From NCBI GenBank assembly GCA_902533075.1, contig CACAKN010000007.1, forward strand, positions 1 through 49,118: a stretch of DNA of 49,118 bases. Direction: 5' to 3'. Source of the DNA: an uncultured Pelagibacteraceae bacterium. Lineage in GTDB: Bacteria; Pseudomonadota; Alphaproteobacteria; Pelagibacterales; Pelagibacteraceae. The notes beneath the pieces are model-generated. The model did no database searches, had not been told where the DNA came from, and saw nothing but the letters and a program-made list of their open reading frames with translations. The number at the start of each line of letters is the position of its first letter. Positions within the stretch are counted from its first letter, which is position 1. The position numbers were made by a program, and so were the translations under genes. Below, one piece after another: positions 1 through 49,118 of the stretch.

Positions 1-1391
1 GAGCAGGTGGAAATGCAATTAATGAGATGATTGATAATGGAATGCAAGGTGTTGAATTTATTGCAGTAAATACAGATGCTCAAGATCTTAAACATAGTAA
101 GGCAAAATCTAAAATTCAAATCGGATTAAATCTAACGAAAGGTTTAGGTGCAGGTGCGAAACTTGATATTGGTCAAGCTGCAGCTGACGAATCTTTGAAT
201 GATATTGTTAATATTTTGCAGGGTGCAAATATGGTTTTTATTGCTGCAGGAATGGGTGGTGGTACAGGTACTGGTGCTGCACATGTAATTGCTAGAGCTG
301 CAAAAGAATTAAACATATTAACTGTAGGTGTGGTCACACTTCCTTTTTTATATGAAGGACCATCGAGAATGAGAAGAGCTCAAATAGGTCTTGAGGAATT
401 AAGAAAGCATGTAGATACAATTATAGTAATACCTAATCAAAATTTATTCAAAATTGCAAATGAACAAACAACATTTGAGGAATCTTTCAATCTTTCAAAT
501 AATGTATTGATGCATGGTGTTCAAAGTGTAACAGATTTAATGGTAAGACCTGGAATAATAAATCTTGATTTCGCTGATGTTGAAACTGTTATGGCTTCAA
601 TGGGTAAAGCAATGATGGGGACTGGAGAAGCAGAAGGTGAAGGAAGGGCTATGCAGGCAACAGAAATGGCAATTAGTAACCCATTAATTGACGACTACAC
701 TTTAAAGGGTGCTAAAGGATTATTAGTTAATATTACTGGAGGCAAAGATCTTAAATTGTTTGAGGTTGATGAGGTAGTGAATAAAATAAGGTCTGAAGTT
801 GAAGCTGATGCTGAGGTAATAATAGGAGCTATCACAGATCCTGAGCTAGATGGTAAAATTAGAGTTTCGATTGTTGCAACATCTTTAGACAATCAACAGC
901 CCGAGTCAAAATCTGTCGTAAATATGGTTCATAGAATACATAATCGTAACACAGGTTATTCTGATTTTGGAACAAATAACTCAACAACACCATTTTCTTT
1001 TACAAGCAATATATCAAATCAAGCCACTCAGGGTGCTAATGCTTTGAAGTTAGAAAATGAAGTTTTAACTGAAAATTTTAATGAAACAGTAGATGAGGTA
1101 AATAATCAGTATCATGAGGAGCTATTGAAAAATCAAGAAGCTGAAAATATTGTTGAGAATACCTCTGAGGAAAAAGAAATATCTTTTTCAGAAGAGGCTG
1201 TTTCAGCCACTGAGACTGATCAGAATGATACAAATAATCTGAAGGAATTTGGTGTGGATACTGACGAACCTGATTTATTTAATTCAGACAGTCAAGATTT
1301 ATCTTCAGAAGATTTGTTAAGTTCTTCTCAGGAAAATAGTGATGAAGATGATCTAGAAATCCCAGCATTTTTAAGAAGACAAAAAAATTAA
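1..1391 (+). CDS. ftsZ: Cell division protein FtsZ (5' end outside window)
   Basis: Tubulin-like GTPase that forms the division ring. The reading frame is open from base 3 ([11 protein letters not shown], the N-terminal nucleotide-binding loop), so only the first couple of dozen residues are missing. The tubulin signature [12 protein letters not shown] lies about 75 residues after the first ATG in the window. The globular GTPase domain is followed by a long acidic, Ser/Asn/Glu-rich linker of about 120 residues. The protein ends with IPAFLRRQ, the conserved C-terminal peptide of alphaproteobacterial FtsZ that binds membrane tethers such as FtsA. In most alphaproteobacteria ftsZ sits between ftsA and lpxC; here it precedes rsmH, and nothing lies between ftsA and lpxC. 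Identity is certain; the true start cannot be seen. Confidence 0.97.
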
Positions 1392-1421
1392 TGGTCTTCG
1401 AAAAAATAAATGGAAGCCACC

Positions 1422-2420
1422 ATGGTATCGGATGCTCCAAAACATTATTCGGTACTGCTTAATGAAATTATAAGCATTATTACCCCTCAACATGGTGGCA
1501 CATTTATTGATTGTACTTTTGGACAAGGTGGATATACAAAAAAAATTTTAGATTACAAAAATACAAAAGTAATTGCTTTTGATAGAGATATTGAAACAAA
1601 AAAAAAGGTAGATGAGATTTCACAAAAGTTTCCAGATAGACTTATTTTTAAACATAAAAGATTTAGTCAATTAAATAATCTTAAACTAAAAAATGAGAAT
1701 ATTAGAGGAGTAATTTTTGATTTAGGATATTCTTATACGCAAATAAAAGATCCAATCAAAGGATTATCATTTCATTCTAGTGGTGATTTAAATATGCAAA
1801 TGGGCTTAAATGAATTTTCTGCTCAGGATGCAATAAATAAACTTGATACTGTTGAATTAGAAAGAATTTTTAAATTTTTTGGTGACGAAAAAGAGGCAAA
1901 AAAAATTGCAATTAATATTGATAAAAAAAGAAAAGTAAAAAAAATTGACACAAGGTCTTTAGTTGAAATTATTGAAAAAACAAAAAGAAAAAAAAATTTT
2001 AGAGTTCATAGTGCTACAAAAGTTTTTCAAGCTTTGAGAATTTTTGTAAATAAAGAAATCACCGAATTAATTAATGGGTTAATATTTGCATCTAAAGTTT
2101 TAAAAAAAGATGGAGTTCTTGCAGTTGTTACGTTTCATTCACTAGAAGATAAAATAGTTAAATATTTCTTTAAAAATTTGTCTGAAAATAAAAGTATTTC
2201 TCGATATGTTCCAAAGCTTTCACAACCTGATACTTTATTTAGAATTATTAAAAAAAAACCCATTGTACCCTCAGCAAAAGAATTAAAAGAAAATATATCT
2301 TCAAGGTCTGCAAAACTAAGATATATAATAAAAAAAGATAATTTTTATCAGCTGGAGACAGATATAAAAAAAAAATTTCAGTATTTAATTGATATAGAAA
2401 ATTTTGGGAAAAAATTATGA
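1422..2420 (+). CDS. rsmH: 16S rRNA m4C1402 methyltransferase RsmH (MraW)
   Basis: SAM-dependent methyltransferase that N4-methylates C1402 of 16S rRNA; it is usually the first or second gene of the dcw cluster. The protein shows the N-terminal [10 protein letters not shown] element, the SAM-binding [12 protein letters not shown] loop, FDLGYSY, the [18 protein letters not shown] block and the [13 protein letters not shown] motif. ATG 1422 is chosen because GGAAG lies five bases upstream; ATG 1410 in the same frame would add four residues. About 332 residues, slightly longer than the usual 300-315. It overlaps ftsL by four bases. No mraZ precedes it; ftsZ is directly upstream with a 30-base gap. 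Confidence 0.95.
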
Positions 2421-2722
2421 TTAAACTTTCAGTAATTTTTTTAATTTTTTCATTAATTTTAACTACTGCATTAGTAAAAAATTCAACAAAAAGAATTGAT
2501 GATGAGATCTTTACAACTAAAGAACATATAAGAAGTTTAAAACAAGATTTTGAAAGTATGAAATTAGAGAACAATTACCTAAGTTCTGCAGAGAAATTGA
2601 ATGAATTTCAAAATCTGTTTTTCGATGAAGAATTAGTCAAAAAAGATATTTTTCAAATTAATATGATTAAACTAACGAATAACCAAGTAATTATAAAGCA
2701 ATTTAAGTTAATAAATGATTAG
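2417..2722 (+). CDS. ftsL: FtsL-like cell division protein
   Basis: A 101-residue bitopic membrane protein. One hydrophobic segment lies at about residues 3-20, followed by a charged heptad-like stretch (about 25-65) that looks like a coiled coil. This is the FtsL pattern; FtsL forms the FtsQLB complex that activates septal FtsWI synthesis. Sequence alone is too divergent to prove the family. The assignment rests on topology, size and position between rsmH and ftsI, where ftsL sits in most proteobacteria. It overlaps rsmH by four bases (ATGA) and ftsI by eight, which implies translational coupling. Confidence 0.8.
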
Positions 2723-4403
2723 GAAAAATAAGAGAATAATTTTAGAGGATCATCAAAACCAATTTTTGTACAAAAAAAAAAAATCTAACTTAGATATATC
2801 TTTTAATAGAATAGCATTTATATTCTTTATATTTTTTATATTTTTTTTTATTTATACTATTCATTTAGTTCATTTAGGATCAAGAAAAGCAAAAGTTGAA
2901 TTAAATGAAAATAATACTAAAATAATAAACAATAATTACAGAGCAGATATTATTGATAATAATGGTGAATATCTTGTTAAGACAGTTAGTTCTATAGATA
3001 TTGGTATTAGCACCCAAAAAGTAATTGATAAAAAAAAATTAATTATCAATCTGAAATATATTTTCCCAAACAAAAATTATAATGAAATTGAAAAAAAATT
3101 AGATGATAAAAATTTTTTTTGGTTTGAAAAAAAAATTTCTGAAGAAAATTATGAAAAAATCATGAAATTGGGAGATAAGTCCATTCAACCGGAACAAAAA
3201 ATTATAAGAATATATCCACAAAAAAACTTATTTAGTCACATAATTGGCCAAATAGATGACGATAATAATGGAATATCTGGTCTCGAAAAATCATTAGATG
3301 AAAAGTTAAAAAATAATCAAAGTCCAATCAAATTAACAGTTGATAAAGATATTCAGTTTTTAGTGAGAAAAGAATTAATAAGATTTAATAAAATTTTTGA
3401 CAGCAAAGGAAGTGCAGCAATTTTGATGAATGTAAATAATGGCAAAATTCTATCTTTAGTTTCTTTACCTGACTTTGATCCAAATAAAAGAGAAAAAATT
3501 TCTGATGTAAATTTTATTAATAGAGCAACAAAAGGAGTCTATGAATTTGGCTCTGTCTTTAAAACATTTACATTAGCAGCAGCTTTCAGCGAAAATATAA
3601 TTGAGCCTCAAACAGAATTTGCAAATTTGCCCAAATTATTAACTTGTGCTGGATTTCCTATTAGGGAGTATGATGATAAGATTCCAAAAAATTTGACTGC
3701 TGAACAAATTTTAATTAGATCAGGAAATGTTGGTTCTGTTAAAATTGGTCAAAAAATAGGTGAAGAAAAATTCAAATTATTTTTATCTAGAATTGGTCTT
3801 TTGGAAACAATTAATTTTGATATTCAAGAAGTCGGTAAACCTATTAAATTTAATTGGGGCAAATGTCCACTTGCAACTGCCTCCTTTGGTCATGGTATAA
3901 CAACAACTTTGCTACAATTAGTAAAAGCATATGCTATTATCGTTAATGGTGGTTATGATGTAAAGCCTATCATAATAAATACCGATAAGAAATTTAAGAA
4001 AGAAAAAATTCTTAAAAATGATGTGTCAAAAAAAATTTTACCCATACTAAGAAAAATTGTGACAACAAAAGAGGGAACAGCTTCATTAGCAAATGTTAAA
4101 GGTTATGAAATTGGGGGAAAAACTGGTACTGCTCAAAAAAGTATTGCTGGCAGTTATTCAAAAAAAAAAATAAATACTTTTGTTTCGGTATTCCCAACAT
4201 CAAAACCAAAATATGTACTAGCAGTAATGCTTGACGAGCCAAAAACAAATAAAGATTATGTCTATAATTATAGAGATGGTTCAAATATTAAATATAAAGG
4301 CACACCTTTTAATACAGCTGGTTGGACTGCTGTTGAGGTAACAGGACAAATTGTTGAAAAAATTGGGCCTATTTTAGCCACAAAATACAGTGAAGTTAAT
4401 TAA
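2715..4403 (+). CDS. ftsI: Septal peptidoglycan transpeptidase FtsI (PBP3)
   Basis: Class B penicillin-binding protein that crosslinks septal peptidoglycan in the periplasm together with FtsW. It has a Lys/Arg-rich cytoplasmic N-terminus, one membrane anchor at about residues 35-55, a non-catalytic pedestal domain, then the transpeptidase domain. The three active-site motifs are visible: SVFK (serine near residue 280), SGN (near 336) and KTGT (near 468). At 562 residues it is of normal length. A run of 12 adenines (2772-2783) encodes KKKK just before the membrane anchor, and an 11-A run lies at 4160-4170. It overlaps ftsL by eight bases and is three bases from murE-murF. Confidence 0.95.
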   Translation: MIRKNKRIILEDHQNQFLYKKKKSNLDISFNRIAFIFFIFFIFFFIYTIHLVHLGSRKAKVELNENNTKIINNNYRADIIDNNGEYLVKTVSSIDIGISTQKVIDKKKLIINLKYIFPNKNYNEIEKKLDDKNFFWFEKKISEENYEKIMKLGDKSIQPEQKIIRIYPQKNLFSHIIGQIDDDNNGISGLEKSLDEKLKNNQSPIKLTVDKDIQFLVRKELIRFNKIFDSKGSAAILMNVNNGKILSLVSLPDFDPNKREKISDVNFINRATKGVYEFGSVFKTFTLAAAFSENIIEPQTEFANLPKLLTCAGFPIREYDDKIPKNLTAEQILIRSGNVGSVKIGQKIGEEKFKLFLSRIGLLETINFDIQEVGKPIKFNWGKCPLATASFGHGITTTLLQLVKAYAIIVNGGYDVKPIIINTDKKFKKEKILKNDVSKKILPILRKIVTTKEGTASLANVKGYEIGGKTGTAQKSIAGSYSKKKINTFVSVFPTSKPKYVLAVMLDEPKTNKDYVYNYRDGSNIKYKGTPFNTAGWTAVEVTGQIVEKIGPILATKYSEVN

Positions 4404-4406
4404 TTT

Positions 4407-7256
4407 ATGCAACTCAAAGATTATATTCCAAACCTAAATAAAAGATACAATAATATTTTTTTCTCTGGTGTATCTTTTGATAGCACGAATGTCAAAAAGG
4501 GAGATATATTTTTTGCTATTAAAGGAAATAAATCTGATGGAAATAATTTTATAAAAGATGCGATTAAAAAAGGTGCCAAAATTATTATTTCAGAAAAAAA
4601 GTTTAGAAATAATAAAAATGCATTATTTTTATTTTCTCCAAATGTAAGAAAATTATTAGCTGAAGTTTCATATAAAATAGCTGCTGATAGACCTAAGGTT
4701 TTGCTAGCAGTTACCGGAACTAATGGAAAATCATCTATTGCAGACTTTTACTATCAAATATTGAATTTAAATTCAAAAAAAGTTGCTTCAATCGGAACTT
4801 TAGGCATTAGACATAAAGATTATAAAAAAACACTTAATCATACAACTTTAGATCCAATAAAATTAAGTTTATTATTGAAAGAATTAAAAAAAAAGAAAGT
4901 TAATTTTGTAATCTTGGAAGCATCTAGTCATGGTTTGAAACAGAATAGATTAGATGGATTAAATTTCGATATAGGTCTGTTTACAAATCTTTCCCATGAT
5001 CATTTAGATTATCATAAGAATATGAAAAACTATTTAGACTCAAAGTTATATTTATTTAGAAAATTGATCAAAAATAATGGCAATATAATCACTGATGCTA
5101 ACATTCCGCAAATTAATAAAATTCAACAAATTGCTACTAAAAAAAAATTGGAATTAAGCCTTATACATAGTAAAAAAAAAGGAGTCAGTCTTATTTCACA
5201 TAGCTATAAAAATGAACAACAAATTTTAAAGATTAATTTTAAAAATAAAGATTACTTAATCAAATTAAATTTAATAGGCAAGGTTCAAATAAAAAATATA
5301 CTTATGGCAATATTAGCAGCTAGCAAAAGCGGCCTTAAGTCAAAAAAAATAATTAACATTATACATAAAATAAAACCTGTTGAGGGTAGACTTGAAAAAA
5401 TTGGTAATATCAAAAATCACAGTAAAGTTGTCCTAGATTATGCACATACTCCAGCAGCATTAGAATTATCATTAATGAATCTAAAGGAACAATTTCCACA
5501 TAGCAAGATAAGCTTGGTTTTTGGATGCGGAGGAAATAGAGATTTTCAAAAAAGATCGATAATGGGAAGTATTGCTAAAAAATATTCTGATAAAATTTAT
5601 TTAACAGATGATAACCCAAGAAATGAAAATCCATCTAAAATTCGGAATGATATTAAAAAAGGAATTAAAAATGTTATGCTTTATGAAATAGCAAATAGAA
5701 AATTAGCGATAAATCAAGCAATAAAAAATCTTAATACTGGTGAATTACTTTTAGTGGCTGGAAAAGGCCATGAAAAAATCCAAGATTATGGAAACAAAAA
5801 ATTATTTTTTTCGGATAAAGAAATTATTTTGAAATCAATTAAATCAAAAAATAAACTTTTATCGAAAAATTTAAAATTAAATATAATTAAAGAGGAGTCT
5901 AAGTCTCAAATTTCTAATAATTTAAAGATTAAATCAATTTCGATTAATTCTAAAATAATAAAAAAAAATGATGTTTTTTTTGCAATTAAAGGACAAAAGA
6001 ATGATGGAAATAAGTTTGTTTCAGAAGCGTTGAAGAAAAAATCATGTCTAGCAATTGTAAATAGAATAGACAAAAATAATCCCCTGAAAAAGCAAATAAA
6101 AGTTAAGGATACTCTTAAATTTTTGACCAGATGTTCTTCAATTTTTAGAGAAAATATTGATGCAAAAATTTTTTCTATTACAGGAAGCTGTGGAAAGACA
6201 ACATTAAAAAATATGATTGGACTTACTTTAAAAAAAATTTCAAAAACAACTTTTTCACCAAAATCCTTTAATAATAAATATGGTGTCCCATTAAGCTTAT
6301 TTAATTTAAATCAAAATGATGATTTTGGGATTTTTGAAGTAGGTATGGATAAAAAAGGTGAAATAAATAAATTAACAAAAATAATTAAACCAGATTTAGG
6401 TATTATTACAAACATTAGCTACGCTCATTCGAGGAACTTTAAGAATATAAAACAGATTGCTGAAGCTAAAGCCGAAATAATGAATAATATTAAAGAGGGA
6501 GGAATTATAGTATTAAATAAAGATGATAATTTTTTTAATTATCACAAAAAAATTGCGTTAAAAAAAAAAATAAGGGTTGCTTCTTTTGGAATTACAAATA
6601 AGTCATCAATGACAAAATTAATTAAGATAAAAGAAAAAAATAAGAAATTTGAATTATTTATTAATGTTAATAATAAGTCTATCTCTTTCTATTCTCAAAA
6701 TGATAATAAAAGCAATATATATAATATATTGGCAACATTAACTGCTTTGAGTTTTTATATAGATATTAAAAGCTTAAAAAAAAATACTTTTTTAAGCCTT
6801 AGATCTCCCACTGGTAGAGGTGATATTTCAAAAATTTACTTTGAGAAAAAAAAGATTTTTTTAATAGACGAAAGTTATAATTCTAATCCTCTTTCCCTAA
6901 AAACAGCCATTGAAAATTTTGATAAATTAAAATCTAAAAATTCATACAAATATCTTATATTGGGTGACATGCTCGAATTAGGAAAACATTCAAAAAAACA
7001 ACATATATTGATTAGTGAAATAATTAATAAGACAAAAATTGATAAGGTTTATGTAGTTGGAAACTATATTAGAGAGACCTTTAAGCGACTGAAGAAAAAC
7101 AAAAAAGGTAAAATACTGAATAATAAATTTATTATAAATGATTTGATTAAAAACAATTTAAATAATAATGATTACTTAATGATAAAAGGATCTAATTCTA
7201 CAGGTCTCCATAAAGTAGCATCTAACTTAAAACAAAGAAGCTCAAATGTTATATGA
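4407..7256 (+). CDS. murE-murF: Bifunctional MurE-MurF fusion ligase
   Basis: One 949-residue frame with two complete Mur ligases. Residues 1 to about 480 are MurE, which adds meso-diaminopimelate to UDP-MurNAc-L-Ala-D-Glu: P-loop VTGTNGKSS near residue 101, LEASSHGL, and DNPRNEN near 400, the motif associated with diaminopimelate specificity. Residues from about 490 to the end are MurF, which adds D-Ala-D-Ala: a fresh N-terminal substrate domain (KSISINSKIIKKNDVFFAIK), P-loop ITGSCGKTTLKN near 590, and DESYNSNPLS. No stop or frameshift interrupts the joint. Such fusions are annotated in other proteobacteria, so it is uncommon but not new. An 11-A run lies at 6560-6570. The 3' end overlaps mraY by 11 bases. 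Confidence 0.96.
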   Translation: MQLKDYIPNLNKRYNNIFFSGVSFDSTNVKKGDIFFAIKGNKSDGNNFIKDAIKKGAKIIISEKKFRNNKNALFLFSPNVRKLLAEVSYKIAADRPKVLLAVTGTNGKSSIADFYYQILNLNSKKVASIGTLGIRHKDYKKTLNHTTLDPIKLSLLLKELKKKKVNFVILEASSHGLKQNRLDGLNFDIGLFTNLSHDHLDYHKNMKNYLDSKLYLFRKLIKNNGNIITDANIPQINKIQQIATKKKLELSLIHSKKKGVSLISHSYKNEQQILKINFKNKDYLIKLNLIGKVQIKNILMAILAASKSGLKSKKIINIIHKIKPVEGRLEKIGNIKNHSKVVLDYAHTPAALELSLMNLKEQFPHSKISLVFGCGGNRDFQKRSIMGSIAKKYSDKIYLTDDNPRNENPSKIRNDIKKGIKNVMLYEIANRKLAINQAIKNLNTGELLLVAGKGHEKIQDYGNKKLFFSDKEIILKSIKSKNKLLSKNLKLNIIKEESKSQISNNLKIKSISINSKIIKKNDVFFAIKGQKNDGNKFVSEALKKKSCLAIVNRIDKNNPLKKQIKVKDTLKFLTRCSSIFRENIDAKIFSITGSCGKTTLKNMIGLTLKKISKTTFSPKSFNNKYGVPLSLFNLNQNDDFGIFEVGMDKKGEINKLTKIIKPDLGIITNISYAHSRNFKNIKQIAEAKAEIMNNIKEGGIIVLNKDDNFFNYHKKIALKKKIRVASFGITNKSSMTKLIKIKEKNKKFELFINVNNKSISFYSQNDNKSNIYNILATLTALSFYIDIKSLKKNTFLSLRSPTGRGDISKIYFEKKKIFLIDESYNSNPLSLKTAIENFDKLKSKNSYKYLILGDMLELGKHSKKQHILISEIINKTKIDKVYVVGNYIRETFKRLKKNKKGKILNNKFIINDLIKNNLNNNDYLMIKGSNSTGLHKVASNLKQRSSNVI

Positions 7257-8331
7257 ACTATTAATAAATTATGTCGATAATTTTGGTTTTTTAAATGTAT
7301 TTAAATATATTACTGTTAGAACCGGCTTGGCATTTTTTACATCATTATTAATAGTTTTATTAATTGGGGGACCATTTATAAGATTTTTTTCTAATAAAAA
7401 AATTTTTAATCCAATTAGAAAAGATGGACCTTCAGATCACATTATAAAAAAAATAGGTACACCTACAATGGGTGGCATTATTATATTGATTGGTCTTACA
7501 ATTGCTGTACTTTTTTGGGCTGATCTAAAAAATATTTATATTTTATTTTGTTTATATATTGCCTTATCACTTGGAGTACTTGGTGCTTTTGATGATTTTA
7601 AAAAGATTAGAAATAGTAATTCTTCGGGAATTTCTTCTAAATTTAAAATATTTATTCAAATTATTTTAGCTTTAATTGGAGTTGTGATTTTAACATATTT
7701 TGTAGAATATGAGGAATTTACAAATCTCTATTTTCCATTTTTTAAAAATTTAATAATTAATTTAGGATGGTTCTTTATTCCTTTTTCTATTTTTGTTATT
7801 GTAGGGTCATCAAATGCAGTAAATTTAACTGATGGATTAGATGGTTTGGCTACTGTTCCTGTTATTTTAGTAGCTGGCTGTTTTGCTTTCATTAGTTATG
7901 TAAGTGGTAATGTTGTTTTTTCAGAATATCTTCAAATCATATATATAGAGGGCACTGGTGAAATATCAATTTTTTGTGGTGCAATAATAGGAGCTTGCCT
8001 AGGTTTTTTATGGTTTAATGCGCCTCCAGCTAAAATATTTATGGGAGATACAGGCTCACTTTCATTAGGAGGCTCATTAGGTGCGGTTGGAATCATCACT
8101 AAACATGAGATAGTTTTAGCTATCACTGGAGGTCTGTTCGTACTAGAGGCTTTATCCGTTATGGTTCAAGTGATTTCGTTTAAACTTACTGGTAAAAGAA
8201 TATTTAGAATGGCACCAATTCATCATCATTTTGAAAAAAAGGGTTGGCCAGAATCTACAGTTGTTATTAGGTTTTGGATTATTTCTATTATTTTAGCAAT
8301 GATTGGATTAGCCACATTAAAATTAAGATAG
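7246..8331 (+). CDS. mraY: Phospho-MurNAc-pentapeptide transferase MraY
   Basis: Integral membrane enzyme that transfers phospho-MurNAc-pentapeptide to undecaprenyl phosphate, making lipid I. 361 residues with about ten hydrophobic segments. Family motifs are present: GTPTMGG near residue 70, the aspartate pair in GAFDDFKK, NLTDGLDGLA, FMGDTGSLSLGG, and the cytoplasmic APIHHHFEKKGWPE near 323. The start overlaps the murE-murF end by 11 bases, so translation is probably coupled. Confidence 0.97.
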   Translation: MLYELLINYVDNFGFLNVFKYITVRTGLAFFTSLLIVLLIGGPFIRFFSNKKIFNPIRKDGPSDHIIKKIGTPTMGGIIILIGLTIAVLFWADLKNIYILFCLYIALSLGVLGAFDDFKKIRNSNSSGISSKFKIFIQIILALIGVVILTYFVEYEEFTNLYFPFFKNLIINLGWFFIPFSIFVIVGSSNAVNLTDGLDGLATVPVILVAGCFAFISYVSGNVVFSEYLQIIYIEGTGEISIFCGAIIGACLGFLWFNAPPAKIFMGDTGSLSLGGSLGAVGIITKHEIVLAITGGLFVLEALSVMVQVISFKLTGKRIFRMAPIHHHFEKKGWPESTVVIRFWIISIILAMIGLATLKLR

Positions 8332-8342
8332 TAGGCATTAAA

Positions 8343-9632
8343 TTGAATATTTTTTCAAATAAGAAAATTCTGATATATGGTCTAGGAAAGAGTGGATTAT
8401 CTGCATTTAATTTTTTAAAGAATAAAAATAATATTTTTTTATATGATGATAATAAATCTAATGAAAAAAATCTTAATTTTAAAAAAAAATTAATTAGCTA
8501 CAAAACAATTTTAAATTCAAAATTTGATCGAATAATCTTAAGTCCGGGTATAGATATAAAAACTTGCAAACTATCGAAATTTTTGAAAAAAAATGAAGAT
8601 AAGGTTTATTCAGATTTAGATGTATTCTATAATTTTTTTAAAAATACTAGTATTACAATTACTGGAACAAATGGAAAATCTACAACATGTCAACTTTTAT
8701 ACAAAATTCTATTGAAACAAAAATATGATGTAAGATTAGTTGGAAATATTGGAAATCCAATTTTATCAGTAAAAAATGTAAAAAAAAAAACTATCTTTGT
8801 TATCGAGGCTTCTTCGTATCAATTAGATTATAGTAAAATATTTAAATCTAAATATGCAATGATATTAAATTTATCTCCTGATCATATTGAGAGACATAAA
8901 ACAATCAACAAATATGTCAAAGCCAAATTTAAATTATTAGCTAATCAATCTAAGAATAATTTAGCTTTTGTAAAAAAGGATGATATTTTGATTACTAAAG
9001 AATTAAAAAAAAGAAAATTTAAATGCAAGATAATAAAAGTTAAATCAAAAAATAATTATAATTTTTTAAAAAAACTTAATAATGATTATTTTTCGACAGA
9101 AGCAAATAAAGAAAATCTATCGTTTATTTTAGAAATATCAAAAAAGTTAAATCTTAATAAAAATTTACTTTTAAAAACTATACAGACCTTCAAAGGACTT
9201 AAGTTTCGTCAACAAATTGTTTTTAAAAAAAATAATTTAACAATTATTAATGACTCAAAATCAACTAGTTTTTCTTCCTCAATAGGTGTTTTAAAAATAA
9301 ACCACAATATTCATTGGTTACTTGGAGGAATTCATAAAAAAGGAGATAAACTTAAATTACCTAAAAGATATTTTGAAAATATTAAAGCATATATTTATGG
9401 AAGAAATCAAAAGTTTTTTAATGAAAAATTGAGAGGTAAAATTGAATACAAAAATTTTAATAATTTGTCTGAGGCCCTAAAAAATATAATTAAAGTTATT
9501 AAAAAACAAAGAGATATTAAAAAAACTGTTTTATTTAGTCCGAGTGCCGCATCGTTCGATGCTTTTAAAAACTTTGAGGAAAGAGGTTTTTATTTTGATA
9601 AATTATTAAAAAAATACTCCGATGAATTTTAA
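8343..9632 (+). CDS. murD: UDP-N-acetylmuramoyl-L-alanine--D-glutamate ligase MurD
   Basis: Cytoplasmic Mur ligase adding D-glutamate to UDP-MurNAc-L-Ala. After an N-terminal Rossmann-type loop (ILIYGLGKSGLSA) comes the ATP loop ITGTNGKSTTCQL and the C-terminal NDSKSTSFSSSIG block. TTG at 8343 is preferred because it begins about eight residues before the YGLGKSG loop, as in the family, and leaves an 11-base gap after mraY. An in-frame ATG at 8274 would add 23 residues and overlap mraY by 58 bases. The protein is then about 429 residues, Lys/Asn-rich and divergent. An 11-A run is at 8780-8790. The 3' end overlaps ftsW by 11 bases. Confidence 0.92.
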   Translation: MNIFSNKKILIYGLGKSGLSAFNFLKNKNNIFLYDDNKSNEKNLNFKKKLISYKTILNSKFDRIILSPGIDIKTCKLSKFLKKNEDKVYSDLDVFYNFFKNTSITITGTNGKSTTCQLLYKILLKQKYDVRLVGNIGNPILSVKNVKKKTIFVIEASSYQLDYSKIFKSKYAMILNLSPDHIERHKTINKYVKAKFKLLANQSKNNLAFVKKDDILITKELKKRKFKCKIIKVKSKNNYNFLKKLNNDYFSTEANKENLSFILEISKKLNLNKNLLLKTIQTFKGLKFRQQIVFKKNNLTIINDSKSTSFSSSIGVLKINHNIHWLLGGIHKKGDKLKLPKRYFENIKAYIYGRNQKFFNEKLRGKIEYKNFNNLSEALKNIIKVIKKQRDIKKTVLFSPSAASFDAFKNFEERGFYFDKLLKKYSDEF

Positions 9633-10746
9633 GAGGTCAATAAATAGTTTATATTACGAATGGTGGAAAAATATTGATAAATTCATTTTTTCTTTAATAT
9701 TAATTTTATTTATTACAGGATTATTTTTTTCCTTAGTGTCAACTTCATTAATTGCGTCTGATAAACTTAACACTAATGATTATTCATTTTTTTTTAAACA
9801 TTTAATATTTATTTTTTTAGGATTAATCTTGATTTTTATCTTTTCTTCAATTGATCAAGAGAAACTCTTTAAATTTTCTTATACAATTTTTTTAATTTCA
9901 ATAGTTTTTCTTATTCTTGTTCCATTTATTGGTGTGGAGATTAAAGGTTCAAAAAGATGGATTGATCTTTATTTTCTCCCAAGGTTTCAACCAATAGAAT
10001 TGGTAAAACCATTTCTAATAATTTTCATTAGTTTAATTTTGAGCAACCAAAATTATAGTAATATTTTCTTTAAATATTTACTTTCTTTTTTAACGACATT
10101 ATTGGTTGCGTTGTTACTGGCTTTACAACCAGATATAGGTCAAACGCTTTTAATTTTTTTAAGTTGGTCTATATTAATTTTTTGTTCAGGTATAAATATT
10201 GTTTTTCTATCAATTTTATTTTTATCTTTAATCTTTATTTTTTTATATCTGATATTTTTTGTTCAAAAATTTGAGTACATTAAAAATAGATTGTTGTCTT
10301 TTTTTGACAGTGATTCTGGTACACACAATTTTCAATCGGATAAAGCTATAGAGTCGATTACGAGTGGTGGTTTTTTTGGGAAAGGAATAGGAGAAGGAAC
10401 ATTAAAAAATAGAGTTCCAGAAGCTCATACAGATTATATTATCTCAGTAATTTCTGAGGAGTTTGGTGTGATTGCCATAATTTTAATCTTATTATTGTTT
10501 TTAGTCTTTATTTATTCAGTATTTAAAAAAGTTTATTTTGAAAGTGAGGAAAAAATAAAATTGATTTTAGTTGGCAGTGTTAGTCTTATTTTGATGCAGG
10601 CAATGATTCATATAGGAGTTAATATCAGACTATTTCCAACAACTGGCATGACACTTCCGTTTATAAGTTACGGGGGCTCATCAATTATTAGTATTTCAAT
10701 TTTATCAGGTGTAATTCTTAATTTAACAAAAAGAAAAATTAGATAA
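9622..10746 (+). CDS. ftsW: Septal peptidoglycan glycosyltransferase FtsW
   Basis: SEDS-family membrane glycosyltransferase that polymerises lipid II at the septum as partner of FtsI. 374 residues with about ten transmembrane segments. SEDS motifs: GSKRWIDL and RFQPIELVKP, LQPDIGQTLLIF, the large periplasmic loop ending in RVPEAHTDYIISVISEEFG, and TGMTLPFISYGGSS near the C-terminus. Placement between murD and murG matches the proteobacterial dcw order and distinguishes it from RodA. It overlaps murD by 11 bases and abuts murG with no spacer. Confidence 0.95.
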   Translation: MNFKRSINSLYYEWWKNIDKFIFSLILILFITGLFFSLVSTSLIASDKLNTNDYSFFFKHLIFIFLGLILIFIFSSIDQEKLFKFSYTIFLISIVFLILVPFIGVEIKGSKRWIDLYFLPRFQPIELVKPFLIIFISLILSNQNYSNIFFKYLLSFLTTLLVALLLALQPDIGQTLLIFLSWSILIFCSGINIVFLSILFLSLIFIFLYLIFFVQKFEYIKNRLLSFFDSDSGTHNFQSDKAIESITSGGFFGKGIGEGTLKNRVPEAHTDYIISVISEEFGVIAIILILLLFLVFIYSVFKKVYFESEEKIKLILVGSVSLILMQAMIHIGVNIRLFPTTGMTLPFISYGGSSIISISILSGVILNLTKRKIR

Positions 10747-11811
10747 ATGAAAAGAAATTTTTTAATCAGTACAGGAGGTTCTGGCGGTCATGTTATACCA
10801 GCTACAATTCTTTATAACCATCTATCTCAAAAAGTTAATGTCATTATTTCAACTGATAAAAGAGGTTTGAAATATTTCAATAAAGATATTTATCAACATG
10901 AAATAATTAATACACCAAAACTTAATAATATTTTTTTTTTACCATATAATTTAATAATGATCCTAGTTCTAACTTTGAAATCTTTTAAATTATTAAAGCA
11001 AAAAAAAATTGAAGAAGTTTTCTCTACAGGGGGATATATGTCTTTACCTATAATTTTAGCTGCCAGACTGTTAAAATTGAAAATTTATCTATTAGAACCA
11101 AATCAAGTATTAGGTCGAGCTAATAGATACTTTTTAAATTTTTGTAAAAAAATATTTTGCTATAGTAATGAAATTAAAAATTTTCCAAAGAATTTTGAAA
11201 GTAAGAAAATAATTATTTACCCTTTAGTCAAACAGAGTATTTATAAGTTAAAATCTTCAAATCAAATGAATGATAATTTTACTTTATTGATAGTTGGAGG
11301 AAGTCAGGGTGCTAATATTTTTGACAAAAATTTAAAAAATTCTCTTATAAATATTTCCAAAAAAATTCCTATTAAGATAATTCAACAGACTAATAAGAAA
11401 AATATTTCATCTTTAAAAGAACTTTATACAAAAAATAATATAGAAAATATAATTTTCGATTTTATTGAAAATTTTCCAAATATAATTCATCAAGCAGATC
11501 TTTGCATAACAAGAGCAGGTGCATCAACTTTAGCTGAATTATCTGTTATCAATCTTCCTTTTATAACAGTTCCTTTGCCAACTTCCAAAGATGATCATCA
11601 ATTAGAAAATGCGATTTTTTACGAAAAAAATAATTGTTGCTGGATAATTGATCAAAATGATTTTGAACTAAAAATTGAAAGGTTCTTAGAAGATATTCTC
11701 AAAAAGAAAACAGATATTTTAGAAAAAAGAGAAAATTTAAAAAAATTAAATTACCAAAATACTTGGATTAATGTTAATCAAAAAATATTAGAGATTATAA
11801 ATGAAAATTGA
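10747..11811 (+). CDS. murG: UDP-GlcNAc:lipid I N-acetylglucosaminyltransferase MurG
   Basis: Peripheral inner-membrane GT28 enzyme that converts lipid I to lipid II. 354 residues in two Rossmann-like halves. Visible motifs are STGGSGGHVIPA at the N-terminus, STGGYMSLP, LLEPNQVLGRANR, the second glycine loop IVGGSQGANIFD, and TRAGASTLAEL, the UDP-GlcNAc-binding region. The ATG directly follows the ftsW stop codon, and the 3' end overlaps murC by 11 bases. Confidence 0.96.
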   Translation: MKRNFLISTGGSGGHVIPATILYNHLSQKVNVIISTDKRGLKYFNKDIYQHEIINTPKLNNIFFLPYNLIMILVLTLKSFKLLKQKKIEEVFSTGGYMSLPIILAARLLKLKIYLLEPNQVLGRANRYFLNFCKKIFCYSNEIKNFPKNFESKKIIIYPLVKQSIYKLKSSNQMNDNFTLLIVGGSQGANIFDKNLKNSLINISKKIPIKIIQQTNKKNISSLKELYTKNNIENIIFDFIENFPNIIHQADLCITRAGASTLAELSVINLPFITVPLPTSKDDHQLENAIFYEKNNCCWIIDQNDFELKIERFLEDILKKKTDILEKRENLKKLNYQNTWINVNQKILEIINEN

Positions 11812-13195
11812 ATTAGCTAAAACAGAAATTATCCATTTTATTGGGATTGGTGGAATTGGAATGAGTGGACTCTCCTTAATAATGAAAGGCAAAGGATTTA
11901 AAGTTCAAGGAAGTGATATTGGCTTAAACAAAAATATTGAGAGATTAAAAAAAGAAAAGATAAAAGTTTTTATTGGTCAAAAAAAACAAAATTTGAAAAA
12001 CGCTACTATAGTTGTGAATTCTTCAGCTATCAAAAAAAATAACCCAGAAATTATTGAAGCTAAAAGAAAAAACTTACCAATAATCACTAGAGGTAAAATG
12101 CTAGCTCATATTGTTTCTTTAATGAAAAATATTATAGTTGTTGGTTCACACGGAAAAACTACCACAACATCTTTAATTGCATCTATTTTTCAAAAAACAA
12201 AATTAGACCCAACAATAATTAATGGTGGTGTAATTAATTCAATAAAGAATACTGCAAAGCTAGGCAAAAGTGATTGGTCTATATTAGAGGCAGATGAGTC
12301 AGATGGAAGTTTTATTCATATTCCTCCCACATATTCAATTATTACAAATATAGATCGAGAACATATGGATTTTTATAAATCTATGAATGATTTAAAAAAT
12401 TATTTCATTCAATTTATTGAAAAAGTTCCTTCATTTGGAAAATCATTTATTTGTCTAGATGATAAAATAAATAATGATCTTATAAAACAATTAAAAAATC
12501 AAAATTTTTATACTTACGGAATTAATTCAAAATCTAATTTTTTAATTAAAAATATTAAACAGAATATGAAATTTTCTGAGTTTGATATACGAGTAAACGT
12601 ACCTAATAAAAAAAATATTATTATTAAAAAAATTAGAATCCCACTAATTGGAATTCACAATATAAGAAACTCAGTTGCCGCAGCAGCTGTTGCACTTTCT
12701 GTTGGAATATCAGTTTCAGACATTAAAAAAGGTTTAATTAATTTTAAAGGTGTTCAAAGACGATTTAATAAAATTTTCACTTATAATAATATAGATTTTT
12801 ATGATGATTACGCTCATCATCCCACAGAGATAAAATACGTGCTAGAAGGAGTAAAAAAAGTTTTTAAAGATTATGATAAAGTTTGTATTTTCCAGCCTCA
12901 TCGAGTTTCTAGATTAAAAGATTTAAAAAAAGAATTTTCATTTGCTTTTAAAGATGCTGATATAGTTATACTTTGCCCAGTATTTACTGCGGGAGAAAAA
13001 ATTAAATTAGGTTTTAATTATCATAATTTTGCAAAACAAATCATTAGTAATTCAAAAGTAAAACTATTTTTAGTAAATGATAATACTCAATTAGCAAAAT
13101 TTGTAAAAAAAAATTTGCATGGAAAGAAAATTGTAGTTGGAATGGGCGCTGGGTCTATATCTAACTGGATGAGAAAACTACCTAAGTTAATGTAA
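11801..13195 (+). CDS. murC: UDP-N-acetylmuramate--L-alanine ligase MurC
   Basis: First Mur ligase, adding L-alanine to UDP-MurNAc in the cytoplasm. It is 464 residues long. The N-terminal UDP-binding loop FIGIGGIGMSGLS, the ATP loop VVGSHGKTTTTSLIA, the LEADESDGSF block, TNIDREHMDFY and the C-terminal DDYAHHPTEIK motif are all as expected for MurC. The stop codon shares one base with the murB start (TAATG), a typical coupling junction. Confidence 0.97.
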   Translation: MKIELAKTEIIHFIGIGGIGMSGLSLIMKGKGFKVQGSDIGLNKNIERLKKEKIKVFIGQKKQNLKNATIVVNSSAIKKNNPEIIEAKRKNLPIITRGKMLAHIVSLMKNIIVVGSHGKTTTTSLIASIFQKTKLDPTIINGGVINSIKNTAKLGKSDWSILEADESDGSFIHIPPTYSIITNIDREHMDFYKSMNDLKNYFIQFIEKVPSFGKSFICLDDKINNDLIKQLKNQNFYTYGINSKSNFLIKNIKQNMKFSEFDIRVNVPNKKNIIIKKIRIPLIGIHNIRNSVAAAAVALSVGISVSDIKKGLINFKGVQRRFNKIFTYNNIDFYDDYAHHPTEIKYVLEGVKKVFKDYDKVCIFQPHRVSRLKDLKKEFSFAFKDADIVILCPVFTAGEKIKLGFNYHNFAKQIISNSKVKLFLVNDNTQLAKFVKKNLHGKKIVVGMGAGSISNWMRKLPKLM

Positions 13196-14103
13196 TGGAA
13201 ATAAATCATCTAAAAGATATTCTTAATGAATTTGGTGATAATGTAAGATTTGAATACGATCTTAAAAAAAAAAATTGGTTTAATATTGGAGGAAAATGTA
13301 AAGTTTTTTATAAAGCTGATAATTTAAAGAATTTGGTAAATTTTTTAAAAATAACAAACAACAAAGAAAAAATATTTATTCTTGGTGCTGGTTCGAATAC
13401 CTTGATCAGTGATAATTTTATTGATGGTGTTGTTATAAAATTAGGCAAAAATTTTAATAATATTTCTAAGTTAGATGAAGATGTTATTATTGCTGGAAGT
13501 TCAGTTTTAGATAAATCATTGTCTGAATATGCTATGAATAATAATTTTAGAGGATTTGAATTTTTATCATGCATTCCAGGTACCGTTGGAGGTGGTTTAA
13601 AAATGAATGCAGGATGTTTTGGAAAAGAGTTTAAAGATATTCTTTTATCTATTCAGGCAATAGATTATCAAGGAAATATAATAACTATCCCAAATAAAAA
13701 AATTAAATTTGAATATAGAAAAAATAATTTGCCTGATGATTTAATTTTTTTAAGTGCTTCTTTCAAAGGACAAAAAGGTAATTTTAATGAAATAAGAAAT
13801 GCGACAGATAAACTTAAAAAACAAAAAGAAAAAAATCAACCTACAAAAATAAAAACAAGCGGTAGTACATTCAAAAATCCGATAGCCCAAACTAAAAAAA
13901 AAGTTTGGGAACTTATAAAAGAATCTGTTCCCTTAGATAAAAGTTTTGGGGATGCTTGTATATCTGAAAAACACTGTAATTTTTTTGTAAATAAGGGGAA
14001 TGCATCTTTTGAAGATATGAAAAAACTAATTGATTTTGTTACTAAAGGTGTCTTTGAAAAAACTGGAATTAGTTTAGAAAAAGAAATTAAAATTTTGGAA
14101 TAA
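13195..14103 (+). CDS. murB: UDP-N-acetylenolpyruvoylglucosamine reductase MurB
   Basis: FAD- and NADPH-dependent reductase producing UDP-MurNAc. 302 residues. Motifs: NWFNIGGK near the N-terminus, the FAD-binding LGAGSNTLISD, SCIPGTVGGGLKMNAGC, a YRKNNLP segment, KTSGSTFKNP with the catalytic serine, and a terminal glutamate-containing LEKEIKIL. The ATG overlaps the murC stop by one base. One base separates it from ddl. Confidence 0.96.
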   Translation: MEINHLKDILNEFGDNVRFEYDLKKKNWFNIGGKCKVFYKADNLKNLVNFLKITNNKEKIFILGAGSNTLISDNFIDGVVIKLGKNFNNISKLDEDVIIAGSSVLDKSLSEYAMNNNFRGFEFLSCIPGTVGGGLKMNAGCFGKEFKDILLSIQAIDYQGNIITIPNKKIKFEYRKNNLPDDLIFLSASFKGQKGNFNEIRNATDKLKKQKEKNQPTKIKTSGSTFKNPIAQTKKKVWELIKESVPLDKSFGDACISEKHCNFFVNKGNASFEDMKKLIDFVTKGVFEKTGISLEKEIKILE

Positions 14104-14104
14104 C

Positions 14105-15019
14105 TTGAAAAAAAAAATATTAATAATATCAGGAGGCATATCAAAAGAGAGAGTTATAAGTCTTGAAACGGGCAGACAAGTTGCCAAAGAGCTTACTAAA
14201 AATAGTTATAATATTAAAATAATAGAACCAGATTTTAAATTGCTCGATGTTATTAAGTCATTTAAACCTAAAGTCATTTTTAATGCTTTACACGGACAGT
14301 TTGGTGAAGATGGTTATATACAGACAATCTTAGAGACTACTAATATTCCATATACACATTCAGGTGTAATTTCATCTGCGATAGCAATGGATAAAGATTT
14401 GTCAAAAAAAATTTTTGTTAAGAATAATATTTTAACACCAAAATATTTCTTATATTCATTTGATAAAAAAATATCTGAATTGATTAAAATAATTGATAAA
14501 AAATTAAAATTTCCAGTAATAATAAAACCAATAAATGAAGGTTCTAGTGTAAATGTATTTATTTGCACAAAACAAAATATTTCAAGAAAACTTAAATTAT
14601 TGAAAAATTATAAAAAGATAATTATTGAAAAATTTATTCCGGGCCGCGAAATACAAGCAGCAGTAATTGGATCTAAAAAACTTGGTGCAATTGAATTGAG
14701 ACCTAGGAGAAAATTTTATGATTATGAAGCAAAATATAATTCAAAAGCTAAAACTGAACATATTATTCCAGTTAACTTATCAAGAAAGAATTATAAAAAA
14801 ATTATGAATTTAGCATTAAAGGCACATAGATTAATAAATTGTAAGGGTGTAACTCGTTCAGATTTTAAATATTATAATGGAAAGTTTTATCTATTAGAAA
14901 TTAATACACAACCTGGCATGACGAGTTTATCTTTAGTGCCTGAAATTGCTTTATATCATGGTATAAGTTTTATTAAACTTATAGAATTAATTTTAAAAGA
15001 TGCTTCAACAAATAAGTAA
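14105..15019 (+). CDS. ddl: D-alanine--D-alanine ligase
   Basis: ATP-grasp ligase making the D-Ala-D-Ala used by the MurF half of the fusion upstream. 304 residues. Visible features: an N-terminal GGISKERVISLETG loop, ALHGQFGEDGYIQ, the ATP-grasp lysine region FPVIIKPINEGSSV, and LLEINTQPGMTSLSLVPE near the end. The start is TTG at 14105, one base after the murB stop; no in-frame ATG precedes the conserved glycine loop. The 3' end overlaps ftsQ by 20 bases. Confidence 0.95.
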   Translation: MKKKILIISGGISKERVISLETGRQVAKELTKNSYNIKIIEPDFKLLDVIKSFKPKVIFNALHGQFGEDGYIQTILETTNIPYTHSGVISSAIAMDKDLSKKIFVKNNILTPKYFLYSFDKKISELIKIIDKKLKFPVIIKPINEGSSVNVFICTKQNISRKLKLLKNYKKIIIEKFIPGREIQAAVIGSKKLGAIELRPRRKFYDYEAKYNSKAKTEHIIPVNLSRKNYKKIMNLALKAHRLINCKGVTRSDFKYYNGKFYLLEINTQPGMTSLSLVPEIALYHGISFIKLIELILKDASTNK

Positions 15020-15671
15020 AAAGATATTAATATATTTTTTCTTATTATTAATATTAGGAACAATTAATAATAAATTTTTAAGTAATATAAGTTTCCCAAA
15101 AATAAAAGACATAAAAATAAATGGTCTAGATGAAAATGAAAATATTGATTTTTTCAAAAAATTTGAAGAATTTAAGTCTTATGATTTATTTTTTTTAAAA
15201 CGTACAGAGGTTGATAAAAAAATTAACTCAAATAAATTGATTGAAAAATATTCTGTTTCAAAAGTATATCCATCAACTTTAATAATAAAATTAAAAAAAG
15301 CAAAATTTTTAGGAAATATTAGAAAGAATGGTGAAATTTTTTTTGTTGGTTCGAATGGAAAATTAATAAATGCCAAAATACAAAAAAAAGAGTTACCTTT
15401 TATCTTCGGAAAATTTGATTTCAAAAATTTTTTTACTTTGAAAAAAGATATTGATAATTCTTTATTTAATTATGAACAAATTGAAAATTTATTTATATTT
15501 CCATCAGGTAGATGGGATATTGAAACTAAATCTGGAATATTAATAAAGCTACCTAAAGATAGACAAAAAGAGTCATTAGATTTATTTTCTAAATTGATAA
15601 AAAATCCAAAATTTGAGAATTTAAAAGTTATTGATTTTCGACAAAAAAACCAAGTGATTGTTAATGAGTGA
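15000..15671 (+). CDS. ftsQ: Cell division protein FtsQ (divergent)
   Basis: Bitopic divisome protein of the FtsQLB complex. 223 residues: short cytoplasmic N-terminus, one transmembrane helix at about residues 8-26, then a POTRA-like segment (KIKDIKINGLDEN to the SVSKVYPSTLIIKLKKAKF strand) and a beta domain ending in IDFRQKNQVIVN, which corresponds to the usual C-terminal DLR element of FtsQ. It is shorter than the typical 250-280 residues and poorly conserved, but position between ddl and the ftsA-like gene supports it. It overlaps ddl by 20 bases and the next gene by eight. Confidence 0.88.
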   Translation: MLQQISKKILIYFFLLLILGTINNKFLSNISFPKIKDIKINGLDENENIDFFKKFEEFKSYDLFFLKRTEVDKKINSNKLIEKYSVSKVYPSTLIIKLKKAKFLGNIRKNGEIFFVGSNGKLINAKIQKKELPFIFGKFDFKNFFTLKKDIDNSLFNYEQIENLFIFPSGRWDIETKSGILIKLPKDRQKESLDLFSKLIKNPKFENLKVIDFRQKNQVIVNE

Positions 15672-16368
15672 AATTTTAAGTTTTGAAACATATCTATTAG
15701 TTACCAAAGAAAAATTTTCAATAAATGTGCTTAATAAGTTAAGTCAAAAAAATTTATATAAAAATGAAAAATTTATTGCAAATCATTTAAATGAAATTAA
15801 TTATGAACTTCTTAACAATTTTTTAAACGATAATATATTTATTATAGAAAGGAAATTAAAAAAGTTTATTAAAAATATTAATTTAATAATAGAATTTGAT
15901 ATTTTTTTTCCTGTGAAAATATCAGTTAAAAAAGATTTTCATGGAAATCTTTTAGAAAATAAAGATTTGAATCATCTTCTTCAAGAGACAAAAGAACAAT
16001 GCCTTAATACATTGGAGGGTTTCAAAATAGCACACATGACAGTTGAAAATTATAAAATCGATGAAAAAAATTTCTCATATTTTCCAGAGAAAATTAACTG
16101 TAACAATTTAGTTATAGATGTTGGTTTCATTGGTATCCCACATTTTTATTTAAATAATTTTGATAGTATTCTAAAAAATTACCATATTTCAATAAACCAA
16201 GTATTTTCTGCAAAATATCTTAATGATTTTTTTAAAGATAAAGAAAAAGATATTTTTAAAATGGCAAAAAATATAACTGAGGGTTGTAATCCAAACGAAG
16301 TTTTGTTTATTCAAAAACCTTTGAAAAATACAGGTTTTTTTGAAAGATTTTTTCATTTTTTCAATTAG
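15664..16368 (+). CDS. ftsA: Reduced FtsA-like protein lacking an evident ATPase core
   Basis: A 234-residue protein in the ftsA slot between ftsQ and lpxC; ordinary FtsA is about 410-440 residues. ATG 15664 is preferred to the upstream TTG 15658. The N-terminal actin phosphate loop (DIGT-type) is not recognisable. Residues of roughly 50-190 resemble the FtsA 1A/1C region: a helix with KKFIKNIN, beta strands, LNHLLQETKEQCL, then KIAHMTVENYKIDEKNF, which parallels the HxIPQxYxVDG element, and LVIDVGFIGIPHFYLNNFDS. Instead of domains 2A/2B (about 200 residues with the second phosphate and adenosine motifs) only about 50 residues follow. The last ten, FFERFFHFFN, form an amphipathic aromatic/basic helix like the membrane-targeting tail of FtsA. 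Family assignment is from synteny and these similarities; it is an inference. No stop codons suggest decay. Confidence 0.65.
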   Translation: MSEILSFETYLLVTKEKFSINVLNKLSQKNLYKNEKFIANHLNEINYELLNNFLNDNIFIIERKLKKFIKNINLIIEFDIFFPVKISVKKDFHGNLLENKDLNHLLQETKEQCLNTLEGFKIAHMTVENYKIDEKNFSYFPEKINCNNLVIDVGFIGIPHFYLNNFDSILKNYHISINQVFSAKYLNDFFKDKEKDIFKMAKNITEGCNPNEVLFIQKPLKNTGFFERFFHFFN

Positions 16369-16432
16369 TTTCGTATTTATTAGTAACATTTGTTGTTTTT
16401 GATAAATCATAATTCAATATTAGGTTACAAGC

Positions 16433-17353
16433 GTGTCAGGATTAAATCAAAAAACTGTTAAAAAAGAAATTATATTTTCAGGAGCAGGCCTTCATAATGG
16501 CAAGATAGCTAATATGAGTATAAAGCCTGGAAATCCAAATACTGGTATAATTTTTAAAAGAATTGATATTAAAAATAATAATTTGATAATACCCAATTTT
16601 ATCAATGTAACAAATACTTCTTTAAACACAACTATTTCAAATGATCAAGGAGTTAAAGTTTCAACTATAGAACATTTGATGGGAGCTTTATTTGGCCTAG
16701 GAATTGATAATGCTTTAATTGAAATAGATAATGAGGAAATTCCAATTCTGGATGGTTCAGCCAAAGAATTTATAGAAAAAATTGTTGAAACAGGTTTTCA
16801 AGATAGCGATGCACCATTAAAAATTATTAAAATTAACAAAAAAATACAATTTAATGATGGAGAAAGATTTATTTCAATTGAACCATCAAAACTAAGTTTA
16901 GACATAAATTTTGAATTAAAATATGAAAACCCAATAATTGGTAATCAAAAAAATATAATTAGTGTTTATGAGGATGATTTAAATGAAATATTTGAGTCTA
17001 GAACATTTTGTTTATTTGAAGATATTGAGAAGATAAAAAAAAATGGCCTTGCTAAAGGTGGAAGTTTAGATAACGCAATAGTAGTTAAAGAAAATAAAAT
17101 TTTGAACAATAACGGTTTAAGAAATCCAGAAGAGTTCGTTAATCACAAAATACTTGACTGTATTGGTGATCTTTATACTTGTGGTTATAGAATTATAGCT
17201 TCAATTAATTGTTCTCAAGGGGGACATTATTTTACAAATCAACTATTGAGAAAAGTATTTGAAAATAAAGAGAATTTCTCGATTGTAGAAATAAAAGAAA
17301 GAAATTTACCACACTCTATTATTAATAGAAGTTTACTTAGATCTATAGCATAA
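16433..17353 (+). CDS. lpxC: UDP-3-O-acyl-N-acetylglucosamine deacetylase LpxC
   Basis: Zinc deacetylase for the committed step of lipid A synthesis. 306 residues, the usual length. Zinc and catalytic residues fall at the Escherichia coli spacing: E80-H81 in STIEHLMGAL, His/Asp in NHKILDCIGDL (about 238 and 242) and His in GGHYFTNQLL (about 265). The start is GTG 16433; the SGLNQKTVKKEI beginning fits the family and no ATG lies upstream in frame before the preceding gene. The 64-base AT-rich gap after the ftsA-like gene is the longest spacer in the cluster and may hold a promoter, though no convincing -35/-10 pair was seen. Confidence 0.96.
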   Translation: MSGLNQKTVKKEIIFSGAGLHNGKIANMSIKPGNPNTGIIFKRIDIKNNNLIIPNFINVTNTSLNTTISNDQGVKVSTIEHLMGALFGLGIDNALIEIDNEEIPILDGSAKEFIEKIVETGFQDSDAPLKIIKINKKIQFNDGERFISIEPSKLSLDINFELKYENPIIGNQKNIISVYEDDLNEIFESRTFCLFEDIEKIKKNGLAKGGSLDNAIVVKENKILNNNGLRNPEEFVNHKILDCIGDLYTCGYRIIASINCSQGGHYFTNQLLRKVFENKENFSIVEIKERNLPHSIINRSLLRSIA

Positions 17354-17400
17354 TTTAGATATATCGTTATTATTGTAAATTATAATTTTTATAAATTTTT

Positions 17401-18231
17401 ATGATTTACCTAAGGTATTTAATTTTATTAATTTTATTTCAGCTAGTCATTTCTTGCTCAAAAGATGAAAAAAAAGTTTCTATTATCAAGGAAAGTAGCC
17501 AAGACCTTGAAATGGTTGCCGCCTATAAAGAGGGATATCAATCTTTAAATAGAAATGATCCATACTTTGCAGCCAAAAAATTCTTAGAAGCTGAGCTTTT
17601 ATTTCCACAATCAGATTGGGCACCTAAGTCTGCCTTAATGGCATCGTATTCTTATTATCTACAAGATTATTATGCAGAGGCAATTTCAAACTTAGAGAGA
17701 TATTTGAAAACGTATCCTAATGATAAAGACGTATCTTATGCTCATTATTTAATTGCTATGTGTTATTATGAAACAATTGAGGATGAAAAAAGAGACACAG
17801 AACCAATTATAAAAGCTAAAAATAAATTTGAGTATTTAATTTATAACCATCCAGAGACTGATTTTGCCTTAGATGCTAAATATAAATTAGATTTGATAGA
17901 AAATCTTCTTGCATCCAAAGAGACTTATTTGGGTCGACATTATACAAAAAAAGGAAAATGGATTCCTGCAATAAAAAGATTTCAGGTTGTTGTAGAAGAT
18001 TATGGTCAAACAGTTTATGTTGAAGAAGCTTTACATAGACTAGTTGAAATTAATTATAGAATTGGTTTAATTGAAGAGTCCCAAAAATATGCAAATTTAT
18101 TGGGTTATAATTATCTTTCAAGTAAATGGTACAAAAAATCATATAAAGTTTTTAATAAAAATTATGATGAGAAAAAGATAAAAAAAAAGAAAAAGGGTGT
18201 AATCAACAAATTTAAAAAACTTTTTGATTAA
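17401..18231 (+). CDS. bamD: Outer-membrane assembly lipoprotein BamD
   Basis: TPR lipoprotein of the BAM complex that inserts beta-barrel proteins into the outer membrane. The N-terminus is a hydrophobic signal ending in the lipobox LVISC, with the lipidated cysteine at residue 19. Helical TPR-like pairs follow from about residue 45 (AAYKEGYQSL, AAKKFLEAELLFPQSDWAPK, EAISNLERYLKTYPND, YLIAMCYYETI). 276 residues with a strongly basic C-terminal tail. In many alphaproteobacteria the order is lpxC-bamD-recN-ligA; recN is absent here and the stop lies one base before the ligA ATG. Confidence 0.93.
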   Translation: MIYLRYLILLILFQLVISCSKDEKKVSIIKESSQDLEMVAAYKEGYQSLNRNDPYFAAKKFLEAELLFPQSDWAPKSALMASYSYYLQDYYAEAISNLERYLKTYPNDKDVSYAHYLIAMCYYETIEDEKRDTEPIIKAKNKFEYLIYNHPETDFALDAKYKLDLIENLLASKETYLGRHYTKKGKWIPAIKRFQVVVEDYGQTVYVEEALHRLVEINYRIGLIEESQKYANLLGYNYLSSKWYKKSYKVFNKNYDEKKIKKKKKGVINKFKKLFD

Positions 18232-18232
18232 T

Positions 18233-20257
18233 ATGAATGAAAATTTGATCAAAAAAAAATATAAGAATAAGATTAAGTCACTAGATTATTATAATCAAAA
18301 ATATTATAATGAAAATATATCAGAAATTTCAGACTCTAATTATGATATTTTAAAAAAAGAAATTATTGAATTAGAGAAAAAATATAGTTTTTTAAAAAGT
18401 AAAAAATCACCTCAAATCCAAGTTGGTTATAAACCATCAAAAAATTTTAGAAAAGTTCCTCACAAAGTACCAATGTTATCTTTAGCCAATGCATTTGGAA
18501 AAGAAGATTTGAGAAATTTTGAAAAAAAAATATTAAATTTTTTAGACAAAAAAGAGAACTTTAAAATTGAATATAGTGCGGAACCAAAAATTGATGGAAT
18601 ATCTGCATCCTTAACTTACAGGGGTGGAAAATTTTCCATGGGATTGTCAAGAGGTGATGGTAAAGAAGGTGAAGACATTACTGAAAATTTAAAAACAATT
18701 AAAGATATCCCTCAATTAATTTCAAAAAAGGATTTCCCCCAAGATATTGACATAAGAGGTGAGGTTTTTATTCAAAATAGTGACTTTAAAAAAATTAAAG
18801 ACAAATTTGCAAATCCAAGAAATGCTGCCTCTGGGTCTTTGAGACAAAAAAATCCAAATGACTCCAAGAAAATTCCTTTAAGGTTTATTGCTTATACTTT
18901 CGGATATGAAAAAGGAATGAATATTAAATATCAAAGTGAATTTTTAAAAAAGCTGAAAGAATGGGGCTTTAAAGTAAATCCAATAAATAAAATATTATGC
19001 GGTGTAGATAGTTTAATGTCGAATTATCAAGAAGTTGAAAAAAAAAGAGAAAAATTAGATTTTGATATTGATGGTATAGTTTACAAAGTAAATAATTTTG
19101 AAACTCAAAAAAGATTAGGGAATATTTCGAATGCACCGAGATGGGCTATTGCTCATAAATTTTCTGCCAACAATGGTATATCGAAAATAGTTGATATTGA
19201 TATTCAAATTGGAAGAACAGGAGCCCTAACCCCGGTAGGAAAGATAGATCCAATTAACATTGGAGGTGTTGTTGTATCAAATGCTACATTACATAATGAG
19301 GATGAAATAGTGAGAAAAGATATTAGAATTAATGATGAAGTTATAGTTGAAAGGGCAGGAGATGTAATACCACATATCATTTCTGTTAACTTTGATAAAC
19401 GAGGAAAAAATTCAAAAAAATTTATATTTCCAAAAAAGTGTCCTTCATGTGGATCGAAAACAGTAAAAGATTTTAATTATTTAACCAAAAAGGAAGACTC
19501 CGTGAGACGTTGTTCAAGCGAAGGTTTTGAGTGTGAAAAAGTTTCAATAGAAAAAATTAAACATTTTGTTTCAAAAGATGCATTCAACATCGATGGTTTT
19601 GGTAAAAAAATTGTAGAAAAATTTTGGGATTTAAAATTAATAAGACTTCCACAAGATATATTTAATCTTAATTATGATAATATTGAAACTTTAGACGGAT
19701 GGGGAAGACAGTCAGTAAATAATTTAAAATTTTCTATAGAAGAAAGAAAAAAAATTTCTTTTGAAAGGTTTATTTATGCATTAGGTATAAGACATATTGG
19801 CTTAGAAAATGCAAGGTTAATTGCTAAATTTTTAAATTCCTCAAAAAATTTTATCATGCTTTCTAAAAATAAAAACTTTTCAGAGTTATTAAATATCGAT
19901 GGAATAGGAGAAACTCAAGTAAATTCTATAAGGAACTTTTTTTCAAATAATACTAATATAAAAATTATAAATAAACTTTATGAAACATTAGATATCAATG
20001 ATGCTGTTCAAATTAAAAAAGATGGCGTGTTTGCTAATAAAACTTTTATGATTACAGGCAAACTTAATGGAGTGAGCAGGGCAGAAGTTAAGTCTTTAAT
20101 TGAAAAAAATTCTGGGACCACAGTAAGTAGTGTATCAAAAAAATTGAGTTATCTTTTAGTTGGAGAAAAACCAACTAAAAGAAAAGTTGTAACTGCTAAA
20201 GACCTTAATATTCTAATTATAAATCAAGAAGAATTTTTTAAAATGTTAAATAAATGA
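18233..20257 (+). CDS. ligA: NAD-dependent DNA ligase LigA
   Basis: NAD+-dependent ligase joining nicks in replication and repair. About 674 residues. Domain order: N-terminal Ia domain, adenylation domain with the active lysine in EPKIDGIS (about residue 119), OB fold (DIQIGRTGALTPVGK), a cysteine zinc finger (CPSCGSK ... CSSEGFEC), helix-hairpin-helix repeats (ALGIRHIG, LLNIDGIGETQ), and a C-terminal BRCT domain beginning at KTFMITGKLNG. ATG 18233 is preferred; a TTG at 18224 would add three residues and overlap bamD. The 3' end overlaps the convergent aminopeptidase gene by 12 bases. Confidence 0.97.
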   Translation: MNENLIKKKYKNKIKSLDYYNQKYYNENISEISDSNYDILKKEIIELEKKYSFLKSKKSPQIQVGYKPSKNFRKVPHKVPMLSLANAFGKEDLRNFEKKILNFLDKKENFKIEYSAEPKIDGISASLTYRGGKFSMGLSRGDGKEGEDITENLKTIKDIPQLISKKDFPQDIDIRGEVFIQNSDFKKIKDKFANPRNAASGSLRQKNPNDSKKIPLRFIAYTFGYEKGMNIKYQSEFLKKLKEWGFKVNPINKILCGVDSLMSNYQEVEKKREKLDFDIDGIVYKVNNFETQKRLGNISNAPRWAIAHKFSANNGISKIVDIDIQIGRTGALTPVGKIDPINIGGVVVSNATLHNEDEIVRKDIRINDEVIVERAGDVIPHIISVNFDKRGKNSKKFIFPKKCPSCGSKTVKDFNYLTKKEDSVRRCSSEGFECEKVSIEKIKHFVSKDAFNIDGFGKKIVEKFWDLKLIRLPQDIFNLNYDNIETLDGWGRQSVNNLKFSIEERKKISFERFIYALGIRHIGLENARLIAKFLNSSKNFIMLSKNKNFSELLNIDGIGETQVNSIRNFFSNNTNIKIINKLYETLDINDAVQIKKDGVFANKTFMITGKLNGVSRAEVKSLIEKNSGTTVSSVSKKLSYLLVGEKPTKRKVVTAKDLNILIINQEEFFKMLNK

Positions 20258-21940
20258 AGCTAGCCACTTTTTTTCGTCAGAGTTGAGATAATTAGAGAGT
20301 TTCGAATATACTGTTAAATGATACTTAAATAGGTATTCTTTTTCTGAATTCGTTAAAAGTCTATAATTAATTAGATCTTTTTCGATTGGTGCTATAGTTA
20401 AATTTTCAAATAATAGATTTTTTTTACTTTTTTTAACATAAACTAGGTTTTCAATTCTTATACCAAAATTATTCTTTTCGTAATATCCAGGTTCATTACT
20501 CAAAATCATACCTTCTTTGATTTTAATTTGATTAAATTTAGAAATTGATTGTGGTCCTTCATGAACGTTCAGAAAAAAACCTACACCATGACCAGTGCCA
20601 TGAGCATAATCTAAATTACTTTTCTTAAGAAATTTTCTTGCTCTAATATCAATTTTTCTTCCAATATTATCTTTTTTCAAATTTGTTGAAGCGACAGAAA
20701 TATGACCTTTAAGAACTTTTGTAAAAATATTTTTAATTTTTTGATTTGGTTTTGAAAAACAAATAGTTCTTGTTACATCAGTTGTTCCATATTTATATTG
20801 ACCACCAGAGTCACACAAAAATATATCTTTCTTTCTAATAATTCTGCAATTACTTTTTTTAGCTCGATAATGAACAATTGCTCCATTTTTTCCAGCTCCT
20901 GCTATTGTATCAAAGCTAGGATATAGATAATTTTTATTCATTTTTCTAAATTTTTCTAATTTATCTTGAGCTTGTACCTCACTCAGTTTTTTTTTATTTA
21001 TATTTTTGATCCAATAAATAAATTTTGTTAATGCCACACCATCAATAATATGTGATTTGATCATATTATTTATCTCAGTTTTGTTTTTTATAGACTTTAA
21101 TAAGTAAATTGGGTCTTCTGACTCAATTATTTTAAATTTTGATTTAATTATATTTTCAAAAAATATAGAGCACGATTTTTTATCAATTATAAAATTTTGA
21201 CCATTAAGAGATAATATTTTTTTTGAAAACTCTTTATTATCTATAAATTCATTTAAATTGATAATTTTTTCTCTAAAAAGTTTTTTGCATTTATTAATTT
21301 CACTTATAAAAACTATTTTTTTCGACCTACTTATTATTAATCTTGAATTAGGAATAGGACTGTTAGGGCTATCTCTACCTCTTATATTTAAAACCCATGC
21401 AACATTTTCTGGAGCACTAATAAACAGATAATCAGATTTTTTTTTTTTCAAATATTTTGAAATTTTTCTTATTTTCGATAAACTACTTTCTCCGACAATA
21501 TTTTTTTTTAATGAAAAAAATGATAATGATTTCTTAATTTTTTGTTTTTTTATTTCATCAATTAAGTTTTTCTTAATATACTTAACACTATTATTTTTAA
21601 GAAAAAATTTTTGTATTTGGGTATATGTGAATAATTTAGGATCAATACCTAAAGTTAAATTTTTAAATAATTTGCAATTAATCAATTTTTCATAGGCCAT
21701 AATTCTAAAATTTTTGCCAGATTCAATGTGACTTTGAATTGTGTATCTTCCATCAGTAAATAAATAGTTTTTATCCTTTAAAATTATTGCCAAACCTGCT
21801 GATCCACTAAAGTTAGAGATAATTTTTAATCTATTTATTCTTGAGTATTCAGTGAAGTATTCATCATTTTTAGGAATTACGTAACCATCAATTCCATATT
21901 TCTTAAATTTATTTCGCAATGTATTAATTTTTTGACTCAC
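20246..21940 (-). CDS. pepP: Xaa-Pro aminopeptidase (M24B family)
   Basis: Metallopeptidase that removes N-terminal residues preceding proline. 564 residues: two creatinase-like N-terminal domains (about 1-290) and a pita-bread M24 catalytic domain. All five dinuclear metal ligands are visible: Asp in LCDSGGQYKYG (about 375) and TTDVTRT (about 386), His in HGTGHGVGFF (about 447), Glu in SNEPGYYE (about 481) and Glu in IRIENLVYV (about 496). The length suits the long eukaryote-like APP1 class better than the 440-residue E. coli PepP, so the symbol is loose. It lies downstream of uvrD with a four-base overlap, probably in one transcript. Confidence 0.9.
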   Translation of the reverse strand: MSQKINTLRNKFKKYGIDGYVIPKNDEYFTEYSRINRLKIISNFSGSAGLAIILKDKNYLFTDGRYTIQSHIESGKNFRIMAYEKLINCKLFKNLTLGIDPKLFTYTQIQKFFLKNNSVKYIKKNLIDEIKKQKIKKSLSFFSLKKNIVGESSLSKIRKISKYLKKKKSDYLFISAPENVAWVLNIRGRDSPNSPIPNSRLIISRSKKIVFISEINKCKKLFREKIINLNEFIDNKEFSKKILSLNGQNFIIDKKSCSIFFENIIKSKFKIIESEDPIYLLKSIKNKTEINNMIKSHIIDGVALTKFIYWIKNINKKKLSEVQAQDKLEKFRKMNKNYLYPSFDTIAGAGKNGAIVHYRAKKSNCRIIRKKDIFLCDSGGQYKYGTTDVTRTICFSKPNQKIKNIFTKVLKGHISVASTNLKKDNIGRKIDIRARKFLKKSNLDYAHGTGHGVGFFLNVHEGPQSISKFNQIKIKEGMILSNEPGYYEKNNFGIRIENLVYVKKSKKNLLFENLTIAPIEKDLINYRLLTNSEKEYLFKYHLTVYSKLSNYLNSDEKKWLASFI

Positions 21941-23973
21941 TTTATCCTCTTTTGATATCTAATCCATCCAGGGCTTCTATAATTTTCATCTGTCTCAAAA
22001 TCTTGATTAAAATCAAAGTCGTCAGTTTCGTTTATTTCTTCATCAAAAAAAGAATTTTTTTTCAGATGTTTTTCTGGAAGTTCATCAATAAATCTTGAAG
22101 CCAAACTGTCTATCCAATCTCCTTGATAAAATCTGTTCATTGAAAATGATATAATTGCCTTTTTTTTTGCTCTAGTAATTCCAACGTATGCTAGACGTCT
22201 CTCTTCTTCCAGTCCACTTTGACCTTTTTCTTCGATTGATTTTTGATGTGGAAATAAACCCTCTTCCCATCCAGGTAAAAAAATTACATCAAATTCTAGT
22301 CCTTTTGCTGCATGCATAGTCATCATATTAATTTTTTCACCTTCCCATTCTTGATCAATTGATGTTGCTAATGATACATGTTCTAAAAAACTTTCTAAAT
22401 TATCAAATTCTTTCATTGCATTTAATAATTCCTTTATATTCTCTAGTCTATTTTCATTATCCAAATCTTTTTTATTTTTTAAAATAGCTGAATAACCAGA
22501 TTCATCTAATACAACTTGCATTAGTTTAATATGATTTGTTTTCTTGTTTATAAAATCATTTCGCCATTTAGTAAGAGAATTTAAAAACATATTTAGACCA
22601 ACTTTAGCTTTTGGTTTAATTAAATTTTTTTCAATCATATTGATTGAAGCTCTTTCTAGATGAAAATTATTTTTTTTTGAATATTCATGAATTGTTTTAA
22701 GGGTATTATCTCCTACAGATCTTTTTGGATTATTAACAATTCTTTCAAAAGCTAAATCATCTTTTTCTTGATGAATTAATCTTAAATAAGCTACACAATC
22801 TTTGATCTCAGCTCTTTCGTAAAATTTGGTTCCTCCTAAAATTCTATAAGGCATTCCAATTTTTAGAAATCTTTCTTCAAATTCTCTTGTTTGAAATATT
22901 GCTCTTACAAGAATTGCAATATTATTATATGAGAATTTGTTCTTTATTTTTTTTTCTATCTCGTCAGATATCCCTATTGCCTCATCCTTACCATTTTTAA
23001 AACAGTTTAACTGCACTGGGTCTCCCTCTTCCATTGTTGTTATTAAAGTTTTTCCGACTCTATTTTGATTATTTGATATTAAGCTAGAGGCTACAGAGAG
23101 TATATTTTGCGAAGACCTATAATTTTGTTCTAGTCTTATAACCTTAGTATTCTTGTATACTTGATCAAATTCTAAAAAATTTTTAATTTCTGCACCTCTC
23201 CAACTATAAATTGACTGATCGTCATCTCCCACACAGCATATGTTTTTATTTTTTTCTGATAAAAGCTTTAACCATTTACTTTGAATAAAATTTGTATCTT
23301 GATATTCATCTACAAGAATATACTTAAAATTTTTTGAATAAATTTCTCTTATATCATTATTACGTTCTAAAATTTTTACAGTATGTAAAATCAAATCACC
23401 AAAATCACATGAATTTAAATCAATTAATTTCTTTTGGTAAATTTTATATAATGGTAGTATTGTCTTTTCATATATATCTTTTTTATCAATTATTACTTCA
23501 GTTGGGTAGTAACCTTTATTTTTCCAACGATCTATAATGGCCAATATGAATCTTGGAGATAGTTGTTTAATGTCAATATTTTCGGCTTTACAAATATTTT
23601 TAATAAGTCTTATTTGATCATCAGTATCTATAATTGTGAAATTTGAATTAAGATCTGCAGCAGAAGCATGTTTTCTCAAAAGTTTTGCACATATTGAATG
23701 AAAGGTTCCGAGCCAAGAGAGACCTGTGGCTGATGATCCTAAAATTTTACTTACTCTGTTCTGCATCTCTTTAGCTGCCTTGTTAGTAAAAGTAACTGCT
23801 AAAATTTGATTTGGATAAGCTTTTTTTTGTTTAATGATATTTGCTATTCTTGAAGTTAAAACTTTAGTTTTCCCCGAACCTGCACCAGCCACTATAAGTA
23901 ATGGACCATCTAGGTGCATAACAGCCTCTTTTTGAGCTTTATTTAGATCTTTTAAATATTCAGAGTTTACCAT
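21937..23973 (-). CDS. uvrD: UvrD/PcrA-type DNA helicase
   Basis: Superfamily 1A 3'-5' helicase for nucleotide-excision and mismatch repair. 678 residues. Motifs in order: Walker A GAGSGKTKVL near residue 33, TFTNKAAKEM (Ia), DEYQDTN (II, near 221), GDDDQSIYSWRGA (III, near 250), QNYRSSQNIL (IV), TMHAAKGLEFDVIFLPG (V, near 555) and YVGITRAKKK (VI, near 603). It is shorter than E. coli UvrD (720). The C-terminus is acidic. Its start is 34 bases from the divergent AsmA-like gene, so the two promoters must share this gap. Confidence 0.95.
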   Translation of the reverse strand: MVNSEYLKDLNKAQKEAVMHLDGPLLIVAGAGSGKTKVLTSRIANIIKQKKAYPNQILAVTFTNKAAKEMQNRVSKILGSSATGLSWLGTFHSICAKLLRKHASAADLNSNFTIIDTDDQIRLIKNICKAENIDIKQLSPRFILAIIDRWKNKGYYPTEVIIDKKDIYEKTILPLYKIYQKKLIDLNSCDFGDLILHTVKILERNNDIREIYSKNFKYILVDEYQDTNFIQSKWLKLLSEKNKNICCVGDDDQSIYSWRGAEIKNFLEFDQVYKNTKVIRLEQNYRSSQNILSVASSLISNNQNRVGKTLITTMEEGDPVQLNCFKNGKDEAIGISDEIEKKIKNKFSYNNIAILVRAIFQTREFEERFLKIGMPYRILGGTKFYERAEIKDCVAYLRLIHQEKDDLAFERIVNNPKRSVGDNTLKTIHEYSKKNNFHLERASINMIEKNLIKPKAKVGLNMFLNSLTKWRNDFINKKTNHIKLMQVVLDESGYSAILKNKKDLDNENRLENIKELLNAMKEFDNLESFLEHVSLATSIDQEWEGEKINMMTMHAAKGLEFDVIFLPGWEEGLFPHQKSIEEKGQSGLEEERRLAYVGITRAKKKAIISFSMNRFYQGDWIDSLASRFIDELPEKHLKKNSFFDEEINETDDFDFNQDFETDENYRSPGWIRYQKRIK

Positions 23974-24007
23974 TTTAAAAAATTTATTATAAGTTGAGCC
24001 AAGTTTT

Positions 24008-25498
24008 ATGACAAAACAAAATTTTATATCTAAAAAACTTAGAAAGTTATTTTTATCAACAAATACCTCGATAGAAAACTATTTTAATTTTTTAAAGACC
24101 TTTTTACACAATTTTAAAAAATTCAAAATAAACAACAATAGTAAAGTTTTTATCGCTATTGGCGTTATAATTATTTTTGTTTTAAGTTATTTCTTGATTC
24201 CCACAACATATAACAAAGAGAATATAAAGCAGAATATTAAGAATCAAATTTTAAAAAAATATAATATCGATATAAAATTCAACAATAAAATTACATATGC
24301 GCTTTTGCCCAGACCACACTTTACCACAAAAAAATTATCAATTTTACGAAATGATAAACCGATAGGAGAAGTTGGAAAGTTTAAAGCATTTATTTCAATA
24401 GACAAATTATTTTTTTTTAAAAATTTTGAATTAAAAGATTTAGTTTTAAATAAATCAGATTTTAATATTAAAAAAGGTGACTTGGTTTTCTTTAAAAATC
24501 TTTTAGAGACTGAAGCTAGTAAAAATAAAATAATATTCGAAGATAGTGATATTTTTTTTCAAAGTTATGATGACGAAGTATTATTTATAAATAAAATTAA
24601 AGATGGTAAATTTTTTTATGACTCTAATAATTTAGAAAATATTTTTGTTGCTGATAATGAAATTTTTAATATTCCATATAAATTAAGAATTAAAAACAAT
24701 AAATTTAATAAAAAAATATATACAAATCTTCAATCAAAAAAAATAAGATTAAATTTAAAAAATCAAATTGACTATGGTAATCTTGAAAAAAACGGCATAT
24801 TAGATATTTTATTTATAAATAAAAAAACTTCTGTTGATTATGAAATAAATAAAAATTCTTTAAGCTATAGCTCTGAAAATAATAAAAATACTTATTATGG
24901 AAGAATGGATTTTAAACCTTTTTATTTAAATTCTTCATTTAATTATGATGGCTTAAGTTTTAAGAATATTTTAAAACAAGACTCAATTGTAATTGATATT
25001 ATCAAATCAGAAATTTTTAATAATAAAAATTTAAATGCTAATCTTAACCTTAATGTAAAAGATATAATCAATTTTGCTGAGTTAAATAATTTAGCTTTAA
25101 AGATAAGTGTTTTAGAAGGAGATTTAAGTTTATCAGATTCAACTATTTCATGGAAAAATGATGTAAAGATTAAACTTAAAGAAAGTATATTTATTTATGG
25201 AGATGATGGTATAAATTTAATCGGAAAAATTATACTAGATTTTAAAAATTTAGATAATTTTTATAAGTCTTTTCAAATTAACAAAAATAATAGAAAAAAA
25301 ATCAGCTCATTAGAGTTTGATTTTATTTATAATTTAAGCCAAAAAAAAATAACACTTGATAATATACAAATTGATAATGCTAACAATCAAAGTCTTGATA
25401 AATTTATAAGTAATTTTAACACCAGTAGAAAAAGCATATTTAATAAAATAACTTTTAAAAACTTTATAAGTAATTTTTTTGATGCTTATGCTGGGTAA
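24008..25498 (+). CDS. AsmA-like envelope protein
   Basis: A 496-residue protein with a basic cytoplasmic N-terminus, one transmembrane helix at about residues 46-64 ([18 protein letters not shown]), and a long Asn/Lys/Phe-rich periplasmic part. The segment after the helix ([19 protein letters not shown] ... ALLPRPHF ... KLSILRND) matches the AsmA start pattern, where an N-terminal helix leads into a chorein-like beta groove. AsmA-type proteins take part in phospholipid transport or outer-membrane homeostasis; the exact role here is unknown. It is divergent from uvrD and its 3' end overlaps fumC by 13 bases. Confidence 0.7.
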
Positions 25499-26874
25499 AT
25501 CATTTTTTTTGGATCTACAATTTTATTATAATCTTTTTCGGAGATTAGTCCTGATTTAAGAGCCTCTTCTTTTAATGTTGTATTATTCTTAAGAGCATTC
25601 TTAGCAATTTTTGAAGAGTTATCATAACCAATATGTGGTGCTAAAGCTGTAACGAGCATTAGTGAATTATCTAAATATTTTTTTATTTTATTTTTGTCTG
25701 CTTTAAGTCCTTTAATACAATACAATCCAAAATTCTTAGAACTATCTGCGAGTAAATCGATTGATTGTAAAATATTGTGTGCGATTAGTGGTTTAAAAAC
25801 ATTAAGTTCAAAATGACCATGAGAACCAGCCATAGTAATACCATTATGATTTCCAATAACTTTTACACAAACCATTGTGACAGCCTCCGACTGTGTAGGA
25901 TTTACTTTTCCAGGCATAATCGAAGATCCAGGTTCATTGGCTGGTAGAATAAGTTCACCATAACCTGCTCTAGGTCCAGATCCTAAAAATCTTATATCAT
26001 TTGCAATCTTCATTAAACAAACCGCTGTAGTATTAAGCGTACCAGAAAAATTCACGATATCATCGTGGGCAGCTAAAGCAGCAAATTTATTTTTTGTAGG
26101 TTTGAACGGAAGTTTGGTTATATTTTTAATCCCTTTAATAATTTCTTTATCAAATCCTTTTTTGGTATTTATACCAGTTCCAACAGCAGTACCTCCTTGA
26201 GCTAAAAAGTAAATTTCATTAAGTGCATTTTTGATTCTGAAAATGCAGTTTTCTAATTGAGATTGATAACCAGAAAATTCTTGACCCAAAGATAAAGGAG
26301 TTGCATCTTGTAAATGAGTTCTTCCTACTTTGACTATTTTTTTGAATTGAGACACTTTCTTTTTTAATTCTTTATTTAATAATTCCAATGAAGGTAGAAG
26401 CTTATTCTTGGTTTCAATCGCTATTGCTATGTGCATAGCAGTTGGAAAAACATCATTTGTAGATTGAGATTTATTTACGTGATCATTTGGATGAACGGGT
26501 TTTTTTGATCCTATTTTTCCACCTAGTATTTCAATTGCTCTATTTGCAATCACCTCATTTACATTCATGTTTGTTTGTGTTCCAGAACCCGTTTGCCATA
26601 CTTTTAAAGGGAAGTGATCATCTAATTTTCCAGATATAACCTCATTAGAGGCTTTGATGATAGCTTTAGAGATATGTGGTAGAATTTGTTTTTTTTTGCC
26701 ATGTACAACAGCTGCAGCTTTTTTAATAATTGCAATAGATTTGATTAAAACTGGTCTAACTAAAAATTCACCAATATCAAAATATTTTTTTGATCTTTGG
26801 GTGGAAGCGCCCCAATATTTATCATTTGGTACATTAATTGATCCAATACTGTCGAATTCTTTTCTTAATTTCAT
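25486..26874 (-). CDS. fumC: Fumarate hydratase class II
   Basis: Iron-independent fumarase interconverting fumarate and malate in the TCA cycle. 462 residues, as usual. Family motifs: [17 protein letters not shown] near residue 93, [29 protein letters not shown], and the lyase signature [16 protein letters not shown] near 315. The gene is monocistronic, flanked by a convergent overlap at its 3' end and a 66-base divergent AT-rich gap to the pyrophosphohydrolase gene. Confidence 0.97.
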
Positions 26875-26940
26875 TGATTAATAAGTAATTAATAAATTAT
26901 TATAAATATACATCAAATATATAAAACTTACAGGAGCAAT

Positions 26941-27312
26941 ATGTCAAATTTTAGTAAGGTTGGAATTTTTATGAAAACTTTTGGACAAGAAGTTAAAGAT
27001 AATCCTTCATTTAGCACAGATAAAATCAATAAACTTAGGATTGATCTAATAAAGGAAGAGTTAGATGAGCTTACAGAGGCGATGAAAAAAAATGATTTAT
27101 TAGAAGTTGCAGATGCACTTACAGATATTTTATATGTAACTTATGGTGCAGGTCATGCTTTTGGTATTAATTTAGACAAATGTTTTGAGGAAGTACAAAA
27201 TTCAAACATGAGTAAATTGGATGAGAATGGAAAACCAATTTATAATGAGTCAGGTAAAGTAATGAAGGGACCTAATTATTTTAAACCAGATCTGTCAAAA
27301 TTTCTTAATTAA
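26941..27312 (+). CDS. MazG/PRA-PH-like nucleotide pyrophosphohydrolase
   Basis: A 123-residue all-alpha protein of the phosphoribosyl-ATP pyrophosphohydrolase-like/MazG type. The metal-binding helices show the ExxE...D pattern (LIKEELDELTEAM, then EVADALTDILYVTYGAG). The C-terminal GPNYFKPDL tail is typical of small phage/bacterial PRA-PH-like proteins. Substrate unknown; such proteins hydrolyse nucleoside triphosphates to monophosphates. Not hisE by context, as no his genes are near. A clear Shine-Dalgarno AGGAG (26932-26936) lies four bases before the ATG, unusual among these weak-RBS genes. The stop overlaps convergent nadC by four bases. Confidence 0.82.
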   Translation: MSNFSKVGIFMKTFGQEVKDNPSFSTDKINKLRIDLIKEELDELTEAMKKNDLLEVADALTDILYVTYGAGHAFGINLDKCFEEVQNSNMSKLDENGKPIYNESGKVMKGPNYFKPDLSKFLN

Positions 27313-28142
27313 TTCTCTAATTTTAGATCTATAGCTGAAGCGCTGTGAGTAATACTTCCAATAGAAATTCTATCAACCCCTGTTGCTGCGATTGATTTAA
27401 CTGTTTTCATGTTAATATTTCCCGAAGCCTCTGTTTCGTAATATTTTTTTGCAAGTTTAATACCAGCTTTCAGATTTTTTATATTCATATTGTCAAAAAG
27501 AACAGTGTTAAATTTTAGACCAATTATTTCTTTAAGTTGTTTTAAATTGTCAACTTCAACAGTAATTTTTTTTCCTTTTTTCTTTTTTATTGCTAACAAT
27601 ACTAACTCTCTTAAATTTGAACTGGCAATATGATTATCTTTAATTAAAAATTCATCGCTTAAATTAAATCTATGGTTGGTTCCTCCACCTAATTTGACAG
27701 CATATTTTTGAATAACCCTTAAATTAGGAATAGTTTTTCTAGTACAGCAAATTTTACATTTTTTTCCTGCTAATTTTACAAATTGATTGGTCCTAGTAGC
27801 TATACCTGAGATGTGTGATAAAAAATTTAAAGCAACTCTTTCTGCAATCAATATATTTTGGGCTTTACCTTTAATAGTGGCAAGTAAAGAATTTTTTTTT
27901 ACATAAGAACCATCTTTTTTTTTAGAATTAAATCTAATTTTATTATCTATTAAAGCAAAAGCATACTTTGCAAATTTCAAACCACCTATAACTGCATTTT
28001 CATTTGAAATTAATTTAACCTCAATGATCTTATTATTCTTAATTAAATCTGAAGTTATATCCCCAGATGGATATAAATCTTCATTAAGTGCAAGCTTGAC
28101 AGTATTTTTTATAAAATTTTCACTTAATTTAATTTTTGACAC
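27309..28142 (-). CDS. nadC: Nicotinate-nucleotide pyrophosphorylase (carboxylating)
   Basis: Quinolinate phosphoribosyltransferase, converting quinolinate and PRPP to nicotinate mononucleotide in de novo NAD synthesis. 277 residues. Motifs: NEDLYPSGDITSDLI at the N-terminus, ERVALNFLSHISGIAT, the CTRKTIPNLRVIQKYAV block, GGGTNHRFNLSDEFLIKDNH, TVEVDNLKQL, VLFDNM, and EASGNINMKTV. It lies six bases downstream of nadA and is presumably co-transcribed. nadB is not in this cluster. Confidence 0.95.
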   Translation of the reverse strand: MSKIKLSENFIKNTVKLALNEDLYPSGDITSDLIKNNKIIEVKLISNENAVIGGLKFAKYAFALIDNKIRFNSKKKDGSYVKKNSLLATIKGKAQNILIAERVALNFLSHISGIATRTNQFVKLAGKKCKICCTRKTIPNLRVIQKYAVKLGGGTNHRFNLSDEFLIKDNHIASSNLRELVLLAIKKKKGKKITVEVDNLKQLKEIIGLKFNTVLFDNMNIKNLKAGIKLAKKYYETEASGNINMKTVKSIAATGVDRISIGSITHSASAIDLKLEN

Positions 28143-28148
28143 AAATGA

Positions 28149-29138
28149 TTATCTTCCGATAGCAACCATTTTTTCAACAGATAATCTTGCTTTATCTATT
28201 GTTTCTTGATCCATAATAATTTCACCAGTTTCATTCTCTAAACAGTCCAAGATTTTCGGCAAAGTAATTTTTTTCATATGTGGACACATATTGCATGGCC
28301 TTATAAATTCTACATTAGGATTTTCTACTTGAATATTATCACTCATTGAACATTCAGTAACCATCATTACTTTTTTTGGTTGATTATCTCTTACATAATT
28401 AATCATACCAGAAGTTGATCCTGCAAAGTCACTAGCCTTAATTACATCAGGCGGACACTCCGGGTGAGCAATTATTTTTATTCCAGGATTATTCTTTCTA
28501 ATATTATTTATTTCATTTTCGTTAAATTGATCATGAACAATACAAATTCCTTTCCAGGAAATTATTTCAACATCTATTTGTGAAGCAACATATTTAGCAA
28601 GATAATCATCTGGTAAAAAAATTACTTTTTTAACTCCTAATGATTTAACAATTTTTACAGCGTTTGCAGAAGTACAACAGACATCTGTCTCAGCTTTAAC
28701 ATCAGCCGATGTATTAACATAAGATACCACTGGAACTCCTGGGTATTTTTCTTTTAACAATCTTACGTCTTTTCCAGTTATTGATGAAGATAATGAACAA
28801 CCAGCTTTCATGTCTGGTAATAAAACTTTTTTATTTGGACTCATCAATTTTGCAGTTTCAGCCATAAAGTGAACCCCAGCCATTACAATTATATCAGCAG
28901 AAGTTTTTGACGCCTCTACTGCAAGCGCTAAAGAATCAGCTGAAAAATCTGCAATCCCATGATATATTTCTGGGGTTTGGTAGTTGTGAGCAAGAATAAC
29001 TGCATTCTTCTCTTTTTTTAATTTATTAATTTTATGAATGTATGGAGCATGTACTGACCACTCGATTTCTGGCATTACTTTAGAAATCTTTTTATAAATT
29101 GGATCAGTTGTTTGTTTTACTTCTTGATTAAATTCCAT
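28149..29138 (-). CDS. nadA: Quinolinate synthase
   Basis: [4Fe-4S] enzyme condensing iminoaspartate and dihydroxyacetone phosphate to quinolinate. About 329 residues. ATG at 29138 (MEFNQEV) is chosen; a TTG at 29153 would add five residues. Three cluster-ligand cysteines are in the expected regions: KAGCSLSS near residue 111, TDVCCTSAN near 153 and RPCNMCPHMK near 283. HNYQTPEIYHGIADFSADS and HPECPPDVI are also typical. First gene of a nadA-nadC pair. The enzyme making iminoaspartate (NadB or aspartate dehydrogenase) is not in the window. Confidence 0.96.
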   Translation of the reverse strand: MEFNQEVKQTTDPIYKKISKVMPEIEWSVHAPYIHKINKLKKEKNAVILAHNYQTPEIYHGIADFSADSLALAVEASKTSADIIVMAGVHFMAETAKLMSPNKKVLLPDMKAGCSLSSSITGKDVRLLKEKYPGVPVVSYVNTSADVKAETDVCCTSANAVKIVKSLGVKKVIFLPDDYLAKYVASQIDVEIISWKGICIVHDQFNENEINNIRKNNPGIKIIAHPECPPDVIKASDFAGSTSGMINYVRDNQPKKVMMVTECSMSDNIQVENPNVEFIRPCNMCPHMKKITLPKILDCLENETGEIIMDQETIDKARLSVEKMVAIGR

Positions 29139-29154
29139 ATTAAAATTTATCAAT

Positions 29155-29183
29155 TTGAAACCTGCTTGTCATTGATTTAATGT
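29155..29183 (+). promoter_or_regulatory. Candidate sigma70-type promoter for tRNA-Leu
   Basis: TTGAAA (29155-29160) and TAATGT (29178-29183) are separated by 17 bases and end about a dozen bases before the tRNA. The spacing would place the transcript start a few bases upstream of the mature 5' end. Chance matches are common at this AT content. Confidence 0.4.
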
Positions 29184-29194
29184 GGGTCATATTT

Positions 29195-29280
29195 GCGGCC
29201 ATGCTGAAATTGGTAGACAGGCACGGTTGAGGGCCGTGTGGACCTAGTCCATGAGAGTTCGAGTCTCTCTGGCCGCACCA
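29195..29280 (+). tRNA. tRNA-Leu (anticodon GAG)
   Basis: An 86-base class II tRNA. The 5' arm GCGGCCA pairs perfectly with TGGCCGC at the 3' end, followed by discriminator A and an encoded CCA. The anticodon stem CACGG/CCGTG closes the loop TTGAGGG, giving GAG, which reads CUC and CUU leucine codons. A long variable arm (TGGACC/TAGTCCA region) is present, as in leucine tRNAs, and the T-arm has GTTCGAGTC. It ends five bases before the convergent ygfZ stop. Confidence 0.96.
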
Positions 29281-29285
29281 AATAC

Positions 29286-30173
29286 TTATATTTTTAGCCA
29301 TTCGGGCACAAGAACTTTAAATTTTCCATTTTCGCTTTTGAATATTTGGTCTTTATCAAAATTTTTATCTAAAAATTTAATAAGGGCAAAAGGGTTTTCT
29401 TCGTTAATTAAAACTTTACCGATCTCAATTTGATTATTATAGATTTTTTCATCTTCAGATAGCTCTCCATCTATAATTTTAATTGGTAATAATCTCTTTG
29501 TAAGTTTATTTTTAATTTTAATTCTAGCAGTGTTTTCTTGTCCAACATAACAACCTTTTTTAAAATCAATTCCATTGAGTTCTTCAAAATTACACTCAAT
29601 ACCAAATATTTTATTTTGTAATTTATTCAAGTTTTTTGAAACAATTCCTAGTTTATGACTTTTAATATGATAATTTTCAATCTTATCATCCTTGAGATCT
29701 AATTTTTTTAGTGACAAATAAAGTTTTTCTAAATTTATAATTAGCCTTGCACCTAAATTTTTATTTCTTGGATCTAAAATAATTGGATCCTCTCTGTATT
29801 TAAATGTAAAACCCAAAATATCTTTTGAGTTTTCAATTGACAGATATTTTTCATAACCAAAGCTTGCAACCACAAATTCATTACTTAAATTTAAGATTTC
29901 TACTTTTGATCTAATTTTGTATAAATTTAATTGTTTAAATATCTCTTCAGATTGAGTTTTTTCACAATCAATAAAGAAACCTGATTTGTGTTTAACTATT
30001 ATAAAATCGAATAAAAATTTACCTTGTGGAGTTAGCAGAGAAGCAAAAATACTTGAATTATCTGTAACTTTATAAATGTCGTTACTTATAAGATTTTGTA
30101 AAAAATCTGTTGCATCGTCACCATTTATATAAATTATGGCTCTATCCTCTAATATATAAACGCTATTATTCAT
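29286..30173 (-). CDS. ygfZ: YgfZ/GcvT-domain folate-binding Fe-S assembly protein
   Basis: Tetrahydrofolate-dependent protein helping to mature or repair certain Fe-S enzymes; structurally related to the glycine cleavage T protein. The signature KGCYVGQE is seen near residue 203, with the conserved cysteine. The N-terminal DFLQNLISNDI and LLTPQGKFLFDF blocks also match. ATG 30173 (MNNSVYILEDRAIIYINGDD) is preferred because family members begin just before this block; an upstream ATG at 30236 would overlap the divergent dihydroorotase gene. About 295 residues. Confidence 0.88.
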   Translation of the reverse strand: MNNSVYILEDRAIIYINGDDATDFLQNLISNDIYKVTDNSSIFASLLTPQGKFLFDFIIVKHKSGFFIDCEKTQSEEIFKQLNLYKIRSKVEILNLSNEFVVASFGYEKYLSIENSKDILGFTFKYREDPIILDPRNKNLGARLIINLEKLYLSLKKLDLKDDKIENYHIKSHKLGIVSKNLNKLQNKIFGIECNFEELNGIDFKKGCYVGQENTARIKIKNKLTKRLLPIKIIDGELSEDEKIYNNQIEIGKVLINEENPFALIKFLDKNFDKDQIFKSENGKFKVLVPEWLKI

Positions 30174-30216
30174 ATTTGCATCAAACCTTATTTTAATATA
30201 ATTACTTTTTCCATAA

Positions 30217-31524
30217 ATGTTAGATCTTATAATCAAAAATGGTCAGTGTTATATCGATGGGGAACTTAAAAATGTGGATGTTTCTGTTAAAGATGGAAAA
30301 ATCCATAGTATTGGCAAAATTACTGAAGAAGCAAAAGATACTTTAGATGCTAAAGGTTTAACAGTATTACCTGGTTGCATAGATACTCAAACACATTTTA
30401 GAGAACCTGGATCAACTGATACAGAGGATCTTCATTCGGGTGGTAGGGCGGCAATTGCTGGAGGTATAACAAGTGTTTTCGAAATGCCCAATACTAATCC
30501 ACCTACTTCGAACATGAAAGAGTTTCAAAGAAAATTAGATTTAGCTAAAAACAGAATGTATTGCAATTATGCTTTTTATTTTGGTGCAACTGCAGACAAT
30601 GCAGATGATTTAGCAAGTTTAGAAGGTTTAGATGGATGTTGTGGAATTAAACTTTTTGCTGGATCTTCAACAGGTAATTTATTGGTTGCAGAAGAAGATG
30701 ATATAGATAAGGTTTTCAAAAATAGTTCAAAAGTTGTTGCAGTTCACTCTGAAGATGAAGCTATTTTAAAAACAAATAAAAAGTTAATTAAAGAAGGTGA
30801 TGTTCATACCCATCCAGTTTGGAGAAGTGTAGAATGCGCAATGTCGTCTACTAGAAGAATTGTCAGAATTGCAGAAAAGTATAATAAAAAAGCTCACGTA
30901 CTTCACATTACAACAAAAGAAGAAGTTGATTTTTTATCTCAACATAAAGGAAATATTACTTTTGAGATTACACCTCAGCATTTAACAATTTACGCACCAG
31001 ATTGTTATGACAAGCTTGGCACCTATGCACAAATGAACCCACCCTTAAGGGAAAAGTCTCATTATGATAGATTATGGTATGCAGTTAAACATAATCTAAA
31101 TGATACAATTGGCTCAGACCATGCGCCGCATTTAAAAGAAAATAAAGAAAAGAAATATCCAGATTCCCCTTCAGGAATGCCAGGTGTCCAAACTTTAATA
31201 CCTGTCATGTTAAATCATGTAAACGAAGGAAAGCTTACTCTTAATCAGTTAATGAATCTTGTGTGTGAAAACCCAATTAAGATTTTTGGAATTCAGAATA
31301 AAGGATTTATAAAAGAAGGATATGATGCTGATTTTACAATTGTAGATATGAATAAAATAATTGAAATTAAAAATGAAAATATTGAAAGTAAATGTGGCTG
31401 GACTCCATTCAATGGATATAGATTTAAGGGATCTCCAGTTTCGACAGTCATTGCTGGAAAAATAAAAATGCAAGATGGTAAAATTTTTGGAGATCCTGAG
31501 GGAACTCCTTTAAAATTTAATTAA
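30217..31524 (+). CDS. pyrC: Dihydroorotase-type amidohydrolase (class I)
   Basis: A 435-residue metal-dependent amidohydrolase of the dihydroorotase/allantoinase/hydantoinase group. Dihydroorotase closes N-carbamoylaspartate to dihydroorotate in pyrimidine synthesis. Seen: DTQTHFREPGSTDTEDL near residue 54, EMPNTNPPT, the presumed carbamylated lysine in GIKLFAGSSTGN (about 144), metal histidines in VAVHSED (about 176) and HVLHITT (about 229), and the catalytic Asp in IGSDHAPH (about 300). The usual HxH metal motif reads QxH (QTH). A QxH subgroup annotated as dihydroorotase is, to my recollection, common in alphaproteobacteria, so the substrate is not proven. The 3' end overlaps the convergent SMR gene by eight bases. 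Confidence 0.83.
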   Translation: MLDLIIKNGQCYIDGELKNVDVSVKDGKIHSIGKITEEAKDTLDAKGLTVLPGCIDTQTHFREPGSTDTEDLHSGGRAAIAGGITSVFEMPNTNPPTSNMKEFQRKLDLAKNRMYCNYAFYFGATADNADDLASLEGLDGCCGIKLFAGSSTGNLLVAEEDDIDKVFKNSSKVVAVHSEDEAILKTNKKLIKEGDVHTHPVWRSVECAMSSTRRIVRIAEKYNKKAHVLHITTKEEVDFLSQHKGNITFEITPQHLTIYAPDCYDKLGTYAQMNPPLREKSHYDRLWYAVKHNLNDTIGSDHAPHLKENKEKKYPDSPSGMPGVQTLIPVMLNHVNEGKLTLNQLMNLVCENPIKIFGIQNKGFIKEGYDADFTIVDMNKIIEIKNENIESKCGWTPFNGYRFKGSPVSTVIAGKIKMQDGKIFGDPEGTPLKFN

Positions 31525-31849
31525 GCTTCACTGCAAAGCTGTTTACAAGAATAACCCCAATAACAATAAGAAATAATCCAACAATAGCTTGCCAAGCTAG
31601 GGTTTGTTTAAAAAAGAAATACCCGAGAATTGCTATTGTAAAAACACCTAATCCACTCCATGTTGCATATACAATCGCAATTGGAAGTTTATCCATTACA
31701 AAAGTCATTAAATAGAATGAAGTTAGATAAAATATTGCAAGACAAATAGTCGGAATAACTTTTGTAAAATTTTGTGATACTGGTAACAACATTGTACCAG
31801 CCACCTCACAAAATATAGCGATAGATAAAAAGAAGTATGTTTTAACCAT
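31517..31849 (-). CDS. Small multidrug resistance (SMR) family transporter
   Basis: A 110-residue protein with four hydrophobic helices, the EmrE/SugE architecture. The membrane-embedded glutamate of helix 1 is present (AIFCEVAGT, about residue 14-15), as are the helix 3 motif YATWSGLGVF and the C-terminal IGLFLIVIGVILVN-like helix. SMR proteins exchange protons for cationic drugs, polyamines or guanidinium; the substrate cannot be read from sequence. Its ATG overlaps the acyl-CoA synthetase stop by eight bases, so it is likely co-translated with that gene. Confidence 0.9.
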   Translation of the reverse strand: MVKTYFFLSIAIFCEVAGTMLLPVSQNFTKVIPTICLAIFYLTSFYLMTFVMDKLPIAIVYATWSGLGVFTIAILGYFFFKQTLAWQAIVGLFLIVIGVILVNSFAVKLN

Positions 31850-33743
31850 TATTTAAAATTTTATTTTCAACTAAATCTTTTTTTATCTCATCAAGGATAG
31901 CAGGATCATCAATTGTTGGAGGCACTTTATATTCAACACCATCTGCAATTTTTCTAATAGTTCCTCTTAAAATTTTCCCAGATCTTGTTTTGGGCAATCT
32001 TTTGATAACAATTACCAATTTGAATGCAGCAACTGGGCCAATTTTATCTCTAACCATTTGAACACATTCTTTTGATATCGTTTCATTATTTTTATCTACT
32101 CCAGATTTTAGAACGACTAATCCAATTGGCAATTGTCCTTTTAATTTATCTGCAATACCAAGAACTGCACATTCAGCAACAGATTGATGTTCAGATAATA
32201 CTTCTTCGATCGCTCCAGTAGATAGTCTGTGACCTGCAACATTTATAATGTCATCTGTTCTAGACATAATCCAAATATAACCATCATCATCAATGTGCCC
32301 TGCATCATATGTTTGGTAATAACCATCATAATTAGACATATAGTTTTCTTTGTATCTTTGGTCCGCATTCCATAAGGTTGGAAAAGTTCCTGGAGGTAAA
32401 GGAAGTTTTACAACTATATCTCCCATTTCATTTGGTTTAGCTAATGATTGATCTGGTTTAATGATTTTTACATCATATCCAGGTACAGCCTTACAGGCAG
32501 AACCATATTTAGTTTTCATCATTTCAATTCCAGTACAATTCGAGCTAATAGCCCAACTCGTCTCAGTTTGCCACCAATGATCGATCACTGGAACTTTAAG
32601 CAAACTTTCTGCCCATTTAATCGTATCTGGATCAGCTCTTTCTCCTGCAAGAAATAAACTTTCAAAATTACTTAAGTTATATTTTGAAAAAAATTTCCGC
32701 TCAGGATCCTCTTTTTTTATTGCTCTGAATGCTGTTGGGGCAGTGAATAATGATTTTACTTTATAGTCAGAAATAATTTTCCAAAACGCACCTGCATCAG
32801 GTGTTCCAACAGGCTTTCCTTCAAATAAAACTGTTGTACATCCTTTGAATAATGGAGCATAAACAATATAAGAGTGACCAACTATCCAACCAATGTCACT
32901 AGCGGACCACCAAATATCATTTGTGTCGATGTTATATATATTTTTCATAGTCCACTTAAGAGCAACAATGTGACCACCAGTATCTCTCACAATACCTTTG
33001 GGTGTTCCAGTTGTTCCTGATGTATAAAGAATGTAAGCAAACTCATTTGAATTCATCTCCACACAGTCAACATCTTTTGCATTTGAAACTACCTCTTCCC
33101 AACTTATTTCATTAGGAGCAATTAATTTTACTTCGTGACCAGGTCTTTGAAACAAAATCATTTTATCAATCTTGTGTTTAGCAATTTTGATAGCTTCATC
33201 TACTAGAGGTTTATATTCAACTGTTCGTCCAGGCTCAAAACCACATGATGCTGTTACTAACACTTTAGCTTTACTATCATCTATTCTACTTGCTAATTCA
33301 TTTGAGGCAAAACCACCAAAGACAACAGAGTGGATTGCTCCAATTCTTGTGCAGGCAAGCATTGCAACCACTGCTTCGGGTATCATTGGCATATAAATGA
33401 TTACTCGATCACCCTTATTTATCCCTTGATCTTTTAATGCACCTGCAAATTTAGAAACTTTTGACCTTAGCTCTTCATATGTAAACTTACTTTTGTTGCC
33501 TGTGATTGGACTATCGTATATTAGTGCAGTCCTTTTTCCATTTCCTTGGTCAATATGAATATCTAATGCATTGTAACAAGTGTTTGTTACTCCATCCTCA
33601 AACCATTTATAGAAAGGTGGGTTTGATTTATTTAAGATCTTAGTTGGTTTTTTAAACCAAAAAACATCATTCGATGCTTCACGCCAAAATTTTTCTGGAC
33701 TATTTATTGACTGTTCGTAGATTTTTTTAAACTTATCTGACAT
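31842..33743 (-). CDS. prpE: Propionyl-CoA / acetyl-CoA synthetase (PrpE-like)
   Basis: AMP-forming acyl-CoA synthetase, 633 residues. Motifs: FTYEELRSKVSKFAGAL, YMPMIPEAVVAMLAC, the ATP loop YTSGTTGTPKGIV near residue 240, WWQTETSWA, and the acylated lysine in KTRSGKILRGTIRK near 590. The N-terminal NTCYNALDIHIDQGNGKRTA and IYDSPITG segments resemble propionyl-CoA synthetase (PrpE/ACSS3) more than acetyl-CoA synthetase. This is a judgement from remembered family features; acetate may also be used. No methylcitrate-cycle genes are nearby. The gene is divergent from proteorhodopsin across a 215-base gap and overlaps the SMR gene downstream. Confidence 0.87.
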   Translation of the reverse strand: MSDKFKKIYEQSINSPEKFWREASNDVFWFKKPTKILNKSNPPFYKWFEDGVTNTCYNALDIHIDQGNGKRTALIYDSPITGNKSKFTYEELRSKVSKFAGALKDQGINKGDRVIIYMPMIPEAVVAMLACTRIGAIHSVVFGGFASNELASRIDDSKAKVLVTASCGFEPGRTVEYKPLVDEAIKIAKHKIDKMILFQRPGHEVKLIAPNEISWEEVVSNAKDVDCVEMNSNEFAYILYTSGTTGTPKGIVRDTGGHIVALKWTMKNIYNIDTNDIWWSASDIGWIVGHSYIVYAPLFKGCTTVLFEGKPVGTPDAGAFWKIISDYKVKSLFTAPTAFRAIKKEDPERKFFSKYNLSNFESLFLAGERADPDTIKWAESLLKVPVIDHWWQTETSWAISSNCTGIEMMKTKYGSACKAVPGYDVKIIKPDQSLAKPNEMGDIVVKLPLPPGTFPTLWNADQRYKENYMSNYDGYYQTYDAGHIDDDGYIWIMSRTDDIINVAGHRLSTGAIEEVLSEHQSVAECAVLGIADKLKGQLPIGLVVLKSGVDKNNETISKECVQMVRDKIGPVAAFKLVIVIKRLPKTRSGKILRGTIRKIADGVEYKVPPTIDDPAILDEIKKDLVENKILNNG

Positions 33744-33890
33744 TTAAAAATTTGATTCGTTATTGTCCTTTTTTTGATTTTTAACTTATAAATTGTATTT
33801 AATTTTAAAAAACCAATAAAATCAATGCAAATTAATGATAATTAAGTCTTCTATAAAGTCTTTTAATTTGGTATTTAACGCTCAACTTTG

Positions 33891-33907
33891 GCTTAAGGAA
33901 GCTTAAG
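33891..33907 (+). repeat. Phased GCTTAAG direct repeat upstream of proteorhodopsin
   Basis: Two copies of GCTTAAG (33891-33897 and 33901-33907) start exactly ten bases apart, about one helical turn, and each holds the self-complementary CTTAAG. Their placement 52-68 bases before the proteorhodopsin ATG suggests a regulator site, by inference only. Confidence 0.45.
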
Positions 33908-33909
33908 TC

Positions 33910-33925
33910 TAGTTTATATAAACTA
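33910..33925. promoter_or_regulatory. Perfect 16-bp palindrome upstream of proteorhodopsin
   Basis: TAGTTTATATAAACTA is a perfect inverted repeat, three bases after the GCTTAAG pair and 33 bases before the proteorhodopsin ATG. It could be an operator, or contain the -10 region (TATATA/TATAAA). No good -35 was found at the right spacing, so the start site is undefined. Confidence 0.45.
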
Positions 33926-33945
33926 ATAAGTAAAAACTAACTAAA

Positions 33946-33952
33946 GAGGGAG
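33946..33952 (+). promoter_or_regulatory. Strong ribosome-binding site of proteorhodopsin
   Basis: GAGGGAG followed by six T residues and the ATG at 33959. Most genes in this window lack such a purine-rich Shine-Dalgarno at good spacing, so this gene looks tuned for high translation. Confidence 0.75.
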
Positions 33953-33958
33953 TTTTTT

Positions 33959-34732
33959 ATGAAAAAACTTAAACTGTTTGCTCTTACAGTTGTAGCCCTA
34001 ATGGGTGTTACAACAGTTGCAAACGCTGCGACCGCTATGTTAGCTCAAGATGACTTCGTTGGAATATCTTTTTGGATAATTTCAATGGGTATGTTGGCTT
34101 CAACTGCTTTTTTCTTTATGGAAAGAAGTACTGTTAATCCTGCATGGAAGACATCAGTAACAGTAGCTGGTCTAGTAACTGGTATTGCTTTTATCCATTA
34201 CATGTACATGAGGGATGTATGGGTAACAACTGGCGATTCACCAACAGTATACAGATATATTGACTGGTTAATTACTGTGCCATTACAGATGATAGAGTTC
34301 TACTTAATTCTAGTAGCTGTAAGAAAAGCAAGCTCTGGAATTTTCTGGAGATTGTTAATTGGTTCATTAGTAATGTTAATCGGTGGATACTTAGGAGAAG
34401 CTGGATACATCAACGCTACACTTGGTTTCATTATCGGTATGGCAGGTTGGGTATACATTCTTTATGAAGTATTCTCAGGTGAAGCTGGAAAAGCTGCTTC
34501 TAAAAGTGGAAACAAAGCTCTTGTTACCGCTTTCGGTGCAATGAGAATGATCGTTACAGTAGGTTGGGCAATTTACCCGCTAGGTTATGTATTTGGTTAC
34601 CTAACAGGTGGTGTAGATGCTAACTCACTAAACGTTGTTTACAATTTAGCTGACTTCATTAACAAAATTGCTTTCGGTCTAGTAATCTGGGCTGCAGCAG
34701 TAAGTTCTGGAGCTGGTGCAAGAAGCAGATAA
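33959..34732 (+). CDS. Proteorhodopsin, blue-tuned type
   Basis: Light-driven proton pump with retinal, in the inner membrane. 257 residues: a cleavable-looking signal (residues 1-23, ending VANA) and seven helices. Key residues: His80 in FIHYMYMRD, proton acceptor Asp102 in RYIDWLITVPLQM, proton donor Glu113 in MIEFYLI, and the retinal Schiff-base Lys236 in DFINKIAFG. All are five above the classical green proteorhodopsin numbering (75, 97, 108, 231). The spectral-tuning residue (classical 105) is Gln110, which indicates blue absorption; Leu or Met would indicate green. Codon use is richer in C/G-ending codons than in neighbours, as expected for a highly expressed gene. No retinal or carotenoid synthesis genes are in the window. 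Confidence 0.98.
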   Translation: MKKLKLFALTVVALMGVTTVANAATAMLAQDDFVGISFWIISMGMLASTAFFFMERSTVNPAWKTSVTVAGLVTGIAFIHYMYMRDVWVTTGDSPTVYRYIDWLITVPLQMIEFYLILVAVRKASSGIFWRLLIGSLVMLIGGYLGEAGYINATLGFIIGMAGWVYILYEVFSGEAGKAASKSGNKALVTAFGAMRMIVTVGWAIYPLGYVFGYLTGGVDANSLNVVYNLADFINKIAFGLVIWAAAVSSGAGARSR

Positions 34733-34752
34733 TTACTGTTTAAATTAAATTT

Positions 34753-34794
34753 ATAGGGCGAGTATGTTTTTACATACTTGCCCTATTTTTTTTT
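34753..34794 (+). terminator. Rho-independent terminator after proteorhodopsin
   Basis: ATAGGGCGAGTATG (34753-34766) pairs with CATACTTGCCCTAT (34773-34786) over 14 bp with one G-U, loop TTTTTA, followed by a T run to 34794. It is the best terminator in the window and separates proteorhodopsin from the ferredoxin gene. Confidence 0.93.
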
Positions 34795-34813
34795 GTAATT
34801 ATATATATTCTTA

Positions 34814-35134
34814 ATGCCTAAAATTACTTACATAACTAATGATAATCAAAACCACACTATTGAAGTACAAAACGGTCTAACTGTGATGGAAGGTGCAGTT
34901 CAAAATGATATTCCAGGTATTGATGCTGATTGCGGAGGTGGAATGGCTTGTGCGACATGTCATGTATATGTAAATGAAGATTGGTTTGATAAGTTGCCTA
35001 CGAAAGAAGATGGTGAAGAAGACATGTTAGATATGGCGTTTGAACCAAAAAAAAATAGTCGACTTAGTTGTCAGATAGTAGTCTCAGATGATTTAGATGG
35101 ACTCACAGTTAGTATTCCATCTAGACAAGGATAA
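34814..35134 (+). CDS. fdx: [2Fe-2S] ferredoxin, adrenodoxin type
   Basis: A 106-residue electron carrier. Four cluster cysteines: [10 protein letters not shown] (the C-x5-C-x2-C group near residue 40-49) and RLSCQIV near residue 87. The acidic [15 protein letters not shown] stretch and the C-terminal SIPSRQG end fit the adrenodoxin/putidaredoxin group rather than plant-type ferredoxin. It abuts the ferredoxin-NADP reductase gene with no spacer, which makes the two likely partners. Confidence 0.93.
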
Positions 35135-36151
35135 ATGAATAAAACAGATGCTTTAATAATTGGCGCGGGTCCTACAGGACTGTTTACAGCCCACCAATTG
35201 AAATTAATTGGACTCGATTGTCAAATAGTTGATAATTTAGATAAAATAGGTGGTCAATGCATAGAGCTTTATCCTGACAAACCTATTTATGATATCCCTG
35301 CAGTTCCAGAATGTACTGGAGAGGAATTGACTAACAATTTAATTAATCAGTTAAAACCTTTTGAAATTAAATTTCATTTAAGTGAGAGAGTTGATGAAGT
35401 TAAAAAAGAAAACGACCAATGGTTTATTAAAACTAGTAAAGGAACAACTTTTTTAACACCAAATGTTATTATCGCAGGTGGAGTTGGATCTTTTGAACCA
35501 AGAAAATTTCCCGTCAAAGATTGTGAAAAATTTGAAAATAAATTTATTTTTTATTCAGTAAAAAATAAGAAAATATTTGAAGGAAAATCAGTCACAATTT
35601 TTGGTGGAGGTGATAGTGCGCTTGACTGGGCTGTTGAATTATCAAAGAATTCTAAGGTAAATTTAGTACATAGAAGAGAGGAATTTAGAGGAGCACAGGC
35701 AACGGTAAATCAGGTACATGAGCTTGCAAAAGAGGGAAAAATAAATCTATTAACAAAATATCAAATGATAGCAATAAAAGGAGATCAACAATTAGAGAGT
35801 ATTGATATTAAAAATGATGATAAAGAAGTTAAAAATTTAAAAACAGATTATGCATTGGGATTTTTTGGCTTGATTATGCAGTTAGGTCCAATTGCTAATT
35901 GGGGGCTTAATATTGATAAAAAAACTATTTCAGTAGATACAGAAAAATTTGAGACAAATCAAAAAGGCATTTATGCTGTTGGTGATATTTGTAATTATCC
36001 AGGAAAATTAAAACTTATTTTATCTGGATTTCATGAAGGTGCCTTAGCAGCTCGAGCTTGTTTTAAACTTGCTCGTCCAAATGAAAAATATAGATTTGAA
36101 TTTACAACTACTTCTTCAAACTTATTAAAGAGACTTGGTAAAAAAGAGTGA
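35135..36151 (+). CDS. Ferredoxin--NADP(+) reductase, thioredoxin-reductase-like
   Basis: A 338-residue flavoprotein. The FAD loop IIGAGPTGLFTAHQL starts at residue 8, and the NADP loop IFGGGDSALDWAVELS lies near residue 155. VGDICNYPGKLKLILSGFHEGA is the family C-terminal FAD motif. The redox-active CxxC of thioredoxin reductase is missing, which points to the YumC-type ferredoxin reductases, often annotated as thioredoxin reductase. The preceding ferredoxin gene is the natural partner. It overlaps the GST gene by four bases (GTGA). Confidence 0.92.
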   Translation: MNKTDALIIGAGPTGLFTAHQLKLIGLDCQIVDNLDKIGGQCIELYPDKPIYDIPAVPECTGEELTNNLINQLKPFEIKFHLSERVDEVKKENDQWFIKTSKGTTFLTPNVIIAGGVGSFEPRKFPVKDCEKFENKFIFYSVKNKKIFEGKSVTIFGGGDSALDWAVELSKNSKVNLVHRREEFRGAQATVNQVHELAKEGKINLLTKYQMIAIKGDQQLESIDIKNDDKEVKNLKTDYALGFFGLIMQLGPIANWGLNIDKKTISVDTEKFETNQKGIYAVGDICNYPGKLKLILSGFHEGALAARACFKLARPNEKYRFEFTTTSSNLLKRLGKKE

Positions 36152-36774
36152 TTGAACTTTTTTCTTCTAATACTCCTAATGGAAAAAAAATTAGTATTAT
36201 GTTAGAGGAAATTGGATATGATTATACATTAACCAAAATTGATCTTAATAAAGATGAACAATTCAAGTCAGATTTTAAAAAGTTAAGTCCTTTCAATAAA
36301 ATTCCAGTAATTATAGATCACAAAAAAAAACAAACTATTTTTGAGTCTGGAGCAATTTTAATTTATTTAGCTGAGCAAAGTGGAATGCTTTATGATCAAA
36401 AAGAAAGATTAAAAATTAATCAATGGTTAATGGCACAAATGGGATATATTGGACCAATGTTAGGTCAGCACCATCAATTTCATCATTATAACCCAGGTAA
36501 AAGTAAATTTGGAGAGGAAAGGTATTTTAAAATATCTAAAAGTATTTATGAAAATTTAGATGAAAGATTATCAAATTCAAAATTTTTATCAGGAGACAAT
36601 TATTCAATTGCAGATATAGCTACTTTCCCGTGGATCGCTCGTCACAAATGGCACGATATTGGCCTAGCAAATTACAAAAATCTTACGAGGTGGTACAATG
36701 AAATTTCTATAAGAGATGCCGTGATAAAAGGTTTTGCTTTTATAGATAAAGATGAATTACCACCGAAACCTTAA
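36148..36774 (+). CDS. Glutathione S-transferase family protein (YfcG-like)
   Basis: A 208-residue protein with an N-terminal thioredoxin fold and all-helical C-terminal domain. The start IELFSSNTPNGKKISIMLEE and the SPFNKIPVI and ESGAILIYLAE segments match the YfcG/YghU nucleophile-free GSTs, which act as glutathione-disulfide oxidoreductases. GTG 36148 is used, overlapping the reductase stop. The TAA stop directly abuts the stop of the convergent small ORF. Its place after ferredoxin and reductase suggests redox homeostasis, by inference. Confidence 0.9.
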   Translation: MIELFSSNTPNGKKISIMLEEIGYDYTLTKIDLNKDEQFKSDFKKLSPFNKIPVIIDHKKKQTIFESGAILIYLAEQSGMLYDQKERLKINQWLMAQMGYIGPMLGQHHQFHHYNPGKSKFGEERYFKISKSIYENLDERLSNSKFLSGDNYSIADIATFPWIARHKWHDIGLANYKNLTRWYNEISIRDAVIKGFAFIDKDELPPKP

Positions 36775-36879
36775 TTAATTCATTGAACTCAATAATCTGA
36801 ACAATGAGCTGAATATCCCATGGCCTGAAAATTCAATAGCTAAAATAACAATTATTATTAAAACAAATTTTTTGTTCAT
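36775..36879 (-). CDS. Small membrane ORF 2 downstream of dksA (34 aa)
   Basis: ATG 36879 to TAA 36775. The peptide starts MNKKFVLIIIVILAIEF, a basic start and one hydrophobic helix, then a short polar tail (SGHGIFSSLFRLLSSMN). Its ATG overlaps the stop of ORF 1 (ATGA), and its stop directly abuts the GST stop on the other strand. No family recognised. It is too short for reliable coding statistics; the tight junctions and membrane-peptide shape are the evidence. Confidence 0.45.
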   Translation of the reverse strand: MNKKFVLIIIVILAIEFSGHGIFSSLFRLLSSMN

Positions 36880-37001
36880 CTGCTAAATACAAACACTAGT
36901 AAAATTATCCAAAAAAAAGCATAATAAAAGTAAATATACTTTTTTGTAAAGTTGTAAGTAATAGGATTATGTATTTTTTTTCTTTTTTTTCTTTTTTTCA
37001 T
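36876..37001 (-). CDS. Small membrane ORF 1 downstream of dksA (41 aa)
   Basis: ATG 37001 to TGA 36876, starting two bases after the dksA stop. The first nine residues are MKKRKKRKK, encoded by a poly-purine run, followed by IHNPITYNFTKKY and a hydrophobic aromatic helix (IYFYYAFFWIILLVFVF) ending SR. That is a basic-in, single-helix membrane peptide. It overlaps the following small ORF by four bases (ATGA). No family recognised. It could be read only if dksA is, by translational coupling. Confidence 0.45.
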   Translation of the reverse strand: MKKRKKRKKIHNPITYNFTKKYIYFYYAFFWIILLVFVFSR

Positions 37002-37003
37002 AA

Positions 37004-37528
37004 CTAATCATCTGCGTGGACTTTTTCATTTTGCTCATGTTTTTCTTGAGCAGCAATTGTATATTTTGCCACTGGTCTAGCCATTAATCTTTTTAGCCCA
37101 ATTGGTTCAGCTGTATCCAAACAATAGCCATAAGTATCATCTTTTATTCTCATTAGTGCTTTATCAATTTCTGAAATTAATTTAATTTGTCTATTTATTG
37201 CTTTCATTTCAACATTTTTATCAGTGTATGAACTAGCTTGATCAATTATATCTGCTGAAATACTATTATCGTCCATACTTCCATTGTACAAAGCTTCATT
37301 ATTAGCTCTGACTAATTCTTTTTTCCACTCTTGTAATTTCATTCTAAAAAAAACTTTATGTTTTTCACACATATATTTCTCTGTGTCTTTAGGGATATAA
37401 GTTTTTGAAATTTTTATTGGACCTTTGTTTACTTCTTTAAGTTTGCTAATTACTTTTGCTTTAGAATTACTAGCGGTTTTACTTTTAGTTTTTGTAACTT
37501 TTTTTTTTACTTTGCTGGATTTAGGCAT
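37004..37528 (-). CDS. dksA: DksA/TraR-family transcription factor, zinc ligands lost
   Basis: RNA polymerase secondary-channel regulator that works with ppGpp. 174 residues from ATG 37528 (MPKSSKVKKK); an upstream start at 37582 would run through the promoter. The N-terminus is a Lys/Ser/Thr-rich tail of about 35 residues. A coiled coil follows with tip motif DIIDQAS (the DxxDxA pair). The C-terminal globular part reads YGYCLDTAEPIGLKRLMARP...: only one of four zinc cysteines remains, as in many alphaproteobacterial DksA proteins. Two small ORFs follow in tight coupling. Confidence 0.92.
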   Translation of the reverse strand: MPKSSKVKKKVTKTKSKTASNSKAKVISKLKEVNKGPIKISKTYIPKDTEKYMCEKHKVFFRMKLQEWKKELVRANNEALYNGSMDDNSISADIIDQASSYTDKNVEMKAINRQIKLISEIDKALMRIKDDTYGYCLDTAEPIGLKRLMARPVAKYTIAAQEKHEQNEKVHADD

Positions 37529-37550
37529 ATTTTCAAATTGAATTCGACGG

Positions 37551-37578
37551 AGTATATTCAGCAAATTATGGGTGTCAA
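37551..37578 (-). promoter_or_regulatory. Near-consensus promoter of dksA
   Basis: On the minus strand TTGACA (37578-37573) and TATACT (37556-37551) are 16 bases apart, ending 22 bases before the dksA ATG. A perfect -35 and a five-of-six -10 make this the best sigma70-type promoter seen here. It also supports ATG 37528 as the dksA start. Confidence 0.75.
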
Positions 37579-37607
37579 GCAAGGTTAATTATTGTAAATA
37601 ATAAACA

Positions 37608-38930
37608 ATGAATGTTTTAAATAGAAATATTAACAACATATTTTTCATTTTTGCTCTTTCTCATTTAATAATGTGGACACTTGTCCCTACAATTACAAAT
37701 AAAAATTTACCTTTAGATGTTATTGAAGCTCTTGCTTGGGGAAGTAATTTAGATTGGGGATTTAATAAGCATCCACCAGGCAGTGCATTTTTTACTGAAG
37801 TTTTTTTTCAAATATTTGGCGCTCAAGATTGGGCATATTATTTATTAAGCTCTATTTTTGTTATCATTGCTTTTTATTTTGTATTTAAAGTTGCTCATGA
37901 AGTTTTAGGAAATATCAAATTGAGTTTAATTTCTGTTTTTTTACTTGAATCAATCTATTTTTACAATTTTACTACTCCTGAATTTAATGTGAACATTAGC
38001 CAACTTCCATTTTGGTCATTAGTTGTTTATTATTCGTGGAAAATTTACGACAAGAAAGAGATAAAATTTATCGATTGTTTTTTAATTGGTTTTTTCGCAG
38101 CAATAGGCTTTTTATCTAAATATCTTTTTGTTTATCTCTTATTATCAATTTGTTTATTATTTATTTATTTAATTTTTGTTAAAAATAAAAAAAAGTTTGA
38201 TTTTAAGTACATAATTACATTGGAGGTATTTATTGTCATGTTAGTACCTCATTTTATTTGGCTTTATAATAATGAATTTGTAACAATTACTTATGGCTTG
38301 AAAAGGACTGGTTTTGAGGACTCAGGCTTTTTGAGTCATTTGCAATATCCAATTATCTTTTTGTCAAAACAATTAGGTATACTTACACCTTTCTTCTTAT
38401 TGATTTGGTTATTAGTGAAAAAAATTAAATTTAGATATAATTTTAAAGATAGAAAATTAATTTTTTTAATATTTGTCAATTTAATTCCAATTTTTTTTAT
38501 CTTAGTTACTTCAATAATTACAGGATCAAAAATTAGAACAATGTGGATGACTCCTTTTTATTTATTTTTTGGAGTGTTATTTGTTTATCTACTTAAATCT
38601 CAAATAAACTTAAAAAAAATAAATTCTTTTTTATATGCTTTTTTGTTTCTATTTTTTTTATCACCAATACTTTATTCTTACATTTCAATCTCACAAACTG
38701 AGAAACGAACCGATTACCCTGGCAAAGAAATAGCCGCCAAAGTCCAGATTGTCTGGGATCAAGACTTTGATAAAGAAATTGAATTTGTAACAGGTGATGA
38801 ATGGAAAGCAGGAAATCTCTCTTACCATTTGAAGTCAAGACCTAAATGGGAAGGATTTACTAATAATAAAATCTTAAATAATGCTTCACAATTTATTTGC
38901 GTCGATGATGTTTGTTTGGGAAGATACTAA
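37608..38930 (+). CDS. GT39/ArnT-like membrane glycosyltransferase
   Basis: A 440-residue polytopic membrane protein with about ten hydrophobic segments. The first periplasmic loop reads DVIEALAWGSNLDWGFNKHPPG, with acidic and HPP residues typical of the dolichyl-phosphomannose mannosyltransferase/ArnT superfamily, which use polyprenyl-phosphate sugars. The C-terminal 90 residues form a soluble domain. Acceptor unknown; lipid A, polysaccharide or protein are all possible. The next gene is a GT2 enzyme, which often makes the polyprenyl-phosphate sugar for such transferases. Confidence 0.82.
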   Translation: MNVLNRNINNIFFIFALSHLIMWTLVPTITNKNLPLDVIEALAWGSNLDWGFNKHPPGSAFFTEVFFQIFGAQDWAYYLLSSIFVIIAFYFVFKVAHEVLGNIKLSLISVFLLESIYFYNFTTPEFNVNISQLPFWSLVVYYSWKIYDKKEIKFIDCFLIGFFAAIGFLSKYLFVYLLLSICLLFIYLIFVKNKKKFDFKYIITLEVFIVMLVPHFIWLYNNEFVTITYGLKRTGFEDSGFLSHLQYPIIFLSKQLGILTPFFLLIWLLVKKIKFRYNFKDRKLIFLIFVNLIPIFFILVTSIITGSKIRTMWMTPFYLFFGVLFVYLLKSQINLKKINSFLYAFLFLFFLSPILYSYISISQTEKRTDYPGKEIAAKVQIVWDQDFDKEIEFVTGDEWKAGNLSYHLKSRPKWEGFTNNKILNNASQFICVDDVCLGRY

Positions 38931-38947
38931 GATTTATAATTTCTTTT

Positions 38948-39817
38948 ATGAAGATTAAAATCTTAATTCCAGTTTATAATGATTGGCAATCTGTTTTAAA
39001 ATTGATTGACGAAATAAACAATTTATCAATTAACTCAAATTTTCAAATTTCTGTTATTATTGTAAATGATGCTTCAAATCATGATCGCCCAGAAGTAGAA
39101 AGAACTTTAGAAAATATTGAGTCTATAAAGATTTTAAATATGAAAAAAAATCAAGGGCATGCTAGATGTATTGCGACTGGGCTGAAGTATATTAATCAAA
39201 AAGAGAATTTTGATTACGTTATACCAATGGATGGTGATGGTGAGGATAGACCTGAAGAAATTTTACAATTTTTAGGTAAAATAGAAAATTCTAATGATAA
39301 AGCTATAGTTGGTGAAAGAGTTAAAAGATCTGAGGATTTTATATTTAAAATTTGTTATCAATTACATAAATTAATTACTTTTACGTTTACAGGTAATTCA
39401 ATTAAATTTGGAAATTTTACTTGTTTACCAAAAAGTATTGTTGAAAAAATGGTCAATGAAAAAGCTACTTGGAATAGTTTTTCGGGATCATTAAAAAAAA
39501 TTGGTAATGATTTAATTTCAATTAATTCTATTAGAGGTGCAAGATATTTTGGACCGTCTAAAATGAGTTTTTATAACTTATTAAAGCACTCACTTTCTAT
39601 TATAAGTGTTTTCAGAAAGATTTTTTTAATTCGATCTTCATTATTTATAATTTTGTATATCCTATTTATTAAGAGTAATGCATCTATAATAACAGCAATC
39701 CCATTAATATTATTATTAATAGCAGTATATTCAATTTCTAATTTAGCTTTGAGAGAAAATATGGATGAATTTGATAAAGCTCTAGAAAACATAAATAATA
39801 TTGAAAATATAAAATAA
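38948..39817 (+). CDS. GT2 family glycosyltransferase (polyprenyl-phosphate sugar synthase-like)
   Basis: A 289-residue GT-A enzyme from ATG 38948 (MKIKILIPVYNDW); the upstream ATG at 38912 would overlap the preceding gene. Visible: ILIPVYNDWQSVLKLIDEI, VIIVNDASN, KNQGHARCIATGLKYI, and the metal site MDGDGEDRPEEI. The C-terminal part has two hydrophobic helices (about 220-265). This fits enzymes that load a sugar onto polyprenyl phosphate at the membrane, consistent with the GT39-like gene just upstream (17-base gap). Confidence 0.85.
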   Translation: MKIKILIPVYNDWQSVLKLIDEINNLSINSNFQISVIIVNDASNHDRPEVERTLENIESIKILNMKKNQGHARCIATGLKYINQKENFDYVIPMDGDGEDRPEEILQFLGKIENSNDKAIVGERVKRSEDFIFKICYQLHKLITFTFTGNSIKFGNFTCLPKSIVEKMVNEKATWNSFSGSLKKIGNDLISINSIRGARYFGPSKMSFYNLLKHSLSIISVFRKIFLIRSSLFIILYILFIKSNASIITAIPLILLLIAVYSISNLALRENMDEFDKALENINNIENIK

Positions 39818-39870
39818 AAGAAATGCTGGTACGTCCTCTTGGACAGTTGTTGAACCAAGATGTCATTTCA

Positions 39871-41151
39871 CTAAGTAGCTCTAATCGTTGGTAAACAATA
39901 AAAATCAGCTGTATCTATTTTAGAAGAATATTGTCTTCTCATATTCCATTTTTTATGAACCCCTGCACTTGCAAGACTTAAAGTAGATCTTCCATATCTA
40001 TAATTAGTGTTATCAATTGATTTCATTAAACTATTTATTTTTTCATCTTTTTCAGATGAAAATAAATTTTTCCTTTCATGATCATTACGTAGTCCTGTAA
40101 GCATAACACCTGCCTTTTGATAACGATATCCATCTTTAAAAATATTTTCTAAAATTGATACTGCAGCCTTTACAGTCTCAATACTATTGTTTGTTGCAAT
40201 GGGAAAATCAACTGTTTTTACATTTGAATAGTAGCCATAGTTTCTCTGAAAAGGACTTGTTCTAACAAAGACCGTAATTGCTTTCGCAACTAAAGACTCT
40301 GATCTAATTTTTTCAGATGCATTTAAACAATAGTTTGCAACTGCTTCCTTTAATTCTCGAAACTTTTCAATTCTTTTTCCGAACGATCTTGAAACAACAC
40401 AACTTTTTCTTTTTGTTTGTGTTGTTTCTAAATTGATACAAGGAATTCCTCTAAGCTCCATTGCAGTTCTTGAACTTAAAACATTAGAACATTTTTTGAT
40501 CCACGTATTAGATTTATTTTTAAGTTGTTTAGCGTTATAAATTCCATTTTTTTGATAGAACTTAGTAAGTTGTCTACCAATACCCCATACATCACTAATT
40601 TCAACTTTTTCTAAAATTGGATCTAAGTTTTCTATACCAATTAAACTAGTAACACCTGATTGCTTTTTTTTTGCAATATGATTTGCAACTTTACTTAAAG
40701 TTTTGGTTTTAGCGATACCAATACTAGTTGGAATACCAGTCCATTGCAAAACTGTTTCTCTAATTTCTTTTCCAACTTTTTCAACTTCTGAATCTGGAAA
40801 ATTAGATAAATCTATGAATGCTTCATCAATCGAATATACTTCTATTTCTGTATTGAATCTTTTAAGAGTTCTCATTACTCTTCTAGATAAATCTCCATAT
40901 AAAGAATAATTTGAAGAAAAAACCTCAACGTTGTTTTTGATGATAATATCTTTTCCTTTAAAATAAGGCTCACCCATTTTAATTCCCAAAGCTTTTGCTT
41001 CATTAGATCTAGAAATAATACAGCCATCATTATTGGACAAAACAACAACAGGTTTTTTTCTTATTCTTGGATTGAATAATCTTTCACAAGAAACATAGAA
41101 AGAATTACAGTCAACTAAAGCTATCTTTTTAGTACGTTGAATGGATGACAT
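39871..41151 (-). CDS. umuC: DNA polymerase V subunit UmuC
   Basis: Y-family error-prone polymerase for translesion synthesis. 426 residues. Motifs: ALVDCNSFYVSCERLF with the first catalytic Asp, VVVLSNNDGCIISRS, YSIDEAFIDLS with the catalytic Asp-Glu pair near residue 105, GIGRQLTKFYQKNGI (helix-hairpin-helix), and a C-terminal little-finger domain. The ELRGIPC and YQKAGVMLTGL segments are UmuC-specific. It overlaps umuD by 23 bases. It is a polymerase V subunit rather than DinB because of the adjacent umuD. Confidence 0.95.
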   Translation of the reverse strand: MSSIQRTKKIALVDCNSFYVSCERLFNPRIRKKPVVVLSNNDGCIISRSNEAKALGIKMGEPYFKGKDIIIKNNVEVFSSNYSLYGDLSRRVMRTLKRFNTEIEVYSIDEAFIDLSNFPDSEVEKVGKEIRETVLQWTGIPTSIGIAKTKTLSKVANHIAKKKQSGVTSLIGIENLDPILEKVEISDVWGIGRQLTKFYQKNGIYNAKQLKNKSNTWIKKCSNVLSSRTAMELRGIPCINLETTQTKRKSCVVSRSFGKRIEKFRELKEAVANYCLNASEKIRSESLVAKAITVFVRTSPFQRNYGYYSNVKTVDFPIATNNSIETVKAAVSILENIFKDGYRYQKAGVMLTGLRNDHERKNLFSSEKDEKINSLMKSIDNTNYRYGRSTLSLASAGVHKKWNMRRQYSSKIDTADFYCLPTIRAT

Positions 41152-41524
41152 AAGTTACAACTCCCCAAATAAAAATATCTTCTTCTTCATTAAGTAAAAT
41201 TCTATTAGAAAAATCTTTAGATCCTGATGTTAGAAATTTTTTATCTCTTTCTTGAACTAAAGTTTTAACTACAAGCTCATCATGAACATTTGCTATAACT
41301 GTTGAAAAGTTTTTTGGCTTTAAACTTTTATCAACAACCAATAAATCTCCATCATTAATCCCAACATCCACCATGGATTTTCCTTGCACCCTGATGATGA
41401 AAGTTGCTGGAACATTTTTGATTAAATGCATGTTCAGATCAATATCTTCTTCGATGTAATCAGTGGCAGGTGAGGGAAAACCAGCACCAGCTTTATGCAG
41501 ATAATATGGAATAGTTAGTTTCAT
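41129..41524 (-). CDS. umuD: SOS mutagenesis protein UmuD
   Basis: LexA-like S24 protease domain protein that self-cleaves on RecA filaments to give UmuD'. 131 residues, about eight shorter than E. coli UmuD. The expected cleavage bond Ala14-Gly15 lies in KAGAGFPSPA, the catalytic Ser50 in QGKSMVDVG and Lys87 in ELVVKTL. All three are ten below the E. coli numbers (24/25, 60, 97), so the spacing is intact. The upstream promoter carries an SOS box. Confidence 0.95.
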   Translation of the reverse strand: MKLTIPYYLHKAGAGFPSPATDYIEEDIDLNMHLIKNVPATFIIRVQGKSMVDVGINDGDLLVVDKSLKPKNFSTVIANVHDELVVKTLVQERDKKFLTSGSKDFSNRILLNEEEDIFIWGVVTYVIHSTY

Positions 41525-41539
41525 GTTCTTGCTTTGTTC
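41525..41539 (-). promoter_or_regulatory. LexA SOS box of umuDC
   Basis: GTTC-N7-GTTC (GAAC-N7-GAAC on the coding strand), the alphaproteobacterial LexA operator consensus, with perfect half-sites. It directly abuts the umuD ATG, between the -10 and the start codon. No lexA gene is in this window. Confidence 0.8.
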
Positions 41540-41542
41540 TAA

Positions 41543-41571
41543 TTTATAGAGTATTTATACGACGCACGCAA
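41543..41571 (-). promoter_or_regulatory. Candidate umuDC promoter
   Basis: Minus strand TTGCGT (41571-41566) and TATAAA (41548-41543) are 17 bases apart, with the SOS box immediately downstream covering the likely start site. The leader would be very short. Confidence 0.6.
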
Positions 41572-41595
41572 GAGGTTGTATTTTGAGTCCGTAAT

Positions 41596-41616
41596 TGAAT
41601 CAAAAGTGAATCAAAA
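41596..41616 (+). repeat. Tandem TGAATCAAAA repeat, 11-bp period
   Basis: TGAATCAAAA occurs at 41596-41605 and 41607-41616, one helical turn apart. A degenerate third copy, TGAACATCAAAA, is at 41619-41630. The pair sits just upstream of the proposed -35 of the GFA gene, a typical activator position; function is inferred. Confidence 0.6.
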
Positions 41617-41618
41617 CG

Positions 41619-41646
41619 TGAACATCAAAACCACATTTTGTATACT
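41619..41646 (+). promoter_or_regulatory. Candidate promoter of the GFA operon
   Basis: TGAACA (41619-41624) and TATACT (41641-41646) are 16 bases apart. The -10 is good and the -35 weak, which would fit activation through the repeats just upstream. Confidence 0.45.
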
Positions 41647-41655
41647 TGTGGATAA
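41647..41655 (-). promoter_or_regulatory. Perfect DnaA-box sequence
   Basis: TGTGGATAA on the plus strand is TTATCCACA on the minus strand, the exact E. coli DnaA box. It immediately follows the proposed -10 of the GFA gene. One 9-mer can occur by chance in a 49-kb AT-rich window. Confidence 0.5.
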
Positions 41656-41684
41656 CTTCAACCAAGGATAGTTTAAATTAGCAA

Positions 41685-42047
41685 ATGAAAAAACTGATTT
41701 GTCATTGTGGAGCTGTAGAGGCAGAAATTAATTTAGATGGAGATTTAGCTAAAGTAATAAAATGTAATTGTTCTATATGTAAAAGAAAAGGGGCAATTAT
41801 GTCGATGGTAAAAAATGAAGATTTTAAAATTGTAAAAGGGGAAGATAAATTAAAACTTTATCAATTTCATTCTAAGGTTGCTAAACATTACTTCTGTTCT
41901 GATTGTGGAATTTACACTCATCACAATCCACGAATTAATCCAGCAATGACAGGATTTAATGTTGGATGTATTGATGAAATAAATACTTTTGATATGAAAG
42001 AAGTTCCAGTAAACGACGGTCAAAATCATCCTTTAGATAAAAAATAA
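41685..42047 (+). CDS. GFA-domain (Gfa/CENP-V-like) zinc protein
   Basis: A 120-residue protein of the glutathione-dependent formaldehyde-activating (GFA/CENP-V) fold. Zinc ligands: CHCGAVE near the N-terminus, the structural CNCSIC site (about 29-34), and CSDCGIYTHH near residue 68. Members named GFA were first linked to formaldehyde-glutathione adducts, but most have no proven reaction. It starts a run with the glycerate kinase-like gene (five-base gap) and tolC. Confidence 0.85.
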   Translation: MKKLICHCGAVEAEINLDGDLAKVIKCNCSICKRKGAIMSMVKNEDFKIVKGEDKLKLYQFHSKVAKHYFCSDCGIYTHHNPRINPAMTGFNVGCIDEINTFDMKEVPVNDGQNHPLDKK

Positions 42048-42052
42048 TTTTC

Positions 42053-42976
42053 ATGCAACAATTTAGTTTATGCTTTGGTAGGGTAAAAAAAGATTGTTTA
42101 AAGTTTATTAAATCTCAAGAGACAAAAGCCGATAAATTTAAGAATAAAGAGAAAATGATTAAGTCTTTTTTAATTCCACTATGTTTTTGGATAAGTAAAA
42201 AAGCTGATAAAAAAAGACCATATTTTGTAGGTCTGGCAGGAGGTCAAGGTACAGGAAAAACTACAATTAGCTCTTTAATCAGAATTATCTTGACTAAATA
42301 CTTTAAATTGAATGTTTTTAGGATTTCAATAGATGACTTTTATAAAACTAGGAAAGAAAGAATAAGTTTATCAAAAAGAGTTCATCCTATGCTTCTAACG
42401 AGGGGAGTACCTGGGACTCATGACATTAATATGATGCTGAATTTCTTTAGAAAGTCGAAAAGTAAGAAATTCAATAGATTAAAATTACCAACATTTAATA
42501 AAGCTATTGATGATAGGTATAATAAAAAAAAATGGTATGATTTAAAAAAGAGACCAGATGTAATTATTTTTGAAGGATGGTGTGTTGGTGCAAAATCAGA
42601 AAAAAATAATAGTTTAAAGAAAACAATTAATTCATTGGAAAAGGCAAAAGATCAAAAACAGATTTGGAGAAAATATGTTAACCACCAATTGAAATCAAAG
42701 TACAAAAACTTATATTCACAATTAAATTGTTTAATTTATTTAAAAGCAAAAAATTTTAGTTTGTTACAAAAATGGAGATTAAAACAAGAAAGAAAACTTT
42801 GGATTAGAAGTAAAGTAAGATCAAAAGTAATGAGTAGGGGAGATGTATTAAATTTTATGCAAACTTATCAAAGAATTACACAAAACATGTTTAGATATAT
42901 GCCTAAATATGCTTCAGTTATATTCAATTTAAATAGTAACCATCAAATTAAATCTGCTGTATATAAAAAGATATGA
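42053..42976 (+). CDS. D-glycerate 3-kinase-like P-loop kinase
   Basis: A 307-residue P-loop kinase of the phosphoribulokinase/uridine-kinase superfamily. Walker A is LAGGQGTGKTT (residues 61-71). SIDDFYKTRKER, HPMLLTRGVPGTHD and VIIFEGWCVG match plant-type D-glycerate 3-kinase (GLYK) and related bacterial and yeast proteins. The predicted reaction is ATP-dependent conversion of D-glycerate to 3-phosphoglycerate, linking glycolate/glyoxylate use to central metabolism. No other glycerate genes are adjacent, so this rests on motifs. It overlaps tolC by four bases (ATGA). Confidence 0.78.
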   Translation: MQQFSLCFGRVKKDCLKFIKSQETKADKFKNKEKMIKSFLIPLCFWISKKADKKRPYFVGLAGGQGTGKTTISSLIRIILTKYFKLNVFRISIDDFYKTRKERISLSKRVHPMLLTRGVPGTHDINMMLNFFRKSKSKKFNRLKLPTFNKAIDDRYNKKKWYDLKKRPDVIIFEGWCVGAKSEKNNSLKKTINSLEKAKDQKQIWRKYVNHQLKSKYKNLYSQLNCLIYLKAKNFSLLQKWRLKQERKLWIRSKVRSKVMSRGDVLNFMQTYQRITQNMFRYMPKYASVIFNLNSNHQIKSAVYKKI

Positions 42977-44268
42977 TTAAGATTTTATTTATATTTATAA
43001 ATTTTTTATTTTTATTTAACAATGTTAATGCTGAAACTTTCACTGTTGCACTTCAAAAAGCCTTTAATAACAACCCAGAATTAAATGCTGAAAGAGAAAG
43101 TTTAAATATTTCAGAACAAGATTTAAAAATCTCTAAAGGCTCTTACCTACCAACGGTGACTTTAAGTGGAAGTAAAAGTGAAGAACAAACTGATAAATTA
43201 ACTAATCGTAATGGATCTAATGCATCAATTACCAATGTAGATCCAACTGTCAAATCTATAACTATAGAACAAACATTAATAGATTTTGGAAGAGGAGCAG
43301 AATATGCAAAGAGTAAAATAGGAATAGATCTAGCAAAAGCAAAATTTTTAAAAAAAGAACAAGAGATTTTATATAAATCTATTCAAGCTTACACAGGGCT
43401 AATTTCAGCCAATGAAAAACTTAAAATTAATAGATCAAATGTTAATTTATTAGATCGTCAAGTTGAAACAGATAGAATTAGACTTGAGAGAGGAAATATA
43501 TCTTTATCTGACGTTGCACAATCAGAGTCTTCTTTAGCTGGCGCTCAAGCAAAATTGATACAAGCAGAAAATGATTTTTTAACCAGTAAACTTAATTATG
43601 AAAATGTCATTGGAAAGTTATCTGATCCGGAATTATTAGATAAATCTTCTATTATAAAAGTTAAATTACCTGAAGAATTAAGTTCTGCGTTAGAAATATC
43701 AAAAAAGAGTAATCCTGATTTAATAATAGCTCAATTAGAGTATGAACAATCAAAAAAAGACACAACAAGTGCTAGATCTGATTTAGCACCATCAGCTAAA
43801 TTATCATTTGATAGATCTAAAACTGATGACTTAAGTGCTACTTATGATGAAAGAGAAAAAGATACTTTGAAGGCAACAGTTACTTGGCCCTTTTTCTCTG
43901 GTGGAAAAAATATTGCTTCTTTAAAAAAAAATCAAAGTCTTGAATTACAAAAAAATTTATTACTTGATAACATGACTACAAAAAACCAAACAGATGTTGC
44001 TAGTGCTTGGTCAAATTATCAGTCAAATAAGAGCTTGTTAAATTCAGTTAGAGCTCAAGTCAATGCTGCTGAGATTGCAAATGAAGGAATAGTAGCTGAA
44101 TATAACAGTGGTTCAGATAGGACTACTTTAGAAGTTATTCAATCGAATTCTTTATTGCTTAATGCTCAAATTTCATTAGCTGATTCTGAGAGAAATTACA
44201 TTCTCTCACAATTCAATCTTCTTAAATCTGTTGGATTATTGAATAGTGATTACTTAAAAATCAAGTAA
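42973..44268 (+). CDS. tolC: TolC family outer-membrane efflux protein
   Basis: Outer-membrane channel of tripartite efflux and type I secretion systems. 431 residues: signal peptide of about 20 residues ending NVNA, then two long coiled-coil repeats. The repeat markers are FNNNPELNAERESLNISEQ, LIDFGRGAEYAKSK, NVNLLDRQVETDRIRLERG and AQSESSLAGAQAKL in the first half, and WPFFSGGKNIASLKKNQ in the second. No adaptor or pump gene is adjacent. The ATG overlaps the kinase stop. Confidence 0.93.
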   Translation: MIKILFIFINFLFLFNNVNAETFTVALQKAFNNNPELNAERESLNISEQDLKISKGSYLPTVTLSGSKSEEQTDKLTNRNGSNASITNVDPTVKSITIEQTLIDFGRGAEYAKSKIGIDLAKAKFLKKEQEILYKSIQAYTGLISANEKLKINRSNVNLLDRQVETDRIRLERGNISLSDVAQSESSLAGAQAKLIQAENDFLTSKLNYENVIGKLSDPELLDKSSIIKVKLPEELSSALEISKKSNPDLIIAQLEYEQSKKDTTSARSDLAPSAKLSFDRSKTDDLSATYDEREKDTLKATVTWPFFSGGKNIASLKKNQSLELQKNLLLDNMTTKNQTDVASAWSNYQSNKSLLNSVRAQVNAAEIANEGIVAEYNSGSDRTTLEVIQSNSLLLNAQISLADSERNYILSQFNLLKSVGLLNSDYLKIK

Positions 44269-44302
44269 TATAAGGGTTTTTCTAGACATATTAATTTAAT
44301 CT

Positions 44303-44331
44303 TGCAAATGAGAACAAAAGTAGTACATAAT
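44303..44331 (+). promoter_or_regulatory. recA promoter
   Basis: TTGCAA (44303-44308) and CATAAT (44326-44331) are 17 bases apart, about 46 bases before the recA ATG. The SOS-like site sits within the spacer, as expected for a repressed promoter. recA also has a good ribosome-binding site, GAGG at 44368-44371. Confidence 0.65.
44312..44326 (+). promoter_or_regulatory. Imperfect SOS box at recA
   Basis: GAAC-N7-GTAC differs by one base from the alphaproteobacterial GAAC-N7-GAAC operator. It lies in the spacer between the recA -35 and -10 and overlaps the first base of the -10. Confidence 0.55.
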
Positions 44332-44377
44332 AAATTTATGATTCGAGTGTTAATAATTAATAAAAAAGAGGCTTTAA

Positions 44378-45526
44378 ATGACAAAGAATAATTTAAAGGT
44401 AGTTAAATCTACTAAAGATCAAGAAATGGATATTAAAGAAAAGAACAAAGCATTAGATGCTGCGATCAGCCAGATAACTGACAACTTCGGAAAAGGTTCA
44501 GTTATGAAGCTAGGTGAGAAAAGAGCTATGGATATTGAGTCAATATCTACAGGATCTTTAAGTTTAGATTTAGCTTTAGGAATAGGTGGATTGCCAAAAG
44601 GAAGAATTGTAGAAGTTTACGGACCAGAGTCTTCTGGAAAGACTACATTAGCATTACAAGTTGTTGCTGAAGCTCAAAAGGCCGGTGGTATTTGTGCATT
44701 CGTTGATGCTGAGCATGCTTTAGATCCAGTTTATGCAAAAAAATTAGGAGTAAATACTGAAGAGCTTTTAATCTCTCAACCAGATGCTGGAGAGCAGGCT
44801 TTAGAAATAGCTGATACACTAGTAAAATCAGGCTCTATTTCAGTAATCGTAATTGACTCTGTTGCAGCGTTAACTCCAAGAGCTGAAATTGAAGGTGAGA
44901 TGGGTGATCATCATGTCGGTCTTCAATCACGTTTAATGAGTCAGGCTTTAAGAAAATTAACTGGTTCAATTTCTAACACAAACACAATGATGATTTTCAT
45001 TAACCAAATTAGAATGAAAATTGGAGTTATGTTTGGAAGTCCTGAAACAACATCAGGTGGAAATGCACTTAAGTTTTACTCATCTGTAAGAATGGATATT
45101 AGAAGAATTGGTGCCATCAAAGATAAAGATGAAATTATTGGTAACTCTACAAGAGTGAAAGTAGTTAAAAATAAAGTTGCACCACCATTTAAAGTTGTTG
45201 AATTTGATTTAATGTATGGAAAAGGAATTAGCAAAATGGGTGAGTTGGTAGACCTTGGTGCTAAAGCTGACATTATTGAAAAATCAGGAGCATGGTATGC
45301 TTATAAAGGAGAGAAAATTGGACAAGGAAGAGAAAATGCGAAAGTCTATTTAGCTCAAAATCCACAAGTTGCTGCAGAAATTGAAATGGCAATTAGGGAA
45401 AAAGCTGGTGTGATTTCTAAAAAAATTGAAGGAAATCCATTAAGTCCTGAAAAAATTGAAAAAGAGAAGAAAGTAGCTGAAAAAGAAGAAGCTGAAAAAG
45501 AAGCTACTCCTCCAAAAAAGAACTAG
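44378..45526 (+). CDS. recA: Recombinase RecA
   Basis: DNA-dependent ATPase for homologous recombination and for activating LexA/UmuD self-cleavage. 382 residues. Walker [10 protein letters not shown] at about 82-90, [40 protein letters not shown], and the L2 loop region [17 protein letters not shown]. The C-terminal tail is a Lys/Glu-rich stretch. An extra 20-residue basic N-terminal extension precedes the core ([19 protein letters not shown]). It is followed by a stem-loop and alaS, the order seen in several alphaproteobacteria. Confidence 0.98.
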
Positions 45527-45549
45527 AATTAAAGGTCATCTTTAAATTA

Positions 45550-45576
45550 TAAAGGCGCTTATTTTAAGCGCCTTTA
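45550..45576 (+). terminator. Stem-loop terminator-like structure after recA
   Basis: TAAAGGCGCTT (45550-45560) pairs perfectly with AAGCGCCTTTA (45566-45576) around loop ATTTT. It is followed by CCCC and not by a T tract, so it may pause or protect the 3' end more than terminate. Confidence 0.6.
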
Positions 45577-45626
45577 CCCCCTTATCGTTATCTAGACATA
45601 GAATAAAAAAGCTGTATTTTAAAAAT

Positions 45627-48293
45627 ATGGCGGACAAATCATTAAATGAAATAAGAAGTACGTTCCTTAAATACTTTGAGAAAAATGATCACAAGATTAT
45701 AGAATCTAGTAATTTAGTACCAAATAATGATCCAACACTGATGTTTGCCAATTCAGGAATGGTCCAGTTTAAGAATGTATTTACCGGTTTAGAAAAAAGA
45801 GATTATCAAAGGGCTGCCACCTCACAAAAATGTGTAAGAGCGGGTGGTAAACATAATGATTTAGAAAATGTTGGATATACTCCACGACACCACACATTTT
45901 TTGAAATGTTAGGAAATTTTTCTTTTGGAGATTATTTTAAAGAAAGAGGAATAGAACTTGCATGGAATTTAATAACAAAAGATTTTGGTTTGGATAAAAA
46001 TAGGCTTTATGTGACTGTTTTTCATGAAGATGATGAGGCTTTTAATTTCTGGAAGAAAATAGCGGGTTTCAGTGATGATAAGATTATTAGAATTTCAACA
46101 TCAGATAATTTTTGGTCTATGGGCGAAACAGGGCCTTGTGGCCCTTGTTCAGAAATATTTTACGATCATGGTGATCATTTAAAAGGTGGTTTACCAGGAA
46201 CAAAAGATCAAGATGGAGATCGTTTTATTGAAATTTGGAACTTAGTTTTTATGCAGTACGAGCAAGTTTCAAAAGATAAAAGAATTGATTTACCGAAACC
46301 ATCAGTTGATACAGGAATGGGATTAGAGAGAATTTCTGCTCTTTTGCAAGGTACTCATGACAATTATCAAACCGATCACTTTAAGAAACTTATAAGCTCA
46401 ATATCTGAAGTAACAAAAGTCAAACAAGAAAATAATATTATATCAAGTTTTAGAGTAATTGCTGATCATTTAAGAGCAAGTTCATTTCTTTTAGCGGAGG
46501 GTGTTTTGCCCTCAAATGAGGGTCGTGGATATGTTTTAAGAAGAATTATGAGAAGGGGAATGAGACATTCTCATTTGTTAGGATCTAAGGAACCAATTTT
46601 TTTTAAAATTTTTGACTCGTTAAAAAAAGAAATGTCAGGAAACTACCCAGAGCTTGAAAGATCTGAGTCATTGATAAAGGAAACTTTAAGAATGGAAGAA
46701 GAAAAGTTCTTAATTTTACTTGATAGAGGTATCAAAATTTTAAATGACGAAATTTCAAAAATTGATAAAGTTTTACCTGGTGATGTTGCTTTTAAATTAT
46801 ATGACACCTATGGTTTTCCACTAGATCTCACAGAAGACATCTTAAAGAACAAATCATTGAAAGTTGATCATAAGAAATTTGATGACTTGATGAAAAAAAG
46901 TAAAGAAATTGCTAAAAAGAATTGGAAAGGTTCTGGAGATAGTTCTGAAGAAGCAATTTGGTTTTCAATTAAAGATAAAACTGGTCCCACAGAATTTTTA
47001 GGTTATGAGTCCAATCGATCTGAAGGTGTAGTGTTAAATCTAATAAAAAATAATAAAGAAACAAAATCTTTATCTACTGGCGAAGAGGGAATGATCATTA
47101 CAAATCAAACTCCGTTTTATGGTGAGTCAGGAGGACAACTCGGAGATAAAGGAACAATTGTTTCTGGTAATTCTGTTTTTGAAGTAGAGGATACACAAAA
47201 AAAACTTGGAGATTTATTTGTTCATTACGGATCCTTGAAAACTGGTGAAATAAAAATTAATGATGTAGTAGAGATGAAAATAGATGTGGAGAGAAGAGAT
47301 AATTTAAAAGCTTATCATTCTGCTACACACTTACTTCATGAGTCTTTGAGAAGAACCTTAGGCAAACATGTTATGCAAAAAGGATCATTGGTTGCTCCAG
47401 ATAGATTAAGGTTTGACTTTAGTCATATGAAACCAATTACTGATGAAGAGTTAGAGACAATTGATAAGCTAGTTAATGAATATGTTTCAAATAGTTCAGA
47501 AGTGACTACAAGAATTATGACACCAAAAGCAGCGATAGAAAAAGGTGCATTAGCTTTTTTTGGTGAAAAATATGGAGAAGAAGTCCGTGTGGTATCTATG
47601 GGAAAGGAAAAAGAAGCATATTTTTCAACAGAGTTATGTGGAGGAACGCATGTCAAAAATACTGGGGATATTGGAAAATTTAAAACTGTAAGCCAATCGT
47701 CTATTGCAGCAGGTGTTAGAAGAGTTGAGGCATTAAGAGATAAACAACTTGAGGATTTTATTAAGAATAAAGAAAAATTATCAACTTTATCAACTCAAAA
47801 AGATGAAGAAATTATTAAAGAGTTATCGTCTCAAATTATTAAACTTGGAGGCAAACCAAATGTTGATAATAAAGATTTAAAAGAAATCATAAAAAATCTT
47901 TCACGACAACTTGAACAAATAAATGTTAGCTCAGTTCTTCAAGATAAAACAAAAAATATTATTAAAGATGACAAGATAAATAATATAAATGTTAGATTTC
48001 AAAAAGTACAAGATTTACCTCCAAAAGATTTAAGAAAATTAGTAGATCAAGGAAAAAAAGAATTAGGAGATGGAATCATAATCGTCTTTGCCAGTTTTGA
48101 GGATAAAGTTGGATTAGCTGTTGGTATCACAGAAAAATTAATTGATAAATATGATGCAGTAAAATTTGCAAAATTAGGCTCCGAAATAATTGGAGGCAAA
48201 GGTGGAGGTGGCAGAAAAGATTTTGCTCAAGCTGGTGGTCAGGATAAAGATAAAATTAATGAGGCTTTTGAGAAAATAAAATCGTTAATTTAA
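45627..48293 (+). CDS. alaS: Alanyl-tRNA synthetase
   Basis: Class II synthetase charging tRNA-Ala, with editing. 888 residues. N-terminal aminoacylation domain: [55 protein letters not shown] and [15 protein letters not shown]. The editing domain carries the metal motif HSATHLLH near residue 563 and [13 protein letters not shown] near 670. A C-Ala domain ([16 protein letters not shown]) ends the protein. The stop overlaps convergent icd by nine bases. Confidence 0.98.
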
Positions 48294-49118
48294 TTTTTTT
48301 TTCAAATTTTTATCAAGCACGTCTAAAAATTGATTTGTAGTAAGGTACTTACTAGAAGGCCCAATTAGTATTGCTAGATCTTTTGTCATATATCCGTTTT
48401 CAACGCACTCAATACAAACATTTTCAATAGTATTGGAAAACTCAATTAATTTATCGTTACCATCTAATTTACCTCTATGAGCTAATCCCCTGGTCCAAGC
48501 AAAAATTGATGCAATTGGGTTTGTAGATGTTTCTTTACCCTGTTGATGCATTCTGTAATGTCTAGTAACTGTTCCATGAGCAGCTTCAGCCTCCATTATC
48601 TTTCCGTCTGGCGTTAACAATGTACTTGTCATTAAACCTAATGAGCCATAACCTTGTGCCATTGTATCAGATTGAACATCGCCATCATAATTTTTGCATG
48701 CCCAGATATATTTTCCACTCCATTTCATTGCACACGCAACCATATCATCAATTAATCTATGCTCATAAGTAATCTTAGCCTCTCGGAACTTTTTCTTAAA
48801 TTCTTTATCAAAAACTTCTTCAAATATATCTTTAAACCTACCATCATATTTCTTTAAAATAGTATTTTTTGTTGATAAATAAACTGGCCATTTTTTAATA
48901 AGACCATAACTAAAACAAGATCTAGCAAAATCTTCTATTGATTTATCTAAATTATACATTGAAAGTGCCACACCAGGTCCAGTAAAATTAAATACCTCAT
49001 ATTTGATTTCATCTTTACCATCTTCCGAGGTCCATTTAATTTCCATCTTCCCTTTACCAGGAACTTTAAAGTCTGTAGCTCGATATTGATCCCCAAAAGC
49101 ATGCCTTCCAATTACTAC
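48285..49118 (-). CDS. icd: NADP-dependent isocitrate dehydrogenase (N-terminus outside window)
   Basis: TCA-cycle enzyme oxidising isocitrate to 2-oxoglutarate. The frame stays open to the window end on the minus strand ([19 protein letters not shown]), so about a third of the protein lies outside. Motifs: [20 protein letters not shown] with metal-binding aspartates, [14 protein letters not shown], and [15 protein letters not shown]. These belong to the dimeric eukaryote-like type II NADP-IDH found in alphaproteobacteria. Confidence 0.96.

Follow-up and report, generated by a model that had tools for sequence, protein, structure and literature searches.

FtsA is an ATP-binding relative of actin that gates division through its polymer state and anchors FtsZ through its subdomain 2B; ftsA and ftsZ are usually neighbours, and FtsN is the best-known ligand of subdomain 1C. 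A reduced, membrane-linked version of the FtsA/PilM-type actin fold occurs in the cytoplasmic domain of GspL/EpsL, a type II secretion component that works without nucleotide. SAR11 bacteria, in which we studied the fate of ftsA, are one of the most abundant bacterial groups of the ocean. One report on studied FtsA (PMC4281207) states that deletion of 2B abolishes the interaction with FtsZ and that 1C mediates self-interaction and recruits FtsQ and FtsN. A second (PMC7613929) assigns the lateral contacts of FtsA almost exclusively to 1C and the longitudinal contact to IIA-IIB, seats FtsN in the 1A-1C cleft, and notes that PilM likewise has 1C, together with a cleft to which a short cytoplasmic tail binds. 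A model in a third (PMC5508204) has freed 1C recruiting late proteins. FtsA is represented by TIGR01174 and by the PDB entries 1e4f and 4a2a (T. maritima), 7q6d (E. coli), and 7q6f and 7q6i (V. maritimus).

A shortened ftsA ortholog between ftsQ and lpxC

The window, by which we mean the whole 49,118-nucleotide stretch of DNA that was analysed, is one contig of a 970-kb draft genome (G000) that is 75% complete. A preliminary description, made from its letters alone, had placed a half-length protein in the ftsA slot. Indeed, an intact open reading frame of 234 aa (15664..16368; ATG start, TAG stop) stands there, on the + strand like ftsQ, lpxC, ftsZ and the subdomains mapped below. It overlaps ftsQ (15000..15671) by 8 nt and is followed by lpxC (16433..17353), the downstream syntenic marker; the ftsQ-ftsA neighbourhood typical of FtsA is present. 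The ftsZ gene (27..1391), truncated at its 5′ end where the contig begins, lies ~15.6 kb upstream of ftsA and heads a cell-wall cluster, ahead of an rsmH-like gene. The distance between the two genes is 14.8–15.8 kb in the 15 genomes with both placed, and their usual adjacency is broken in short-form and long-form genomes alike. Two other genes of the window deserve mention: a 949-aa open reading frame (4407-7256), in which stretches of the Mur ligase middle domain and C-terminal domain each occur twice, is probably a MurE-MurF fusion, and a 257-aa bacteriorhodopsin-family protein (33959-34732; PF01036, E 3.9e-53) is presumably a proteorhodopsin.

Taken alone, the window protein matched no FtsA family in Pfam or NCBIfam, unlike the alignment of its family, which does match FtsA models. 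Short members fit these models weakly: 64 of 76 short orthologs matched TIGR01174 (ftsA) at E ≤ 0.1 (best 5.9e-13), matches that, judging by their E-values, probably lie below the curated cut-off, and 28 of the 76 matched SHS2_FTSA at E ≤ 1 (best 6.7e-7). Comparison of the short with the long FtsA profile gave 99.9% (E 1e-36), and against the PDB the short-family profile found 7q6d (E 0.0013), with residues 48–189 lying on FtsA residues 55–194.

The AlphaFold model of the short protein had a mean pLDDT of 88.6 and a pTM of 0.82; its confidence is low beyond residue 210. Searches with this model returned FtsA at ranks 1–19 in Foldseek (best E 1.6e-13) and at ranks 1–11 in VIA-align (best 3wt0: Z 15.0, rmsd 4.3, 206 residues). 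A predicted structure unrelated to FtsA 1C was thus looked for and not encountered; the model is that of FtsA 1A plus 1C, and the profile, the SHS2_FTSA matches and the predicted fold agree on the FtsA-like 1C segment that the preliminary description had recognized. After FtsA, both searches gave PilM (Z 10.6, rmsd 4.0, 178 residues), a whole actin-type protein of the type IV pilus pathway with ATP in its solved structures, to judge by their titles, and then GspL/EpsL (Z 10.4, rmsd 4.2, 153 residues). The latter match, a comparison by structure alone, is weaker than that to FtsA, and short ftsA lies in a division and cell-wall cluster rather than in a secretion system.

We conclude that the 234-aa gene is orthologous to ftsA and owes its short length to an internal deletion. 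Its product shares with FtsA the slot after ftsQ, the 1A half-sheet, 1C, the terminal 1A helix, the C-terminal amphipathic helix, and homology in sequence and fold; it differs in having neither 2A, 2B, part of 1A nor either phosphate loop, and in its length (234 vs. ~370–420 aa). Ancestry and position make it FtsA, but since two defining features, the nucleotide site and 2A/2B, are missing, “FtsA-derived protein” suits it better than “working FtsA”.

Parts lost and parts kept

Aligned with long forms, the short proteins miss one block of ~140–175 residues, with homology on both flanks; the block covers part of 1A, 2A, and 2B. Before it stand the N-terminal half of 1A (residues 7–76; 15682..15891), in which the model has strands at 7–13, 17–24, 30–37, and 71–76 and a helix at 47–65, and the SHS2-type subdomain 1C (residues 82–182; 15907..16209), supported by profile alignment to 7q6d and by the SHS2_FTSA matches. 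The deletion junction falls at about residues 190–196 (16232..16251), a position taken from the alignment with long orthologs and uncertain by ~5 residues. Beyond it follow the last helix of 1A (residues 197–205; 16252..16278), placed by alignment and predicted fold, a linker (residues 206–223; 16279..16332), and the C-terminal amphipathic helix GFFERFFHFFN (residues 224–234; 16333..16365); here short L168 reads NICESGLKLIKGINKQEVAIVPRKLEKKGFFERLFHFFK and long L143 reads DICESGLKVIKGQSKQEVVIVPKKIEKKGFFEKLFHFFK. The preliminary description's inventory of what was kept, 1C and the terminal helix, stood, and its peptides KIAHMTVENYKIDEKNF and FFERFFHFFN are both present in the 234-aa protein; it was incomplete, however, in that a folded half of 1A and the last 1A helix are also kept.

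The phosphate-1 motif D-x-G, lost from the window's 1A half, occurs in none of 91 distinct short proteins vs. all 25 long proteins of the genus, and the alignment puts the phosphate-2 region inside the deleted part. The same counts (0/91 vs. 25/25) hold for the R..E[IL] pair of the 2B region; this pair aligns with R301 and E304 of T. maritima FtsA, which we take to be FtsZ-tail contacts. PF14450 was matched by 39 of 39 long proteins and was not among the 25 families listed, of 37, for the 76 short orthologs. Long FtsA of the same genus, such as the 371-aa L140, has the same slot and is homologous over 1A-1C and the C-terminal helix, but it keeps the D-x-G motif and the R..E pair, and it models as a whole FtsA (pLDDT 86.7; Z 30.5, rmsd 3.5, 335 residues). 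The shortest long forms (370–383 aa) are already without ~17 columns of the 2B region. Comparison with long orthologs from the genus and the family thus bears out the original description, in that the phosphate-1 loop and 2A/2B are missing, and the proposal that the short protein does not bind nucleotide is, on these motif counts, well supported.

Sixteen further long proteins were read, 15 of other genera plus L153, which is coded as the same genus but groups with them on the tree. Two have D-x-G and ten have E-x-G; in long FtsA of other genera (L014–L030), E-x-G often stands where phosphate-1 would have D-x-G, and therefore nucleotide use may already be altered there. The R..E pattern was found in 15 of the 16, the sixteenth, L015, reading RISEI, which the pattern misses. 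The short protein L032 has DLSST where long forms have D-x-G-S, possibly a transitional state.

Is the shortened gene a decaying remnant, of little function and heading for loss? Short ftsA evolves fast, and broken short frames occur in three genomes (G078, G253, and G414). Purifying selection, however, is evident: among 73 close pairs from 31 sequences (dS restricted to 0.05–0.4), dN/dS by the Nei-Gojobori method was 0.104–0.376 (median 0.233), and no pair reached 1. For comparison, ftsQ gave 0.195 (87 pairs) and lpxC 0.086 (17 pairs); the full set of 2301 pairs (median 0.577) was set aside because saturation inflates dN/dS. Also contrary to decay are the confident predicted fold, the strongly conserved terminal helix, the fixed place between ftsQ and lpxC, and the predominance of intact over broken short frames (69 vs. 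2) in the 18-row profile search of the genus described below. We consider decay very improbable.

Residues 224–234 are by far the most conserved part of the short protein, with a mean column entropy of 0.73 bits vs. 1.87–2.45 elsewhere. A helix is predicted at 225–232 (pLDDT ~58), which upholds the amphipathic helix as a sequence feature; it is a predicted membrane-targeting sequence. Contrary to a simple reading, the hydrophobic moment peaks at residues 60–73 (0.90), above the terminal helix (0.58). Four residues (E62, H124, E212, and F230) show no variation among the 76 short orthologs. The third belongs to the linker motif G-x-N-x-N-E-V, conserved despite low predicted order; its E-V is also present in several long forms.

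Distribution of the two forms and number of origins

A protein search found matches in 81 of 118 genomes of the same family. Many of the matching frames in the window's genus measured 220–245 aa; in other genera, frames matching around 1C were mostly ~395–424 aa, with a few of 296–358 aa or broken, and the tabulated frames of this kind included none of 220–260 aa. Within the genus, a profile of 18 rows matched 137 of 201 genomes. By our own sorting of these matches, 69 of the 201 genomes carry an intact short frame (220–246 aa, median 234) and 45 a long frame (370–402 aa, median 390), and the remaining matches are incomplete stretches (20) or broken frames (3). A profile of 76 short rows matched 242 of 297 genomes of the order, the matches listed, and so the lengths covered, being those of the window's genus.

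The slot was also read from the lpxC side, in 80 relatives, the best of 232, whose titles name Pelagibacteraceae, Pelagibacterales or Candidatus Pelagibacter ubique. It was complete at 63 of these loci and short at all 63 (220–244 aa), a proportion that gives no frequency for SAR11 because the choice of the 80 favours the window's close kin; another 12 loci were cut by a contig end, and five start close to lpxC. The short form is common to a large clade and is not a local accident. Normal-length orthologs, sought as a sign of a local deletion, do exist, but in other lineages, and the frame is intact, as had been claimed.

A split gene or an assembly artefact, with the 2A/2B half elsewhere or lost in assembly, might be suspected from a draft genome that is 75% complete. 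We give this almost no credence: the same short structure recurs in many separately assembled genomes, including the single-contig G003, G017, G035, and G063, and the PF14450 match over cut-off in ten genomes with the short gene is MreB.

Some slots hold damaged genes. Short frames are broken in G078 (L013/L166), G253, and G414, and the long gene of G127 (L181) has one in-frame TAA; either assembly error or decay would account for them. In the genus, 64 genomes had no match. A reading of genomes without a match as having lost ftsA was dropped after lpxC was checked in six genomes, five without an ftsA match in the family or genus search plus G088, which has a fragment. The form in G043 has 387 aa, contig ends interrupt G069 and G088, and lpxC of G109 starts at a contig end; in this check lpxC was not found in G194 or G196 either.

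Trees of flanking proteins (131 rows with six proteins; 59 rows with nine) place long forms among the short. The 59-row tree has four short lineages: the main clade, {L168, L170, L164, L169}, {L165, L167}, and L172. A single short group was rejected on the flanking genes (p-AU 0.0021; 28 short vs. 30 long rows), and union of the main clade with the four-row group gave p 0.0466, which is borderline for a group chosen after the tree had been seen. In the tree of FtsA alone (234 shared columns), by contrast, all short rows fall on one side of a branch with support 67/97. L181, with its in-frame stop, was left out of the origin tests, the FtsA alignment, and the FtsA tree. The conflict might stem from gene exchange, from an error in a tree or from convergence, and one deletion with gene exchange, or several deletions, are possible; because the trees conflict, we claim no number.

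The remaining divisome and a proposed role for short FtsA

We surveyed division proteins in 16 genomes: that of the window, 11 others with the short gene (including G078, with its broken frame), and four long-form genomes. Ten of the 11 have exactly one PF14450 match over cut-off, and all ten matches, considered as candidates for a second FtsA, proved to be MreB; G097 and the 75%-complete window genome have none over cut-off. In the long-form genomes (G074, G026, G101, and G043), the ftsA slot comes in addition. A full FtsA elsewhere in the surveyed short-form genomes, which would have accounted for a half-length protein in the slot, was thus not found, their one strong PF14450 match being MreB.

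FtsZ was found in 15 of the 16 genomes. Its tail core with IPAFLRRQ, plus one final residue, is kept in all 15, in line with the FtsZ ending first reported for the window. The 14 C-terminal residues are identical in 12, three long-form genomes among them; in G083, G051, and G093, all short-form, one or two flanking residues differ. ZapA is present in 14 of the 16 genomes. ZipA was found in none of the 16, SepF gave six partial matches (E 0.07–0.30) with none over cut-off, and FtsE likewise had no match over cut-off, FtsE-like ABC proteins being present in all 16. SPOR domains were matched in 12 of the 16 genomes at E ≤ 1, five of them over cut-off. FtsN was not found among them: the ten SPOR loci that were read hold ~250-aa proteins that are not bitopic and, because of their lipoprotein-like start, would be without a cytoplasmic tail. 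Identification of these by eye as RlpA was abandoned, since Pfam gave SPOR only, or nothing, in the five tested.

How might such a protein act? We think it rather probable that short FtsA works independently of nucleotide, as a membrane-bound 1A/1C adaptor that serves other divisome proteins, and that FtsZ is tethered otherwise. An internal deletion took part of 1A with 2A and 2B, the phosphate-1 loop being gone as well, and left a 1A/1C unit hanging on the linker and the conserved amphipathic helix, which probably seats the protein on the inner membrane. Short FtsA would then be unable to bind ATP or to form actin-type protofilaments via IIA-IIB, and, the known 2B site being missing, would not bind the FtsZ tail there. 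Its 1A/1C cleft and 1C surface may bring in septal-synthesis proteins or activate them with no polymer switch under ATP control; the protein would be permanently “on”, a constitutively exposed 1C adaptor, and the anchor of FtsZ would be a different protein or else a new site on short FtsA. Measured against studied FtsA, the SAR11 protein retains the recruiting and membrane parts and drops those for polymerisation, nucleotide, and the FtsZ tail. Several observations count against the adaptor reading: no FtsN, its presumed partner, at the ten SPOR loci read, no other FtsZ tether over cut-off, the weak fit of short members to FtsA models, a hydrophobic moment that is higher elsewhere than in the terminal helix, and the broken short frames. 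The evolutionary account, in which SAR11 dropped the actin half of FtsA, possibly more than once, and kept a nucleotide-free 1A/1C membrane adaptor while another protein or site holds the FtsZ tail, strikes us as evenly poised between right and wrong.

The preliminary description had suggested a minimal tether that binds no nucleotide, or an adaptor with a different way of reading FtsZ. Since ZipA is found in none of the 16 genomes, and SepF and FtsE in none over cut-off, short FtsA may itself remain the tether: the EIPAFLRRQ tail would bind a new 1A/1C site or the G-x-N-x-N-E-V linker of a nucleotide-free membrane protein. The tail core kept in 15 of 15 FtsZ proteins fits this reading, as does the invariance of E212 in a region of low order, as is often seen in linear binding motifs. 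The known tail site is gone, however, and any other tail-binding protein would explain the conservation of the tail equally well. Moreover, E-V stands in the same linker of several long forms that keep 2B, and therefore did not arise to replace 2B. We regard a tethering role as unlikely, if worth keeping in mind; the data agree no less well with an adaptor that serves other divisome proteins while something else holds FtsZ.

Searches of open-access literature, from which most subscription papers are absent, showed no previous account of a short FtsA in SAR11. A conserved natural FtsA that has neither nucleotide site nor 2B offers a separation of functions ready to study: it raises the question of which FtsA duties, such as 1C recruitment and membrane binding, are indispensable, and it points to another anchor for FtsZ. 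The occurrence of long and short forms inside one genus permits a before-and-after comparison. If the proposed role is true, some of the most common marine bacteria would divide without needing ATP-driven FtsA polymerisation or anchoring of FtsZ by 2B.
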